Source: a virus. From it: a stretch of DNA of 64,000 bases. Each line of letters opens with the position of its first letter. The stretch's first letter is position 1. The stretch is taken from IMG/VR virus record IMGVR_UViG_3300042197_002762, positions 114,479 to 178,478 of that record. One strand, written 5' to 3'. The position numbers and the translations under genes were made by a program. The notes below the pieces were generated by a model. The model was not told the origin of the DNA and made no database searches. It worked only from the letters and a program-made list of their open reading frames with translations. Positions 1-64,000 of this stretch are shown here, piece after piece.

Positions 1-144
1 AAAAAAGGTGTGAAGACTTCTGTAAAACATTTGTGTGGGCTTTATGATATTCCGTATGATGAAAGTATGGCTCACGATGCTAAATACGATAATATTTTGT
101 GTATTCAAATTTTTCAGAAACAAATAATGACTATTGATATATGA
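1..144 (+). CDS. DnaQ-like 3'-5' exonuclease, C-terminal fragment
   Basis: An open frame enters from the left edge and stops at 142-144. The visible 47 residues include HDAKYD, which fits motif III (HxxxxD) of DEDDh proofreading exonucleases, near the end of the protein as expected. The stop overlaps the start of the polymerase gene by 4 nt (ATGA), so the two are probably translationally coupled and proofreading is supplied in trans. The N-terminal motifs lie outside the window, so the family call rests on one motif and the context. Confidence 0.6.
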   Translation, partial: KKGVKTSVKHLCGLYDIPYDESMAHDAKYDNILCIQIFQKQIMTIDI

Positions 145-2675
145 AATTTTTAGAACAATTTAAAAACATTGAAATGAAGAATGTCAACCTTGTAAGGTTG
201 CCCAATATTTCTTTCACAAAAGAAGAAAAAGGTATCTTGGCCGAGAAAGCTGAAAATAACGAGCAGTTTCTTCAACAGCTTGTAAACGAAGGCTGGAAAA
301 AGTTTCGTGATAAGATTCCAGAAAAGAAAAAGCCAGTTTATCTTGAGCGTATTAAAGAAGAATTTGAGATTGTAAAAGATCTTGGGTTTATTGATTACTA
401 CCTTCTTGTATGGCGTGTTATTAACAAGGCGCGCCAGCTTGGGGCTTTTATTGACTGGGGTCGTGGTTCTGCGGCTGGTAGTTTGATATTCTATTTGATT
501 GGAGTTACAGGTGTAGATCCAATTGATAAGAATCTTTTCTTTACTCGTTTTATTTCTAAAACTCGCGCTAAGAAAGAAGTAATTGATGGGGTAACCTATA
601 TTCAAGGTGATCTAGCTCCAGATGTTGATATTAATTTGGGTGGGGTTCGTGATCAAATTATTGAATGGCTAAAGAAGTGTTATCCGAACAAGGTTTGTAA
701 AATTTCTTCAGTATCAACATTTTCTGGTAAGATTCTTGTAAAAGATGTTTACAAAATTGTTAATGAAGCCAGTGAAGAAGAAGCTAGCCATCTAGCAGAT
801 ACAATTGGCAAACACTTCGGGGTAGTTGAAGACATTGAAGATTCTTATAAAAATAGCGAGAAGTTTCGTGATTGGGCTGATCGTTATCCCGAAACATATC
901 AAATTGCATTGAAGTTGCGCGGTCTTATTCGCGGTAAATCGACACATGCTAGTGGATACTTTATTTCTTATTATCCTCTTGATAAATTTGTTCCTGTAGA
1001 AATTAATAAAGAAGGTGAGCTTGCAATTTCATATGAAATGAATACTGCGGCCAAGTTTGGAATTAAGCTTGACCTTCTTGGGCTTATTAGTAATGAGATT
1101 ATCAAAAATGTATTTGAATTAATTCCTGAAAAATTTGAAGATATTAACCTTGATGACAATGAGGAAGTTTATACTCATCTTCAACGCGATGATTTAATGC
1201 CTTATGGTCTTTATCAAATTAGTGCCGATTGCGCTTATCGTGTTTGTAAAAATATTCGACCAGCAAATATTGCACATTTGAGTGACGTAAATGCTATCGC
1301 TCGACCTGGAGCTTTAGCGTATGAAAAAGATTATATTAATTTTACGGGAGAAGCCCCGCATGAAAAACTTGCCCCAGTATTTGCGGAAACACGTAACCTT
1401 CCACTTTATCAAGAGCAATTAATTCAAGCTCTTGTTACAGTTGGTTTTACTCCAGATGAATCTGAATATATTCGACGGATTATTGGTAAAAAGAAACGTG
1501 ATGAAATGCCAAAATGGAAAGATAAAGTATTCGAAATTTGTGAACAAAATAAATTTGGTGAGCAAGTTGCAGAAGCTATATGGAAAGTCATGTTGGATTC
1601 TGCTGACTATTCATTTAATAAATCACACTCATATTGTGTGGCATACCTTGGGGCATTGACAGTTTATCTTAAGTATAAATATCCGCTTCAATTCTTTACC
1701 GCTTGCTTGAATGCTATTCAGAAGCTTCCTGACCCAATGGATGAGATTAGACAGATAGAGCGAGAGCTACCGCATTTTAATATAAAATTGCTTCCGCCGC
1801 ATTTGTTGAAATCAGACGTGGGATTCACTGTAGAAGATGAAAATATTAGATATGGACTAAGCGCTATTAAAGGTGTCTCAGATAGTTCTATTGAAAAACT
1901 TGTTAAATTCCGTGGTGAATATGACAATAAAATTGATTGTTTTATGGCCGCTAAACAAGCTGGTTTAAATATTGGAATTGTTTCTGCCTTAATTCAAGCT
2001 GGAGCTTTAGATGACCTTGGTTCATCAAGACCACATTTAGTATTGCAAGCACAAGCATTTAATCTTCTTACTGATAAAGAAAAGCGTTTAGTTAAAACTT
2101 TGCATGACGAAGGAGAAGTAAAAAATATTCTCAGTATTATCCAATTACTTGTTGATAAAAAACAAATCAAACAAACGCGATTTGAAACATTTAAGAAAAA
2201 GTACATGCCCTATCGACAGATATTTGAATTGAATACTCGTAACGAAGCACTTACTAATTATTTTTATGAGAAAAATTGTTTGGGATTTAGCTATACACAA
2301 AATTTAACAGACATCTTTAAACAGGGGAATGGTAATTTTATTACTATCAAAGACGCATTTGAAACTAAAGAAGATAATGATAGAGTCTTAATTATTGGCG
2401 AAATTGTTGAAACACCAAGACAATCTAAATCTAGAAATGGTAATAAATTTTTCAAAGCTACCGTTGCAGACGATACGGGCAAAGTTTCCGTATTACTTTT
2501 TGATGGCCGCTTTGGGCTTTTTGAAGATTGCAAAGATAAAAATGGTGGAGCTTTTCCAGAAGAAGGAGATATTGTTATAGCTAATGGTCGCTTAAAAGGA
2601 ACAGACGCTATTTTTGCAGATGATATTGTAAAACAAGATTGTAAAATATACAAGAATATGCGAGATTTGAAGTAA
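141..2675 (+). CDS. dnaE: DNA polymerase III alpha subunit (C family), lacking PHP domain
   Basis: Replicative polymerase. The palm carries GRGSAAGS at residues 107-114, PDVDIN at 160-165 (two catalytic Asp) and KLDLLGL around 309-315 with the third Asp (D311); THASGY follows the family pattern at 268-273. A finger/HhH region follows, then an OB-fold near residues 745-830. At 844 aa it is about 300 residues shorter than bacterial DnaE and starts just before the palm, so the N-terminal PHP domain is absent. An exonuclease gene precedes it with a 4-nt overlap. The call is secure; whether PHP is encoded elsewhere cannot be seen. Confidence 0.93.
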   Translation: MKFLEQFKNIEMKNVNLVRLPNISFTKEEKGILAEKAENNEQFLQQLVNEGWKKFRDKIPEKKKPVYLERIKEEFEIVKDLGFIDYYLLVWRVINKARQLGAFIDWGRGSAAGSLIFYLIGVTGVDPIDKNLFFTRFISKTRAKKEVIDGVTYIQGDLAPDVDINLGGVRDQIIEWLKKCYPNKVCKISSVSTFSGKILVKDVYKIVNEASEEEASHLADTIGKHFGVVEDIEDSYKNSEKFRDWADRYPETYQIALKLRGLIRGKSTHASGYFISYYPLDKFVPVEINKEGELAISYEMNTAAKFGIKLDLLGLISNEIIKNVFELIPEKFEDINLDDNEEVYTHLQRDDLMPYGLYQISADCAYRVCKNIRPANIAHLSDVNAIARPGALAYEKDYINFTGEAPHEKLAPVFAETRNLPLYQEQLIQALVTVGFTPDESEYIRRIIGKKKRDEMPKWKDKVFEICEQNKFGEQVAEAIWKVMLDSADYSFNKSHSYCVAYLGALTVYLKYKYPLQFFTACLNAIQKLPDPMDEIRQIERELPHFNIKLLPPHLLKSDVGFTVEDENIRYGLSAIKGVSDSSIEKLVKFRGEYDNKIDCFMAAKQAGLNIGIVSALIQAGALDDLGSSRPHLVLQAQAFNLLTDKEKRLVKTLHDEGEVKNILSIIQLLVDKKQIKQTRFETFKKKYMPYRQIFELNTRNEALTNYFYEKNCLGFSYTQNLTDIFKQGNGNFITIKDAFETKEDNDRVLIIGEIVETPRQSKSRNGNKFFKATVADDTGKVSVLLFDGRFGLFEDCKDKNGGAFPEEGDIVIANGRLKGTDAIFADDIVKQDCKIYKNMRDLK

Positions 2676-2691
2676 ATTATCAAATTCTTAG

Positions 2692-2697
2692 GTGTAA
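2692..2697 (+). promoter_or_regulatory. Late-promoter motif (GTGTAA)
   Basis: GTGTAAATTATATATT runs directly into the ATG at 2708. The same core precedes many virion genes in the window on both strands. No -35 box is visible. Confidence 0.55.
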
Positions 2698-2707
2698 ATT
2701 ATATATT

Positions 2708-3589
2708 ATGCCAATTCCAAATCCAAAAAAGTCAGAAAAACAAGGTGATTTTGTTTCGCGTTGTATGGGAGATGAGACAATGAATAAAGAGTTTCCTGAT
2801 CAAAAACAACGTGCCGCTGTTTGTTATTCTCAATTTAAAAAAGCGAATGCTACGCTTGATGCTTCTGAAAGTTTGGAAGAATATAAAAATGATTTTTATG
2901 AAATGTCTGTTGGTTCTATCAATTCAATTAAAAAACATGCAGAAAATATTTTAGAATCTTTAAATGATCCAATGGTTAAAGATAACTTAACTGAATCTTG
3001 GTTACAGGGTAAAATTGCGATTACAGAAGATTACATGCTTACTATTCATAATTATGTGATGTTTGTGCAAGAAAACGATGATGAAACAGAAGAGTCCGAA
3101 GTAGATGCAGCAGCAGAAGACCTTACTGTTGATAATCTTTATATTCCAGGGCCTAATGAATATGTAACAGCAGAAGAAGTTGCTTTTGATGAAGCGGATA
3201 TTCTTGAATACGATATTGCTAAAGCAAGACCTGGGCTATGGGAAAATATTAGACGTAAAAAACAAAGAGAGGGTAAAAATTATAAACCAGCAAAACCTGG
3301 AGACAAAGATCGTCCATCAAAAGAAGCTTGGAAAAAAGCGCAGGGTTCGGAATATCAAGGTAGAAAAGTAACTCTTAATAAACCCTTTAGAACCCCAGGC
3401 GGTCCTAAAAAATTTGCTGTATATGTTAAGAATCAAAGTGGCAATGTTGTTATTGTAAGATTCGGTGATCCGAATATGAAAATAAAGAAAAACATTCCTT
3501 CTCGTAGGAAAAGTTTTCGCGCCCGACACAATTGCTCAAATCCTGGTCCAAAATGGAAAGCCAGATATTGGGCATGCAAAAGTTGGTAA
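2708..3589 (+). CDS. Conserved phage protein, probable capsid/prohead-associated
   Basis: 293 aa. The N-terminus (MPIPNPKK..., then FPDQKQRAAVCYSQF near residues 38-52) matches a short module seen at the start of many phage head-maturation or portal-linked proteins. The middle is acidic. The C-terminus is basic, with RRKSFRARHNC and KARYWACKSW, a conserved block of large phages whose function I cannot name. A late-type motif lies just upstream. A head role is inference from these modules; no catalytic motif is visible. Confidence 0.55.
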   Translation: MPIPNPKKSEKQGDFVSRCMGDETMNKEFPDQKQRAAVCYSQFKKANATLDASESLEEYKNDFYEMSVGSINSIKKHAENILESLNDPMVKDNLTESWLQGKIAITEDYMLTIHNYVMFVQENDDETEESEVDAAAEDLTVDNLYIPGPNEYVTAEEVAFDEADILEYDIAKARPGLWENIRRKKQREGKNYKPAKPGDKDRPSKEAWKKAQGSEYQGRKVTLNKPFRTPGGPKKFAVYVKNQSGNVVIVRFGDPNMKIKKNIPSRRKSFRARHNCSNPGPKWKARYWACKSW

Positions 3590-3595
3590 ATCTTA

Positions 3596-3624
3596 TTGAC
3601 TCATAAATAAAAAAGTTCTATCAT
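3596..3624 (+). promoter_or_regulatory. Sigma70 promoter
   Basis: TTGACT (3596-3601), 17-nt spacer, TATCAT (3619-3624). The ATG at 3634 is 9 nt past the -10 box. Confidence 0.7.
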
Positions 3625-3633
3625 ATTGATTAT

Positions 3634-3921
3634 ATGATAGTAACATGGACAGTCGAAGGCGTTGATTGGGCAAAAAAAATCAAAGCTCATATTGATACAG
3701 ACCCTTCTGAGATTGCCACTCGTGGTGTCGAAATGGCTTTAGAATCATTAAAAACAGAAGAAGATTCTATTCAATTTGGCGCAATCTTAAGAGTCTTTCA
3801 TAATAAAATGGAAGATGAAGGAGAACATTGGATTATGTATGCTCCTAAAATTTTAGCCAATGCTGGTTATTATAAAGATGCAGAAGAGCTTCGAGAAGCT
3901 GCGGAAAAAGAATATTTGTGA
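3634..3921 (+). CDS. Hypothetical 95-aa acidic protein
   Basis: Small helical protein, not recognised. It is the first gene behind a good sigma70 promoter. Its stop overlaps the GTG start of the VWA/metallopeptidase gene by 4 nt, so it is probably co-expressed with it. Confidence 0.75.
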   Translation: MIVTWTVEGVDWAKKIKAHIDTDPSEIATRGVEMALESLKTEEDSIQFGAILRVFHNKMEDEGEHWIMYAPKILANAGYYKDAEELREAAEKEYL

Positions 3922-5156
3922 ATCAAAATCTAACATATCAAGAATATAGAAATATTTTAGAGTCTCTTCTTGAGCATCATGGAATATTTTATCAATTTTG
4001 GCGTTTGATAAAACCAGTCTATAGCGCATCTGTTCCAACTGCCTGTGTGGGATTTAATAAAGAAGGTAATTGTATTGAATTTTTAATTAATAAAAAATTT
4101 TGGGATAAACAAAGCGACCACAATAAAAAGTTTATTATTGCACATGAATGTTTACATGTGATTAATTCTCATGGAAAACGTGCTGGAAAAAAAATGTCTA
4201 ATCTTGCAAATCAAGCAATGGACATTGTTGTTAACGAAAGTCTTGTCAAATATTTTAAATTTGATCGTAAAGAAATAGATCCTAAAACAGAATATTATTG
4301 GATGAATAATTCATTTGATAATGATCCCAATATTCTACCTTGGAATAATTTTGAATATTATTATAACCGTCTTTTAAAAGACGCGAAATTTGTAAAGAAT
4401 AAACAACTTATTAATGACCATAGCGGTCTTGGGGATTTTCCTGAACAATCTGTTCAAGAAATAATTAATAATCTTTCCGAAGAAGATGCGGAAAGTCTCA
4501 AAAATATTTCTGAAGATGCCGAAAAAAATGCGCGTAAAAATGATGATAAAAATATTGGTAACGTGCGTGGCGGACTAGTTCAGAAAATTGAAAATAAACC
4601 AGTTCAATATAAAAAGAAATGGGAAAATATTATTCGACGTTTTGAAAAAAAAATGTCAAAAGATGAGGGGTTAGAGTCTCATTGGATAATGAAAGATCGT
4701 CGTCTTTATAATTTAAATTTTAATATCTTTTTGCCTTCTGACATAGAACAGACTTTAAGAAAAACAGAAAGTGAAAAAGTATCAACTTGGTTTTTTATGG
4801 ACACAAGTGGTTCATGTTGGGGATTAGCCCCACGTTTTTTTCAAGCTGCAAAAAGTCTTGATCCAGAAAAATTTGATGTTAAATATTTTGCTTTTGATAC
4901 AGAAGTTTATGAAGTAGACTTAAAAAAACAAAAACTTGATGGAGGCGGTGGTACAAGTTTTCGTTGTATTACAGATTATATTTATAATAATAAAAAAGTT
5001 AAACCTTTTGTATGGGTTCTTACTGATGGCTGGGGATATGGAGCCAAAATTCCCGAAGATCAAAGAAAAAAATGGAACTGGTTTTTGACAAATGATGGAA
5101 CGACAGCTTATATCCCACAGGGCTGCAAGATTCATGAATTAAAAAATTTTGAATAA
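3918..5156 (+). CDS. VWA-like/metallopeptidase protein (DUF2201 type)
   Basis: 412 aa, GTG start overlapping the previous stop. The N-terminal half carries HECLH (76-80) with a further His at 85, like the putative metallopeptidase part of DUF2201 proteins. The C-terminal half has a VWA MIDAS motif DTSGS (295-299) and a later TDGWG segment. Such proteins pair with MoxR AAA+ ATPases, and one lies about 0.8 kb downstream, so the two probably form a chaperone-like remodelling pair. The substrate is unknown. Confidence 0.8.
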   Translation: MNQNLTYQEYRNILESLLEHHGIFYQFWRLIKPVYSASVPTACVGFNKEGNCIEFLINKKFWDKQSDHNKKFIIAHECLHVINSHGKRAGKKMSNLANQAMDIVVNESLVKYFKFDRKEIDPKTEYYWMNNSFDNDPNILPWNNFEYYYNRLLKDAKFVKNKQLINDHSGLGDFPEQSVQEIINNLSEEDAESLKNISEDAEKNARKNDDKNIGNVRGGLVQKIENKPVQYKKKWENIIRRFEKKMSKDEGLESHWIMKDRRLYNLNFNIFLPSDIEQTLRKTESEKVSTWFFMDTSGSCWGLAPRFFQAAKSLDPEKFDVKYFAFDTEVYEVDLKKQKLDGGGGTSFRCITDYIYNNKKVKPFVWVLTDGWGYGAKIPEDQRKKWNWFLTNDGTTAYIPQGCKIHELKNFE

Positions 5157-5182
5157 TTAAACAACAATATATAATATATAAT

Positions 5183-5620
5183 ATGAATATTCCTAAAGAA
5201 AAAGAAGCTTATTTTCAAAAAATCGCTCTTAATCTGATTAGAGTCTCCGATGACTTTAAATCAATTTTACAGTCTGAATTTCCTAATATTTATGCAGATA
5301 TTCAGAGTGCGGCTACAAATCCAAATTGTGGATGTGTAAACAAAGTCGAAGCAGAACTTTTAAACAATAAAGATAAATCTTTAAATTTGTTAAATAACTT
5401 CTTATCGAATAAAGATAATCTTGAAAAAATTAATGAAGTATTAAGTGTGGATTATGCGGCCTTATCTCCAAAGCCATATTCTGGAAGGATGTTTGTCATT
5501 GAAAATACTGAAGAAAAATTTAAAGAATTCATGGATAGTATAAATAAAGATCGTGCTGTTTTTAGAAATTTTTCTACAGCGATATCTCCAGAAGGTAAAT
5601 TACATGTTTACTTTTTATAA
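5183..5620 (+). CDS. Hypothetical 145-aa protein
   Basis: Not recognised. Soluble, with a CGC cluster near residues 48-50 and a lysine/asparagine-rich middle. It sits between the VWA protein and a small membrane protein on the same strand. Confidence 0.7.
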   Translation: MNIPKEKEAYFQKIALNLIRVSDDFKSILQSEFPNIYADIQSAATNPNCGCVNKVEAELLNNKDKSLNLLNNFLSNKDNLEKINEVLSVDYAALSPKPYSGRMFVIENTEEKFKEFMDSINKDRAVFRNFSTAISPEGKLHVYFL

Positions 5621-5626
5621 AAAAAT

Positions 5627-5920
5627 ATGCATTTATTTGATTTATTATATTATATTTGTATAAGTCTAAGTTTCTCCTATATGTGGAGTTTTGCAGATAT
5701 TTTTGCTCCAGTTCGAAACTTTGTTGCTAAAATTCCATACGTAAGAAGACCACTATTATGTCCAGAATGCAGTAGTTTTTGGGTAGGTCTATTTGTGTCA
5801 TTTTTATATAATCCTATTGTTTTAGATTTAAATTTATTTATTTTAACAAATATTTGTTGTGGGTTAGTCACCCATTTATTTGCCTGTATTTTGTACAAGT
5901 CTGTACATAAATTCTTATAA
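5627..5920 (+). CDS. Small membrane protein, DUF1360-like
   Basis: 97 aa with two or three hydrophobic segments. The motif CPECSSFWVG (about 44-53) is typical of DUF1360-type membrane proteins found in phages and bacteria. Function unknown. It starts 6 nt after the previous stop. Confidence 0.65.
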   Translation: MHLFDLLYYICISLSFSYMWSFADIFAPVRNFVAKIPYVRRPLLCPECSSFWVGLFVSFLYNPIVLDLNLFILTNICCGLVTHLFACILYKSVHKFL

Positions 5921-5929
5921 AAAAGTTTC

Positions 5930-5958
5930 TTGCTTTATTTATAAAATAGTCATACCAT
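5930..5958 (+). promoter_or_regulatory. Sigma70 promoter (moderate)
   Basis: TTGCTT (5930-5935), 17-nt spacer, TACCAT (5953-5958), then 6 nt to the ATG at 5965. The 6-nt spacing favours 5965 over the ATG at 5961. Confidence 0.5.
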
Positions 5959-5964
5959 TAATGC

Positions 5965-6996
5965 ATGGCTCAAGATATTAATACAATTAAAAATAAATTA
6001 GACCAATATTTTAAAATTGGTAAAAATGTATTACTTGAGGGGCGTCATGGAACAGGTAAAACAAGTCTTGTTACAGAAATATTTGACAAAAATTGTAAAA
6101 ATTGGCTTTATTTTTCTGGATCGACTCTTGATCCATGGGTAGATTTTGTTGGAGTCCCTAAAGAAATTAAAAAAGGTAATGATTATGTTCTTTCATTTGT
6201 TCTTCCAGAAAAAATGGCAGATGATAAAGTAGAAGCTATTTTTATTGATGAATATAATCGTAGCCATAAAAAAATTCGCAATGCTACAATGGAACTTGTA
6301 CAGTTTAAAAGTATCAATGGACGTAAGTTTCCAAATCTAAAAGTAGTCTGGGCGGCTATTAATCCAAGTGATGATGAAGAAGAGTATGATGTGGAAGAAT
6401 TAGACGGTGCCCAAACTGATCGTTTCCAGATTAGAATTAAAGTTCCGTTCATTCCTGACATCGAGTATTTCCAAAATAAATTTGGAAATGATTGGGCTAA
6501 ATCTGCTCTAGAATGGTGGAATGGTATGCCCGATAAAGCTAAGAAGTTAGTATCCCCTCGTAGACTTGATTACGCTCTTGAAATTCATAAAGAAGGTGGA
6601 GATGTCTTCGATGTATTACCGATAGAAACAAACCCTACTAAATTAATTGCTACGCTTAAACTTGGTAGTCTTGAAGATAAAATTAAAAGCCTTTTTAAAC
6701 TAAAAGATGCAAAGAAAGCTCAAAAGTTTTTTGAAGACGAAAATAACTTTCAAGCGGCACTACCGATTATTAAAAGAAAAGCTGATTATATGAAGTTCTT
6801 TCTACCCACGATTGATAATGAGCGTATTACTTCATTGTTTTTTAGTGATGATCATTTTAAAACATTTATTCTTGATCATGCGCCATATTTTAAACCTGCA
6901 TTAGAAGAAATTTCTAAATTAAAGTCGGTTAATAAAGATGACATCCGAATGATTAATCATGCACTTAAACAAGTTGGAAATATAACTTATTTTTAA
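5965..6996 (+). CDS. MoxR-like AAA+ ATPase
   Basis: 343 aa. Walker A GRHGTGKT at residues 26-33, Walker B AIFIDE at 91-96, followed by a sensor-like WAAINPSDD segment. The AAA core is followed by a C-terminal helical part. MoxR ATPases act with VWA-domain partners, and the protein ending at 5156 fits that role. The call is firm as to family; the substrate is unknown. Confidence 0.88.
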   Translation: MAQDINTIKNKLDQYFKIGKNVLLEGRHGTGKTSLVTEIFDKNCKNWLYFSGSTLDPWVDFVGVPKEIKKGNDYVLSFVLPEKMADDKVEAIFIDEYNRSHKKIRNATMELVQFKSINGRKFPNLKVVWAAINPSDDEEEYDVEELDGAQTDRFQIRIKVPFIPDIEYFQNKFGNDWAKSALEWWNGMPDKAKKLVSPRRLDYALEIHKEGGDVFDVLPIETNPTKLIATLKLGSLEDKIKSLFKLKDAKKAQKFFEDENNFQAALPIIKRKADYMKFFLPTIDNERITSLFFSDDHFKTFILDHAPYFKPALEEISKLKSVNKDDIRMINHALKQVGNITYF

Positions 6997-6998
6997 TA

Positions 6999-7565
6999 TC
7001 AAAAACAACCGCATTCAGAAGGTTCTCCACAAGTACATTGTATACGCCCACTATATATATCAGTAGTTATTTCTTTTACGTAATAGACTCTTCTATTTCT
7101 CTCTACCGTAATAGGGCCAACAAGTTCTCTTATATATGGAGGAGCCCCAGCAGTTCCTGGATATAATGGGTTACGCCTTGCCCCATACCAATAAAAATCA
7201 ACACTTAAAGTGTCAATATGAGAAAAAGTCTCTTCTCTTTCGATTTTTGGTCCACTAGCATGGCTAACGTTAGTAGCCGCAGATACACATGCATATGGTT
7301 CTGAATAACTAATATTACAATCTGGAGATAATGATTGAGTTTGTTCTTTATCCCAATCGGGAGGGTTTACATAAGCATCCGCTGTTTCAAAACTTTCGTA
7401 CTCCGGCCAAACATTAACTGGATCTGGTGGCCAAAAAGTATATATTGGGCGATAGATTATTTCTATTGGATCGCAAGTCACTGTTTCCGCCCAGGCAAAG
7501 GCAATAATGCAATTATTACATTCTTCTTCGCTACTTTGCTGTTTAACTGTATTTGTAGTTCCCAT
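6999..7565 (-). CDS. Cysteine-rich virion-type protein, paralogue of the 18.4-kb gene
   Basis: 188 aa ending in CTCGEPSECGCF. It shares this tail (CTCGxPxxCGC plus aromatic), a DWDKEQ/NWDKDQ block and VDFYW with the protein at 18425-18958, so the two are paralogues. Opposite orientation to the neighbouring plus-strand genes. Probably a late structural or adhesion protein; function not known. Confidence 0.65.
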   Translation of the reverse strand: MGTTNTVKQQSSEEECNNCIIAFAWAETVTCDPIEIIYRPIYTFWPPDPVNVWPEYESFETADAYVNPPDWDKEQTQSLSPDCNISYSEPYACVSAATNVSHASGPKIEREETFSHIDTLSVDFYWYGARRNPLYPGTAGAPPYIRELVGPITVERNRRVYYVKEITTDIYSGRIQCTCGEPSECGCF

Positions 7566-7569
7566 AATA

Positions 7570-7782
7570 TTAATAATAAAATAATTCTCTATTAAATGCC
7601 CAACCAGTCAACATAAAAAGCCCCATTTGTAAAAATGAGGCCCAACAAAGGGGTGGATCTAATTTAAAACCAAAACCCATACGAGCAGAAAAAAGACAAA
7701 AAGAAACCGTTAATAATATCATGGCAACAACTAGCATTGAATTAACCATTATTTTAATTGTTTTTTTAGTTTGCTTTTTCAT
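7570..7782 (-). CDS. Small two-span membrane protein (holin candidate)
   Basis: 70 aa, lysine-rich N-terminus, hydrophobic segments around residues 11-32 and 43-62. It overlaps the next minus-strand gene, which has one membrane segment and a coiled coil. Size and pairing suit a holin or lysis accessory protein, but no endolysin is seen nearby, so this is inference only. Confidence 0.6.
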   Translation of the reverse strand: MKKQTKKTIKIMVNSMLVVAMILLTVSFCLFSARMGFGFKLDPPLCWASFLQMGLFMLTGWAFNRELFYY

Positions 7783-8107
7783 TTCGCCTTGATTCCAAAA
7801 TAGCCACCATTTGTTCTAATTGTCTTAATCTTATTTCAATAAGTTCTAATGTTTTTGTTTGAGAAATGTCTACTTGATTTTTGATTTCTAACTGTCCAAG
7901 AATAAGTTCGATTCTTTGAACTTTTTCAGAGGTTTTAGAATATTCTGATTTTGTAATAAAATTATTTTGTAAATATAAACTAGCAACCATAAAAGCTAAA
8001 ATTGCTAATTTCCATATATTATCAAAAGAAAAAAAATCTGATAAATGAATGGGCTTTGGGTTATTGTGAGCAATAATTTTTTTTGTATTTTTATTAGAAG
8101 TAAGCAT
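7766..8107 (-). CDS. Membrane-anchored coiled-coil protein
   Basis: 113 aa with one membrane span around residues 31-48 and a heptad-rich C-terminal helix. The stop overlaps the start of the holin-like gene. A spanin-like or holin-partner role is possible but unproven. A late motif lies 23 nt upstream. Confidence 0.6.
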   Translation of the reverse strand: MLTSNKNTKKIIAHNNPKPIHLSDFFSFDNIWKLAILAFMVASLYLQNNFITKSEYSKTSEKVQRIELILGQLEIKNQVDISQTKTLELIEIRLRQLEQMVAILESRRNEKAN

Positions 8108-8130
8108 AATAAAGATATAGTATATTATAT

Positions 8131-8136
8131 ATTACA
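8131..8136 (-). promoter_or_regulatory. Late-promoter motif (GTGTAA, minus)
   Basis: TGTGTAATATATAATA on the minus strand, 23 nt from the ATG of the coiled-coil membrane gene. Confidence 0.5.
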
Positions 8137-8141
8137 CATAA

Positions 8142-8801
8142 ATGGCTTATATTAATACAGATATTCCTATATTTTCAGCTTATTTAGATACAAGTTTTCT
8201 GTATGATAAAGCGCCACGCTCTACAAATGAGTATATAATTGTTGAAGTTTTCGGATTTACTTCTTTAAATCGCCGTTGCGCCTTGTTTTCTGTAATGACG
8301 GACATGGGCAGTATTCATGCCCGTGTTCCAATACATTATTTAACAGATATACTGCCAGAAGAAGGGCTTACAAATTTTCCTCTGGATTGGCTTGAATTAT
8401 GGGATTGTTATTCTCCTTATGTGACTGTTAATAGGTATGAGTATCTTAAGAATAGCGCTTGTAAAATTTTATTAAAAAATAAAGAATGGCATGATGCTAC
8501 ATACCTAATGACTTTTGATTGGGCTTACGGACCACATCATCAAACAGGACAAAGTGAAAATCCAGGGGGGCATAAACAAGGGCATCTTTTAATAGGTAAA
8601 GGTGGTCAATTCTTTTTCCAACCTGGAAATCGCATTGTTTGGCGCGACGGTGGTGCATTCATTGGTAAGGAACTAAAAGGTCATGAAAAATGGAAAGTTT
8701 TTAGTAAAGAATTTTCTTGTGAACAAACTGGTAGTCGCTGGTTTGCTGGTGATGAAGAATTATATTTTTATCAATTTGAGCCTAATAAAGATAAGTCTTG
8801 A
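8142..8801 (+). CDS. Hypothetical 219-aa phage protein
   Basis: Not recognised. Soluble, rich in Trp, His and Gly, with a segment GPHHQTGQ (about 126-133). Starts divergently from the minus-strand membrane genes and precedes thyX. It looks like a conserved single-domain protein, but I see no named motif. Confidence 0.7.
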   Translation: MAYINTDIPIFSAYLDTSFLYDKAPRSTNEYIIVEVFGFTSLNRRCALFSVMTDMGSIHARVPIHYLTDILPEEGLTNFPLDWLELWDCYSPYVTVNRYEYLKNSACKILLKNKEWHDATYLMTFDWAYGPHHQTGQSENPGGHKQGHLLIGKGGQFFFQPGNRIVWRDGGAFIGKELKGHEKWKVFSKEFSCEQTGSRWFAGDEELYFYQFEPNKDKS

Positions 8802-8826
8802 ATATTAATTCAATTAATTATAATAT
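8798..8826 (+). promoter_or_regulatory. Sigma70 promoter of thyX
   Basis: TTGAAT (8798-8803), 17-nt spacer, TAATAT (8821-8826), 8 nt before the thyX ATG. Confidence 0.55.
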
Positions 8827-8834
8827 CTTCAACA

Positions 8835-9458
8835 ATGAATAATACTGTTGAACTAATTGGTTATTACGGTTCTGATGAAATAATTGCTTGTTCAGCCTGG
8901 ACTTCCACTTCTCGTAATTTAACAGAAGAAAAACGTGAGAGAATCGAGGGATTGATTAACATGCTTTGGTCGAATGGTCACGAAACCCCATTTGAAAAAG
9001 GTATTGTTCATTTTTTAGTAAATACAGATATTGCTACTCATATTCACCTCCTTAAACATCGTATTTCAAGTATTAATGCTGAATCAGCACGTTATAAAGA
9101 ACTAAAAGAGGATAAATATTATGTGCCCGATGACTGGCCTTTTGAATGGATTGAAAAATTAGAGAATTATACAGGACAAGGTCTAAAATTATACCATGAA
9201 TGTATTGATAACCTTACTAAACATTATGGTATAGACCGTAAACGCGCAAAAGAAACTGCACGATTTTTTCGTGGATATAATACACAAATCGAAGCTGATA
9301 TTATGTTTAATATGCGTAGTTTTGCTAATTTTTTAAAATTGCGCGATAGCGAACACGCTCAGAAAGAAATATGTGATATTGCCCAACAAATGGCGCAAGC
9401 TGTTAAGTCTATAGAAAATAGACCTTTTAAATTTACTTTAAAAGCTTTTGGGTATTAA
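8835..9458 (+). CDS. thyX: FAD-dependent thymidylate synthase ThyX
   Basis: 207 aa, full length. The ThyX signature RHRxxSxNxxSxRY appears at residues 74-87 as KHRISSINAESARY, with a conservative Arg to Lys change at the first position. It makes dTMP from dUMP with FAD, NADPH and methylene-tetrahydrofolate, supporting phage DNA synthesis. It has its own promoter and ends convergently, overlapping the next minus-strand gene by 4 nt. Confidence 0.95.
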   Translation: MNNTVELIGYYGSDEIIACSAWTSTSRNLTEEKRERIEGLINMLWSNGHETPFEKGIVHFLVNTDIATHIHLLKHRISSINAESARYKELKEDKYYVPDDWPFEWIEKLENYTGQGLKLYHECIDNLTKHYGIDRKRAKETARFFRGYNTQIEADIMFNMRSFANFLKLRDSEHAQKEICDIAQQMAQAVKSIENRPFKFTLKAFGY

Positions 9459-10036
9459 GGAAGGCTAATCTTGACAAGAGCATAGCCATTTTCATCTAAA
9501 CGGCTTAAGAACTTACCAATAACCACAATACCATCTGTCCCGATACGGCCATTTGAGCCAACATAAGCGGCATCCCCAATATCAGGATTACCGCCTCCGC
9601 CACCACGATTTGTTGTATCAATGTCATTAACAAGAATAAGACCTCTTGTTAATACTGGAACAGCTTGAATATCTTTAATAATAACATCCATTTCGGCGGC
9701 TTTACGTGAATTAAAAATTAATTTTTCTCCATTTTCATCAAATTCACGGATATCTTTAAGCAATACACCAATAGCGGTAGGAACATCGTCGTGACCTACA
9801 ACTGGCTCAACTTGACCAACTAATTCAAAATTTTGGGTTACCGTATTTGGGTAAGTAGCACCTGGAGCAGAAGCGCCTAAATCTAATGGGCCAGCAGTCT
9901 TTTTATCTGTAGCTCCTACTGATTTCCAGCTTCTTTTTGGTTTCACAAGAGTTCCTTTATTTGCAATGGCTGTGCATGCAAAAAAGTTTAAAACTTCATG
10001 TTCATTATAATCTCTAAATGGAAGTAAGTTTGGCAT
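9455..10036 (-). CDS. Probable virion structural protein
   Basis: 193 aa, Gly/Ala/Val-rich, with a Gly-rich linker (about residues 142-146) and a beta-rich C-terminus. A late motif lies 9 nt from the ATG. The composition resembles small head-decoration or capsid-associated proteins; no specific family recognised. Confidence 0.55.
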   Translation of the reverse strand: MPNLLPFRDYNEHEVLNFFACTAIANKGTLVKPKRSWKSVGATDKKTAGPLDLGASAPGATYPNTVTQNFELVGQVEPVVGHDDVPTAIGVLLKDIREFDENGEKLIFNSRKAAEMDVIIKDIQAVPVLTRGLILVNDIDTTNRGGGGGNPDIGDAAYVGSNGRIGTDGIVVIGKFLSRLDENGYALVKISLP

Positions 10037-10045
10037 ATACTCATA

Positions 10046-10051
10046 TTACAC
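10046..10051 (-). promoter_or_regulatory. Late-promoter motif (GTGTAA, minus)
   Basis: GTGTAATATGAGTAT runs into the ATG at 10036 on the minus strand. Confidence 0.6.
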
Positions 10052-10079
10052 TTCGAAAATCAATTTGTCTACTTTTTTT

Positions 10080-10988
10080 TTAAAATAAATTATTTAATTT
10101 ATTAATATTAATAATACCATGCCCAAATAAATTATCCTTACCAATAGGTCCATAATCGTCACAACTTTGTGTTAAAATACTTTTTAATTCTTCTATTGTG
10201 TATTGCTTATTTTGTTTTTTAGCCTCTGAAAGAATAATGGCGACAAGACCAGATAAAAATGGAGCCGCAAAACTAGTTCCATTTACAATCGAATATTGAT
10301 TATTTAAATTAGTTGTTAATATATTTTCCCCAGGTAGCGCAAAATCTGCATTATTACTTCTCGATGAAAAATTCGATATATTTCTATCTTTTCTATACGA
10401 GGTAACCCCTATTGTTTCTGTATAATCGGCAGGAAAACATGAATAATTTTCACCATAATTACCCATTGCACAAATTACCGGAATATTTAATTTATACAAT
10501 TCTTTTAATAAATCATGAAAGATTTCTCCTTGCGGTGATTTACCACCTAAAGACATATTAACTATATCGGGTTTAATTTCTATTGCATATCGTAGTGAAT
10601 TTTCTAAACTAATATTATTACCAAAACCTTTATTGGACAATGTTTTGACTGGAATAATTTTAGAATGAGGTGCGACACCTACCACTCCGAAACCCGAATC
10701 TTTTGCGGATATAACTCCAGCTACAGAAGTTCCATGACCTTGGTGGTCACTATAATCCTCATTTTTTATAAAACTTCTGGCTTTCTCAAAATCGATATTA
10801 TCTTTTAAATCTTCATGGTCGGTGATTCCAGTATCACAAACCATAACGGAAATATTTTCACCTTTATTTTTATTCCATAATTTTGGAACATCGATGTCAA
10901 TTATACCCCAATCTACAATATCTGATAAAGTTGCAACGTCACCAGTTTCAATTATTTCATCACCTGGTAATAAATATTTTTTGCTCAC
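10080..10988 (-). CDS. Subtilisin-like serine protease (S8)
   Basis: 302 aa from the GTG at 10988. The triad is D52 (VCDTGI), H85 (DHQGHGTSVAG) and S239 (GTSFAAP), with the oxyanion Asn in AMGN (175-178). A short leader precedes the catalytic domain and no signal peptide is visible, as in intracellular subtilisins. A longer frame begins at 11012, but it would contain the late motif at 10997-11002, so the GTG is the better start. Possible roles are virion maturation or cleavage of host proteins. It follows a glycosyltransferase gene on the same strand. Confidence 0.9.
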   Translation of the reverse strand: MSKKYLLPGDEIIETGDVATLSDIVDWGIIDIDVPKLWNKNKGENISVMVCDTGITDHEDLKDNIDFEKARSFIKNEDYSDHQGHGTSVAGVISAKDSGFGVVGVAPHSKIIPVKTLSNKGFGNNISLENSLRYAIEIKPDIVNMSLGGKSPQGEIFHDLLKELYKLNIPVICAMGNYGENYSCFPADYTETIGVTSYRKDRNISNFSSRSNNADFALPGENILTTNLNNQYSIVNGTSFAAPFLSGLVAIILSEAKKQNKQYTIEELKSILTQSCDDYGPIGKDNLFGHGIININKLNNLF

Positions 10989-10996
10989 ATAAATTA

Positions 10997-11002
10997 TTAC
11001 AC
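10997..11002 (-). promoter_or_regulatory. Late-promoter motif (GTGTAA, minus)
   Basis: AGTGTAATAATTTAT then GTG on the minus strand. The 8-nt spacing decides the subtilase start at 10988. Confidence 0.6.
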
Positions 11003-11802
11003 TAAATACCAAGATATTTATTCATAGAAAATATATTTTTTAAAACAAGTTTATTTGATTTACTACCTTGTAAATGACAGATATTTTTTATATACGCTTC
11101 TTTACTAATTACGGCCAAATTTCTTGTTTGATGTAAATATGATGAAAATTCTTGTTTATAATGTTTTAATAATTGGAATATCCAAACTTGTTCTAACAAT
11201 AAAGCGGGCATAAATGGCATAAAATTTAAAGATTCTTTACTGTTTAATTTTTGATTAATGCTTTGTTTATTTTCTATAATAAAATTAATGATCTCTTCGC
11301 ATATATCTTGTATTAATTTGAAATTTTTACCACCAAATAGGGCACAATTATAAGACCTATTTATAAACGATTTTGTATTGCTTGGCCTTAATTCAAAATA
11401 ATTTTGATATTCTTCTACCAAAGGATCTAAATGAAATTCATTGTGATAGAAAACAACCTCTTTATTTAAAAAATCTTGATCAAAATTTTTAAACAAAAAT
11501 ATATCATAGTCCATATGAATAAAAGGCTCGTTTATTCTTAATAAAGAAAATAATTTACCTATACTCCACATTTGGTCAGGTATCTCATTAAATCTATCGT
11601 CATTTAATTCATGGTGCTCATTAAATTTAATATCTTCAAATGATTCCAAAGATTTTTTGTCTCCATAAAAACAGGTTTTGTAACCATGGCTTTGGACTAA
11701 AAAATTAGACAATTTTGCCATTTCTAAATTAATTTTTAACTTTTCATCGTTCATGCCATTTTTGAATCTAGACATATATACGTTACTAAAAACAGTCTTC
11801 AT
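11002..11802 (-). CDS. Probable glycosyltransferase
   Basis: 266 aa. HMDYDIFLFK (about residues 96-105) gives a DxD-type motif, and the fold pattern (N-terminal strand, FGG near 153-155, C-terminal helices) resembles GT-A-like enzymes that act on capsular or surface sugars. It lies just upstream of the subtilase gene on the same strand. Donor and acceptor unknown. Confidence 0.6.
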   Translation of the reverse strand: MKTVFSNVYMSRFKNGMNDEKLKINLEMAKLSNFLVQSHGYKTCFYGDKKSLESFEDIKFNEHHELNDDRFNEIPDQMWSIGKLFSLLRINEPFIHMDYDIFLFKNFDQDFLNKEVVFYHNEFHLDPLVEEYQNYFELRPSNTKSFINRSYNCALFGGKNFKLIQDICEEIINFIIENKQSINQKLNSKESLNFMPFMPALLLEQVWIFQLLKHYKQEFSSYLHQTRNLAVISKEAYIKNICHLQGSKSNKLVLKNIFSMNKYLGI

Positions 11803-11846
11803 ATTTTTATTATACTTATAAGATGTATTTACATATAATATTTGTA

Positions 11847-12119
11847 ATGATAAAAGTAGTAAATCATTTATTTGGAAACGATTTAATAAAAAACAATTTT
11901 TATTTATCGCAATTCAAGAATATTATATTTGATACAGACGATATTGATTTAGTAAAAGTACAGATATATTCACGTTTTATGGAGAATTTTGATATTTATA
12001 ATGTTCAATTTAAATTTGAGAAAGTTAAAGATTTACCCACTGATGATGAATTTACCATGTTTATTTCAAAATATCAAATAGCGTGGGATAAATTATATTT
12101 AGAAAATATTGAATATTAA
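11847..12119 (+). CDS. Hypothetical ~90-aa protein
   Basis: Not recognised; acidic and hydrophobic. The frame opens at 11823, but that ATG sits in a very AT-rich stretch, so the ATG at 11847 is preferred. Divergent from the glycosyltransferase gene. Confidence 0.6.
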   Translation: MIKVVNHLFGNDLIKNNFYLSQFKNIIFDTDDIDLVKVQIYSRFMENFDIYNVQFKFEKVKDLPTDDEFTMFISKYQIAWDKLYLENIEY

Positions 12120-12134
12120 ACTTATATATAGATA

Positions 12135-12623
12135 ATGGATTTACAACAACTTCTAAATATGGAACAGTTAGACGGATTACATCTTGATGTAATGTTTGGG
12201 GCTGTACCAAAACGTCTTGTGGGAGATGTTTCGAAAAAGTTTAATAAACGTAAAACAAAAAATTTGTTTTATATTATTTTCGGAGTTTATTTAAAAGAGT
12301 CTAATCAATATATTGTTTTTACGAGCGTATTTAAATCTTCAAAGAAAAAGGTTGATGGGCAATGGTTTTCTGAAGTTATGGTAGATTCCGCAGTGTTTGA
12401 AGATAAGCAAAAAGTTCTTGATTATCTTTATGATTTCATGGACCATTTTGAAGATCACGATAGAATTATTAATGAAGAAATAATGAGTATGGGAATGATG
12501 CCAGCAATTGATGCTTTTCATTATTTGCTAGTTTGGAATAAAGGTATTTTTGATTATTTCAATGTATTTATTGAGAGCGAAAATAAAAAAAGATCTGGAC
12601 TTTTTAAGAAATTATTGGGATAA
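12135..12623 (+). CDS. Hypothetical 162-aa protein
   Basis: Not recognised. Mixed alpha/beta appearance with an acidic, His-containing helix near residues 96-110 and a Lys-rich C-terminus. Followed after 8 nt by another small gene on the same strand. Confidence 0.7.
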   Translation: MDLQQLLNMEQLDGLHLDVMFGAVPKRLVGDVSKKFNKRKTKNLFYIIFGVYLKESNQYIVFTSVFKSSKKKVDGQWFSEVMVDSAVFEDKQKVLDYLYDFMDHFEDHDRIINEEIMSMGMMPAIDAFHYLLVWNKGIFDYFNVFIESENKKRSGLFKKLLG

Positions 12624-12631
12624 TATCTATT

Positions 12632-12850
12632 ATGTATTGGCCATCTATGCAAGTATTAAAAAGTAGTGAGCTTTGGAAAAAGCTTGATAAAAAAATGAAA
12701 TGGACTTTTATGGGAATGTGGACCGTTGAAGATTCGCAAATGCATTCCGATCATCCAGAATATAAAGTAGAGCCAAATATGGCTTATCTCAACAAAAGAA
12801 AAACAGGTTTTAAACCTCGCCTACAAAGAGACGAAGAATCGGAAGATTAA
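12632..12850 (+). CDS. Hypothetical 72-aa protein
   Basis: Small, Trp/Met-rich N-terminal half with a charged C-terminus; not recognised. Converges with the minus-strand virion gene, overlapping its stop by 4 nt. Confidence 0.65.
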   Translation: MYWPSMQVLKSSELWKKLDKKMKWTFMGMWTVEDSQMHSDHPEYKVEPNMAYLNKRKTGFKPRLQRDEESED

Positions 12851-13185
12851 TTTTGATAGGTAATATAAGCAAACACTGGAGCATTTCCAGATGTAGCCGC
12901 TAGTCTAATCTCAGCTATTGGAGAATCAAAAAAGATAGGATCTCCATAACCAGCCCCAACCCCAGTTGCTGTGTAAAAAGAGACAGCTTCTGCTGAACCA
13001 CCCGCTAAAAACATTGGGTTTTGATTTAATTGTGTTTTAGCCTGTAAATCAATATTAACACTAGAACCACTAGCATAAACTACAATAAAACCATTTTTAC
13101 ATAATGCTGTGTTTACCCATTGACCAGTAAAAGGAGCTACTTGTCCAGTTGCCAAATATTCTGTTTTAATAAGAGAAGGATTCAT
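12847..13185 (-). CDS. Small virion-type beta-rich protein
   Basis: 112 aa, Ala/Gly/Thr-rich, no charged helix, one Cys. Composition resembles head-decoration or fibre-associated proteins. A late motif lies 10 nt from the ATG. Specific family not recognised. Confidence 0.5.
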   Translation of the reverse strand: MNPSLIKTEYLATGQVAPFTGQWVNTALCKNGFIVVYASGSSVNIDLQAKTQLNQNPMFLAGGSAEAVSFYTATGVGAGYGDPIFFDSPIAEIRLAATSGNAPVFAYITYQN

Positions 13186-13195
13186 TACTTTTTAT

Positions 13196-13201
13196 TTACA
13201 C
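13196..13201 (-). promoter_or_regulatory. Late-promoter motif (GTGTAA, minus)
   Basis: TGTGTAAATAAAAAGTA runs into the ATG at 13185. Confidence 0.6.
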
Positions 13202-13242
13202 ATAAAATAGATAGTTTATATTTTAAAAATTAAAATAATTAA

Positions 13243-13662
13243 ATGAATCGAGAGAAAACAATACAATTTTTACGTCAAATTTGTTTGCAATATGATGTAA
13301 AAGTTAAATTTAGGTCACGTTTTCATAAAGATCTTGATGGTGAAGCAGATGTTGAAAATGAAATAATTTATATAGATAAAAAACTAACAAGAAAAGCTAT
13401 GGCAGAAGCAGTATTTCACGAACTAGGACATATATACTGTTACAGAAAAGGGATTTGGAAAAAATTCCATAAAGAACATGATTATTCAGCAATTAAATCT
13501 TTCAAAGCTGAAAATTGGATTGAACATTGGGCCAAACGTGAATGGGACGCATGGGGAATGAGAAAAATATTTGGACAATATCGCTTTTCTTATTTAAAGA
13601 GCGAGCAAAAAAAATTAGTTAAATGGATTAAAAAACATTTTAGAATACCTAAAATAAATTAA
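13243..13662 (+). CDS. HELGH-motif zinc-peptidase-like protein
   Basis: 139 aa with FHELGHIYCY around residues 65-74, an HExxH zinc motif in a helix preceded by IYIDKKLTRKAMAEAV, as in ImmA/IrrE- or SprT-like folds. No DNA-binding domain is present. It lies on the plus strand between two minus-strand virion genes. Activity untested; substrate unknown. Confidence 0.65.
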   Translation: MNREKTIQFLRQICLQYDVKVKFRSRFHKDLDGEADVENEIIYIDKKLTRKAMAEAVFHELGHIYCYRKGIWKKFHKEHDYSAIKSFKAENWIEHWAKREWDAWGMRKIFGQYRFSYLKSEQKKLVKWIKKHFRIPKIN

Positions 13663-14114
13663 CATCCACAAGTATAAGGCCAAGGGCGATTACATGGATT
13701 ACAAATCCATCTTGGCGGAGTCACAGCGCGAGTAATTCTTACGCCACGATCTCTCCAGCATTTTAAAGGAGTAAACGTGGCTGTAATATACCATAATCCA
13801 CGACCTATACCACACTGTTCCCACGTTTTACCAGGAATAATTAATTTGCCATTTTTTAATGTTCCAATATTATTACTAGAATAAGCATGATATTGAATAG
13901 AACCAGGTATTCTAATTATTTTAGTAACACCACTACCCCCAGGGCAAGTGTTGTTACCTCTAACAGAAACGTAACTATTTACTGATATAGCTGATTGTGG
14001 TGCCCATGAACCCACAAATTCTGTGCCTATTTTTTGATTGCGATAATAAGAACCCTTTAAATTAGCTGTCCAAGCTAATGATACTGTATTTAGTTGTCCT
14101 GTCCAAGCTGCCAT
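13659..14114 (-). CDS. Virion-type protein with cysteine-rich C-terminus
   Basis: 151 aa. A beta-rich body is followed by a C-terminal CNPCNRPWPYTCGC cluster, echoing the CGC ends of the proteins at 6999-7565 and 18425-18958. It follows the 582-aa virion protein by 14 nt on the same strand and is probably co-transcribed with it. Confidence 0.55.
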   Translation of the reverse strand: MAAWTGQLNTVSLAWTANLKGSYYRNQKIGTEFVGSWAPQSAISVNSYVSVRGNNTCPGGSGVTKIIRIPGSIQYHAYSSNNIGTLKNGKLIIPGKTWEQCGIGRGLWYITATFTPLKCWRDRGVRITRAVTPPRWICNPCNRPWPYTCGC

Positions 14115-14128
14115 ATTTTATATTTCTA

Positions 14129-15877
14129 TTATGTTACGATTTTTGGTTTTGCTGGTAATTGGTTATTTCCAGTCCAATTACAGCTTCTTGGATTGGAAGG
14201 GTCATAAAAAGTTTGACATCTTGTTGGTATTATACTATCATTTGGAAGTCTAATTCCAGCAGAAGTTGCAATACCACTTTGTTGACATTGGATTATTATT
14301 CCTGTTGGGGTAATAACTTCATAACATTTGGAGCCTGTTGGCCAACTTCCCGAGTTAAATAATTTAACAACTTTTTTAACTCTATTATTATTTTTTGTAA
14401 AACCTTTATCCCAAAGAGTTCCGAATAATTTTGCACGAGCGTCTTTTTCAGCACGATTTTTTGCTATGTATTGGGGCTCATTATATGATTTATTACTATA
14501 AGCAATTTTTTTAGAAAAGAAAGTTCCAAATAAACCATTTTCGATACTTTTATCATCAATATAATGTGTATGGGTTGTTCCATTTCCTGATAAAACTCCA
14601 GTTCCAGAAACAAAATAATTTACAGAGTAAAAATCAAATTGCAAATTATTCGAACCATAATCACCATTTTTTGTTCTTACAACTTCTATTTGAAAAGGCG
14701 TCCCACTTGGAATAATACCATTCCAAGTACCTGTATTCATTGCATCTTTTCTATAAACTGGTTCATATAATTTGTAGAAATTAGTATTTGCTAATGGAAC
14801 ATTTTGTTTAAGTCTAACTTGTTCTAAGTTTACAAATTCAACAAACGAGTTATCAGAACCACTAGTAAAACCAGAACCAGAAATAAATGTTCCGGATTCT
14901 GGGAACTTTCTATAACTTAAACCACTAAAAGCAGTATCTTCACTAGAAACAGAAATTAAACTGCCACTTCTTAATATATATACATCTCTAGTACCAACAA
15001 CTTGACCATTTTTTCCAGTTTTTGGTGCTGCATTTGGTCTTCCAGAAAGTTCAGCCCAAAATCCCGAAAAGGTTTCTACTTTATGAGGGCTTACGTAAAC
15101 AATATTTTTTGTATTTATTCCTGTACTGATTATGATTAAATCCTTTATACCAGTAGTAACATTATTACCACTCAATGAAAATATATTTTTAATTTTAGGA
15201 ACAACAACTAAATCATGCCTAAAGGCTGGAAAGGATTTGGTTTCATAAGAGTGTGGATAAGTAGCCCATCTGGCACCGCTTGGTAAATTGCCACTAGTAT
15301 TACCAACTAAAACGCCAGTTTCACCTAAACCAGAACCATATATTTTATTTTTGTTATAAGAAACTCTTGTGGTAGCAATTTTATAAAATTGAGAAAACCC
15401 TGTAGTTAACTTGAAATATCTTTCTTTTTCTCCAAATCTTATTCCGGTAACTCCAGATACTACGAAAGTTTGCTCTGGAGAAGAAGTTAAACGACTAAAT
15501 GAAGCAAAAATAGGATCATAAGGATTATCTGGATATACTTGATTATAGACAGAATAATTTAATAATTCACCATTGGTTTGAATAGAACTTTCTGATTCTG
15601 CATAAAAATAATTCGTTTGACGAATATCGGAATTTTGAATTTCAACATATTTTTCTCCATTAGCCTCTTCTGAAACTAATGTTAAAACTTGCTTTGGTTT
15701 TCTTAAAGTTCCCAAGTTGATATTTTTTATTCTTATATTTGTATAAGATAAAGGCTCTTTTGTTTTTTTATCAAAAGATATGGGTGATAAATTTTCTAAA
15801 TCTTTTTTAAGATTATCTACTTGTGAACGATCAATTAGGCCAAGGCCTAATTTTCTTCTTTTATAATTGCTATTCAT
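14129..15877 (-). CDS. Large virion/tail-fibre-type protein
   Basis: 582 aa, Ser/Gly/Thr/Asn-rich with many short beta-prone segments and no enzymatic motif. The N-terminus (KRRKLGLGL) resembles the start of other fibre-region proteins here (35136-36383, 52657-53565, 53570-53827), suggesting a shared attachment module. It has no promoter of its own at the ATG. The nearest late motif is 400 nt upstream, and the space between holds a group I ribozyme, so expression may depend on RNA processing. Confidence 0.65.
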   Translation of the reverse strand: MNSNYKRRKLGLGLIDRSQVDNLKKDLENLSPISFDKKTKEPLSYTNIRIKNINLGTLRKPKQVLTLVSEEANGEKYVEIQNSDIRQTNYFYAESESSIQTNGELLNYSVYNQVYPDNPYDPIFASFSRLTSSPEQTFVVSGVTGIRFGEKERYFKLTTGFSQFYKIATTRVSYNKNKIYGSGLGETGVLVGNTSGNLPSGARWATYPHSYETKSFPAFRHDLVVVPKIKNIFSLSGNNVTTGIKDLIIISTGINTKNIVYVSPHKVETFSGFWAELSGRPNAAPKTGKNGQVVGTRDVYILRSGSLISVSSEDTAFSGLSYRKFPESGTFISGSGFTSGSDNSFVEFVNLEQVRLKQNVPLANTNFYKLYEPVYRKDAMNTGTWNGIIPSGTPFQIEVVRTKNGDYGSNNLQFDFYSVNYFVSGTGVLSGNGTTHTHYIDDKSIENGLFGTFFSKKIAYSNKSYNEPQYIAKNRAEKDARAKLFGTLWDKGFTKNNNRVKKVVKLFNSGSWPTGSKCYEVITPTGIIIQCQQSGIATSAGIRLPNDSIIPTRCQTFYDPSNPRSCNWTGNNQLPAKPKIVT

Positions 15878-16039
15878 TATGTTTAATCCGCCATCCAGAT
15901 GTCAGTTACTAACCTAAGTTCGTCCACGACCAGTGAACTACCCTAGGATTTGGGTCCGAATCTAGTAGGTCTCCGAACCAGCTCGGCAAAACTTTGTGTC
16001 TTGACTGTTGAGTGGCTCAATGCAACAATGATGTTATCG
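15878..16039 (-). other. Structured leader between ribozyme core and virion gene
   Basis: On the minus strand this 162-nt stretch is richer in GC than its surroundings. It can form CCGA/TCGG, CTAC/GTAG and GTTC/GAAC stems. It may hold P9 extensions and the 3' splice site of the upstream group I element, or a second RNA domain. No ORF fits it and I do not recognise a family. Confidence 0.45.
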
Positions 16040-16260
16040 TATACTTGTTTATAATATACTTCTTTATGTCACCATAAAGGTCAGACTATATCTTCTTTCT
16101 TACGAAAGTTCGGGCGCTCGTGGGCCGTATTATTGTTGGGACTCAACAGCCTAGTCGTTACACCTTCCATCTTATCTTTCCCAGATGGCTTGGATCGGGA
16201 TTGTCTTTATTTCTAAAGAGTTTCCCCGAATTCACCCGATAACGGACTTGCTAAAATTTT
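16040..16260 (-). ncRNA. Group I intron-like ribozyme core (td-like)
   Basis: On the minus strand the conserved core elements appear in order. A P-like GGGGAAACTC is at about 16219-16228, and a Q-like GACAATCCCGATCC lies around 16192-16205. An R-like GTAACGACTAGGCTG is near 16147-16161, and an S-like AAGATATAGTCTGACC at 16079-16094 is followed by a P9 hairpin with GGTGAC in its loop (16062-16079). S and P9 closely resemble the phage T4 td intron. A plausible P1 with a U-G pair puts the 5' splice site near 16246/16245. No homing endonuclease ORF is inside it. The 3' splice site is not resolved. Confidence 0.82.
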
Positions 16261-16276
16261 AAAGAACTATTTATTA

Positions 16277-16282
16277 TTACAC
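16277..16282 (-). promoter_or_regulatory. Late-promoter motif upstream of ribozyme leader (minus)
   Basis: ATGTGTAATAATAAATAG on the minus strand, about 30 nt before the predicted 5' splice site and 400 nt before the ATG at 15877. It is the best candidate promoter for the virion gene. Confidence 0.55.
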
Positions 16283-16330
16283 ATTATTTTTTAAATAGAC
16301 TTAAATTTTAAATTAAAGTATAATAAAATT

Positions 16331-16591
16331 ATGATCGCAGAAATATTTGGAATAATAATGACATTAAGTTTTATGTTGTGTTATCTTCCTCAAATTGTTA
16401 AAATTTATAAAAATAAATCATCAGAAGGCGTATCTTTAATGCTTGTAATTATGTGCATAATTGGGTATATATCTGGGATGATATATATGTTTTTAACCCA
16501 GTTTGGAATTTGGTGGTTTGCAAATTATTCTGTTGGGTTAATAATGTGTATAATACTTGTTTATGCTTGGTTTAAATTTGCAGAAAAATAG
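16331..16591 (+). CDS. SemiSWEET-like PQ-loop membrane protein
   Basis: 86 aa with three membrane segments. The PQ-loop signature LPQIVKIYKNKSSEGVSL (residues 19-36) matches bacterial SemiSWEETs, which dimerise to transport sugars. Length and topology are right for the family. It lies directly upstream of tRNA-Val. A transporter in a phage is unusual, and the sugar and timing are unknown. Confidence 0.82.
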   Translation: MIAEIFGIIMTLSFMLCYLPQIVKIYKNKSSEGVSLMLVIMCIIGYISGMIYMFLTQFGIWWFANYSVGLIMCIILVYAWFKFAEK

Positions 16592-16594
16592 TTT

Positions 16595-16668
16595 GGGGGA
16601 TTGTTGTAATGGTAGCGAGCGGCCTTTACACGGCTGAAGCAGGAGTTCGATTCTCTTATCCCCTACCA
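16595..16668 (+). tRNA. tRNA-Val (UAC), CCA encoded
   Basis: Cloverleaf with acceptor GGGGGAT/ATCCCCT, anticodon stem CGGCC/GGCTG and loop TTTACAC, so the anticodon is TAC. Discriminator A is followed by an encoded CCA, unlike the other tRNAs here. Confidence 0.9.
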
Positions 16669-16679
16669 TTAAATGTCTT

Positions 16680-16716
16680 TAGTGGTATATTGGTGTAATC
16701 ACATATATGACCACTA
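16680..16716 (+). other. Hairpin overlapping the HNH start codon
   Basis: TAGTGGT (16680-16686) can pair with ACCACTA (16710-16716), enclosing the HNH ATG at 16707. The 5' part resembles a tRNA D-arm (TTGGTGTAAT), so it may be a tRNA remnant or a translation-control hairpin. Confidence 0.35.
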
Positions 16717-17243
16717 TTTTAAAAGAATATATCATTAAGGATAAACATGGAAAGAGCCGTAGTCATGTTGATTTTAAATGTGATTTTTGTTCTAAAAAAC
16801 ATACTAAAGAAAAAAGATTAGTTAAAAATAATAATTTTTGTTCAGTTTTATGTTCCAATAATTTTAGATATAAAGATGTAAAAAAAATTAAAACAAAATG
16901 CGCATATTGTAAACAAGATATTATTCGAAGTCCATCTAAACATCGAGCTAAGTCTGGTTTATGTTTTTGCTCTAAGAAATGCAAAGACGAAGGTCAAAAA
17001 ATTAAAAACAATATACAAGATGTTTGGCCATCTCATTATGGTTTGGCAAATGGTTTCCATTCTTACAGAAAACTAGCTTTATCTCATTATGAAAAAAAAT
17101 GTGCAAAATGTGGATATAAAAAAATTCCAGATATTTTACAGGTGCATCATATAGATCATAATCGAAGCAATAATGATATTAATAATTTACAAATTTTATG
17201 CCCTAATTGTCATTCTATAGAGCATTTGTGTAAAAAAGATTGA
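16707..17243 (+). CDS. HNH endonuclease with zinc-finger-like CxxC pairs
   Basis: 178 aa. The N-terminal two-thirds carry CDFCSKK, CAYCKQD and CSKKCK pairs; the C-terminal HNH core has CAKCGYK, LQVHHIDHNRSNND and CPNCHSIEH. It resembles free-standing phage homing endonucleases and sits between tRNA-Val and other tRNAs, a common site for such elements. The target is unknown, and the group I element 0.4 kb away has no endonuclease of its own. Confidence 0.85.
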   Translation: MTTILKEYIIKDKHGKSRSHVDFKCDFCSKKHTKEKRLVKNNNFCSVLCSNNFRYKDVKKIKTKCAYCKQDIIRSPSKHRAKSGLCFCSKKCKDEGQKIKNNIQDVWPSHYGLANGFHSYRKLALSHYEKKCAKCGYKKIPDILQVHHIDHNRSNNDINNLQILCPNCHSIEHLCKKD

Positions 17244-17268
17244 CTTTATAAATAAAATTTGGGATTAT
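17240..17268 (+). promoter_or_regulatory. Possible sigma70 promoter of tRNA pair
   Basis: TTGACT (17240-17245), 17-nt spacer, GATTAT. The -10 is weak. A GAGCAGT/ACTGCTC hairpin follows near 17312-17334 before tRNA-Ala. Confidence 0.35.
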
Positions 17269-17341
17269 CTCGTAAAAGGAGCCGACTTTCCGCTGGTTGT
17301 GGTTTTCCCAGAGCAGTCGCGGGTAAACTGCTCACATTTAA

Positions 17342-17414
17342 GGGGGTGTAGCTCATCTGGTAGAGCAGGACCTTTGCAAGGTCAAGGTAGCAGGTTCGAA
17401 CCCTGTCACCTCCA
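17342..17414 (+). tRNA. tRNA-Ala (UGC)
   Basis: Acceptor GGGGGTG/CACCTCC keeps the G3-U70 alanine identity pair. Anticodon loop TTTGCAA gives TGC. No CCA encoded. Confidence 0.95.
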
Positions 17415-17419
17415 TAAAA

Positions 17420-17501
17420 GCTCAAATGGCGAAACTGGCAGACGCGACAGACTTAGGATCTGTTTCCGTAAGGAGTGTGGGTTCAACTCCCTCTTTGAGC
17501 A
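17420..17501 (+). tRNA. tRNA-Leu (UAG)
   Basis: Acceptor GCTCAAA/TTTGAGC, anticodon loop CTTAGGA (TAG), long variable arm. Only 5 nt after tRNA-Ala, so probably one transcript. Confidence 0.94.
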
Positions 17502-17503
17502 TT

Positions 17504-17941
17504 TTATTCAACAGTGCATTCACCATCACAATTATTAAAACAAAGACTAACATCAAATTCTTCACATTCTAATAATGTTGATGGATATGGTTTGTAAGCA
17601 GGGTTTGGTTCTATAACTCCAGTTTCAGGATTTGTATAAGCAGCTTGATTACAAGGGGCGGGCTGAGCATTTAAACAATCGTTTACCCATTGTTTTGCTT
17701 GATTTTTCAGCGCTTCTATTAATTCGTCTTTATAAGATGCTATTATAGCATCATCAGCAGCCCCTTTACATTCTTTTTGTATTTTTGATTCATCATCATA
17801 AAAAACAATAAAATCAAAATTATATACAGGTTCAGAATTAGGAGCTATCTCGCCCCCAAAATCTGCCGAGCCACAAACTCCACCCTGAACATCTACACAA
17901 CAATTCGAACATTTACCATTGTTTTTACTAGTGGTACTCAT
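17504..17941 (-). CDS. Cysteine-containing virion-type protein
   Basis: 145 aa. MSTTSKNNGKCSNC matches the N-termini of the proteins at 17949-18359 and 18425-18958, so it belongs to the same paralogous set; its C-terminus also carries paired Cys. It starts 8 nt after the stop of the 136-aa gene upstream on the minus strand. Role unknown, probably structural. Confidence 0.6.
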   Translation of the reverse strand: MSTTSKNNGKCSNCCVDVQGGVCGSADFGGEIAPNSEPVYNFDFIVFYDDESKIQKECKGAADDAIIASYKDELIEALKNQAKQWVNDCLNAQPAPCNQAAYTNPETGVIEPNPAYKPYPSTLLECEEFDVSLCFNNCDGECTVE

Positions 17942-17948
17942 AAAGTAA

Positions 17949-18359
17949 TTATTGTGGGGAAATATCTACATTTCCAATATCAACATCAGCAGTAGCGCCG
18001 CCACCACTTTCTGCATCAATGGTAGCAGCAAAGTCAGCGCATACCTCAAATGATTGACCATTTTCAAAATAGAAGGTATCCCATCTTTCTCTAATATATT
18101 GTGCTAAAGCATCTGCTAATGCTTGCGCCAAAGCATTTTCAAGTGCTGTTTGGGCATTTTGTTTTAAAGGTTTATCAGACTGTTGATTTGTTATATCTGG
18201 CCCCGTAGGAGAAGTTAAATCAAAAGTTCCAGAACCTCCCGTGTGTGGCGTCGTTGGGTCGATTTCAATTGTAAATGTCATGCATCCGTTTCCATCTACA
18301 GCTCTTTGACATGAGTTGTTATTGTTAGATTTAGTGTTGGCGGTTGAAGATGTGCTCAT
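17949..18359 (-). CDS. Virion-type paralogue with MSTSS N-terminus
   Basis: 136 aa, Asn/Thr/Gly-rich, with an alanine-rich helix around residues 72-88. It shares the MSTSS start and an early Cys with its neighbours, but lacks the CGC tail. A late motif lies 25 nt upstream. Confidence 0.55.
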   Translation of the reverse strand: MSTSSTANTKSNNNNSCQRAVDGNGCMTFTIEIDPTTPHTGGSGTFDLTSPTGPDITNQQSDKPLKQNAQTALENALAQALADALAQYIRERWDTFYFENGQSFEVCADFAATIDAESGGGATADVDIGNVDISPQ

Positions 18360-18384
18360 TTATTTTTATAACGATATTATAGTA

Positions 18385-18390
18385 TTACAC
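18385..18390 (-). promoter_or_regulatory. Late-promoter motif (GTGTAA, minus)
   Basis: GGTGTAATACTATAATA on the minus strand, 25 nt from the ATG at 18359. Confidence 0.5.
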
Positions 18391-18424
18391 CTTTTTATAC
18401 TTGATTTATAAAATTTATTTGAAA

Positions 18425-18958
18425 CTAGTAGCAGCCACAACCTACTGGCTGACCACAGGTACAAATAATTTGTCCTTCATAAAAAGTGTAGACATCAGTA
18501 TATTCAATTACCGTTTCCCTATCAAAGGATTTAGACTCAGGACCCGCAGTCGTTAATATTTCTGGCGGTGGGGGGTTTGGATTTGGCCCAGAACACTGCC
18601 AATAAAAATCAACACTAGGATTAGTATTTCCTAAAAATTCTTCCCTATTAACTGTTTTCTGATCTACCTCCCGAACATTAGAAGCTTGACCAATACAACT
18701 ACGATCTGCCCCAATATAATAGTCTTCTACAAATTCATGATTATAATCTGCGAGTACTTGGTCTTTATCCCAATTAGGATCGCTAACCATATAAGGACCC
18801 CCACCTGGTGGATAAACATTACAACTAGAAGGTGGATTTGGGGGCATGGCATTTGGAGGGGCTTTACTAACCTCCCGTTCTTTATAAACCTCCACATGTG
18901 TCCAATTAATATTAATTAGACATTGTTTACACCCACCATTTTTTGAGGAAGTACTCAT
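18425..18958 (-). CDS. Cysteine-rich virion-type protein, paralogue of the 7-kb gene
   Basis: 177 aa. Starts MSTSSKNGGCKQC and ends CTCGQPVGCGCY. NWDKDQ and VDFYW are shared with 6999-7565. Proline-rich loops lie between. A late motif sits 8 nt from the ATG. The conserved Cys tail could bind metal or form disulfides on the virion; neither is shown. Confidence 0.65.
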   Translation of the reverse strand: MSTSSKNGGCKQCLININWTHVEVYKEREVSKAPPNAMPPNPPSSCNVYPPGGGPYMVSDPNWDKDQVLADYNHEFVEDYYIGADRSCIGQASNVREVDQKTVNREEFLGNTNPSVDFYWQCSGPNPNPPPPEILTTAGPESKSFDRETVIEYTDVYTFYEGQIICTCGQPVGCGCY

Positions 18959-18966
18959 ATGATGAT

Positions 18967-18972
18967 TTACAC
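18967..18972 (-). promoter_or_regulatory. Late-promoter motif (GTGTAA, minus)
   Basis: TGTGTAAATCATCAT then ATG on the minus strand, 8 nt spacing. Confidence 0.55.
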
Positions 18973-18979
18973 AAAATAT

Positions 18980-19007
18980 TTGACTATTATTAAATTTTAT
19001 TTATAAT
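18980..19007 (+). promoter_or_regulatory. Sigma70 promoter of the 19-kb operon
   Basis: TTGACT (18980-18985), 16-nt spacer, TATAAT (19002-19007). Back to back with the late motif for the minus-strand gene. Confidence 0.6.
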
Positions 19008-19009
19008 AA

Positions 19010-19225
19010 ATGAAGCGTGTGAACAAGCGATCTGCTATGAGCAAATTCAAAAAACCAACAAAAAAAGAAATTAAACGTATGGCAGAACTTTTAGTTAAAT
19101 ATTATGAAAAGGATATTAATCGTGAACGTGAGAATGATTTGTATCTTGCCTTAAATAGTCGCTTGCATAAACAAGCGAGTATTGAAGTTGTTTTATCTAC
19201 ATTTTTTGGTTTAGACCCTTTTTAA
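19010..19225 (+). CDS. Hypothetical 71-aa basic protein
   Basis: Lys/Arg-rich helical protein, first gene of the operon. The ATG at 19010 is only 2 nt from the -10 box, so GTG at 19019 or ATG at 19037 may be the true start. Not recognised. Confidence 0.6.
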   Translation: MKRVNKRSAMSKFKKPTKKEIKRMAELLVKYYEKDINRERENDLYLALNSRLHKQASIEVVLSTFFGLDPF

Positions 19226-19226
19226 T

Positions 19227-20387
19227 ATGAGTAAATCCTACAGAATTCCAAAATCTAAATTACCAGAATTAACTTTAACTGGTTTATTTCATTCTGAATT
19301 TATAAACCCAATTGCATTAATAGCTTCCTTATATGAAGGAGAAATGCCATCATACAAAAGATACAGAGAGAATTTTTTTAAAGAGAAACTTATTGATTAC
19401 TTAAATAAAAATGGCGGACAAATCGTTCAAGTTGGTGAAGAAGTTTTAGTTTCTAAAACTATAGACGATTTGGAGCAAGAAGAAGGAGAAGAACCATTTA
19501 TAGTCGGTGGCGAAGTTATCATTCCTAGTTTTGATTATGAAGAAGGTTCAATTTATTTTTATAAAGATAACTTCATACAAATTAGTTCTGAAAATGGAAG
19601 GGATAAAGACAAATGTAAATTAATGTTTTATTATCCAACGAGTAAAGAATGTGTTGATGAAGAATTTAGAGAGTTTATGGATATGGACAAACGTCCTAAT
19701 GTATTCATGGTAAATCAAGATTATGGTAATTTTAATTTTTCTAAATTTAATATTAATTTACCGGAAACATTTGATCTTGAATTAAACTATGGAGAAGATT
19801 TTGAAAAAGTAAGTGAAAAGATGATTAAATCACTTCATGAAAATTCGTCTGGCCTGTACATGCTTCATGGTAAACCTGGAACAGGCAAAACAACTTATAT
19901 AAGATATTTAGCATCAGTGCTTAAGAAAGATGTTATTTTCTTTCCGACTTCTTTTGTCGATGAAATTACAAACCCTTCGATCCTTTCCTTGTTGAAAAAG
20001 AAACAAGACTGCGTAATGATTCTTGAAGATGCGGAAAAAGCTCTTACTAAACGTCATCTTTCAGACCAGCCCTCTCTTGTTTCAACACTGCTTAACATGA
20101 CAGATGGTATTTTAGGTGATGTTCTTAAATTAAATGTTATTGTTACTTACAACTGTGATCGTCAAGATATTGACGAAGCACTTTTAAGAAAAGGTCGTTT
20201 GAAAGCTGAGTATTCATTCCAAGGTCTCAAAAAGCATCAAGCAGAAAAGCTTATTAAAAAACTTGACATTGACATCAAACCAGAAGATAATATGACCTTA
20301 GCTGATATTTATTACGCAAAAAGTGATGAAGAACTTATTGGTAATATCAAAAGTCTTGAAAAACCCAAAATAGGATTTATGCCATGA
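19227..20387 (+). CDS. AAA ATPase (BCS1-like core)
   Basis: 386 aa. An N-terminal half without known motifs is followed by an AAA core: Walker A GKPGTGKT (215-222), Walker B CVMILEDAE (262-270), then an arginine-finger-type LLRKGRL segment with NCDR before it, like BCS1-type AAA proteins. Starts 1 nt after the preceding stop and overlaps the next gene by 4 nt. Probably remodels a protein complex; target unknown. Confidence 0.82.
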   Translation: MSKSYRIPKSKLPELTLTGLFHSEFINPIALIASLYEGEMPSYKRYRENFFKEKLIDYLNKNGGQIVQVGEEVLVSKTIDDLEQEEGEEPFIVGGEVIIPSFDYEEGSIYFYKDNFIQISSENGRDKDKCKLMFYYPTSKECVDEEFREFMDMDKRPNVFMVNQDYGNFNFSKFNINLPETFDLELNYGEDFEKVSEKMIKSLHENSSGLYMLHGKPGTGKTTYIRYLASVLKKDVIFFPTSFVDEITNPSILSLLKKKQDCVMILEDAEKALTKRHLSDQPSLVSTLLNMTDGILGDVLKLNVIVTYNCDRQDIDEALLRKGRLKAEYSFQGLKKHQAEKLIKKLDIDIKPEDNMTLADIYYAKSDEELIGNIKSLEKPKIGFMP

Positions 20388-21031
20388 AAAATAAGCAAGT
20401 AAAAATTAAACCAAATAAAACTGCTCGCAAAGTAGAAAAAATGAAAACAGATGTTAAAGATTTCGCGGCGAGTACGAAAAAAATCAATATCGTTGATCCC
20501 GCCGAATATAAATCTACTTGGCGGACAAAATTTAATTTAAACATTTTACTTCCGTGGCTTATGTTTAAGAAAAGTATTTCTTACCGAATTCCCTATCAAA
20601 TTCGTGATGGGTGGTATAAATTTAAATGTTTTTTTAATCCGAAAAATAAAAAATACCGCGCCGCGATTCCAAATACTTGGGTTGATGTTTGCGCCCTTAT
20701 TGAAGACGTAAATTTCGCCTTCATTAAAGGTTTTTACGAAGATGAATATAAAAGTGGTTTGGTAGACTGGGAAGGTTCTGGCGAACAGAATTCAAAATTT
20801 GCTAAGTGGCTTGAAAAAGCATATCAGTATATCACAGTCGAAAGACCACAATTGCAAAAAGATTTGGATGAGGCTTATCCGCCACTGACAGGCAAACGTC
20901 TTACGGAAATCAATCGTGATTCTTATGAGAAAGAATATGCAGAAGTTCATCGTATTGAAAAATTAATTCAAGATAAAGATACAAAGGTCTTGACAGAAAC
21001 TATAAAATATAGACAATATTTCTGGACATGA
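20384..21031 (+). CDS. Hypothetical 215-aa phage protein
   Basis: Basic N-terminus, then Trp/Tyr-rich segments such as YRIPYQIRDGWYKFKCFF (about 66-83) and a charged C-terminal helix. It overlaps both neighbours by 4 nt in an operon with the AAA ATPase. Not recognised by family. Confidence 0.7.
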   Translation: MKNKQVKIKPNKTARKVEKMKTDVKDFAASTKKINIVDPAEYKSTWRTKFNLNILLPWLMFKKSISYRIPYQIRDGWYKFKCFFNPKNKKYRAAIPNTWVDVCALIEDVNFAFIKGFYEDEYKSGLVDWEGSGEQNSKFAKWLEKAYQYITVERPQLQKDLDEAYPPLTGKRLTEINRDSYEKEYAEVHRIEKLIQDKDTKVLTETIKYRQYFWT

Positions 21032-21405
21032 GTGAAGATTCTCCAAAGTACGAAGTTCTCTATAATCATAATACTCTTTTAGAAACTCGTAAATTTGACA
21101 ATAAGTCAGAATCAATTTATACAATTACCGTAGTTCCAGAAAAATCTGGGGAACGTTGTCGCTGTATTGGTTTTTATACCAGATATAGTGACGCCCTACA
21201 TTTTATAGAAAAATTTGGCATCAATGGCCTTGATGAAGGCGGCTTGTTTAAATATTTAGTAATTGAAAAAGTTTTAGAAGGCATCTATGCCATGTCCGAA
21301 GAATTTGAAGAGTCATGGTTTGAAGCAGATTTCAAGACAATGAAATGGAAAGAAATAAAAAAGCCAGAAAAGTTTAAAGGTGTAATTAACTTTGGGCTTG
21401 GATAA
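21028..21405 (+). CDS. Hypothetical 125-aa protein
   Basis: Small alpha/beta protein, not recognised. Four-nt overlap with the upstream gene; the next ATG follows its stop by 1 nt. Confidence 0.7.
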   Translation: MSEDSPKYEVLYNHNTLLETRKFDNKSESIYTITVVPEKSGERCRCIGFYTRYSDALHFIEKFGINGLDEGGLFKYLVIEKVLEGIYAMSEEFEESWFEADFKTMKWKEIKKPEKFKGVINFGLG

Positions 21406-21406
21406 T

Positions 21407-21802
21407 ATGGCTAAATACGAAAATTTTATTATTACAAAAGAGTTTTTAGACGAAAATCCAAATGCTGTATTTATCTTTGGTGATAATCTTCGTCGGGTGG
21501 GTTATGGTGGCGCAGCAGCTTTAAGAGACCATCCGCAAACGTACGGATTTATTACTAAAAAAAGTCCTGATAATATGGACGATTCTTTTTATCGACCAGA
21601 TACTTATACAACAGATTTTCTAGCCTATGCGGTAGAGTTACAGCTTTTTGTTGAAAAAAATACAGATAAAACCTTTTATATTTCTCAACTTGGCGGCGGA
21701 TTAGCCAATAGATACAAAATATGGGAAAAAGTTCTTAAACCTGGATTAATAAAATATTTTGCACATTACGATAATGTTGTATTCCTTTGGGATAAAGATT
21801 AA
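21407..21802 (+). CDS. Conserved phage protein with GDNLRRxGxGGAAALR motif
   Basis: 131 aa from the ATG at 21407; the frame is open from 21392, but that would overlap the previous gene further. FIFGDNLRRVGYGGAAALRD (about 24-43) is a recurrent motif in phage and bacterial proteins related to macro-like or nucleotide-binding folds. I cannot assign a reaction. Confidence 0.65.
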   Translation: MAKYENFIITKEFLDENPNAVFIFGDNLRRVGYGGAAALRDHPQTYGFITKKSPDNMDDSFYRPDTYTTDFLAYAVELQLFVEKNTDKTFYISQLGGGLANRYKIWEKVLKPGLIKYFAHYDNVVFLWDKD

Positions 21803-21815
21803 TGTAATAATATGA

Positions 21816-22472
21816 ATGCAATACAAAATATTGGCGTTCTCTGATATTCACCTTGGCGACCCTGATTGTCAGCCCAAAAAAGTAATAAACGTTTTAAGAA
21901 AAGTAAAAGCCGAAAAAATAATTATTGTAGGCGATCTTTTTGATTCCAAACACTTATCAAGATTAAAAAAGAATCATTGGCGGGTGTTATCTACCATCCG
22001 TAGTGTTAGTAAAAAATGTGAAGTAATTTACTTACTGGGCAATCATTGTTTTCTTAATATGGAATATATGACCCATCTCTTGGGAATTAAAACGGGGTTA
22101 GAACATGAAGAAACAATTAATGGCAAGAAATTTATATTTCTACACGGTGATATTTTTGATTTTTTTGTTTCAACTAAACGCTGGAGAACTGATTTAACAA
22201 CTAATTTTTATTACTGGTTAAGAACAAACTTTCCTGATTTTGCCCGTTGGGTTCGCCATGCTTGCCACAAATTGGTATGTAAAGCAACTTATTATAAAGA
22301 TAATGCAAAAAAGTATTGTACATTGAATAAAAAAGATTATATAATCTGTGGACATTCACATTTTCCAGCTATAGAAGGGTGCTACGTAAATACGGGCTCT
22401 TTCTGTGAAAGAAAACTGTGTTCTTACATAACAATTGACCAAAACGCAGAAATACGGCTTAACTACATTTAA
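21816..22472 (+). CDS. Calcineurin-like metallophosphoesterase
   Basis: 218 aa. Metal-binding motifs in order: SDIHLGD (9-15), GDLFDS, GNHCF, HGDIFD, GHSHF. The pattern and the LHGDIFDFF segment resemble LpxH/UDP-diacylglucosamine pyrophosphatase-like phosphoesterases. Three nt precede a second phosphoesterase. Substrate could be a nucleotide or a cell-envelope diphosphate. Confidence 0.85.
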   Translation: MQYKILAFSDIHLGDPDCQPKKVINVLRKVKAEKIIIVGDLFDSKHLSRLKKNHWRVLSTIRSVSKKCEVIYLLGNHCFLNMEYMTHLLGIKTGLEHEETINGKKFIFLHGDIFDFFVSTKRWRTDLTTNFYYWLRTNFPDFARWVRHACHKLVCKATYYKDNAKKYCTLNKKDYIICGHSHFPAIEGCYVNTGSFCERKLCSYITIDQNAEIRLNYI

Positions 22473-22474
22473 TT

Positions 22475-23263
22475 ATGAAAACTCTTATAATTCCAGACAT
22501 TCATCAAGATATAGCTGGGCTCAAAAAGATTTTTAAACTTGAGAAGTTAGACTCATTTGATGAAATCATTTTTTTAGGGGATTGGTTTGACTCTTTTTAT
22601 GAACCGCCCAAAGTCGCAAGTTTTAAAGATACTTGCCTCTTTTTGCGCGACCTTGTTTGGGAAAATGAAAAAACTGGTAAAATGGTTTTTCTTGTCGGAA
22701 ACCATGATCTTGCCTATATTTACAATAATAGAAAAGGCGGATATACGAGCGTTGCGCCAAGTATAACCTACTGGTGTTCAGGGGTTACTAAAAGTAAAAT
22801 TGGTACTTTTCGTCAAGTTTTTTTTGATAAAGGTCTTAAAGACGAATGGTTTGTAAAAAATTTTAAAATCGCACATCGTTCTCAAGGGTGGATTTTTTCT
22901 CATGCTGGAATGGTTAATCGTCAGATTCCATATGGTCATACTGTAAATCAAGTAATTGATGAGATTATACCAGATGTTTGGCTTAATTTTAGAAATGTTG
23001 CTTATCGTCAAAACGCATTAATTTCTGCTGTTGGTATTGTCCGTGGTGGTCAAGATAATACTGGTGGGCTTCTTTGGCTTGATTATCACAATGAATTTTA
23101 TGCATCGCCAGACATTGGTAAACAAGTTTTTGGGCATAGCTATGTTCCAGAACCAACAGCAACAGCTTTAAATACTGATTATGAAAGTTGGAATATGGAT
23201 ACTAATCTTAAAGATTATGCTATCATTCGTGATGGCCGTTTAACAACTCGTCGAATTGTATGA
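22475..23263 (+). CDS. Calcineurin-like metallophosphoesterase
   Basis: 262 aa. IPDIHQD (6-12), GDWFDS, GNHDL, SHAGM and GHSY give the full phosphoesterase motif set. Sequence layout is closer to Ser/Thr phosphatase-like or Ap4A hydrolase-like enzymes than to its upstream neighbour, so the two are not simple duplicates. Overlaps the next gene by 4 nt. Confidence 0.85.
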   Translation: MKTLIIPDIHQDIAGLKKIFKLEKLDSFDEIIFLGDWFDSFYEPPKVASFKDTCLFLRDLVWENEKTGKMVFLVGNHDLAYIYNNRKGGYTSVAPSITYWCSGVTKSKIGTFRQVFFDKGLKDEWFVKNFKIAHRSQGWIFSHAGMVNRQIPYGHTVNQVIDEIIPDVWLNFRNVAYRQNALISAVGIVRGGQDNTGGLLWLDYHNEFYASPDIGKQVFGHSYVPEPTATALNTDYESWNMDTNLKDYAIIRDGRLTTRRIV

Positions 23264-23844
23264 ATAAAAATATACAAAAATTAATATCAGACATTATGAC
23301 ACAATGTGTTAAGAATGGAATTAATTTTCGTCTTGAACATACTGACCAAGTTGACCAAGAGAATATCCCTTGTAGTGGATATTTTGACGAACAAACATTG
23401 GCCGTTGCCACGAAAAAAGAAAAAATGCAAGATTGGTTAGATATTCTTGTTCACGAATCTTGCCACCTTGATCAGTTTCTTGCAGGGCCGAAAGTTTGGA
23501 TGCCAGATGAAGAAACTTTGTTCATAGTTGAAGGATGGATTCATGGTAAGAATATTTCTAAACCTAAACTAGAGAAAGGTTTTAAAAATACAATTGCTCT
23601 TGAATTAGATTGTGAAAAAAGAACTGTAACTAAAATGCAAAAGTATGGAATTCGTTTTAACAAAAAACAATACATACAAAAAGCAAATTCATATCTTTTC
23701 TCTTATACTTATGCTTTTGTTAATAAAGCGTGGTATCCGAAACCATACGAAAAGCCCAAAATTTACAATCATATGCCAACAAAGTTCTTGACTGTAGATG
23801 AATATTTTGATATAAATAGTAAATACTTTCAATACTATCTATGA
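23260..23844 (+). CDS. HESCH-motif protein (zinc-peptidase-like)
   Basis: 194 aa with VHESCHLDQF around residues 63-72, a helix-borne HExCH motif, and an acidic segment further on that could supply a third ligand. Similar short HExCH proteins occur at 3918-5156 and 58895-59542. Activity unknown. Overlaps both neighbours by 4 nt. Confidence 0.65.
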   Translation: MNKNIQKLISDIMTQCVKNGINFRLEHTDQVDQENIPCSGYFDEQTLAVATKKEKMQDWLDILVHESCHLDQFLAGPKVWMPDEETLFIVEGWIHGKNISKPKLEKGFKNTIALELDCEKRTVTKMQKYGIRFNKKQYIQKANSYLFSYTYAFVNKAWYPKPYEKPKIYNHMPTKFLTVDEYFDINSKYFQYYL

Positions 23845-24209
23845 AAAAAATAATCAAACCAAAACAAGAAGAAAAAGCAGAATATTTTTCTGATTTTAGC
23901 GGAAAACCTTTTGGTGATGAAGTTGCTTTTTTTGTTCCAGAAGTTGAAATCAAATTTGAATTTAATTATGGTTCAGAATTTGATGGCTCAAAAATCGAAT
24001 TCCATTTGACCGATCAAGAAGCAAAACATGTTCTAGATTTTATTCGTATGAACTTGTCAGAAGGTAAGATTACTGAACTTAAAACTCGGCTTGAATCTGC
24101 TAACGAAGATTACGATGATAACATGGACGCACGTGATTGGCAATCATGTGATTATATTGGCAATTCTATAAATCTTTATAAATATCTTTTGCCTAATGAC
24201 GATAATTAA
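23841..24209 (+). CDS. Hypothetical 122-aa acidic protein
   Basis: Not recognised. Starts with a basic stretch and continues acidic with FEFNYGSEFDG near residues 36-46. Part of the same overlapping operon. Confidence 0.7.
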   Translation: MKKIIKPKQEEKAEYFSDFSGKPFGDEVAFFVPEVEIKFEFNYGSEFDGSKIEFHLTDQEAKHVLDFIRMNLSEGKITELKTRLESANEDYDDNMDARDWQSCDYIGNSINLYKYLLPNDDN

Positions 24210-24399
24210 TCTTAAACATCGAAATATTTTTGGTTATAATGTTCTCGTATGGTGGAATACAAATTCTGAATTTAAACTACTAAAAATAGATAACCGCATG
24301 TATAAAAAATATAGCCTTTATATATGGAAGTTTATTTTCGAAATCGGAAAACTCAAATATGGAACAAACAATAAATCTGTATCAACAATTAGTAAATAA
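24196..24399 (+). CDS. Hypothetical 67-aa protein
   Basis: Small basic/aromatic protein overlapping the genes before it (14 nt) and after it (41 nt). The overlap with the next gene makes it less certain. Confidence 0.45.
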   Translation: MTIINLKHRNIFGYNVLVWWNTNSEFKLLKIDNRMYKKYSLYIWKFIFEIGKLKYGTNNKSVSTISK

Positions 24400-24718
24400 T
24401 TTAACAAATGCAATCGACCAAAATTTCCGTAACCAACTCGCTAAAGAAACGCAAATCGAATCGCTCGACCCAAAATGGAAAGCCGCGCGCCAAAATATCG
24501 AAAGATACTTACAGCAAATTGCCAATCAAAACGTGGGACTTGAACCTGTTCTTTTATCAGATGGGTTTTTTATTTACGAGGATATCGCGGCTCTTTTGGT
24601 AGATTTATTGTGGCAACAGCTTAATAATAAGCTAGATATAAAAGAAACTCTGTATTATTATCGTTATTATAAAATTCAGATTTATAATAAATATTTATTG
24701 ACAGATAAAACAAATTAA
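24359..24718 (+). CDS. Hypothetical 119-aa protein
   Basis: Gln/Asn-rich and helical, ending in a Tyr-rich segment; not recognised. Confidence 0.65.
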   Translation: MEQTINLYQQLVNNLTNAIDQNFRNQLAKETQIESLDPKWKAARQNIERYLQQIANQNVGLEPVLLSDGFFIYEDIAALLVDLLWQQLNNKLDIKETLYYYRYYKIQIYNKYLLTDKTN

Positions 24719-24731
24719 AAGATAATAAGGT

Positions 24732-25022
24732 ATGGAAAAAACTAAAAAAGTCCTAGAAAAAAAAGAACTCTACATCCAGTTCTCTGATGAAGAAATGGAA
24801 GAACTTGGATGGGAAGAAGGTCAAAAACTTTCTTTCAAGTTCGATGAAGAAACAAAAGCTATTACTCTTGAGCCGTTTGTGAAAATGGATATTGATATTA
24901 GCGAATGGCCTCGTGAAATTCTCCAATTCTTGATTGGAGAATCTTGCGATAGAGATATCTCTGTAAATGCAGTTATTAACGAAACCCTTTTAAAATTTAT
25001 TGAAAAAAATGAATATAAATAA
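24732..25022 (+). CDS. Small acidic protein, AbrB-like N-terminal pattern
   Basis: 96 aa. The LGWEEGQKLSFKFDEETKAI stretch (25-44) resembles the swapped-hairpin core of AbrB/SpoVT proteins, but the family call is weak. The C-terminal half is an acidic helix. Overlaps the next gene. Confidence 0.6.
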   Translation: MEKTKKVLEKKELYIQFSDEEMEELGWEEGQKLSFKFDEETKAITLEPFVKMDIDISEWPREILQFLIGESCDRDISVNAVINETLLKFIEKNEYK

Positions 25023-25293
25023 AAACAAAAAAGTAGAAGCACATATTTATAAAGTTGTGCATACTTTAGATATTCCAATTGATAGCGTTTACCCGACAGT
25101 CAGTATGGAAATTGATGAACAAGCTACTCTTGCAGATCATCTTTATGCTTTTGAACGTTTTCTTCAAAGCATCGGGTATCATTTGCCAGCAAATAGTCAC
25201 CTTGATTTCGTGGAAGATGATATAGAAAGCGATAGAGACGATGAAGTCACTATCGGTGAACCCTCTAACCATAAAAATAATGGAGTAAATTAA
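25009..25293 (+). CDS. Hypothetical 94-aa protein
   Basis: Acidic, not recognised. ATG at 25009 preferred over an in-frame ATG at 25000 because the overlap is shorter. Its TAA shares one base with the next ATG. Confidence 0.6.
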   Translation: MNINKNKKVEAHIYKVVHTLDIPIDSVYPTVSMEIDEQATLADHLYAFERFLQSIGYHLPANSHLDFVEDDIESDRDDEVTIGEPSNHKNNGVN

Positions 25294-25454
25294 TGAAACA
25301 AGATCGCGTCACAATGTTTGCAATCCTTTCAATCCTAATTATCCAATTAGGAGTATTGATTTCTAATGAGTTCCGTTTTTCTAGGATTGAAGAAAAAATC
25401 GACCAATATTTTTTGCCAATTGTTGAGTTACCAGAATGGGAGGAAAATCCATAA
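25293..25454 (+). CDS. Small single-span membrane protein
   Basis: 53 aa: one hydrophobic span (about residues 8-25) followed by a charged tail. ATG overlaps the previous stop by 1 nt and its stop overlaps the next ATG by 1 nt, which supports it as a real gene. Confidence 0.6.
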   Translation: MKQDRVTMFAILSILIIQLGVLISNEFRFSRIEEKIDQYFLPIVELPEWEENP

Positions 25455-26044
25455 TGGGTATGTTCGATTCAATTCAATGTAACTATCCACTTCCACTTCC
25501 GTTGGAAGTTATAGACGTTATGCCAGATCCATATGACCTGGAATTTCAAACCAAAGACTTAGAAAATCTATTGGATAATTATTATTTAAATGAGGATGGA
25601 ATATTGTCTTGGCACAAAAAGAAATATGAATGGAAAGATGACGATAGTGCCTTTTTAAAGGGATATATGGATGTTGTCGAAGAAGAAATCGTCCCAACAG
25701 ATTTTCACGGTGTTCTTAATTTTTACTGTTACGAAACAGTAGAAGAAGATATAGAAAATAATAAAGCAAAAGATATTACAATAGATTATCTTGCCAAATT
25801 TACAAATGGTAAACTTGAAAATATAGAGATTCTTTCCTATGATATTATTGATGCTACCGTGCGTATTATTGATTTAAAAAATACCATGAAAAAACACGAA
25901 GAGCGCCGCAAGCGTTGGTATAATAAATATATTTTCTATACTAAAGGTTGGAGATTTATTAAAAATAAAATAATTTTAAACCCTATTGATTTATTGAGAA
26001 AATTTTTAGATAAATTATATTGGTTAATAGTAAGATATTTGTAA
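25454..26044 (+). CDS. Hypothetical 196-aa protein
   Basis: Starts MGMFDSIQCNYPLPLP, a pattern common in conserved phage proteins of unknown function. The body is acidic and the C-terminus basic with a short hydrophobic end. One-nt overlaps link it to both neighbours. Confidence 0.65.
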   Translation: MGMFDSIQCNYPLPLPLEVIDVMPDPYDLEFQTKDLENLLDNYYLNEDGILSWHKKKYEWKDDDSAFLKGYMDVVEEEIVPTDFHGVLNFYCYETVEEDIENNKAKDITIDYLAKFTNGKLENIEILSYDIIDATVRIIDLKNTMKKHEERRKRWYNKYIFYTKGWRFIKNKIILNPIDLLRKFLDKLYWLIVRYL

Positions 26045-26202
26045 TGAAATTAGATTTCACGCAAATAAATGGAAAACAAATTCAAGTAACCGATATGGAA
26101 TATCTTTATACTTATACAAATAAAGACGGTGAAAAAATTGCTGTTTTTGAATATCAAGGAGAACAAATAGAGAAGAAAGTAGCCGAAGATGTCGCCTCTT
26201 GA
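26044..26202 (+). CDS. Hypothetical 52-aa protein
   Basis: Small beta-rich protein (LDFTQINGKQIQV...). ATG at 26044 overlaps the previous stop by 1 nt, so a longer upstream start is not used. Overlaps the oxygenase gene by 14 nt. Confidence 0.6.
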   Translation: MKLDFTQINGKQIQVTDMEYLYTYTNKDGEKIAVFEYQGEQIEKKVAEDVAS

Positions 26203-27082
26203 TAAATTAAAATCACATCCATACGTTTCAGAAAATGTTTCATTAAGTATTTATAATGAGCCATTTAAATATATTGTTATAGATAATTTATTTAAACCTG
26301 AAATATATAATCAACTTTCTCAAAAATTTCCAGAGTATATTGCTAGAAAATCTCACGTGCATGGTCAAGTTGGTGATAATGCAAATAATATTTATAATGC
26401 CATTATCTATGGATTTAAATCAAATGATTATGTAAATGGTTTTGAATTTTTTATAGATACTTTTTGGAAAAATTATATTTCAGAAATTTTTGAAATTGAA
26501 TTTAACCAACATGTTACATCTTCAGTACATTTTCATAAAGGCTCTCCTGAACAACCATCAAAAAGCGGATGGGCTCATAAAGATTTGAGTATATGTTCTG
26601 CGATTGAAGACCCATCAAAAGAAATAAAAAATATTGATGATTGTCAATATGCGGATGATAGTAATGGACAACCGTTTACAAAAAAAATAATTCGTAGTGT
26701 AGCAAATCTATATTATTTAAATAATAAAGAAGATGTAACAATTGATGACGGTGGAGGGACAGCAGTTTGCAATAATTATAATATGAATGATATTGCAGAA
26801 ACTATATTACCTATAAATAATAGACTTTTCTCGTTTGAAATTAGTCCTATTTCTTATCATGGTTTTATTGGAGCTAAATTTGATCGCAGTGCAATGGTTC
26901 AATGGTTTCATAGTGATCCGATTTATATTGTGAAAAAACATCTAGACAAATTTAAAAAACAGTGGAAAGAGTCTAGAATGATTTTTGAGAAATGGAAAAA
27001 AGAAGATTTATGGCAAATTGAGCAGCATCCAGAATATTGGGATAATTTTGATAAGCCATTTGTAGAAATATTAAATAATTAA
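26189..27082 (+). CDS. 2-oxoglutarate/Fe(II) oxygenase-like protein
   Basis: 297 aa. HxD at H130/D132 (GWAHKDLSI), a distal His at H224 (SYHGF) and R233 nine residues later form the 2OG-binding set of prolyl-4-hydroxylase-like enzymes. It opens the glycan-modification island and is followed by membrane and sugar-modifying genes. Substrate unknown; hydroxylation of a sugar, lipid or virion protein is possible. Confidence 0.7.
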   Translation: MSPLDKLKSHPYVSENVSLSIYNEPFKYIVIDNLFKPEIYNQLSQKFPEYIARKSHVHGQVGDNANNIYNAIIYGFKSNDYVNGFEFFIDTFWKNYISEIFEIEFNQHVTSSVHFHKGSPEQPSKSGWAHKDLSICSAIEDPSKEIKNIDDCQYADDSNGQPFTKKIIRSVANLYYLNNKEDVTIDDGGGTAVCNNYNMNDIAETILPINNRLFSFEISPISYHGFIGAKFDRSAMVQWFHSDPIYIVKKHLDKFKKQWKESRMIFEKWKKEDLWQIEQHPEYWDNFDKPFVEILNN

Positions 27083-27084
27083 TT

Positions 27085-27588
27085 GTGTTTTTTTATTTAC
27101 AAATTGTTGTTTCAATTTTTTTGTTATTTTTATTATTTTTTGTAAGAGGGTCTTTAGAAAATCCTATTTATAGTATATTAAAATTTAGACACAGTAAATT
27201 TGATAAAATAATTTCAAGATTAAGATTTTATATACCGTGGTTATTATTTAATGAAATGAATAATAATTACATGGATATTAAAATAATTTCGAGTTCAAAT
27301 AAAAGTTCTCATGTATGGTATTTAAGAAAAGATAAATGCATAGGAAACTATTATTTTAATAATGATTTAAGTTCATTGACTTTAACATTTTATTATAAAG
27401 AAATGTTTAGTTCTTTTTTAAATAAATTTTGCTTGAATAAAGTTCAAGAATTTTATTTTAATAAAAATGAGGTTTGTAAATCTTTAATAATAGAAAAACA
27501 TTGGTTTGATTCTTTTGATGAAAAAAGTATTAATTATAGACTTAATCCAATAAATATTGGACAACTTTTTAATTGGAAAAATGATTAG
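27085..27588 (+). CDS. Membrane-anchored hypothetical protein
   Basis: 167 aa, GTG start 2 nt after the oxygenase stop. One N-terminal membrane segment (about 3-22) and a soluble remainder rich in Asn/Lys/Phe. Overlaps the HTTM gene. Not recognised. Confidence 0.6.
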   Translation: MFFYLQIVVSIFLLFLLFFVRGSLENPIYSILKFRHSKFDKIISRLRFYIPWLLFNEMNNNYMDIKIISSSNKSSHVWYLRKDKCIGNYYFNNDLSSLTLTFYYKEMFSSFLNKFCLNKVQEFYFNKNEVCKSLIIEKHWFDSFDEKSINYRLNPINIGQLFNWKND

Positions 27589-28441
27589 CTTTATAGATAT
27601 ATATAATTTTTTATTTAATTATCAGGTTTATTCTGAATTTACAGTCTTTTTAAGAATTATCTCTGTAGGATATTTATTATTTTGCCTGTCATGGATTTAT
27701 AGGGATGCTTGGTATTTTTCATCTCCGATCGGGCCTTTTGGGGATGCAGATTATAAAAATTTTTCTAGAAATATTTTTCCACAATTTTCATTATTTGACT
27801 ATTTTAATAATCAATTCTTTGCACAAAAATTTATTTTTATTAATTTCTATATTTTTGGACTTTTTTCTTTATTGGGTTTATTTACAAATGTATCGTTATT
27901 TATATTTTTAATTATGATGATATCTATACAGAGTAGAATTCTACCTATTATATATAGTGGTGGAGATTCTATCGCTAGAATATTAATTACTTGTATGATT
28001 ATAACAGATTGCGGATCTCAATACTCTATTGATAATTTTTTAGGATTTGCATCTAATCAAAATATTATAAATGGAACAGGTATTAGAACTTTACAAATTA
28101 GTATCTGCATGATATATTTTTGGTCTTCAGTCTATAAATTAAGAGATAAATATTGGCTAAATGGAGATGTTATTAAAAATGCAATTGCTTCTCCAATTTG
28201 GGGTAAAAGATGGCTTATAAAATTTTGGTCTATTAACTTTGTATCAAAAATTACTACATGGTCAGTATTAATATTTGAGTATTTTGCACCAGCTTTATTT
28301 TTCATTAAAGAAACAAGAAATTTTGCTATTGCATATGCGATATGTATGCATATTTGTATTACTATATTTATGAGAATTGGATATTTTGGACCTATAATGA
28401 TAATATCTATATTAAGTTTTTGTAACGATTTTTTTGAATGA
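27581..28441 (+). CDS. HTTM-domain membrane protein
   Basis: 286 aa from the ATG at 27581, with about seven hydrophobic segments. GGDSIAR plus DCG near the middle and a later MIYFWSSVYKLRDKYWLNGD block fit the HTTM family, related to vitamin-K-dependent gamma-carboxylase. Overlaps the SDR gene by 4 nt. It probably modifies a membrane or surface-linked substrate; no carboxylation is shown. Confidence 0.7.
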   Translation: MISFIDIYNFLFNYQVYSEFTVFLRIISVGYLLFCLSWIYRDAWYFSSPIGPFGDADYKNFSRNIFPQFSLFDYFNNQFFAQKFIFINFYIFGLFSLLGLFTNVSLFIFLIMMISIQSRILPIIYSGGDSIARILITCMIITDCGSQYSIDNFLGFASNQNIINGTGIRTLQISICMIYFWSSVYKLRDKYWLNGDVIKNAIASPIWGKRWLIKFWSINFVSKITTWSVLIFEYFAPALFFIKETRNFAIAYAICMHICITIFMRIGYFGPIMIISILSFCNDFFE

Positions 28442-29058
28442 ATATTTTAATATTAGGTGGCACACAAATGATTGGTAAGGATTTTACTAATCTTTTAATT
28501 ACTAATAATAAAAATTATAAAATAATTATAGCGAATCGTGGGCTAACAAGGCCAGATTTATTTCCTAATATACCTCATGTTAAAATAGATAGAAACATAG
28601 AGTCAACATGCCAAGTGTTATCCAATTATAATTTTGATATTGTGGTTGATTTTTCATGTTATACCGTAGATCAATTCAGTAATACATATAAATATTTAAA
28701 ATATAATAAGTATATTTATATATCTACAATGTCCGTACATGAAAAGCATATTATAAATAATCTTGATTTAAATAATAATTATCATAGATATTGTATAGGT
28801 AAATATCTAATTGAAGAATTTATATTTAACAATAAAATAAGAAATTGCTTAATTATAAGGCCTTGTGCGATTTATGGCGAGGATGATTATACAAATAGGT
28901 TTTATAAGAAAGATGGTGAGTATTATTGGAAATCGAATAACTCTAAAGTTGGAACTGGAACAATGTTTGTAAAAGATTTCTCTAAATTACTTAGCTATCA
29001 TATACATAGCTACCCAGAAATTGGTGCTATAGATGTTTGTGAAAAATGGTGGACGTGA
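28438..29058 (+). CDS. NAD-dependent sugar epimerase/SDR, short
   Basis: 206 aa. Rossmann GGTQMIG (7-13), ISTMSV, YCIGK as a Tyr-x-x-x-Lys motif and RPCAIYGE. Extended SDRs are usually about 300 aa, so the substrate-binding end is shortened. Its last 12 nt overlap the 3' end of the tmRNA on the other strand. Likely works with the neighbouring sugar genes. Confidence 0.75.
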   Translation: MNILILGGTQMIGKDFTNLLITNNKNYKIIIANRGLTRPDLFPNIPHVKIDRNIESTCQVLSNYNFDIVVDFSCYTVDQFSNTYKYLKYNKYIYISTMSVHEKHIINNLDLNNNYHRYCIGKYLIEEFIFNNKIRNCLIIRPCAIYGEDDYTNRFYKKDGEYYWKSNNSKVGTGTMFVKDFSKLLSYHIHSYPEIGAIDVCEKWWT

Positions 29059-29481
29059 GGAGAGTTGAACTCCTGTCCATTTAATTTACATTAAAAAGTC
29101 TACATGTTTAAGTGTTTTTGGTATTTGGTTGGCTAAAGGTTACCTTGGTACACTAACCTATCTTTTAAAGCCTACCTATGCAGAGAACATTCTGCATAAT
29201 GTTCAACAATTATTTTTACAATTAAGTTGACTTCATAAACCTATTGCAGTTCCAACGCTTTTAATAGGATCCAGACATTGGTTCTTAGGCAGCCATCAAG
29301 TATTCTTCTTCAACACCGCCGAGAAACTCGTCGGAGTTATTGAAGATGTACTCAGCTTCTGCCAAGATCGAGTCAGTATTATCTTCTGCTCTTAATTTTT
29401 TAATCGATTTTTTACGAGGCCATCGATTAACCTCGACATGCGTTTTTAATTTCAACCAAATGTCGAAACCAGTACACGCCC
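29047..29481 (-). ncRNA. ssrA: tmRNA
   Basis: Acceptor GGGCGTG (5') pairs with CACGTCC, discriminator A, CCA encoded at the 3' end. The pairing keeps G3-U70, the alanine identity pair. The T-arm GGAGTTCAACTCTCC and the 5' GTACTGGTTTCGACA are typical. An in-frame tag runs from GCA at 29389 to TAA at 29285, encoding a 34-residue tag that ends EEEYLMAA. A CCGACGAG/CTCGGCGG hairpin lies inside. It would rescue stalled ribosomes. The resume codon is inferred; the tag is long. Confidence 0.9.
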
Positions 29482-29507
29482 AAAATTTCAAAGATCTACC
29501 TATTTAG

Positions 29508-29536
29508 ATAGTAATATTTATTACACAATTTGTCAA
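29508..29536 (-). promoter_or_regulatory. tmRNA promoter, sigma70 with late motif inside
   Basis: On the minus strand TTGACA (29531-29536), 17-nt spacer, TACTAT (29508-29513). The spacer contains TTGTGTAATAAATA, the late motif, so it may be active in both phases. The predicted start is about 20 nt before the mature 5' end. Confidence 0.65.
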
Positions 29537-29564
29537 TATTTTTATATTTATATTTTATATTACT

Positions 29565-29570
29565 TATAAT
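29565..29570 (+). promoter_or_regulatory. -10 box of the methyltransferase gene
   Basis: TATAAT 6 nt before the ATG at 29577. The -35 is poor. Confidence 0.4.
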
Positions 29571-29576
29571 TAAAGA

Positions 29577-30281
29577 ATGAAAGAATTAATTAATAAATTT
29601 TACAGCGAAAGAGTCTACGCTCAAACCCCTACTAAACTTTGTGAATTTATGAATATGTATGGTAGTGACAAAGGAACGAGGGGTGGCGCAGGAAACTATA
29701 CGAAACTTTATAATTTTTTATTCAAAGATATTGCAAATGATATAGAAAATGTATTTGAAGTTGGTCTGGGAACCAATAATATTAATATCCCTAGTAATAT
29801 GGGTCCGTTAGGTAAACCTGGAGCTTCTTTGCGCGCATGGAGAGAATACTTTCCAAATGCAGAAGTATATGGAGCAGATATTGATAATGAAATTTTATTT
29901 GAAGAAGACAGAATAAAAACCTTTTTTGTTGATCAGTACGATGAAAATTCAATAAAAAGTTTATGGAATAATTTTGAAGGAATTGAATTTGATATTATAT
30001 TAGATGATGGGATACATGATGTTGCTTGGACAGAGAAATCAGGAAATATTAATTTTTTTAAAAATTCTATTCAAAAATTAAAACAATCAGGATTTTATAT
30101 AATTGAAGATGTAGCTTGCGACCATGATGGGGAAATGATTTCTCCTAAAGTTTTAAATTTTGTAAAAGATTTAAAATCAGGAGTTTATGGAATTTTTGAG
30201 TTTGCGGAACTTATTAAAACACCTGCATTCAAAAATAAAGAAAATTTTAGAAATACTCAATTAATTTTGATAAAAAAATAA
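29577..30281 (+). CDS. Class I SAM-dependent methyltransferase
   Basis: 234 aa. VFEVGLGTNN gives the SAM glycine motif, GASLRAWREYFPNAEVYGADID (about 82-103) and IILDDGIHD the later motifs, as in sugar O-methyltransferases of the MycE-type group found in surface-glycan clusters. It is followed by a GT/methyltransferase fusion. Likely methylates a sugar. Confidence 0.82.
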   Translation: MKELINKFYSERVYAQTPTKLCEFMNMYGSDKGTRGGAGNYTKLYNFLFKDIANDIENVFEVGLGTNNINIPSNMGPLGKPGASLRAWREYFPNAEVYGADIDNEILFEEDRIKTFFVDQYDENSIKSLWNNFEGIEFDIILDDGIHDVAWTEKSGNINFFKNSIQKLKQSGFYIIEDVACDHDGEMISPKVLNFVKDLKSGVYGIFEFAELIKTPAFKNKENFRNTQLILIKK

Positions 30282-30290
30282 AAAGGTTTC

Positions 30291-32093
30291 ATGCACAAAA
30301 AAATAGGAGTTCAGTCTTGTTGGGGGTTTGGAAATTTTCTTTTCGTAACCTCTTTGGCTTTATCAAATATACGACAAAATAAAAGAAGTAATGAGTTATC
30401 AATAATAGAACACGGGAATTGTGGCTATGATTCTGAAAAAAAAAGAAATAGATTCGTGTCAGATTATTTTTTAAATTTATTTACTCCAAAATTAAATATT
30501 GAAGTTATTGAGAAAGAAGAAAATTTTTATAAAGATGACCCTAGCAACTTCCTTTATAAAGGTTTTAATTTTCAATATAACCTAGACCAACATAAAGATT
30601 ATATAATAGATTGCCTTCAGTTCTCAGAAAAATCAGAACAATTATGCGATGAATTTCTTAATAAAATTCATTATAAAGATGAAAATAAACAATACATATG
30701 TGTTAATATTAGAGACGGTGATTTTAAATCATATTATAATAAAATAGATGAAACTTTAGATCCAAATATTTTTATTGAAATAATAGATGCATTAGATAAA
30801 GAATTACCAATTATTGTAAATATCATTCCACAAGAAGAAAAAGAAAAATATAAAAAAATATTTGAAAAATATATTAACAGAATTTATTTTTGTAACATAG
30901 ATTATCCTATGTTTTTACCAATAATAGCGAAATCAGATTATTGTATTATTGCTAATTCTACTTTTTATTGGTGGGGAGCTTTTTTAAATAAAAAAGGTAA
31001 AATATTTTATCCAGATCCATGGTTTCGTGTTTTCAATCAAAAAATGTGGATTCCAAATGGGTGGGAAAAAATAGAAAATAGAATAAAAAGAAAAAATACC
31101 ATAATTCATGTTGGTGCGCATCATGGTAATGAAATTCCTAATTATAAAAAACTATTTGATAGAATAATAATGATAGAAGCAGATCCAAACAGTTTTTTAG
31201 TATTAAAAGAAAAATATCAAAAAGAAACTAATATAGAATTAATCAATATAGGAATCTCCGATAAAAAAGAAAATATACCTTTTTATAGAACATCTAACGA
31301 ACAATCAAGCTCTTTTTTCAAATTAAATGATCCACATATAAAACAATTTCCTTATGTTCAACAAACAGATACAATAAATATAGAGACCGATACTTTAGAT
31401 TCGATAATTAAACTTGATGGTCGTAATAATGTATTAGTTATAGATGTTCAGGGGGCTGAACTAAAAGTTCTCAAAGGAGCTTTAGAAACATTAAAAAAAG
31501 TTAATGAGATACGGCTTGAGATAAATTACGAAGAAACTTATAAAGGCGGCTGTTTAATGTACGAAATAGATGAATTTCTTTATAATAATGGATTTAAAAG
31601 AACAGTCGCCAATTTCGGGGGCTGCCAAGGTGAAGCAACTTATATTAAAAATAAAACAATATTTAAAAATATTGATATAAATACTGATTGGATAACAATT
31701 TTTGATTCTGATGATCCAAAAAATTGGATGGAGAAGTCTTTACCCTTAATATTTTGGATAAAAAAACATTCAATAAAAACGGATAAATTAAAAATAGAAG
31801 CAGTGGGTGTCTCAGAAGAAATTTCTATAGCATTAGAAGATTTAGGTAAAATAACGCCTGAATGGAATGGATATGGTTATTTTATTTGGAATGCTTTTCA
31901 TTTGGGGGCAACAAATAAAATACAAACAGAACAAGGTAAAATAATTATATCTGAAAAAGATGGGTCATACATCGGTGGTACAGGTTTTGGGAGAGTCCAT
32001 TATGTTGGAGATAAACAAGGATATTCTGTAAATGGAACGAATATAGAAAAAACAAATTTTAAAATATCTCTACACAAAAAAATTGACTTCTAG
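30291..32093 (+). CDS. Fusion: GT11-like fucosyltransferase + FkbM methyltransferase + C-terminal domain
   Basis: 600 aa. Residues 1-265 are GT11-like: WGFGNFLFV at the N-terminus, VNIRDGDF and IANSTFYWWGAFL. Residues about 272-460 are an FkbM-type methyltransferase (HVGAHHGNE, MIEADPNSF, VIDVQGAELKVLKGA, EINYEE). The last 140 residues form a separate domain with ITPEWNGYGYFIWNAFHLGA, not recognised. It may add and then methylate a sugar. Ends 26 nt before a small late gene. Confidence 0.75.
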   Translation: MHKKIGVQSCWGFGNFLFVTSLALSNIRQNKRSNELSIIEHGNCGYDSEKKRNRFVSDYFLNLFTPKLNIEVIEKEENFYKDDPSNFLYKGFNFQYNLDQHKDYIIDCLQFSEKSEQLCDEFLNKIHYKDENKQYICVNIRDGDFKSYYNKIDETLDPNIFIEIIDALDKELPIIVNIIPQEEKEKYKKIFEKYINRIYFCNIDYPMFLPIIAKSDYCIIANSTFYWWGAFLNKKGKIFYPDPWFRVFNQKMWIPNGWEKIENRIKRKNTIIHVGAHHGNEIPNYKKLFDRIIMIEADPNSFLVLKEKYQKETNIELINIGISDKKENIPFYRTSNEQSSSFFKLNDPHIKQFPYVQQTDTINIETDTLDSIIKLDGRNNVLVIDVQGAELKVLKGALETLKKVNEIRLEINYEETYKGGCLMYEIDEFLYNNGFKRTVANFGGCQGEATYIKNKTIFKNIDINTDWITIFDSDDPKNWMEKSLPLIFWIKKHSIKTDKLKIEAVGVSEEISIALEDLGKITPEWNGYGYFIWNAFHLGATNKIQTEQGKIIISEKDGSYIGGTGFGRVHYVGDKQGYSVNGTNIEKTNFKISLHKKIDF

Positions 32094-32098
32094 TGTAA
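32093..32098 (+). promoter_or_regulatory. Late-promoter motif (GTGTAA)
   Basis: AGTGTAAATAATAATATT, overlapping the fusion gene stop, 21 nt before the small ORF at 32120. Confidence 0.5.
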
Positions 32099-32119
32099 AT
32101 AATAATATTATTTTTTAAT

Positions 32120-32299
32120 ATGGAATGTCAAAATAATAATTCTTGCGGGGCTGGTAAAGGTGACAAACCCAGAAATTGTTTTTCGCAGAAATATCGTGAT
32201 AATTATGACTCTATAAATTGGAATAAAAAAAATGAAAAAAATCAAACTAATACTGACGTTGCTCCTCCTCCAAAACGTGGGCTGTCAACATTTAGATAA
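32120..32299 (+). CDS. Small 59-aa Cys-containing protein
   Basis: Starts MECQNNNSCGAGKGDKPRNC, with FSQKYRDNYDSINW next. It carries Cys pairs and a late motif upstream, so probably a small late protein. It overlaps the lipoprotein gene by 68 nt in another frame. Confidence 0.5.
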   Translation: MECQNNNSCGAGKGDKPRNCFSQKYRDNYDSINWNKKNEKNQTNTDVAPPPKRGLSTFR

Positions 32300-32501
32300 A
32301 ATACAAGTAAAAGGGGAAATTACGGGAACTAGATACAGTAGCCAGCAATTTACTAGAGGTAAACATATTATTTCTGCAATTTATCCAATCACAGACAGGG
32401 TTAATATTAAAGGTAAAATGGCTCAACCTTATATAAGTAATCATTCAATGGATGTGGGTATGCCAGATTACGGAGAAACAGGATTAGAAATTTTATTTTA
32501 A
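32232..32501 (+). CDS. Putative lipoprotein
   Basis: 89 aa. MKKIKLILTLLLLQNVGC is a lipoprotein signal with a lipobox ending in VGC. The mature part is short and beta-prone. It may be an o-spanin-like or superinfection-exclusion lipoprotein; no motif decides. Overlap with the previous frame lowers certainty about which is used. Confidence 0.55.
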   Translation: MKKIKLILTLLLLQNVGCQHLDKIQVKGEITGTRYSSQQFTRGKHIISAIYPITDRVNIKGKMAQPYISNHSMDVGMPDYGETGLEILF

Positions 32502-32507
32502 AAAGTG

Positions 32508-32536
32508 TTGACAAACTTATAAAATAAGTGTATAAA
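32508..32536 (+). promoter_or_regulatory. Sigma70 promoter of structured ncRNA and tRNA-Met
   Basis: TTGACA (32508-32513), 17-nt spacer, TATAAA (32531-32536). Transcription would start near 32543, with no ORF downstream until after the tRNA. Confidence 0.75.
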
Positions 32537-32542
32537 AGTAAT

Positions 32543-32905
32543 AGTTCTTTGAAAACAATTTGTTAGCAAACCGCTCACTAAGAGCAGAGATGCTAACAAT
32601 GGTGGTGTGGCGATGAACAACCAGTAAAATTGGGGTCGCCTTTGAATAAGGTATGCAACTCTACCTCCATATTTCCGTGCTTACATGCACGGAGACTTCT
32701 AGAAGCAATATGGTTCCACAGTGAATAAGCTGCCAGACATGCTGGTCAAAAAAGAAGAGCGCGGGTTCTGGGTAAACCGAAGGCTGTATGTGCCAAAACT
32801 CATGTATAAATGGTTTGGTGTTCTGCGGCTACTGAATGGGTAGCCAATGCCGTAAAAGGCGCAACTTTTACGGTCCAAAGTGCGATAAAAACACCAAGTT
32901 TTAAT
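32543..32905 (+). ncRNA. Highly structured RNA, ~360 nt, unknown class
   Basis: Non-coding stretch behind a strong promoter. Perfect stems: 32560-32568/32591-32599 (9 bp), 32609-32613/32636-32640, 32675-32680/32687-32692, 32827-32832/32840-32845, 32850-32858/32865-32873 (9 bp), and a closing pair 32815-32822/32890-32897 (8 bp) that forms a multiloop. It runs directly into tRNA-Met. It lacks tmRNA, RNase P, SRP and group I core motifs. Large ornate phage RNAs (GOLLD, ROOL) also sit beside tRNAs; membership is unproven. Confidence 0.75.
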
Positions 32906-32978
32906 TGCAGGATCGACAAGAGGTTAAGTCAGTAGGCTCATAACCTACCATGCGTGAGTTCAAATCTCACTCCTGCTA
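32906..32978 (+). tRNA. tRNA with CAU anticodon (Met, possibly Ile2)
   Basis: Anticodon loop CTCATAA gives CAT; stem GTAGG/CCTAC, T-arm GTGAG/CTCAC. Acceptor GCAGGA/TCCTGC with a U1-U72 mismatch. It lacks the GGG/CCC anticodon-stem pairs of initiators, so elongator Met, or Ile if modified by TilS. Confidence 0.85.
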
Positions 32979-33005
32979 TTATTTATCTTAAATCAATTAT
33001 ATATT

Positions 33006-33853
33006 ATGATTATATCAAAATTAATGGGGGGGCTAGGAAATCAAATGTTTCAATATGCTTTTGCAAGAAACTTATCTCTTAAATTTAACACGCCATTAAA
33101 AATAGATTTATTGCGATTAAAAAAAGAACGGAAGAAAGTTTTAATTCTAAAACAGGACCTAGAAGAGATTACGATTTAAATGTATTTAATGTTTATGAAG
33201 ATTTTGAAATCAATCCTCAAAAATTAATAACAATCTCTGAACCCCATTTTCATTATAATAAAGATTTAATTGATATTATTGAGAAACTTATTCGTAATGG
33301 TTACGATATTCTTTTAAGGGGGTATTGGCAAAGCCCCCACTACTTTAATGAAAATGAATCACAGATCAGACAAGATTTTAAATTTAAAAATAGTATTTTT
33401 AATGAAGAGGGTGATATAAGTAAATTATTAAATAATATAAATTCTAAAAATTCTGTAATGATCAACATACGAAGGACCGATTATTTACAAACATCTTTTT
33501 TTGGCGTTATGGGGTTAGATTATCTAGAAAAAGCAAAAAAGATAATTGAATCAAAGATTTCAGATCCTCACTATTTTGTTTTTTCAGACGATATTTTTTG
33601 GTGCGAAAAAAATATTAAATTTCCAAATATGTTTTTAGTTGATCATTCTTATAAGGGGCGTAAATTTGAGTATTATTTGCAGTTAATGTCCCAATGCAAA
33701 CATTTTATTATACCAAATAGTACTTTTGCTTGGTGGGGCGCTTGGTTAAATAATGATAATAATAAACTAGTAATAGCTCCGTCCAAATGGTTCACGAATT
33801 GTGATATAAATACTAAAGATCTAATACCTTTTAAAAATTGGATTCGTATCTAA
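33006..33853 (+). CDS. Alpha-1,2-fucosyltransferase (GT11), frame-interrupted
   Basis: The first 57 codons (33006-33179) give LMGGLGNQMFQYAFARNLS, the GT11 N-terminus, then stop. From 33125 the -1 frame continues without a stop to 33853, with NIRRTDY and IPNSTFAWWGAWL, the GT11 C-terminal motifs. Joined by a -1 shift at AAAAAAA (33119-33125) the product is about 282 aa, normal for the family. This is either a pseudogene, an A7 phase-variable gene, programmed frameshifting, or a sequencing slip. Confidence 0.8.
33119..33125 (+). promoter_or_regulatory. Candidate -1 slippery heptamer A AAA AAA
   Basis: In the zero frame TTA AAA AAA GAA. A -1 slip continues directly into the rest of the fucosyltransferase. 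No clear downstream stem was found by eye. Confidence 0.45.
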
Positions 33854-33863
33854 TTAAATGTAT

Positions 33864-33892
33864 TTGACTATTCATAAAAATTATAATAATAT
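33864..33892 (+). promoter_or_regulatory. Sigma70 promoter
   Basis: TTGACT (33864-33869), 17-nt spacer, TAATAT (33887-33892), 6 nt to the ATG at 33899. Confidence 0.65.
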
Positions 33893-33898
33893 CAAAAC

Positions 33899-34159
33899 AT
33901 GAACAACACAATTGATATTCATAGTCGTAATACCCCTACAATTCATCAAATGCGGCGCGCGGGTTGGAAAGTGCGCGTAATTCATGGTAAAATGGAAACC
34001 CCTCTTTCAGATCGTTTTACTCGTATTGAGTTGACAAGTCCAGAAGGCAAAGATTCAACTGGTACGGCCTATTGTAGTAAAGTGGATCAGTGGAATCGTA
34101 AATTGGGTAATCGCATCGCACTTGGTCGTGCACTTAAAAATTATTCTACTGTAAATTAA
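33899..34159 (+). CDS. Hypothetical 86-aa basic protein
   Basis: Arg-rich, with RRAGWKVRVIHG (about 19-30) and a Cys near 59; not recognised. Promoter spacing implies a leaderless transcript. Followed by tRNA-Gln. Confidence 0.7.
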   Translation: MNNTIDIHSRNTPTIHQMRRAGWKVRVIHGKMETPLSDRFTRIELTSPEGKDSTGTAYCSKVDQWNRKLGNRIALGRALKNYSTVN

Positions 34160-34164
34160 TGTAT

Positions 34165-34235
34165 TGCCCTCTGGTGAAACGGTATCACGGGACCCTTTGG
34201 AGGTCTTTTTCTACGTTCGAATCGTAGGGGGGCAG
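34165..34235 (+). tRNA. tRNA-Gln (UUG)
   Basis: Acceptor TGCCCTC/GGGGGCA, anticodon stem GGACC/GGTCT, loop CTTTGGA (TTG), T-arm CTACG/CGTAG. Confidence 0.92.
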
Positions 34236-34243
34236 CTTTTAGG

Positions 34244-34272
34244 TTGACTCGTCTTTAAAATGATCATATCAT
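34244..34272 (+). promoter_or_regulatory. Sigma70 promoter
   Basis: TTGACT (34244-34249), 17-nt spacer, TATCAT (34267-34272), 6 nt to the ATG at 34279. Confidence 0.68.
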
Positions 34273-34278
34273 AACTCT

Positions 34279-34500
34279 ATGAAAACAAATACAGACAAAG
34301 ATGGTATTTTCTTTATGTTTATTTACTGCCTTGGCTTTTTAATTATGCTATTAGCAATCGTTTCATTAAAAGACGATGTTCGTAATTTAAAAACAGAAAC
34401 AGACGAATTGCGCCTACTTTTTAATCAAAAGTTTTTGCAAGAAATGACTGTAAGTAGACCAGAAATCAGAGATCTAACTTATAGAAGATTTGAATTTTAA
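34279..34500 (+). CDS. Small single-span membrane protein with coiled-coil tail
   Basis: 73 aa: hydrophobic span around residues 9-27, then a charged heptad-like helix. Between tRNA-Gln and tRNA-Ile behind its own promoter. Not recognised. Confidence 0.65.
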   Translation: MKTNTDKDGIFFMFIYCLGFLIMLLAIVSLKDDVRNLKTETDELRLLFNQKFLQEMTVSRPEIRDLTYRRFEF

Positions 34501-34503
34501 AAA

Positions 34504-34575
34504 ACTCCTATAGTTCAATGGTTAGAACGGCCTGTTTATAACGGGCGAATCTTGGTTCAACTCCAAGTGGGAGTA
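34504..34575 (+). tRNA. tRNA-Ile (UAU)
   Basis: Acceptor ACTCCTA/TGGGAGT, anticodon stem GCCTG/CGGGC, loop TTTATAA, so anticodon TAT, which is uncommon in bacteria and would read AUA directly. T-arm CTTGG/CCAAG. Confidence 0.9.
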
Positions 34576-34581
34576 TAGTTT

Positions 34582-34587
34582 GTGTAA
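34582..34587 (+). promoter_or_regulatory. Late-promoter motif (GTGTAA)
   Basis: TTGTGTAATAATAT then ATG at 34594; 6-nt spacing. Confidence 0.6.
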
Positions 34588-34593
34588 TAATAT

Positions 34594-41515: not shown

Positions 41516-42214
41516 ATGAAGCAAATACAAATATTGGGACCATGTAATACCGGGACAAATTTAGGCGCAAGATTATTTAAAAATAATACAATCAACGATA
41601 AAGATGCGCTTTTGGTTGGAAGCGAGTGGAAAGTAGCCAGTAGCCCTAAAACGCTAAAGGTCGATACGATAAATGAGTCTAATACATGTGTTATTGATAA
41701 ACATTCAATAGATAAAAAGAAATTAACTAACGTAATTGGTTCTAGACAAGATGTTTTATTTGTATGTATGTATAGACCATTAAAAAATTGGATTTTAAGT
41801 GTTAAAAAGGAAAAATATAGAATTGCGTGGGATTATAAATTAACAAGTCGTGTAGGTTTTAGAAATCAAATATATAAAAACATAGTAGACCTATATAATC
41901 ATTATTATGAAAATTATATTTATCTAATAAACAAACATACAAACATAATATATTTAGAATATAATAAGATAATTATAAAAGAACACTTATTAGATTATCT
42001 TAATCAAAAAATTAAAAAATATTCTTTAACAGTCAAATCAGAAGAACATTTATTAGAAACTTTAGGACGGCCAGCAAAAAAACACGGTAAAAGTGTCAGG
42101 TCATACATTGAGGCGTTAGAGAAATATAAAGAACAATGTAGTTATAAAATAGACGATGAAGACGAATATTATGAATTACTAAATAAAAAAATACCAGAAT
42201 TTTTTGAAAAATAA
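41516..42214 (+). CDS. Second sulfotransferase-like protein
   Basis: 232 aa. GPCNTGTNLGARL (8-20) is a PAPS-type loop and FVCMYRPLKNWILSVKK (about 81-97) the second binding strand. It is shorter than and not closely similar to the 409-aa protein upstream. Substrate unknown. Confidence 0.65.
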   Translation: MKQIQILGPCNTGTNLGARLFKNNTINDKDALLVGSEWKVASSPKTLKVDTINESNTCVIDKHSIDKKKLTNVIGSRQDVLFVCMYRPLKNWILSVKKEKYRIAWDYKLTSRVGFRNQIYKNIVDLYNHYYENYIYLINKHTNIIYLEYNKIIIKEHLLDYLNQKIKKYSLTVKSEEHLLETLGRPAKKHGKSVRSYIEALEKYKEQCSYKIDDEDEYYELLNKKIPEFFEK

Positions 42215-42283
42215 CTATTATAATAACTTCTAAATTAATTATTGCTTTTTAATCAATATACTTGTAAAATAAGTAGTAGTAAA

Positions 42284-42553
42284 ATGAAAAAGAAAAAAGA
42301 ACCTTTTAAAATTACCCAACAGCAAATGTCTGGGTTTCTTGGTGACTCACATTTTAACCAAGCCATTTTATGGCTTCTTACGATTCCTAAAGAAGAATTG
42401 TCTGACACAATGTATAGCACATACCAACAAATGCAAAAAGAAGGTCAAAACGAAATATGGCTTATTGACCAATTTGAACAGAGATTATCTGGTGAAATCA
42501 AAGATTTTATAAACTGGAATGATAATTTTCTTACTTCAAAAAGTTCTCTATGA
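42284..42553 (+). CDS. Hypothetical 89-aa protein
   Basis: Basic start then helical, not recognised. ATG at 42284; an upstream TTG at 42242 is less likely. Overlaps the next gene by 4 nt. Confidence 0.6.
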   Translation: MKKKKEPFKITQQQMSGFLGDSHFNQAILWLLTIPKEELSDTMYSTYQQMQKEGQNEIWLIDQFEQRLSGEIKDFINWNDNFLTSKSSL

Positions 42554-43548
42554 CTATATTAAATACCCGATCAATTTATTATGATGATGTAAATTTGATC
42601 GCTCAGCCAACTGAAATAAAATCTCGGAAAGACGTTCCTCAAGAATTAGAGCGAATAATGGTTAGTCCAATGCAATCAATTATTGGTCTTATTTTTGCAT
42701 GTAGGGCTTTAACTCTTGGTCTTAGTGTTTGTTTGCATCGTTTTGACTCTACAATTGAAGAAAGATTGCAATTAATTAATAGTGTATTTACGAACATGAA
42801 GAATCCAAATAGTGCGGCAGAACGTGTTTGGGTTTCTGTAGGATTAAAAGATTTAGATAATATAGAAGCGATTTGTGAACAAGGCGCGCAAAATATTATT
42901 ATCGACGTTGCAAATGGGTACATGTTAGAAGTTCTAGAATTCGCTTCAAAAATTTTTCATAAGTCTGATAAAAAGATCAAAAAAATGATGCTTGGAAATA
43001 TACATAGCAATAGTATACTTCCAGATTATCAAACGCTTTCTGATTATTTTGGTATTCCAGTTTATTTTCGATGCGGTATTGCAAGCGGTAGCGTTTGTAA
43101 TACAAAAGGAATGACAGGATATAATCGCGGACAAATTACAGAAATTGAAGAATGTGCTAATTGGATTGAAGAAAATAATAGTAATTTGGTTCTTGTCGCA
43201 GATGGTGGGGTTAAAGACCCAGCTTGTGCCGCAAAAGCTTTTGGGGCTGGCGCTGATTACGTAATGATGGGTGGGTATTTTGCTCACGCAAAAGAAGCGC
43301 AACACGTAGTGGACGAACTTTATAAATTTTGGGGTGGAGCTTCTGAATTTCAACAGATTTTATCAAATGGCAGCGTAAAAAGGCACAGCGAAGGTAAAGA
43401 AAAAGATATTAATCCAGACAATTTAATTAGTTTAGAAAAATTAATTGATAATTTATGGGGTGGAATTAGTAGTGCTGTTAGTTATAGCGGTTACCCCACT
43501 TTAACACAATTTATTGGCAATGGGGTATTTGAGAGGAAGAGTGGCTGA
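42550..43548 (+). CDS. GMP reductase/IMP dehydrogenase-like enzyme
   Basis: 332 aa, single TIM barrel without CBS domains. The active loop GIASGSVCNTKGMTGYNRGQ (176-195) places the catalytic Cys at 183. It is followed by VADGGVKD and MMGGYFA. Loop length and the lack of CBS favour a GuaC-like reductase, making IMP from GMP, but the loop is divergent. Its last 14 nt are also the 5' end of tRNA-Ser. Confidence 0.8.
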   Translation: MTILNTRSIYYDDVNLIAQPTEIKSRKDVPQELERIMVSPMQSIIGLIFACRALTLGLSVCLHRFDSTIEERLQLINSVFTNMKNPNSAAERVWVSVGLKDLDNIEAICEQGAQNIIIDVANGYMLEVLEFASKIFHKSDKKIKKMMLGNIHSNSILPDYQTLSDYFGIPVYFRCGIASGSVCNTKGMTGYNRGQITEIEECANWIEENNSNLVLVADGGVKDPACAAKAFGAGADYVMMGGYFAHAKEAQHVVDELYKFWGGASEFQQILSNGSVKRHSEGKEKDINPDNLISLEKLIDNLWGGISSAVSYSGYPTLTQFIGNGVFERKSG

Positions 43549-43621
43549 GTGGTTTAAGGCAGGGCTTTGCTAAAGCTCCGAGGTCTAAAAGCCTCCGTAG
43601 GTTCAAATCCTATCTCTTCCG
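43535..43621 (+). tRNA. tRNA-Ser (GCU)
   Basis: Acceptor GGAAGAG/CTCTTCC, anticodon loop TTGCTAA (GCT), class II variable arm. Its first 14 nt lie inside the upstream CDS. Confidence 0.94.
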
Positions 43622-43640
43622 CGTCTTTTTTTTAAAAAAA

Positions 43641-43646
43641 GTGTAA
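43641..43646 (+). promoter_or_regulatory. Late-promoter motif (GTGTAA)
   Basis: TTTTTTAAAAAAAGTGTAAT, then 9 nt to the ATG at 43657. The T/A tract before the core recurs at 57127. Confidence 0.65.
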
Positions 43647-43656
43647 TTAATACGTA

Positions 43657-44760
43657 ATGAGCGCAGAAGAAGAAATTCCAATTTTAATAACTTGTGGTTG
43701 TGAAAGTGCAGTTCCAACTTTAGAAGCCGTTTCTAGAAGCCAAAATTGCGGGAGGTCAAATTGTGGACATATACCATGTCGGGGAGAAGCTTGTACTCCT
43801 AATTTTGATAATTTATCAGTAGACCAGAAATGTTATCCACAACGTTATTTAAAACAAGTAAGAACTTGGCAAGTACGTCCTTCTTCTTCTTCTGATTATG
43901 CGGGTGGGCAAAATGCGGCTCTAATGTTGAATATTCTTAAACTTTTAGAAAACGAAGAAATTGATAATTTATTAGAAACAGAAAGTAATTCCGAGGAAAT
44001 TGCTAAAATTAGTGATGTTTCTATTTTAAGTGGTACCCCTAGAATCGAAACAAGTCCTTACGCTCAAAGTGATATTTTTGGTTGTGGACAATTACCTACT
44101 TATGATAATGGGGTTGAGGCATATTGTAAATCAGACCCATGCCCAACTGTTACATATAGTGAACCGACTCCTGATGTGTGTAATCCCAAAACATTGCCTG
44201 AATTTCCAGCATTTTCTTCGCCATGTGGCGGAGAAGATGTTCCACTTTTGCCTGGACAAGGTAGAAGTGCTACGGCGAGAGATCTTGATGCCCCTCCCGC
44301 TGGTATTGTAGACAAACAACTTGTAAAATATAGAATAAGACATTTTCCAACCAGAACAGGATATTTAAAAGTCTGGATCCGTCAGAAAATTCAACAATAC
44401 CAATGGCGTTCAGAACCGCCACCCCCAGGATCTGGTGGTGGATCATCCGGTGGAACAGGTGGCGGGTCAAATAGCAATCCAGACGCTTGTAAACAATGGT
44501 ATCCAGTAGGCGAAGAAACCGTACAATCGGTAAAAGAATATACATGGGAATCTGACGAATATAAAGAAGATCCTCAATGTCAAGACATAATTCTTTCTAG
44601 TCAAGATAATTTTGTAACGACAAACGGTAAAGTAGCAAGATTAGAAATTTCTAAATATAGTTATGTAAAAGGTTATACACCCGATGACCCAGAAACCACC
44701 CCGCGTTGTAAACCAGATGGCTTCCCAACTTACAATACTGATCCTACCTGTGGTCCTTAA
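43657..44760 (+). CDS. Cysteine-rich virion-type protein
   Basis: 367 aa. An N-terminal Cys cluster (CGCESAV, CGRSNCGHIPCRGEAC in residues 13-48), a Gly/Ser linker near 253-275, and further Cys toward the end. Late motif at its start. It resembles the minus-strand Cys-rich set in composition, though alignment is weak. Confidence 0.6.
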   Translation: MSAEEEIPILITCGCESAVPTLEAVSRSQNCGRSNCGHIPCRGEACTPNFDNLSVDQKCYPQRYLKQVRTWQVRPSSSSDYAGGQNAALMLNILKLLENEEIDNLLETESNSEEIAKISDVSILSGTPRIETSPYAQSDIFGCGQLPTYDNGVEAYCKSDPCPTVTYSEPTPDVCNPKTLPEFPAFSSPCGGEDVPLLPGQGRSATARDLDAPPAGIVDKQLVKYRIRHFPTRTGYLKVWIRQKIQQYQWRSEPPPPGSGGGSSGGTGGGSNSNPDACKQWYPVGEETVQSVKEYTWESDEYKEDPQCQDIILSSQDNFVTTNGKVARLEISKYSYVKGYTPDDPETTPRCKPDGFPTYNTDPTCGP

Positions 44761-44770
44761 TAAAAAATAA

Positions 44771-44799
44771 TAGACAAATTACTCATATGCCTGTAGAAT
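44771..44799 (+). promoter_or_regulatory. Sigma70 promoter
   Basis: TAGACA (44771-44776), 17-nt spacer, TAGAAT (44794-44799), 6 nt to the ATG at 44806. Confidence 0.6.
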
Positions 44800-44805
44800 A
44801 AGGCA

Positions 44806-45006
44806 ATGTCAACATACTATACAAAATTAACGTTTAAGGGGCGTTATTTTAATGTGGGAATTCGTCCAGTTGGTAGTGATGGCTACGATATCGAAGTGCG
44901 TGTAAAAGGACCATTATCTGGAGATGATTTCCAGGCCCTAAGACAATACCTTGATAGTGAAGGATATCTAGAAGCCGCTAGGGACTATTTTACAGTTAAT
45001 AATTAA
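44806..45006 (+). CDS. Hypothetical 66-aa protein
   Basis: Small alpha/beta protein, not recognised, first of a four-gene unit. Confidence 0.65.
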   Translation: MSTYYTKLTFKGRYFNVGIRPVGSDGYDIEVRVKGPLSGDDFQALRQYLDSEGYLEAARDYFTVNN

Positions 45007-45010
45007 AAAT

Positions 45011-45295
45011 ATGGATATTAAATCATTAGAAATAAACCTGTTTAAAACATCAGAAGTACAAGATGGTGACACCATTCTTGTGAAGATAGATGAAGAAAAA
45101 AAATCTAATTTAAAAAAAGAAGATATTAAGTTTCTTTATGATCAAATTAGAAATATCGTGAAGAAAGATATTTCAATTTATTTCTTTCCTAAAGATTTAT
45201 CTATTGACATTATTAAAAATCATGTTAAAAATATAGAAGACTCTAAAGAACAAATTCTTAAAGAAGGAGAAAAACTAAATGAAAACAATGATTAA
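45011..45295 (+). CDS. Hypothetical 94-aa charged protein
   Basis: Lys/Glu/Asp-rich alpha/beta protein; overlaps the next gene by 17 nt. Confidence 0.65.
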   Translation: MDIKSLEINLFKTSEVQDGDTILVKIDEEKKSNLKKEDIKFLYDQIRNIVKKDISIYFFPKDLSIDIIKNHVKNIEDSKEQILKEGEKLNENND

Positions 45296-45515
45296 ATATA
45301 TTATTCTAACGGTTATTTTGTGCGCTTTTAGCCACGAAAGTAAAGGCAATCCAAATTCTGGGACTACATTTATTACAGGAGTGGGAACTACTCATTTTGA
45401 AGCCCATCGAATGGCCGTTAATGCTGCCAATAATTCTCGAATGAAAATTCGCCATCAGATTAGCACAAAAAGTAGTGATGGTTTGTGGCATGTTATTTTA
45501 AAAGTAAATCCCTAA
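45279..45515 (+). CDS. Small secreted protein
   Basis: 78 aa with a signal-peptide-like N-terminus (KYIILTVILCAFSHESKG) and a 55-residue mature part containing THFEAHRMAVNAANNS. A second ATG at 45288 would shorten it by three residues. Not recognised. Confidence 0.6.
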   Translation: MKTMIKYIILTVILCAFSHESKGNPNSGTTFITGVGTTHFEAHRMAVNAANNSRMKIRHQISTKSSDGLWHVILKVNP

Positions 45516-45518
45516 TTT

Positions 45519-45671
45519 ATGAAAGTCAAAGATTTAATTGAATTCTTAGAAGAAGAAAACCCAAAAGCTAAAATCGTATTTGAATACGAGGGCGCAGAGC
45601 TGACCCTTGATGAATGGTCTTTTGAATCTTATGATAATTTAATTACTATTAAACTTTTTGAAAAAGATTAG
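45519..45671 (+). CDS. Hypothetical 50-aa acidic protein
   Basis: MKVKDLIEFLEEENPKAKIV then FEYEGAELTLDEW; a pattern common in small phage proteins of unknown function. Its stop overlaps the convergent metalloprotease gene. Confidence 0.6.
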   Translation: MKVKDLIEFLEEENPKAKIVFEYEGAELTLDEWSFESYDNLITIKLFEKD

Positions 45672-47515
45672 GGGCTTACATTTAACCCCTGTCCAGAAGA
45701 CTCTTCAGAACAAATACCGAGAATAAACTCCTGTCTTTGACAAAACTCACCATCATTATTAATTGTAAGATAATATCTACCGTCTTTTTCTTCTTCTGAA
45801 GGACCTAACGGTTTTCTAAATACAATAAATTTTTTATTCTCTTTTGTGCCATTTTTTATAATTGGAAGTTCAACTACATGCATACCTTCTTTTGAAGAAT
45901 CTCCAGTTGAAGAATCGTCTTCATTTTGTACTAATAACCACTGTTCTTCAAAACTGCCATTTCTACAAACTTTAAATTTTTCAAAACGTCCAATCGGTAA
46001 ATTACTAACATTATCAGTATCAATAACTGAAGGCCCACTCATTTTTAGTTTATACTTACCCACTGATCCAAAACTCGAGTATCCTGTATCTGCATTTAAT
46101 GGTTTTTTAGTGTCCTGACTCATGTTTCCTTCTGAATTTCCAAATATCTTTATATAAAGTAATGTAGTATAAGAAAGATTTATTTCTAATTCTGCTGCTG
46201 GACGATTATTTATAATTACTTCTGCTCCAGAACGAGACACATGCTTTTCATCATTTTCAATTTTTAAAGGATGGAATATATTTTTATTGCTCCAGTTAGA
46301 TGGCAAATTAGGTTCCCACGGTTTAGTATAATCGCTAACTGGTCTTGATGATTCTATTTCTAAATCACAATTACAATATAAAATTTCTATTCCAGGTTTT
46401 AACATACTTACTGATTCTTTTCCTTCCAAGTATGGTTCCACAGTAAATTTTTTATATCCACGAGGAGCTAATACTTTAATAATATCGTAATTCTTATCAA
46501 ACCCAATCATGCCTATAATTTCTGTAGAATCGTCTAATGTAACATATTTACCAATTAAATAATCTTTTTCCGGATCTTTACTAATTGGACCTGTTAAACC
46601 TTGAGATGCTAAATTTGGTCCAGGAATAGTTGGTTCAAATTCAGAATACGGGTTTTTTTTCAAAGGCATCCCATAAGTAAGCATGTAATCAAAATCATTT
46701 TGGAAATTCTTTTTTCGACCGCCTAAATAATGATTACGGGGAGCTATTCCATGTACATAATCTGTATTAGACCATTGAAATATTGGTTTATCATATGTGT
46801 AACCCATTAATGGCGACCATTGGGGATTTTTACCATAATAACTAATCTTCTTTTTTATTAAATTTTGATCATCTCTATCATCTCCTTGATGATCTAAACC
46901 AAATAAATGACCTATTTCATGAACAATTCCTGGTACAAAATTTACCACAACGGCAGGTATAGGTAATGAAACCTTTTTTTCAATAGCATCATAACCGAGC
47001 ATTGCCCAATCCCACCCCTTCCATGCTGCGCCATACATATTTTGCTCAATATCTGGATTTCTTTTTTCATGCTGCCAAACTACTCTTTTAAATGGATAAT
47101 ATTTTGGAGGTAAATTATTAAAATCATTAGTGCCAGTAAATAATCGTGGTGGTAAAATTTTAATATATTTACCATCGGGCATTGGGGCTTCAGCTGAAAA
47201 AGGAATGGTACTTTTAACCTGAATATTTGAATCAAAAATTTCAAAATATTTTTTGACATTTTGTACAATTAAATCTTGATCCAGGGCAGCCCCAGCTGGA
47301 TTTATATTCATGGGTGGAATAATTAATGGGGCGGTGCTTGTATCTGGGTCTAAAAATGCACCATTTACAAAATTATTTGAACCATCTTGATGTCTCCACT
47401 TTGTAGAGACTCCATAAAGAGAAGTATATAAAAAATGCCCTTCAGGAATTGTTATTTCATCAAATATCAAATAAATATTTGGAGGATTTGGTCGAAGATT
47501 ATAGTTAGGTTTCAT
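45668..47515 (-). CDS. Virion-type M12-like metalloprotease
   Basis: 615 aa. HEIGHLFGLDH (199-209) is the metzincin HExxHxxGxxH zinc motif. The C-terminal half is beta-rich and shares a MIGFxxxxDIIKVLxPRG block with the second protease at 50758-52650. It lies 15 nt downstream of the 1075-aa fibre on the same strand. No signal peptide, so it probably travels on the virion and may degrade a surface protein. Confidence 0.8.
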   Translation of the reverse strand: MKPNYNLRPNPPNIYLIFDEITIPEGHFLYTSLYGVSTKWRHQDGSNNFVNGAFLDPDTSTAPLIIPPMNINPAGAALDQDLIVQNVKKYFEIFDSNIQVKSTIPFSAEAPMPDGKYIKILPPRLFTGTNDFNNLPPKYYPFKRVVWQHEKRNPDIEQNMYGAAWKGWDWAMLGYDAIEKKVSLPIPAVVVNFVPGIVHEIGHLFGLDHQGDDRDDQNLIKKKISYYGKNPQWSPLMGYTYDKPIFQWSNTDYVHGIAPRNHYLGGRKKNFQNDFDYMLTYGMPLKKNPYSEFEPTIPGPNLASQGLTGPISKDPEKDYLIGKYVTLDDSTEIIGMIGFDKNYDIIKVLAPRGYKKFTVEPYLEGKESVSMLKPGIEILYCNCDLEIESSRPVSDYTKPWEPNLPSNWSNKNIFHPLKIENDEKHVSRSGAEVIINNRPAAELEINLSYTTLLYIKIFGNSEGNMSQDTKKPLNADTGYSSFGSVGKYKLKMSGPSVIDTDNVSNLPIGRFEKFKVCRNGSFEEQWLLVQNEDDSSTGDSSKEGMHVVELPIIKNGTKENKKFIVFRKPLGPSEEEKDGRYYLTINNDGEFCQRQEFILGICSEESSGQGLNVSP

Positions 47516-47530
47516 AATTATGATTATTTA

Positions 47531-50500
47531 TTACCATGTTTTATTTTTACAGCAAGCTGAGATGTAAGGCATAAAAAATTTTGTAATTGTAGTATTTGCT
47601 CCAGATTTAAAAATTTTATATGAAAGTCTTTTGCTCGCATATGAAATATAAACAGTACTTATATTCCCACTTTGGAAAGTATTGTAGTAATTATCTCTAT
47701 AATAAAATGGTAAATTATTTAAACTTCCGAAAGTAGAATAACTACCAATTGTAGAACCAAAACGCCCTGTAATTTTTTCTTTATCTTCTAAATCGAAAAC
47801 AAATTGCCCACCACTGCTTAGATTAAAAATTCCGCTTACTTTATTAAAATTATATCCAGTATTTTTATATAACATATATGAGAAAGGATCTATAAAAGCA
47901 TTTACATTGTGACTATATAAATTTGTTATTCCAAAATTATAAAAATTTCTCGTTGGAGATGAGGACCAAGTCCCAGTAAACCAATATTGGGTTGGTAAAA
48001 TATTTGGCATTGTTTGGCAATTTTGTATTCGTAAAAAATTAAAATTAGTATCTAAAATACTCCAAATATTTGTACCTGAATCAAAACATCTTGCGCCTGT
48101 AATTCTAAATTCAGGGTTTGCAAAAATACATTTTTCACCACTTATACAATTTAAACCGCTATACTGACCACTTTGAATTTTTTTATTTTCATAAATACCT
48201 TGTACATTTAATACATTATTATTATTTAATGTATTATTTGTAATAAATAAAAATTCATTACCAGTAAGATTATTTAAATTGAAATTAACTTCTTCATCAA
48301 AAAACTTATTTAAATAATTTCTATTGATATCTATAGAAATATTTTTTAAATTATCTAAATTATTTCCTAACGGCTTATATACTTTTCGCGCTTGCTGTAA
48401 AGTATTTATACCAGTATTAGAAAAGCTATTTATAGTAGATCCCCAATAATAAAATCCACTATTAAAATTTTGTGGCAGTCTTGTTATATAAAAATCAGTA
48501 TAATTATCATCCCTAAAAGCTCTAAATAAAAATAATCTATTTTCATTAACAATATTAGTATAGAAAAATTTCTTATCAAAATATGTTTCATATAAATCAG
48601 GAAACATATCAGATAATCCAATATTATCTGGAAATAATTCACTTGTGCCGCTACTACTTAGCATGCCGCCGGAATAAAATCTTAAGTTATTTATTTCGGG
48701 ATCAGAACTAAAGGCTTGATATACATAAACTGGATAAATAAGAGTATTGCCAGCGCAATGCCCGAAATTCATTTCCGGTAGAGGTAGGGCCGCATCTGTT
48801 ACTGGTGGTGGATTCATAACAGAGTTATCACCTAATCTCCAACCAGTTACTGGTGGTAATTTGCCTGGATCTTCATCTACACCTTGTCTTCCAGTTGCGC
48901 TATACCAAGTAAATGGGCCATTGTATAAATTTTCAACTGCCCTCCATGCGCTAGGCAAGCTATTTTTATAAATATAAAAGTTTGGATTTTGATCATTTCT
49001 AAATCCTACCCTTGGAGTTCCAGCTATCGTAAATATCCCACTAGTATAAGTTCCAGCAAAACCAGTAATTCCAGGAGTATTATAAACATGTAATTTATTT
49101 ATATACGGACCTACATTTGTACCACCGCCAGTAGAATTTTCATCTTTATTTAAAGTAAATATTCTTACAGAACCAGTCCATGCACTTACCCCATTATAGT
49201 TACCATATATAGAATCATTTTCATTTGTAATAAAAGAATTAGTGGGAGATGTAAGATTTGTACCAACGCTATCCAAATCTGAAATTATCCATCTTTTCAT
49301 TACTGGATTGTTCCAAATTGCATATTGATATTTTTCACTTATATAAGTTTCTATATTGGTCAAACTTGTTGGATTGTAAATATTAATTGCGCCAAATCCG
49401 CTTAATTTTGGAGCGCTTGCTATGACTGTTTCATTGTAAATATCTACATTTTTACCTAAATTTATTTCAGGAGATGCTGTTCCAGTAAAGCTTTTACTTA
49501 AAGTCCACCCATTTTCTTTTGATCCAGTATAAATAAATATTCGACCAATCCCATTATCTCCAAGATTTACATCTCCAGGAGAGCCTACAACAATTGTCGT
49601 ATCTTTAATACTTACTGAATTTGCAAATTCGGATTGTAAACCAAACCCAGATATTTGTTGCTTGAATCGAAGTGGGCTTAGAATATTTCTACCCGTATAT
49701 ATATTTGCATATCCGCCAACTGATCCACCCAAACGGTTACCTAAAACAAGTATGTCGCCGTTTCTATTAATAGAAACACTCGAACCGTCAAACTGGGAGC
49801 CAGATAATTTTTGATCAAATGCCCATCCAGTTAAAAATGTTTGTCTATAAACTAAAGCTCCACTAGAACTTGGTGTTCCAATAACTATATAACTAGCAAA
49901 AATATTTTGTGAAGTACGTATCGTATCACTCATGGCAATACTTGCATTTGAACTAATAATATCTGGATGTGTTATTGTTTGATATAATCTATATCCAGTT
50001 ACAGTGTATTGGTAGACAGATACTTTCTTATCTTCTGTTGCGGCTAAATAACTCGGCCCAGAAGAAAAAGGATTCGCTTCATTTATTACGATATTTCTTG
50101 CAAAACCAGAATTTATAGATGTTCCCGTTATAGTTTGGAATAAATTCCAACCACTAGTAGGGTTACCAGTATAAACAAATATAAACCCAGGGCTTCCATT
50201 TATTCCACATGAACTTGTTGCTATGATACTACCATTTGAAGTTAATGCGGAACTATATCCAGCTGGGTTTGTTATTCCACTTGGATGTGGAATTGTTTGT
50301 CTTAATGCCCAATTTTGCCCAGAAACGCCAGTAAAAATAAATAAACCAGTATTTGGAACATTGAATGTTGAATTTTTAGTAACAATAATAACATTTCCAT
50401 TATTACTGATACGCATTGAATCTTCTCCAAATCTATAATTGTTTAAATTTGAACCGGTTAAAACTTGGGTTACATCATAGTTATTTGAACCAGGTATAAA

Positions 50501-50758
50501 TATTGGCGTATCATCAACTTTATTAAATTTTAAACCTGAAAGATTGGGTGTCCCATTACCACTTGCGATTAAATCATATGCATTTGGAGTTACAAAAACT
50601 TTGGATGCATCATCATCTATTTGGACTATTATACCATTTAGTAATTCATCTGAACTTAAACCGCTGGGCATTGCAAAACCCCTGTCAGAATAAATTGTAA
50701 AACTATTATTTTTTAATTGTCTTCCTAAATTTTTATATTGAATAAATGTTTTTTTCAT
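47531..50758 (-). CDS. Large fibre with FG-GAP/beta-propeller-like repeats
   Basis: 1075 aa. Residues about 90-430 carry repeats of the type NANIYTG, GRIFIYTG and VVGSPG, typical of FG-GAP or beta-propeller adhesins. The C-terminal 600 residues are Asn/Ser/Gly-rich. The ATG at 50758 overlaps the stop of the upstream protease by 1 nt, so a longer start is unlikely. It is flanked by the two proteases. Probable receptor-binding or baseplate fibre. Confidence 0.75.
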   Translation of the reverse strand: MKKTFIQYKNLGRQLKNNSFTIYSDRGFAMPSGLSSDELLNGIIVQIDDDASKVFVTPNAYDLIASGNGTPNLSGLKFNKVDDTPIFIPGSNNYDVTQVLTGSNLNNYRFGEDSMRISNNGNVIIVTKNSTFNVPNTGLFIFTGVSGQNWALRQTIPHPSGITNPAGYSSALTSNGSIIATSSCGINGSPGFIFVYTGNPTSGWNLFQTITGTSINSGFARNIVINEANPFSSGPSYLAATEDKKVSVYQYTVTGYRLYQTITHPDIISSNASIAMSDTIRTSQNIFASYIVIGTPSSSGALVYRQTFLTGWAFDQKLSGSQFDGSSVSINRNGDILVLGNRLGGSVGGYANIYTGRNILSPLRFKQQISGFGLQSEFANSVSIKDTTIVVGSPGDVNLGDNGIGRIFIYTGSKENGWTLSKSFTGTASPEINLGKNVDIYNETVIASAPKLSGFGAINIYNPTSLTNIETYISEKYQYAIWNNPVMKRWIISDLDSVGTNLTSPTNSFITNENDSIYGNYNGVSAWTGSVRIFTLNKDENSTGGGTNVGPYINKLHVYNTPGITGFAGTYTSGIFTIAGTPRVGFRNDQNPNFYIYKNSLPSAWRAVENLYNGPFTWYSATGRQGVDEDPGKLPPVTGWRLGDNSVMNPPPVTDAALPLPEMNFGHCAGNTLIYPVYVYQAFSSDPEINNLRFYSGGMLSSSGTSELFPDNIGLSDMFPDLYETYFDKKFFYTNIVNENRLFLFRAFRDDNYTDFYITRLPQNFNSGFYYWGSTINSFSNTGINTLQQARKVYKPLGNNLDNLKNISIDINRNYLNKFFDEEVNFNLNNLTGNEFLFITNNTLNNNNVLNVQGIYENKKIQSGQYSGLNCISGEKCIFANPEFRITGARCFDSGTNIWSILDTNFNFLRIQNCQTMPNILPTQYWFTGTWSSSPTRNFYNFGITNLYSHNVNAFIDPFSYMLYKNTGYNFNKVSGIFNLSSGGQFVFDLEDKEKITGRFGSTIGSYSTFGSLNNLPFYYRDNYYNTFQSGNISTVYISYASKRLSYKIFKSGANTTITKFFMPYISACCKNKTW

Positions 50759-52650
50759 TAAAATGTATCTTTCTTTTCCCACTCAAATCCTGTTACAAAT
50801 TCTTGTTTTACACACTTATTTGTATCTGGGTCTATTATAAAAATATAAAATTTATCATCTTCTTTTGGATCTGGAGCGTCTGGGGCCAAAGAAGGTCCAT
50901 ATACTAAAAATTTTTGTTTTTTACGTTTGCCATCTGAAATTATTTCATATTCTTTAATGTGAGCTTCTGACTGGTTGTTCGTACCCCCAGATTCACTATC
51001 ATCTTGGACATAAAGAATAGCATTTCTTTTTCCATTTCTATCACAAACTTCGAATTCTTCACAATGACATTCTGGAATTGGGTCTGATGGTAAAAATGAT
51101 TCGGGATTATTCTGCCCATCCTTTTTAATTTTTAACTCGTATTTTCCAACTGACCCATATTCAGACCAGCCCGTATCAGGAGTTTCTTCAAAATCACCTT
51201 TAATCATTAAATAAATTATAGAAGTTTCGTATAAATTAACATTTAATGTCACAGGCATAAAATGATCATCTATATCTTCATTTTGAAATTGTTTATATTC
51301 ATCAGGGAGACATGCGTTATATGAAATGCATTGTGTATCAGCATTTTCTGGATAAATAGTCGGCAAATTATCTTGATTGCATCTAGGATTATTTTTTTCT
51401 TTAGACTGGTGAGCATGACAATTTAAAATATTCATGCTGACATCTAACATAGAACCATCTTTTACTGCCTGAGTATTGTCTATTTCAAAAGAATATTGTC
51501 CTTTTGGTAACAAAACCTTTAAAATATCAAAATCATAAGGAAAGCCGATCATACCTTCTATCATTTTATTACTGTCTTTGGTAACAACATCTGATTTTGT
51601 TAATATTCGTATGTTATAACCTTCTTTTACTGGCCAACATTCGTCTCTATAATTTAAAAAATTATTTGCATATGGCCAAAGCATATTCTTACGTGGTTTT
51701 TTTATAAAATCTAATTGATCATAAATTATTTTTATGTCATCTTCTGGATTTCCATTTTGAGAAAATTCTCCTTTATCCCACTGTGTTAAAGTTTTTATTG
51801 CGTCTTGGGAAAAGAGACTTCCCATAATAGGCGCCCAATTATTATGTCCATAATAATACTCGGCGCTTCTTGGACTTGCGTTATTTTCAGTATCATGCCA
51901 TAATCCCATTAAATGCCCAATTTCATGAGCCGCTGTCATGCCAGCTTTGTATGCAGTATTAATATCAAGTTGATTGTTTTGTTCAACAAGAGTCCCATCT
52001 GTTAACGCCACCATTTGCTGAACACTAGCAGTTCTCCAAACAACACAAGGTTGACTGTAAGGAAAATAAATAAAACCACCAAGCAAACCAGGATTTATAG
52101 CCAATCCATTTTTTTCCCAGAATTCTAAATAAACATTTATTTGTCTTCTTATTGGATTCATAACAGTCGTTAATGGTGTATTTGGAAGAGACAATAATAA
52201 TCTTCTATAGGAATATGGCCATGCAGTATTTTCTGAAGTACTATTTTTTAAATTATTAAATTCTTGCGCGGTGGGCTTTTCTGTGATAACACAAGCATAT
52301 CTATTTAAAATCGAATATGATTCAAAAATACTTTCTGAAGTTGTCACATTAACGTCAAATATTTCATATTTTTGGGAAACAATATTAAAAATAATTTCTT
52401 GTTCATTTGCCGTATATTTTGATTCTGGAAAATTTACATAAGGTAACCAAGTACCCAAACCTGGAATTCCAGGAATTGGTTGTTTAAAAAAACCATGCAA
52501 ACCTATCCATGTTCCATCCGTATCTATGATATTAGCTAAAGATGACCATCCAAAATTTGTAATAAAAAGATCTGGAGTGGCTGGGCCGTAAGCAGTATAG
52601 CCATTAAAAGCTAAATAAATACATTTTGGAGCATTTGGTTTACTTTGCAT
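50758..52650 (-). CDS. Virion-type M12-like metalloprotease, second copy
   Basis: 630 aa. HEIGHLMGLWH at 242-252. Shares MIGFPYDFDILKVLLPKG and the ECHCEEFEVC-type tail with the 45668 protease, so the two are paralogues that diverged early. Located upstream of the fibre on the same strand, 1-nt overlap with it. Confidence 0.8.
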   Translation of the reverse strand: MQSKPNAPKCIYLAFNGYTAYGPATPDLFITNFGWSSLANIIDTDGTWIGLHGFFKQPIPGIPGLGTWLPYVNFPESKYTANEQEIIFNIVSQKYEIFDVNVTTSESIFESYSILNRYACVITEKPTAQEFNNLKNSTSENTAWPYSYRRLLLSLPNTPLTTVMNPIRRQINVYLEFWEKNGLAINPGLLGGFIYFPYSQPCVVWRTASVQQMVALTDGTLVEQNNQLDINTAYKAGMTAAHEIGHLMGLWHDTENNASPRSAEYYYGHNNWAPIMGSLFSQDAIKTLTQWDKGEFSQNGNPEDDIKIIYDQLDFIKKPRKNMLWPYANNFLNYRDECWPVKEGYNIRILTKSDVVTKDSNKMIEGMIGFPYDFDILKVLLPKGQYSFEIDNTQAVKDGSMLDVSMNILNCHAHQSKEKNNPRCNQDNLPTIYPENADTQCISYNACLPDEYKQFQNEDIDDHFMPVTLNVNLYETSIIYLMIKGDFEETPDTGWSEYGSVGKYELKIKKDGQNNPESFLPSDPIPECHCEEFEVCDRNGKRNAILYVQDDSESGGTNNQSEAHIKEYEIISDGKRKKQKFLVYGPSLAPDAPDPKEDDKFYIFIIDPDTNKCVKQEFVTGFEWEKKDTF

Positions 52651-52656
52651 AATTTT

Positions 52657-53565
52657 TTAACATTTCCACACTAAATTTTGATATTGAGATGTTGAGCCGT
52701 TTGAAAATCCAGAAGCATTAACAATAATTATATTCGTATTACTACCATAATTAATCATATATAAGTTTTGATCTTGTCCAGATGAAACAAATAAGAAATC
52801 ACTACCACCTCTGTCCACAAGCGGGACCGCCCTAATTCTAAAAAATAAATTGCCTCCAGCCAAAGTGCTTAATGGTATATAAAATTCAACTCTTAAAAAA
52901 CCTATAGAAACCCCAGATTGATTGGGGGCCGTACTGTAATTAACTCCAGTAGTTAACCAGCCACTTGATAAATTTCTAGTATATTGAGTTTCATATTCAA
53001 AACCTTCTAACGCTCTAACAAATTGAAACCTCCCACTTTGCCCAATAACACTAACTATGGGCGTTTGGGTTTCAAAAGAAGTTCCGAAAGGATCGTAAAA
53101 TATCTCCGAAAAATAACCAAAAGTATTAGTCGTATTTCCATTACCAGATCTAGCTAAAATTGTGTAACGATATGGCTTATCAAATAAATTATAAATTGTG
53201 CTACCACTTATCGGTAGATTTGATAATTTACTAAATAAACCAGAAATACCAATAGCGTCAGAAGATTGTTGAGCAGGCAAGATTAAATCGTTTTCATCTC
53301 TTACCGAATTATTTAATGTAGTCGGAAATTCAGAAGCTAAAATCATGGGCATAAAATATTCGCAAGGTTTTGGCCAATCAATCTCAGCTATTGAGCTAGT
53401 AGATAGTTGATTTAAAACATTAAATTCTCCTGTTTGAGATAAAGAATTAACCCCACTTGTTGAAATTTTATTAAATTCAGTCTCAATAGTATCAGATAAT
53501 TCAAATAGAGATCCCATATCTGGAAGCCCTAAAACAATACCTAATTTTCTATTACCGGTAAACAT
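52657..53565 (-). CDS. Fibre-cluster protein with KLGIVLGLPD N-terminus
   Basis: 302 aa. GNRKLGIVLGLPDMGSL (4-20) belongs to the shared N-terminal motif of this fibre set. The remainder is beta-rich, including QSGRFQFVRALEGFE. 6 nt upstream of the second protease. Likely an adaptor or fibre tip. Confidence 0.6.
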   Translation of the reverse strand: MFTGNRKLGIVLGLPDMGSLFELSDTIETEFNKISTSGVNSLSQTGEFNVLNQLSTSSIAEIDWPKPCEYFMPMILASEFPTTLNNSVRDENDLILPAQQSSDAIGISGLFSKLSNLPISGSTIYNLFDKPYRYTILARSGNGNTTNTFGYFSEIFYDPFGTSFETQTPIVSVIGQSGRFQFVRALEGFEYETQYTRNLSSGWLTTGVNYSTAPNQSGVSIGFLRVEFYIPLSTLAGGNLFFRIRAVPLVDRGGSDFLFVSSGQDQNLYMINYGSNTNIIIVNASGFSNGSTSQYQNLVWKC

Positions 53566-53569
53566 TAAA

Positions 53570-53827
53570 TTAAATTTCTGATAAAGGAATTCTTTTCCAA
53601 GTATTTAAATCAGTGCAAATATAAAAATATTCATTATCGACCGCAATATTTCCAATTTTACCATTAGATTGCGAATCTTTTGGAGGGGAGACTAAAAGAG
53701 ATACGATAGTTCTTAAACTATTCAACTTAGAATTTAATGTAGAAGCAAAATAATTAATTCTTGTTGATTCTGACGACTGATCTGCGTATGTAATACCTAA
53801 TTTTTTATAATCGGCGCGTGTTAACAT
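53570..53827 (-). CDS. Short fibre-cluster adaptor-like protein
   Basis: 85 aa from the ATG at 53827 (MLTRADYKKLGI). A longer frame to 53845 would run across the late motif at 53836-53841, so it is rejected. The first 12 residues are the shared motif; the C-terminus has YFYICTDLNTWKRIPL, typical of a short beta repeat. First gene of the fibre operon. Confidence 0.6.
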   Translation of the reverse strand: MLTRADYKKLGITYADQSSESTRINYFASTLNSKLNSLRTIVSLLVSPPKDSQSNGKIGNIAVDNEYFYICTDLNTWKRIPLSEI

Positions 53828-53835
53828 CCTTTTAA

Positions 53836-53841
53836 TTACAC
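53836..53841 (-). promoter_or_regulatory. Late-promoter motif (GTGTAA, minus)
   Basis: AGTGTAATTAAAAGG then ATG at 53827; first promoter of the minus-strand fibre operon. Confidence 0.6.
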
Positions 53842-53892
53842 TCATTTAAGTTAAAATTTGACTTTTTTTAAAAAAAAACACATAATAAAACT

Positions 53893-54537
53893 ATGTGTAA
53901 AATTCATAAAAACAATCCACGGGACTGTTTTAGAAATTTTACAGAGTTAGAATTTCCAAAAGATGATAATAAAATTCTAAAATATAGCGCAAAAATCTTA
54001 AAACAAAAAATTAAATGTGATTTTATTCTATTAAAAATATTGATGGTAAGATTAAGGAGGTCGTCAAGTAAAGAAGACTGGAAACTTTTCAAAGTTATTT
54101 TAAACAAAAATTTAAATACAATTCTAGAGTCTGAAGAAAATTATTTAAATATCAGATGGATTATTTCAATTTTAGAAACATTTATTGATTTTGGAGACGA
54201 TACTGAATCGAGAAATGCCTTAATTGCTGTTAGTTTCCATAGAAATGAGAAATTTTTTTCTACTTTTTTAGATTTTTTTGAAATTTCTGTAAAAACTACC
54301 TACGAGCACGATCAAAGTCGATATATAATTGGAATGCCGCTCAATGATAAAACAGATTTACCGCAAAAATATTTTGAAAGAGTTCGAGATAAAATGACAA
54401 AAACGCCAATAATTTTTGATCTTTTTAAAAAAATGATGTCCTATTTAATAAGGAATGAAGAAACATTATTTCATATTTTATCTAATAAAGGGCAAGATAA
54501 AAATTTTAAAATACCCGCGCAAACTTTATTAACATGA
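53893..54537 (+). CDS. Hypothetical 214-aa protein
   Basis: Basic helical protein with Cys/His near the start (MCKIHKNNPRDC). Not recognised. Overlaps the next gene by 4 nt. Confidence 0.65.
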   Translation: MCKIHKNNPRDCFRNFTELEFPKDDNKILKYSAKILKQKIKCDFILLKILMVRLRRSSSKEDWKLFKVILNKNLNTILESEENYLNIRWIISILETFIDFGDDTESRNALIAVSFHRNEKFFSTFLDFFEISVKTTYEHDQSRYIIGMPLNDKTDLPQKYFERVRDKMTKTPIIFDLFKKMMSYLIRNEETLFHILSNKGQDKNFKIPAQTLLT

Positions 54538-54710
54538 AACCATATTATCAAGTTTCCTATTGGAACAAACTGTTCAAATTGTGGATTCCCCATGATTTAA
54601 AAAAATATTCTTCTTTACAAGCCGCACAAAAGGCTGTAGACTCCTATAAAGAACACAAATTAGGAGTAAAATTTAGAATCCAAAAAATAGAAATAATAAA
54701 AATAAAATGA
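54534..54710 (+). CDS. Hypothetical 58-aa protein
   Basis: Trp/Tyr/Lys-rich. Four-nt overlaps on both sides make it a likely real gene. Confidence 0.65.
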   Translation: MKPYYQVSYWNKLFKLWIPHDLKKYSSLQAAQKAVDSYKEHKLGVKFRIQKIEIIKIK

Positions 54711-55042
54711 ACTCAAAAACTGGAAAAGTAACACGTTTCATAGATATGCACAGTGGAGGCAAACTTAAAACGCCATTTACGCATATTTATGTTGATGCGC
54801 CGCTTGATAAGGCGCTAGATATATTCAAGGATACGTTTAAACGTGATCCCAATAATGTCACTTGCAAATGTTGTGGCGAAGATTTCGTATATGAAGAATA
54901 CAGTTCTTTGGAAGAAGCCACCGCATATGATCGTAAAGCAGGGTGGGATGATATTAAACAAAGATATTCCGATAAAACTGCTAAGATTTCAGTAGAAGAA
55001 TATTTTAGCGGTAAGAATAAAGTTATTCTCATTACAGAATGA
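54707..55042 (+). CDS. Small protein with CxCC zinc-like motif
   Basis: 111 aa with CKCCGEDF (about 49-56) and acidic helices. Related in composition to small phage proteins of unknown function. Overlaps both neighbours by 4 nt. Confidence 0.65.
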   Translation: MNSKTGKVTRFIDMHSGGKLKTPFTHIYVDAPLDKALDIFKDTFKRDPNNVTCKCCGEDFVYEEYSSLEEATAYDRKAGWDDIKQRYSDKTAKISVEEYFSGKNKVILITE

Positions 55043-55443
55043 AGACAATCCAAAAATTGCGTTCTATTATTAATAAAATTAATTTTAGAAAGCACGAACA
55101 AACAGGTAGCGCAACCGTGCGCTACTATGTGCAAATTACCGGAAAGTATGGCGTAAAGTTTTACAGTAGAAAACGTGCTATGGAAGAAGGTTTTTTCCGT
55201 CAAAACGCGGCGCATTTTGCTGGTTTCGGACCCAAAGCACTTTTTAAAGGGCAGAAAAAAGGTTATTACTATTATGTTACAGAACATGCTGATCAAAGAG
55301 GTCTTAGTAACAATGATCTAACCGTAGTAAGACAAAACGTAGCAAAAATGGGATGGTCTACTTATGATCTTTACCGCGATAATGTCGGTAAAATAAAAGG
55401 TCGCCCAGTCTTAATTGATTTTGATACTTGCACAATTGGATAA
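55039..55443 (+). CDS. Hypothetical 134-aa basic protein
   Basis: Arg/Lys-rich and beta-prone, not recognised. Operon member. Confidence 0.65.
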   Translation: MKTIQKLRSIINKINFRKHEQTGSATVRYYVQITGKYGVKFYSRKRAMEEGFFRQNAAHFAGFGPKALFKGQKKGYYYYVTEHADQRGLSNNDLTVVRQNVAKMGWSTYDLYRDNVGKIKGRPVLIDFDTCTIG

Positions 55444-55446
55444 TTT

Positions 55447-55701
55447 ATGAAAAAACTAAATTGGAAAAAAAAGCAATATGATGATTTGACCATATGGATG
55501 GCCGAAGTTAAAACTGTCGGGTGGCAATTTTCTATTGAGAAAATAAAAGAAAAGAAATACGAAGCTTTTGTTTATTATGGACATGGAGAAGATCATCCAA
55601 TTTTTCCGCAAGGGGTTTACCTTCCATGCCTAGCTGAAGCACAAAGAGTGTGCAATGAATGGCTAGAAAATACAATTCTTGGTCTTAATAAATGGATTTA
55701 A
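55447..55701 (+). CDS. Hypothetical 84-aa protein
   Basis: Alpha/beta with YYGHGEDHPIFPQGVYLPCL near residues 40-59; not recognised. Confidence 0.65.
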   Translation: MKKLNWKKKQYDDLTIWMAEVKTVGWQFSIEKIKEKKYEAFVYYGHGEDHPIFPQGVYLPCLAEAQRVCNEWLENTILGLNKWI

Positions 55702-55702
55702 T

Positions 55703-55912
55703 ATGAATAAAATAATCGAAATAATTAGTATACTATTGGTATCAATTGCCGTTATTATTATTACAGCTTTTGCTTTTGGACTGCCAATTTCTTGGCTGTG
55801 GAACCTGTTTTGCCCAAAAATTTTTGGCTTGCCAGCGATTGATTGGATAGACGGCACAATATTGTACGCCATTTCCAGGGTTTTATTTGCAACGCATTAT
55901 TCATCAAATTAA
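55703..55912 (+). CDS. Small membrane protein
   Basis: 69 aa, one strong hydrophobic span (about 6-26) and a second weaker one; ATG 1 nt after the preceding stop. Unknown. Confidence 0.6.
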   Translation: MNKIIEIISILLVSIAVIIITAFAFGLPISWLWNLFCPKIFGLPAIDWIDGTILYAISRVLFATHYSSN

Positions 55913-55913
55913 A

Positions 55914-56324
55914 ATGGTAGAAAATAATAAAACGAGATATTTGGTTCGTTTCCGCGCTTTTAACCGCGACAATGGGACACTTTATAAGTGGGATATGTTT
56001 GAAGGGTATCCACTTAAAAGTATTAATGCAACATGCCCACAAGAATATACTGGGGTAGTAGATAAAAATTTAAATGATATTTATGTTGGTGACATTGTAA
56101 ACTACAATGGGCAAAATTATCTCGTTCGTTTTCGTTATGGTGCTTACATGCTTTGGAAACTTGAAAATATTTCAACTCTAAAATTTTGGTGGTTCCATGA
56201 CGTTTTTGATAAATTCGGAGAAATGGAGGTTGTTGGTAATACCTTTGAACACGCTCCTTATTTGGTTGAGTGCCTTAACAAACAAAATGAGTTTGAAATG
56301 GGCTTAACAGACCAAATTATTTAA
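55914..56324 (+). CDS. YopX-like protein
   Basis: 136 aa from 55914. FRAFNRDNGTLYKW at the start and QEYTGVVDKNLNDIYVGDIV in the middle match the YopX/phage family. Function unknown. Two more members lie at 57760 and 63222. Its 3' end overlaps the convergent minus-strand gene. Confidence 0.8.
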   Translation: MVENNKTRYLVRFRAFNRDNGTLYKWDMFEGYPLKSINATCPQEYTGVVDKNLNDIYVGDIVNYNGQNYLVRFRYGAYMLWKLENISTLKFWWFHDVFDKFGEMEVVGNTFEHAPYLVECLNKQNEFEMGLTDQII

Positions 56325-57113
56325 TTTGGTAGTAATATTAAATTTTTGAAAAACTTGAGTAAAATAAATAAATTCAGGGCAATATTTTAAAAACTTTCTA
56401 AATTGGGATTCTTTACAATATTTATCTAAATTATGTACAGCAAAAGTGTCTTTTAGATAATTTGTATGTGTACAAAAATTTGTAGCAAATTCATCTAAAG
56501 CTACTTTGTATACAGGGGTATCCTTGGTAGAATTTATTATTAACATTCCCATCACAAAATATAGATCCTCAAAATAAGTTCTAAAAGACATTCTTGTAGC
56601 TATTCTCCAATCTTTTGAAGGTAAAGGGGGAAATGTATCGATAACTTCTAATAAAGTTTGGACTTTTCTCAATGAGAAACCGCCATTAAAACATTGATAA
56701 TCTGAAAAATTATGCAAACCATGAGTGTCTCTCCACCACCATTTTTTAGGTGTATAACCGCCTATATAATCATAATGTAAAAAATCTTCAATTTTAAATT
56801 TTGATTTAGTGCATAAGCACCCATCTGTTTGTAAAGTTAAAACATGGGTAAAATCAGAAAAATTTTCCCAAAATTTTCTAGTTTTTAAAAAATCACTATG
56901 AGTAACTCCGGTAAAATTGTCTACACCAATATTAATTATTTTAATAAAAGGATCATTATTAAATAATGATTGATAATAAGAATAATGAGAAGACCCGCAG
57001 AAAAAAAAGAGTTTTTTTTGAGGTAAAACGGTTTGAAAATTTTTGATTAATAAAGGAATATTATTTAATTTCCGTGGCTCAACCAAAACTCCACATATAT
57101 TTGTAGATGACAT
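56304..57113 (-). CDS. DUF5672-type glycosyltransferase
   Basis: 269 aa. VLTLQTDGCL (about 89-98), YDYIGGYTP and CFNGGFSLRK are the DUF5672 signature with a DxD-like TDG. Isolated minus-strand gene between plus-strand operons, behind a late motif. It presumably decorates virion or host surface glycan. Confidence 0.75.
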   Translation of the reverse strand: MSSTNICGVLVEPRKLNNIPLLIKNFQTVLPQKKLFFFCGSSHYSYYQSLFNNDPFIKIINIGVDNFTGVTHSDFLKTRKFWENFSDFTHVLTLQTDGCLCTKSKFKIEDFLHYDYIGGYTPKKWWWRDTHGLHNFSDYQCFNGGFSLRKVQTLLEVIDTFPPLPSKDWRIATRMSFRTYFEDLYFVMGMLIINSTKDTPVYKVALDEFATNFCTHTNYLKDTFAVHNLDKYCKESQFRKFLKYCPEFIYFTQVFQKFNITTKLNNLVC

Positions 57114-57126
57114 ATAATCGATCTAA

Positions 57127-57132
57127 TTACAC
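57127..57132 (-). promoter_or_regulatory. Late-promoter motif (GTGTAA, minus)
   Basis: TTTTTTAAAAAAAGTGTAAT on the minus strand, 13 nt from the ATG at 57113. Same upstream T/A tract as at 43641. Confidence 0.6.
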
Positions 57133-57149
57133 TTTTTTTAAAAAATTCA

Positions 57150-57178
57150 TTGACAAATCTATTAAAATGAATTAATAT
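57150..57178 (+). promoter_or_regulatory. Sigma70 promoter
   Basis: TTGACA (57150-57155), 17-nt spacer, TAATAT (57173-57178), 6 nt to the ATG at 57185. Confidence 0.72.
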
Positions 57179-57184
57179 CAGGGC

Positions 57185-57469
57185 ATGATCACTAAAAAAC
57201 ACTATACAAAAGATGGCCGTCATCCCGAAGATGTTATCTATCAGGAGCGCCAATTCATCCGTGAGATTAACAGTATTGTTAATAACAAGTTTGATAAACT
57301 CGTAAAAGACCTTGGTCTTGACGAAGCTGGCGCAGATTGGTTGTTTGACTACATCTACAATTGCGACGATGAAACCATTTCTTTTGACGATTTTCTCAAT
57401 GAAGCTGGTCTTGAATACACAGATTTTGTTAAGCCTCGCGTTCGTTCATGGTGGTATTATAATGAATAA
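57185..57469 (+). CDS. Hypothetical 94-aa protein
   Basis: Acidic C-terminus, not recognised. Overlaps the next gene by 8 nt. Confidence 0.7.
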   Translation: MITKKHYTKDGRHPEDVIYQERQFIREINSIVNNKFDKLVKDLGLDEAGADWLFDYIYNCDDETISFDDFLNEAGLEYTDFVKPRVRSWWYYNE

Positions 57470-57779
57470 AAAATTACCATACGATTTAACCCAAGAAGAA
57501 ATCCAAGATTTACGAAACCAAAAGAAAAGAATAAGCGAATTTGTTATGAAAAAGTTTAAAAAAGATGAATTCCTGTCGTCGGGCGAACCGCATGTTTTCA
57601 AAATGCGGCTTGATGACGGATATGCAACCTACGAATACGATCTTAACCTCAATGAAAATTGGTGTATGCACGATATTTACACCGAACTTGCCGCCGTGCT
57701 TAAACGTTACGGTTGCTCTATCGGTGTTGGCGAACTGTGCGGCGCTGGATATTTAGAAAATGAAACACAGAAAAATTAA
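57462..57779 (+). CDS. Hypothetical 105-aa protein
   Basis: ATG at 57462 fits the operon better than the upstream in-frame ATG at 57312, which would lie deep inside the previous gene. Acidic, one CGAG near the end. Unknown. Confidence 0.65.
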   Translation: MNKKLPYDLTQEEIQDLRNQKKRISEFVMKKFKKDEFLSSGEPHVFKMRLDDGYATYEYDLNLNENWCMHDIYTELAAVLKRYGCSIGVGELCGAGYLENETQKN

Positions 57780-58179
57780 ATTTCGTTTCTGGTGTCCTGC
57801 TGGAAAAGCATTCATCCGTGATTATAATTATAATGGCGCGGTAGATGAACTGTTTGATGAGAAAGAGTATGATGTTCTCATTCCACAATAATTTACTGGA
57901 TTGATTGATAAGAATGGTGTTGAAATTTATGAGGGCGACCTTATTAATTTCTCAGTTAATTATACTGTTTGTCTTGGAGATAAAGATATAATCGAATACA
58001 AAAATCAAGAAGTTTATTATGATGAAGAATATGCATCGTTTCTCTTTGGGAAAGATGGGGTTGGCATGCTTGATCGCATAATGGAAAACACAATGGAAGT
58101 TGTGGGACACGTTAATTCTGAAAAATATCAGAAGCTTTCCGACTTATTGAAAGAAAAGACTATTTTTAAAAATCAATAA
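57760..58179 (+). pseudogene. YopX-like gene with in-frame TAA
   Basis: The frame reads KIKFRFWCPAGKAF... to IPQ, then TAA (57889-57891), then FTGLIDKNGVEIYEGDLINF to 58179. The intact copy at 63222 has PQQFTG here, so the stop equals a CAA to TAA change. Upstream and downstream parts together give a 139-residue YopX protein. Either inactivated, read through, or restarted at the TTG at 57901. Confidence 0.75.
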
Positions 58180-58905
58180 ATGAAAATTTTTGATAATGAA
58201 ATATTTATTATTTCTTTAAAAAACATTTATTCTTTTTCAAAAAAAAGAACAGATTTTCTATTACAAAAATTAAAAAATTTAGGTTTTGTAAATAACAAAA
58301 TTTATTTTGTAGGAGTTGATGGTGCGCGTTTAGAAAATAAAAAAATAAATCAAAAATATATTTCTAAAGAAATGCAAATTTTGTATTCTTCACCATGTGA
58401 TAATCCACATATTGGATATGGAGCTTTGGGATCTGCTTTAAGTCATATCATAGCACTTAAACTAATTAAAATTAAAAATATAAAAAATCCGGTTCTTATC
58501 TTAGAAGAAGACGCCATGATTAATAAAGATTATAGTTTTTTATTAGAAAAAGTTCCAGAAGATTACGATATTATATATTTACATTCTTATTTTGATAAAC
58601 TATTTTATGATTACACGGAACAAGATAACAACTTATTTTTTAGAAAAATTAATCAATTACACGAAGAATCGTCAGGACTTTTACCTCCTGGAAGACAAGC
58701 GCTTTTAATAAATGGTTTAAAAATAGATAAAATTATCCATTATCTTTTTCCTTACCGCCAATCTGGCGATTGGCATAATTTAACACAATTTAATAATTTA
58801 AATTTATATTTAACAAATCCAAATTTTAAACTTTTTTCCCCACCCTCGAACGAATCGTTAAGAGTTGCTATAAATTTTAAACTTAAACAAAAGTATGAAA
58901 ATTAA
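58180..58905 (+). CDS. Glycosyltransferase family 25
   Basis: 241 aa. GALGSALSHIIALK (about 86-99) and NPVLILEEDAMI (about 106-117) are the GT25 signature of LPS-type glycosyltransferases. Starts at the base after the previous stop and overlaps the next gene by 11 nt. Modifies a surface or virion glycan. Confidence 0.85.
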   Translation: MKIFDNEIFIISLKNIYSFSKKRTDFLLQKLKNLGFVNNKIYFVGVDGARLENKKINQKYISKEMQILYSSPCDNPHIGYGALGSALSHIIALKLIKIKNIKNPVLILEEDAMINKDYSFLLEKVPEDYDIIYLHSYFDKLFYDYTEQDNNLFFRKINQLHEESSGLLPPGRQALLINGLKIDKIIHYLFPYRQSGDWHNLTQFNNLNLYLTNPNFKLFSPPSNESLRVAINFKLKQKYEN

Positions 58906-59542
58906 TTATAAAATCAAAGAAGTAAAGCCAAATATCTTTGCCATTATTGTCAAAGATAAGTATGATCGCGCCATGTTGTTTTGCCGCGTACAAGAGTATT
59001 ATGAGAGTCCAAGCTCGAAATTTCGTGGCAAGAACTTTTCAATTTGGGACTACATGAAGTGGTATCACAAACAAAACCATTGGGGTTTCTCATATGGTGC
59101 TGATTGGTCGGGATTCAATATTCCATTGAAAGTCGTTCGTGAGTGTTATAACAAATTAACCAAACCAGAAACGCCTTACGATAAAGTAATGGACCAAATT
59201 TTAAATAAATTAAAATTACAAGGTTTCGAAGGTTACTTGATCGGCGCTAAAGATACAGAAGGCGAAACCTTTAAACATGAAGTGTGCCACGCCCTTTATC
59301 ATACAGATAAAAATTATAAAAAACAAATGGACGCTCTTACTCATGGACTACCCAAAAAATATTACAATGTTTTTGCAAGTAATCTTGTGCAAATGGGATA
59401 TACGACCAAAGTAGTTGACGATGAAATCCAAGCCTATTTACAGTATGGTTATGAAGAGCCGAAATTTGGGACAGGGGTTGACATTGATGTAAGAAAAGAG
59501 TATAGTGATATTTATAAAAAAGTTGCCAAACAATTTAAATGA
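58895..59542 (+). CDS. HEVCH-motif protein
   Basis: 215 aa with FKHEVCHALYHTD (about 127-139). The zinc-type HExCH is followed by H137 and D139. Sequence otherwise unlike the HESCH protein at 23260. Function unknown. Confidence 0.65.
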   Translation: MKINYKIKEVKPNIFAIIVKDKYDRAMLFCRVQEYYESPSSKFRGKNFSIWDYMKWYHKQNHWGFSYGADWSGFNIPLKVVRECYNKLTKPETPYDKVMDQILNKLKLQGFEGYLIGAKDTEGETFKHEVCHALYHTDKNYKKQMDALTHGLPKKYYNVFASNLVQMGYTTKVVDDEIQAYLQYGYEEPKFGTGVDIDVRKEYSDIYKKVAKQFK

Positions 59543-59736
59543 AAATTAAAAAGAAAGAAATTTATGGTGGTTTATTTGTTGATAAGTATTATCTTATTCT
59601 AGAAGATGATACTCAAGTTCAAGTGCCATTTTGTGATTGGGAAAAATATAATAAGGGAGATAATTACATTAGCAAAAAAACCGAATCTTGCATGGATGAA
59701 TTGGCTAAAATTGCACAAAAGCATGGGCTTTACTGA
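59539..59736 (+). CDS. Hypothetical 65-aa protein
   Basis: Small beta-rich protein, overlaps the preceding gene by 4 nt. Not recognised. Confidence 0.6.
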   Translation: MKIKKKEIYGGLFVDKYYLILEDDTQVQVPFCDWEKYNKGDNYISKKTESCMDELAKIAQKHGLY

Positions 59737-59738
59737 TC

Positions 59739-64000: not shown

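What the first reader, a model, noticed from the sequence alone, without database searches (positions are those of the whole stretch)
32508..32978. Large structured RNA of unknown class fused to tRNA-Met
A perfect-spacing promoter, no ORF, at least six perfect stems including two of 9 bp and an 8-bp multiloop closure, then a tRNA with no gap. Known core motifs of tmRNA, RNase P, SRP and group I are absent. Other phage 'ornate' RNAs lie beside tRNAs, so this may be a new or divergent member.
Basis: partly seen in the sequence, partly recalled or inferred. Interest (0 to 1): 0.82.

Follow-up and report, generated by a model that had tools for sequence, protein, structure and literature searches.

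The report
New large structured phage RNA family
Just upstream of a phage tRNA-Met gene lies a conserved, elaborately folded RNA of about 360 bases that matches no family in Rfam and recurs in four unrelated settings in large environmental phages, which makes it a new relative in lifestyle, but not in sequence, of the mysterious GOLLD and ROOL RNAs.

Summary
Window 32540-32904 is a non-coding, promoter-driven, structured RNA ending 2 nt before tRNA-Met (32906-32978). It matches no Rfam 15 family, even at permissive thresholds, and nothing in 50,697 annotated phages. Pattern scans of IMG/VR plus a covariance model gave 11 distinct full sequences, from 83% identity down to a 271-nt core and a ~610-nt form. 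On an unguided alignment, 18 base pairs show compensatory changes (shuffles 8.6, 0/500 reach it; slid controls 3-8), so the structure is real. All but one member start with a boxA-like element (GTTCTTTGAAA) after the promoter, as do these phages' tmRNAs. The RNA sits in four gene contexts with no shared protein neighbour; tRNA fusion occurs in one clade only. One carrier phage also holds GOLLD 2.8 kb away, so this is a separate family. Best reading: an autonomous, antiterminated, single-copy phage ncRNA with a conserved 3' core (including an invariant candidate pseudoknot) and a variable 5' domain, living in tRNA/tmRNA islands and, where fused, trimmed by RNase P. Its molecular job is not shown. 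It is a new family within a known kind of RNA.

The parts
32508..32536 (+). sigma70-type promoter, TTGACA-17 nt-TATAAA
   Evidence: sequence; hexamers and spacing conserved in L110, L112, L113, similar in L146
32544..32554 (+). boxA-like antitermination element GTTCTTTGAAA at the expected 5' end of the transcript
   Evidence: present in ten of eleven distinct members and at the start of the phages' tmRNAs; one mismatch to GYTCTTTAANA, the gamma-proteobacterial boxA consensus in PMC5725501; exact in L146
32540..32904 (+). the structured RNA (365 nt)
   Evidence: homologs and covariation
32552..32556 (+). P1 5' strand AAAAC; pairs with 32898-32902 GTTTT (tentative long-range closing helix)
   Evidence: sequence comparison; C-G in the window where homologs have an A/T-only version; weak, A/T-rich
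32560..32599 (+). variable 5' hairpin (P2a)
   Evidence: folds; replaced by other hairpins in clade B, absent in L146 and L268
32609..32640 (+). P2b hairpin GGCGA...TCGCC
   Evidence: conserved in the window clade and L146
32650..32665 (+). P3 hairpin GGTA-TGCAACTC-TACC, invariant
   Evidence: partly a selection effect: it was the search pattern; GGT/ACC in L268, found without it
32667..32713 (+). P4 (CCATAT/ATATGG) with inner hairpins P4a and P4b
   Evidence: compensatory changes CCATAT/ATATGG and CTCTAT/ATAGAG
32714..32725 (+). P5 TTC-CACAGT-GAA
   Evidence: TTC/GAA, TCC/GGA, TTT/AAA, TCTC/GGGA
32733..32745 (+). P6 CCAG/CTGG
   Evidence: seven different paired versions
32764..32778 (+). P7 GGTT-CTGGGTA-AACC; loop CTGGGT may pair with ACTCAT at 32798-32803
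   Evidence: loop pairing is 6 bp in L143 and L268, 3-5 bp in the others; exact pairing ambiguous
32782..32794 (+). P8, 3-bp stem with 7-nt loop, GGC/GCC
   Evidence: GGC/GCC, AGC/GCT, GTC/GAC, GGT/ACC
32817..32895 (+). P10 (GGTGTT/AACACC) enclosing P11 (32827-32845) and P12 (32850-32873)
   Evidence: P10 near invariant; P11 and P12 covary; L268 adds CCTCT/AGAGG in P12 and CTGTGT/ACACAG in P11
32860..32884 (+). candidate pseudoknot: CGCA in the P12 loop (within GCGCAA) with 3' TGCG (32881-32884)
   Evidence: paired in all 11 sequences, invariant so not proof; RNAalifold picked it independently
32906..32978 (+). tRNA-Met(CAT), downstream in the same transcript
   Evidence: no terminator-like site between

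Best explanation
It is an autonomous, trans-acting structural non-coding RNA of large phages. A dedicated promoter starts a transcript whose first bases form a boxA-like element, so that host Nus factors can carry RNA polymerase through a long untranslated RNA without Rho termination. The RNA folds into a compact core (P3-P12) with an invariant loop-to-3'-end candidate pseudoknot and a tentative long-range closing helix. In the window's clade transcription runs on into tRNA-Met; RNase P cleavage at the tRNA 5' end would free the RNA's 3' end and the tRNA at one stroke. Its place among tRNA, tmRNA and (in one phage) GOLLD genes suggests a role in phage-time translation or ribosome handling, possibly as a homo-oligomeric RNA particle like GOLLD and ROOL. 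Shown: conservation, base pairing, single copy, independence from protein neighbours and from the tRNA, boxA-like start. Inferred: expression, antitermination, RNase P release. Conjecture: the translation-linked role.
For: 11 distinct full members plus one partial. Compensatory changes beyond shuffled and slid controls on an unguided alignment (18 pairs and 30 cells with double changes, covariation score 0.131 against 0.071, 0/500). Covariance model hits at 1e-24 to 1e-65, once per phage record. boxA-like start in all but L268 and also on the tmRNA genes. No shared protein neighbour between contexts. tRNA-Met follows directly in 4 members, a second RNA plus tRNA-Asn in 4, no tRNA in L146, L143 and L268. 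All 13 records with the RNA also encode a tmRNA; 4 of 7 relatives without it do.
Against: No transcript data. The boxA call is by sequence only, and the hosts are unknown. tmRNA is common in this phage neighbourhood anyway, so the link is weak, and several records are near duplicates. L268 lacks the boxA and 5' domain and overlaps the end of an ORF. The RNA's absence from close relatives shows that it is dispensable. Thermodynamic z-scores are as strong on the antisense strand, so orientation rests on promoter, boxA and tRNA direction.
Confidence: 0.6

Rival explanations
1. A cis-acting leader that controls tRNA-Met expression or processing, with no role of its own.
For: Lies 2 nt upstream of tRNA-Met with no terminator between; in clade B the transcript also ends in a tRNA (tRNA-Asn).
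Against: The core is conserved with no tRNA behind it (L146, L143, L268) and with a different tRNA in clade B; L111 keeps tRNA-Met and lacks the RNA.
Confidence: 0.12
2. A ribozyme or degenerate self-splicing intron inserted between promoter and tRNA.
For: Size, pseudoknots and patchy presence; the same phage has a group I core behind a similar boxA start; HNH-like genes lie near some copies.
Against: No intron model hits it; it carries its own promoter and boxA and interrupts nothing; no cleavage motif recognised.
Confidence: 0.12
3. A very divergent GOLLD- or ROOL-type RNA, homologous but beyond the reach of the models.
For: Same genomic neighbourhood (tRNA islands of phages) and, as described for GOLLD, a conserved 3' region with a variable 5' region (PMC12286853).
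Against: No model match in any of four members at permissive E; G348 holds a 150-bit GOLLD and this RNA side by side.
Confidence: 0.1
4. A defence, counter-defence or sponge RNA that binds a host protein or nucleic acid.
For: Patchy, single copy, invariant exposed loops (TGCAACTC, CAYAGT).
Against: No specific evidence; no linked protein.
Confidence: 0.06

Closest known systems
GOLLD RNA (RF02032)
   Same: Large ornate phage RNA near tRNA genes; conserved 3' part, variable 5' part; function unknown (PMC12286853)
   Different: No sequence or model match; both occur in one phage; 270-610 nt here, GOLLD often over 800 nt
ROOL RNA (RF03087)
   Same: Phage and prophage RNA near tRNA islands
   Different: No match in any carrier record (no positive control in that search) and none in cmscan
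tmRNA (RF00023)
   Same: Same phages; same boxA-like 5' start; stable structured RNA
   Different: Separate gene in each phage; this RNA has no tRNA-like ends or tag frame
Group I intron (RF00028)
   Same: Same phage holds one behind a boxA-like start
   Different: No model match; does not interrupt a gene
rRNA leader boxA / Nus antitermination
   Same: boxA at the start of a long untranslated RNA that is followed by tRNA
   Different: Element recognised by sequence only; host and Nus binding untested

Membership tests
GOLLD (RF02032) | Match to the Rfam covariance model at or above the gathering score (150 bits) | tested here: not met
   no match at E<=5 or 3 for window, L144, L143, L146; GOLLD found at another place in G348
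GOLLD (RF02032) | Oligomeric nanocage | not testable with these tools
   needs cryo-EM
ROOL (RF03087) | Match to the Rfam covariance model | tested here: not met
large ornate phage RNAs as a kind of RNA | Long non-coding RNA with extensive covarying structure in phages, close to tRNA genes | tested here: met
tmRNA | tRNA-like domain plus tag reading frame; RF00023 match | tested here: not met
   the phages' tmRNA lies elsewhere
Group I intron | RF00028 match with P3-P8/P7 core | tested here: not met
   the model does fire at 16062-16295 in the same window
RNase P RNA, SRP RNA, 6S RNA, riboswitches, other Rfam families | Match to the Rfam model | tested here: not met
boxA antitermination element | GYTCTTTAANA-like sequence at the start of an untranslated transcript | tested here: met
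   exact in L146, one mismatch in the window, consensus from PMC5725501
boxA antitermination element | NusB/NusE binding and read-through of Rho sites | not testable with these tools
   needs a binding or reporter assay

The most novel reading that the evidence does not exclude
A distinct class of phage RNA machine, neither GOLLD nor ROOL, expressed under Nus antitermination together with tRNA and tmRNA, that acts on the host ribosome or forms an RNA-only assembly, and that is built in modules (core plus exchangeable 5' domain plus a second RNA module).
Probability: 0.35. Interest if true: 0.9.

Novelty: new variant of a known kind. Interest (0 to 1): 0.76.

Why it matters
Only a few classes of very large structured RNA are known in phages, and what they do is an open question. 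A separate family with the same neighbourhood, and with a boxA-like start shared with the phages' tmRNA, points to a common expression logic for such RNAs and to a translation-linked role. It also gives a smaller (270-610 nt) object for structure work. The covariance model and alignment allow anyone to search other collections for it.

Tried and rejected
15-mer scan CAGAGATGCTAACAA: 68 hits, all chance by BLAST. BLASTN in INPHARED with window, L147 and L143: only tRNA or chance matches. Pattern scan of 84,980 bacterial and archaeal genomes: 88 hits, none a homolog by nhmmer or, for those checked, by the covariance model. Model search in 296 genomes of one bacterial phylum: none, but without a positive control. 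L252, L263 and L264: chance. RNAalifold on the full alignments recovers only part of the structure because variable hairpins misalign, so helices were defined by comparison and tested by pair counting. The condensed hand table is descriptive only, since stems were chosen sequence by sequence; the unguided count is. Considered and dropped for lack of motif or model match: RNase P, SRP, 6S, T-box, retron, IscB/HEARO RNA.

Full report
What was checked. The window lies in a 178,478-base IMG/VR virus record. At 32508-32536 there is a TTGACA-17-TATAAA promoter; from 32540 to 32904 a stretch with GC 43% against 31% for the window and no credible gene; then tRNA-Met at 32906-32978. The stretch folds better than all shuffles (z -3.4). 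No Rfam family matches at gathering score or at E<=5 with lax filters.

Relatives. BLASTN in INPHARED finds only the tRNA. Through neighbouring proteins three close homologs appeared, L110, L112 and L113, about 82-83% identical to the window over the RNA. A relative with 84% identical DNA polymerase, L111, has the same 89-aa gene and tRNA-Met but only about 30 bp between them: no RNA, and the covariance model finds none in its 57-kb record. A scan for the invariant AGGTATGCAACTCTACC brought divergent members on contigs of up to 211 kb: L143, L144, L145, L146, L147 and L151, with duplicates and fragments. A scan for the 3' motif added L268. There are 11 distinct full sequences, of 271 nt (L268, core only) to about 610 nt (L143, enlarged 5' domain).

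Structure. Helices were proposed by comparison and counted on the unguided MAFFT alignment A3 (10 sequences): 82% of cells pair (slid controls 29-44%), 18 pairs show a change on both sides (shuffle mean 8.6), 30 cells (11.5), covariation score 0.131 (0.071), none of 500 shuffles reaching these. Clear cases: P4 CCATAT/ATATGG to CTCTAT/ATAGAG; P5 TTC/GAA to TCC/GGA to TTT/AAA; P8 GGC/GCC, AGC/GCT, GTC/GAC, GGT/ACC around a 7-nt loop; P11 in eight versions; P12 CCGT/ACGG, CCAG/CTGG, CCAT/ATGG, and CCTCT/AGAGG in L268. CGCA in the P12 loop can pair with TGCG near the 3' end in all 11 sequences; both are invariant, so this pseudoknot is a good candidate, not a proof, though RNAalifold chose it on its own. 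The P7 loop may pair with the strand after P8: 6 bp in L143 and in L268, where the sequences are unrelated, 3-5 bp elsewhere. The precise pairing there is open. Because the helix list was made while looking at these sequences, some upward bias remains, but the shuffled and slid controls do not come near it.

Start of the transcript. In ten of eleven members the first bases after the -10 are a variant of GTTCTTTGAAA (GTTCTTTAAAA in L146, GATCTTTGAAA in L143). The same element starts the tmRNA genes of the window, L110, L111, L112 and L113 and a group I RNA of the window. The gamma-proteobacterial boxA consensus is GYTCTTTAANA (PMC5725501). I read it as a boxA that lets RNA polymerase cross a long untranslated region. 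That is inference: hosts are unknown and no binding was tested.

Contexts. (A) Window, L110, L112, L113: 89-aa protein gene, RNA, tRNA-Met. L146, whose DNA polymerase is only 44% identical to the window's, keeps the 89-aa gene nearby but has no tRNA after the RNA. (B) L144, L145, L147, L151: RNA, a second structured-looking RNA of about 200 nt, tRNA-Asn. (C) L143: between small ORFs. (D) L268: core only, at the end of an ORF, in a phage with tmRNA, tRNA-Met and GOLLD upstream. No protein family flanks the RNA in all contexts. Hence the RNA, not a neighbour, is the conserved unit. It occurs once per record. All 13 records with it that were tested also encode tmRNA, as do 4 of 7 relatives without it, so the association is suggestive at most.

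How it most likely works. Dedicated promoter and boxA-like start give a long stable untranslated transcript; the RNA folds on itself; where a tRNA follows directly, RNase P maturation of the tRNA would also define the RNA's 3' end (established activity of RNase P; not tested here). The product is then a free, compact RNA. Its target is unknown. The tRNA/tmRNA/GOLLD neighbourhood makes a translation- or ribosome-linked role, or an RNA-only particle as shown for GOLLD and ROOL (PMC12286853), the best guess.

Known or new. It is not GOLLD: no model match, and one phage has both. It is not ROOL, tmRNA or a group I intron by model. As a kind of thing it belongs with the large ornate phage RNAs; as a family I found no description in Rfam 15 or in the papers searched. 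The paper library is open-access only, and large candidate lists that never reached Rfam were not searched, so prior mention cannot be excluded.

Noticed in passing
L144 5575-5783 (also L145, L147, L151; L127 about 1500-1760; short version in L268 about 9150-9225): A second conserved structured-looking RNA (CCGAGAATCC...AACCCACTGATGA...AAGGGGGATGG...CAGCCGAA) between the main RNA and tRNA-Asn, no Rfam match. In G016, a close relative of the window phage by DNA polymerase, it follows a boxA-like element without the main RNA. Looks like an exchangeable module.
   Followed up: partly
window 16062-16295 (-), element about 15880-16320: A group I intron core (69.6 bits) that seems to stand free: promoter-like sequence and a boxA-like GTTCTTTAAAA just before it and no obvious interrupted gene; more structured-looking sequence follows down to the ORF at 15877.
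   Followed up: partly
window 29047-29481 (-): Phage tmRNA found by Rfam (132 bits) but missed by ARAGORN, with an apparently very long tag frame (about 34 aa, ending ...GGVEEEYLMAA); related phages have similar long tags (L268: 30 aa by ARAGORN).
   Followed up: partly
L268 5400-6300 (GOLLD at G348:C1:17289-17694): A full-score GOLLD RNA between tmRNA/tRNA-Met and the new RNA in one phage.
   Followed up: partly
L145 10710-10833 (-): A third, roughly 120-nt structured-looking insert (GAGACGTTG...CCGTCTC) between the main RNA and the second RNA.
   Followed up: no
L112 5061-5150: The tRNA-Met behind the RNA has a long variable arm (GGCAA...TTGCC) with a CAT anticodon, unlike its counterparts.
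   Followed up: no
window 33006-33853: A glycosyltransferase-like gene (MIISKLMGGLGNQMFQYAFA...NSTFAWWGAWLN) broken by a frame change into two ORFs.
   Followed up: no
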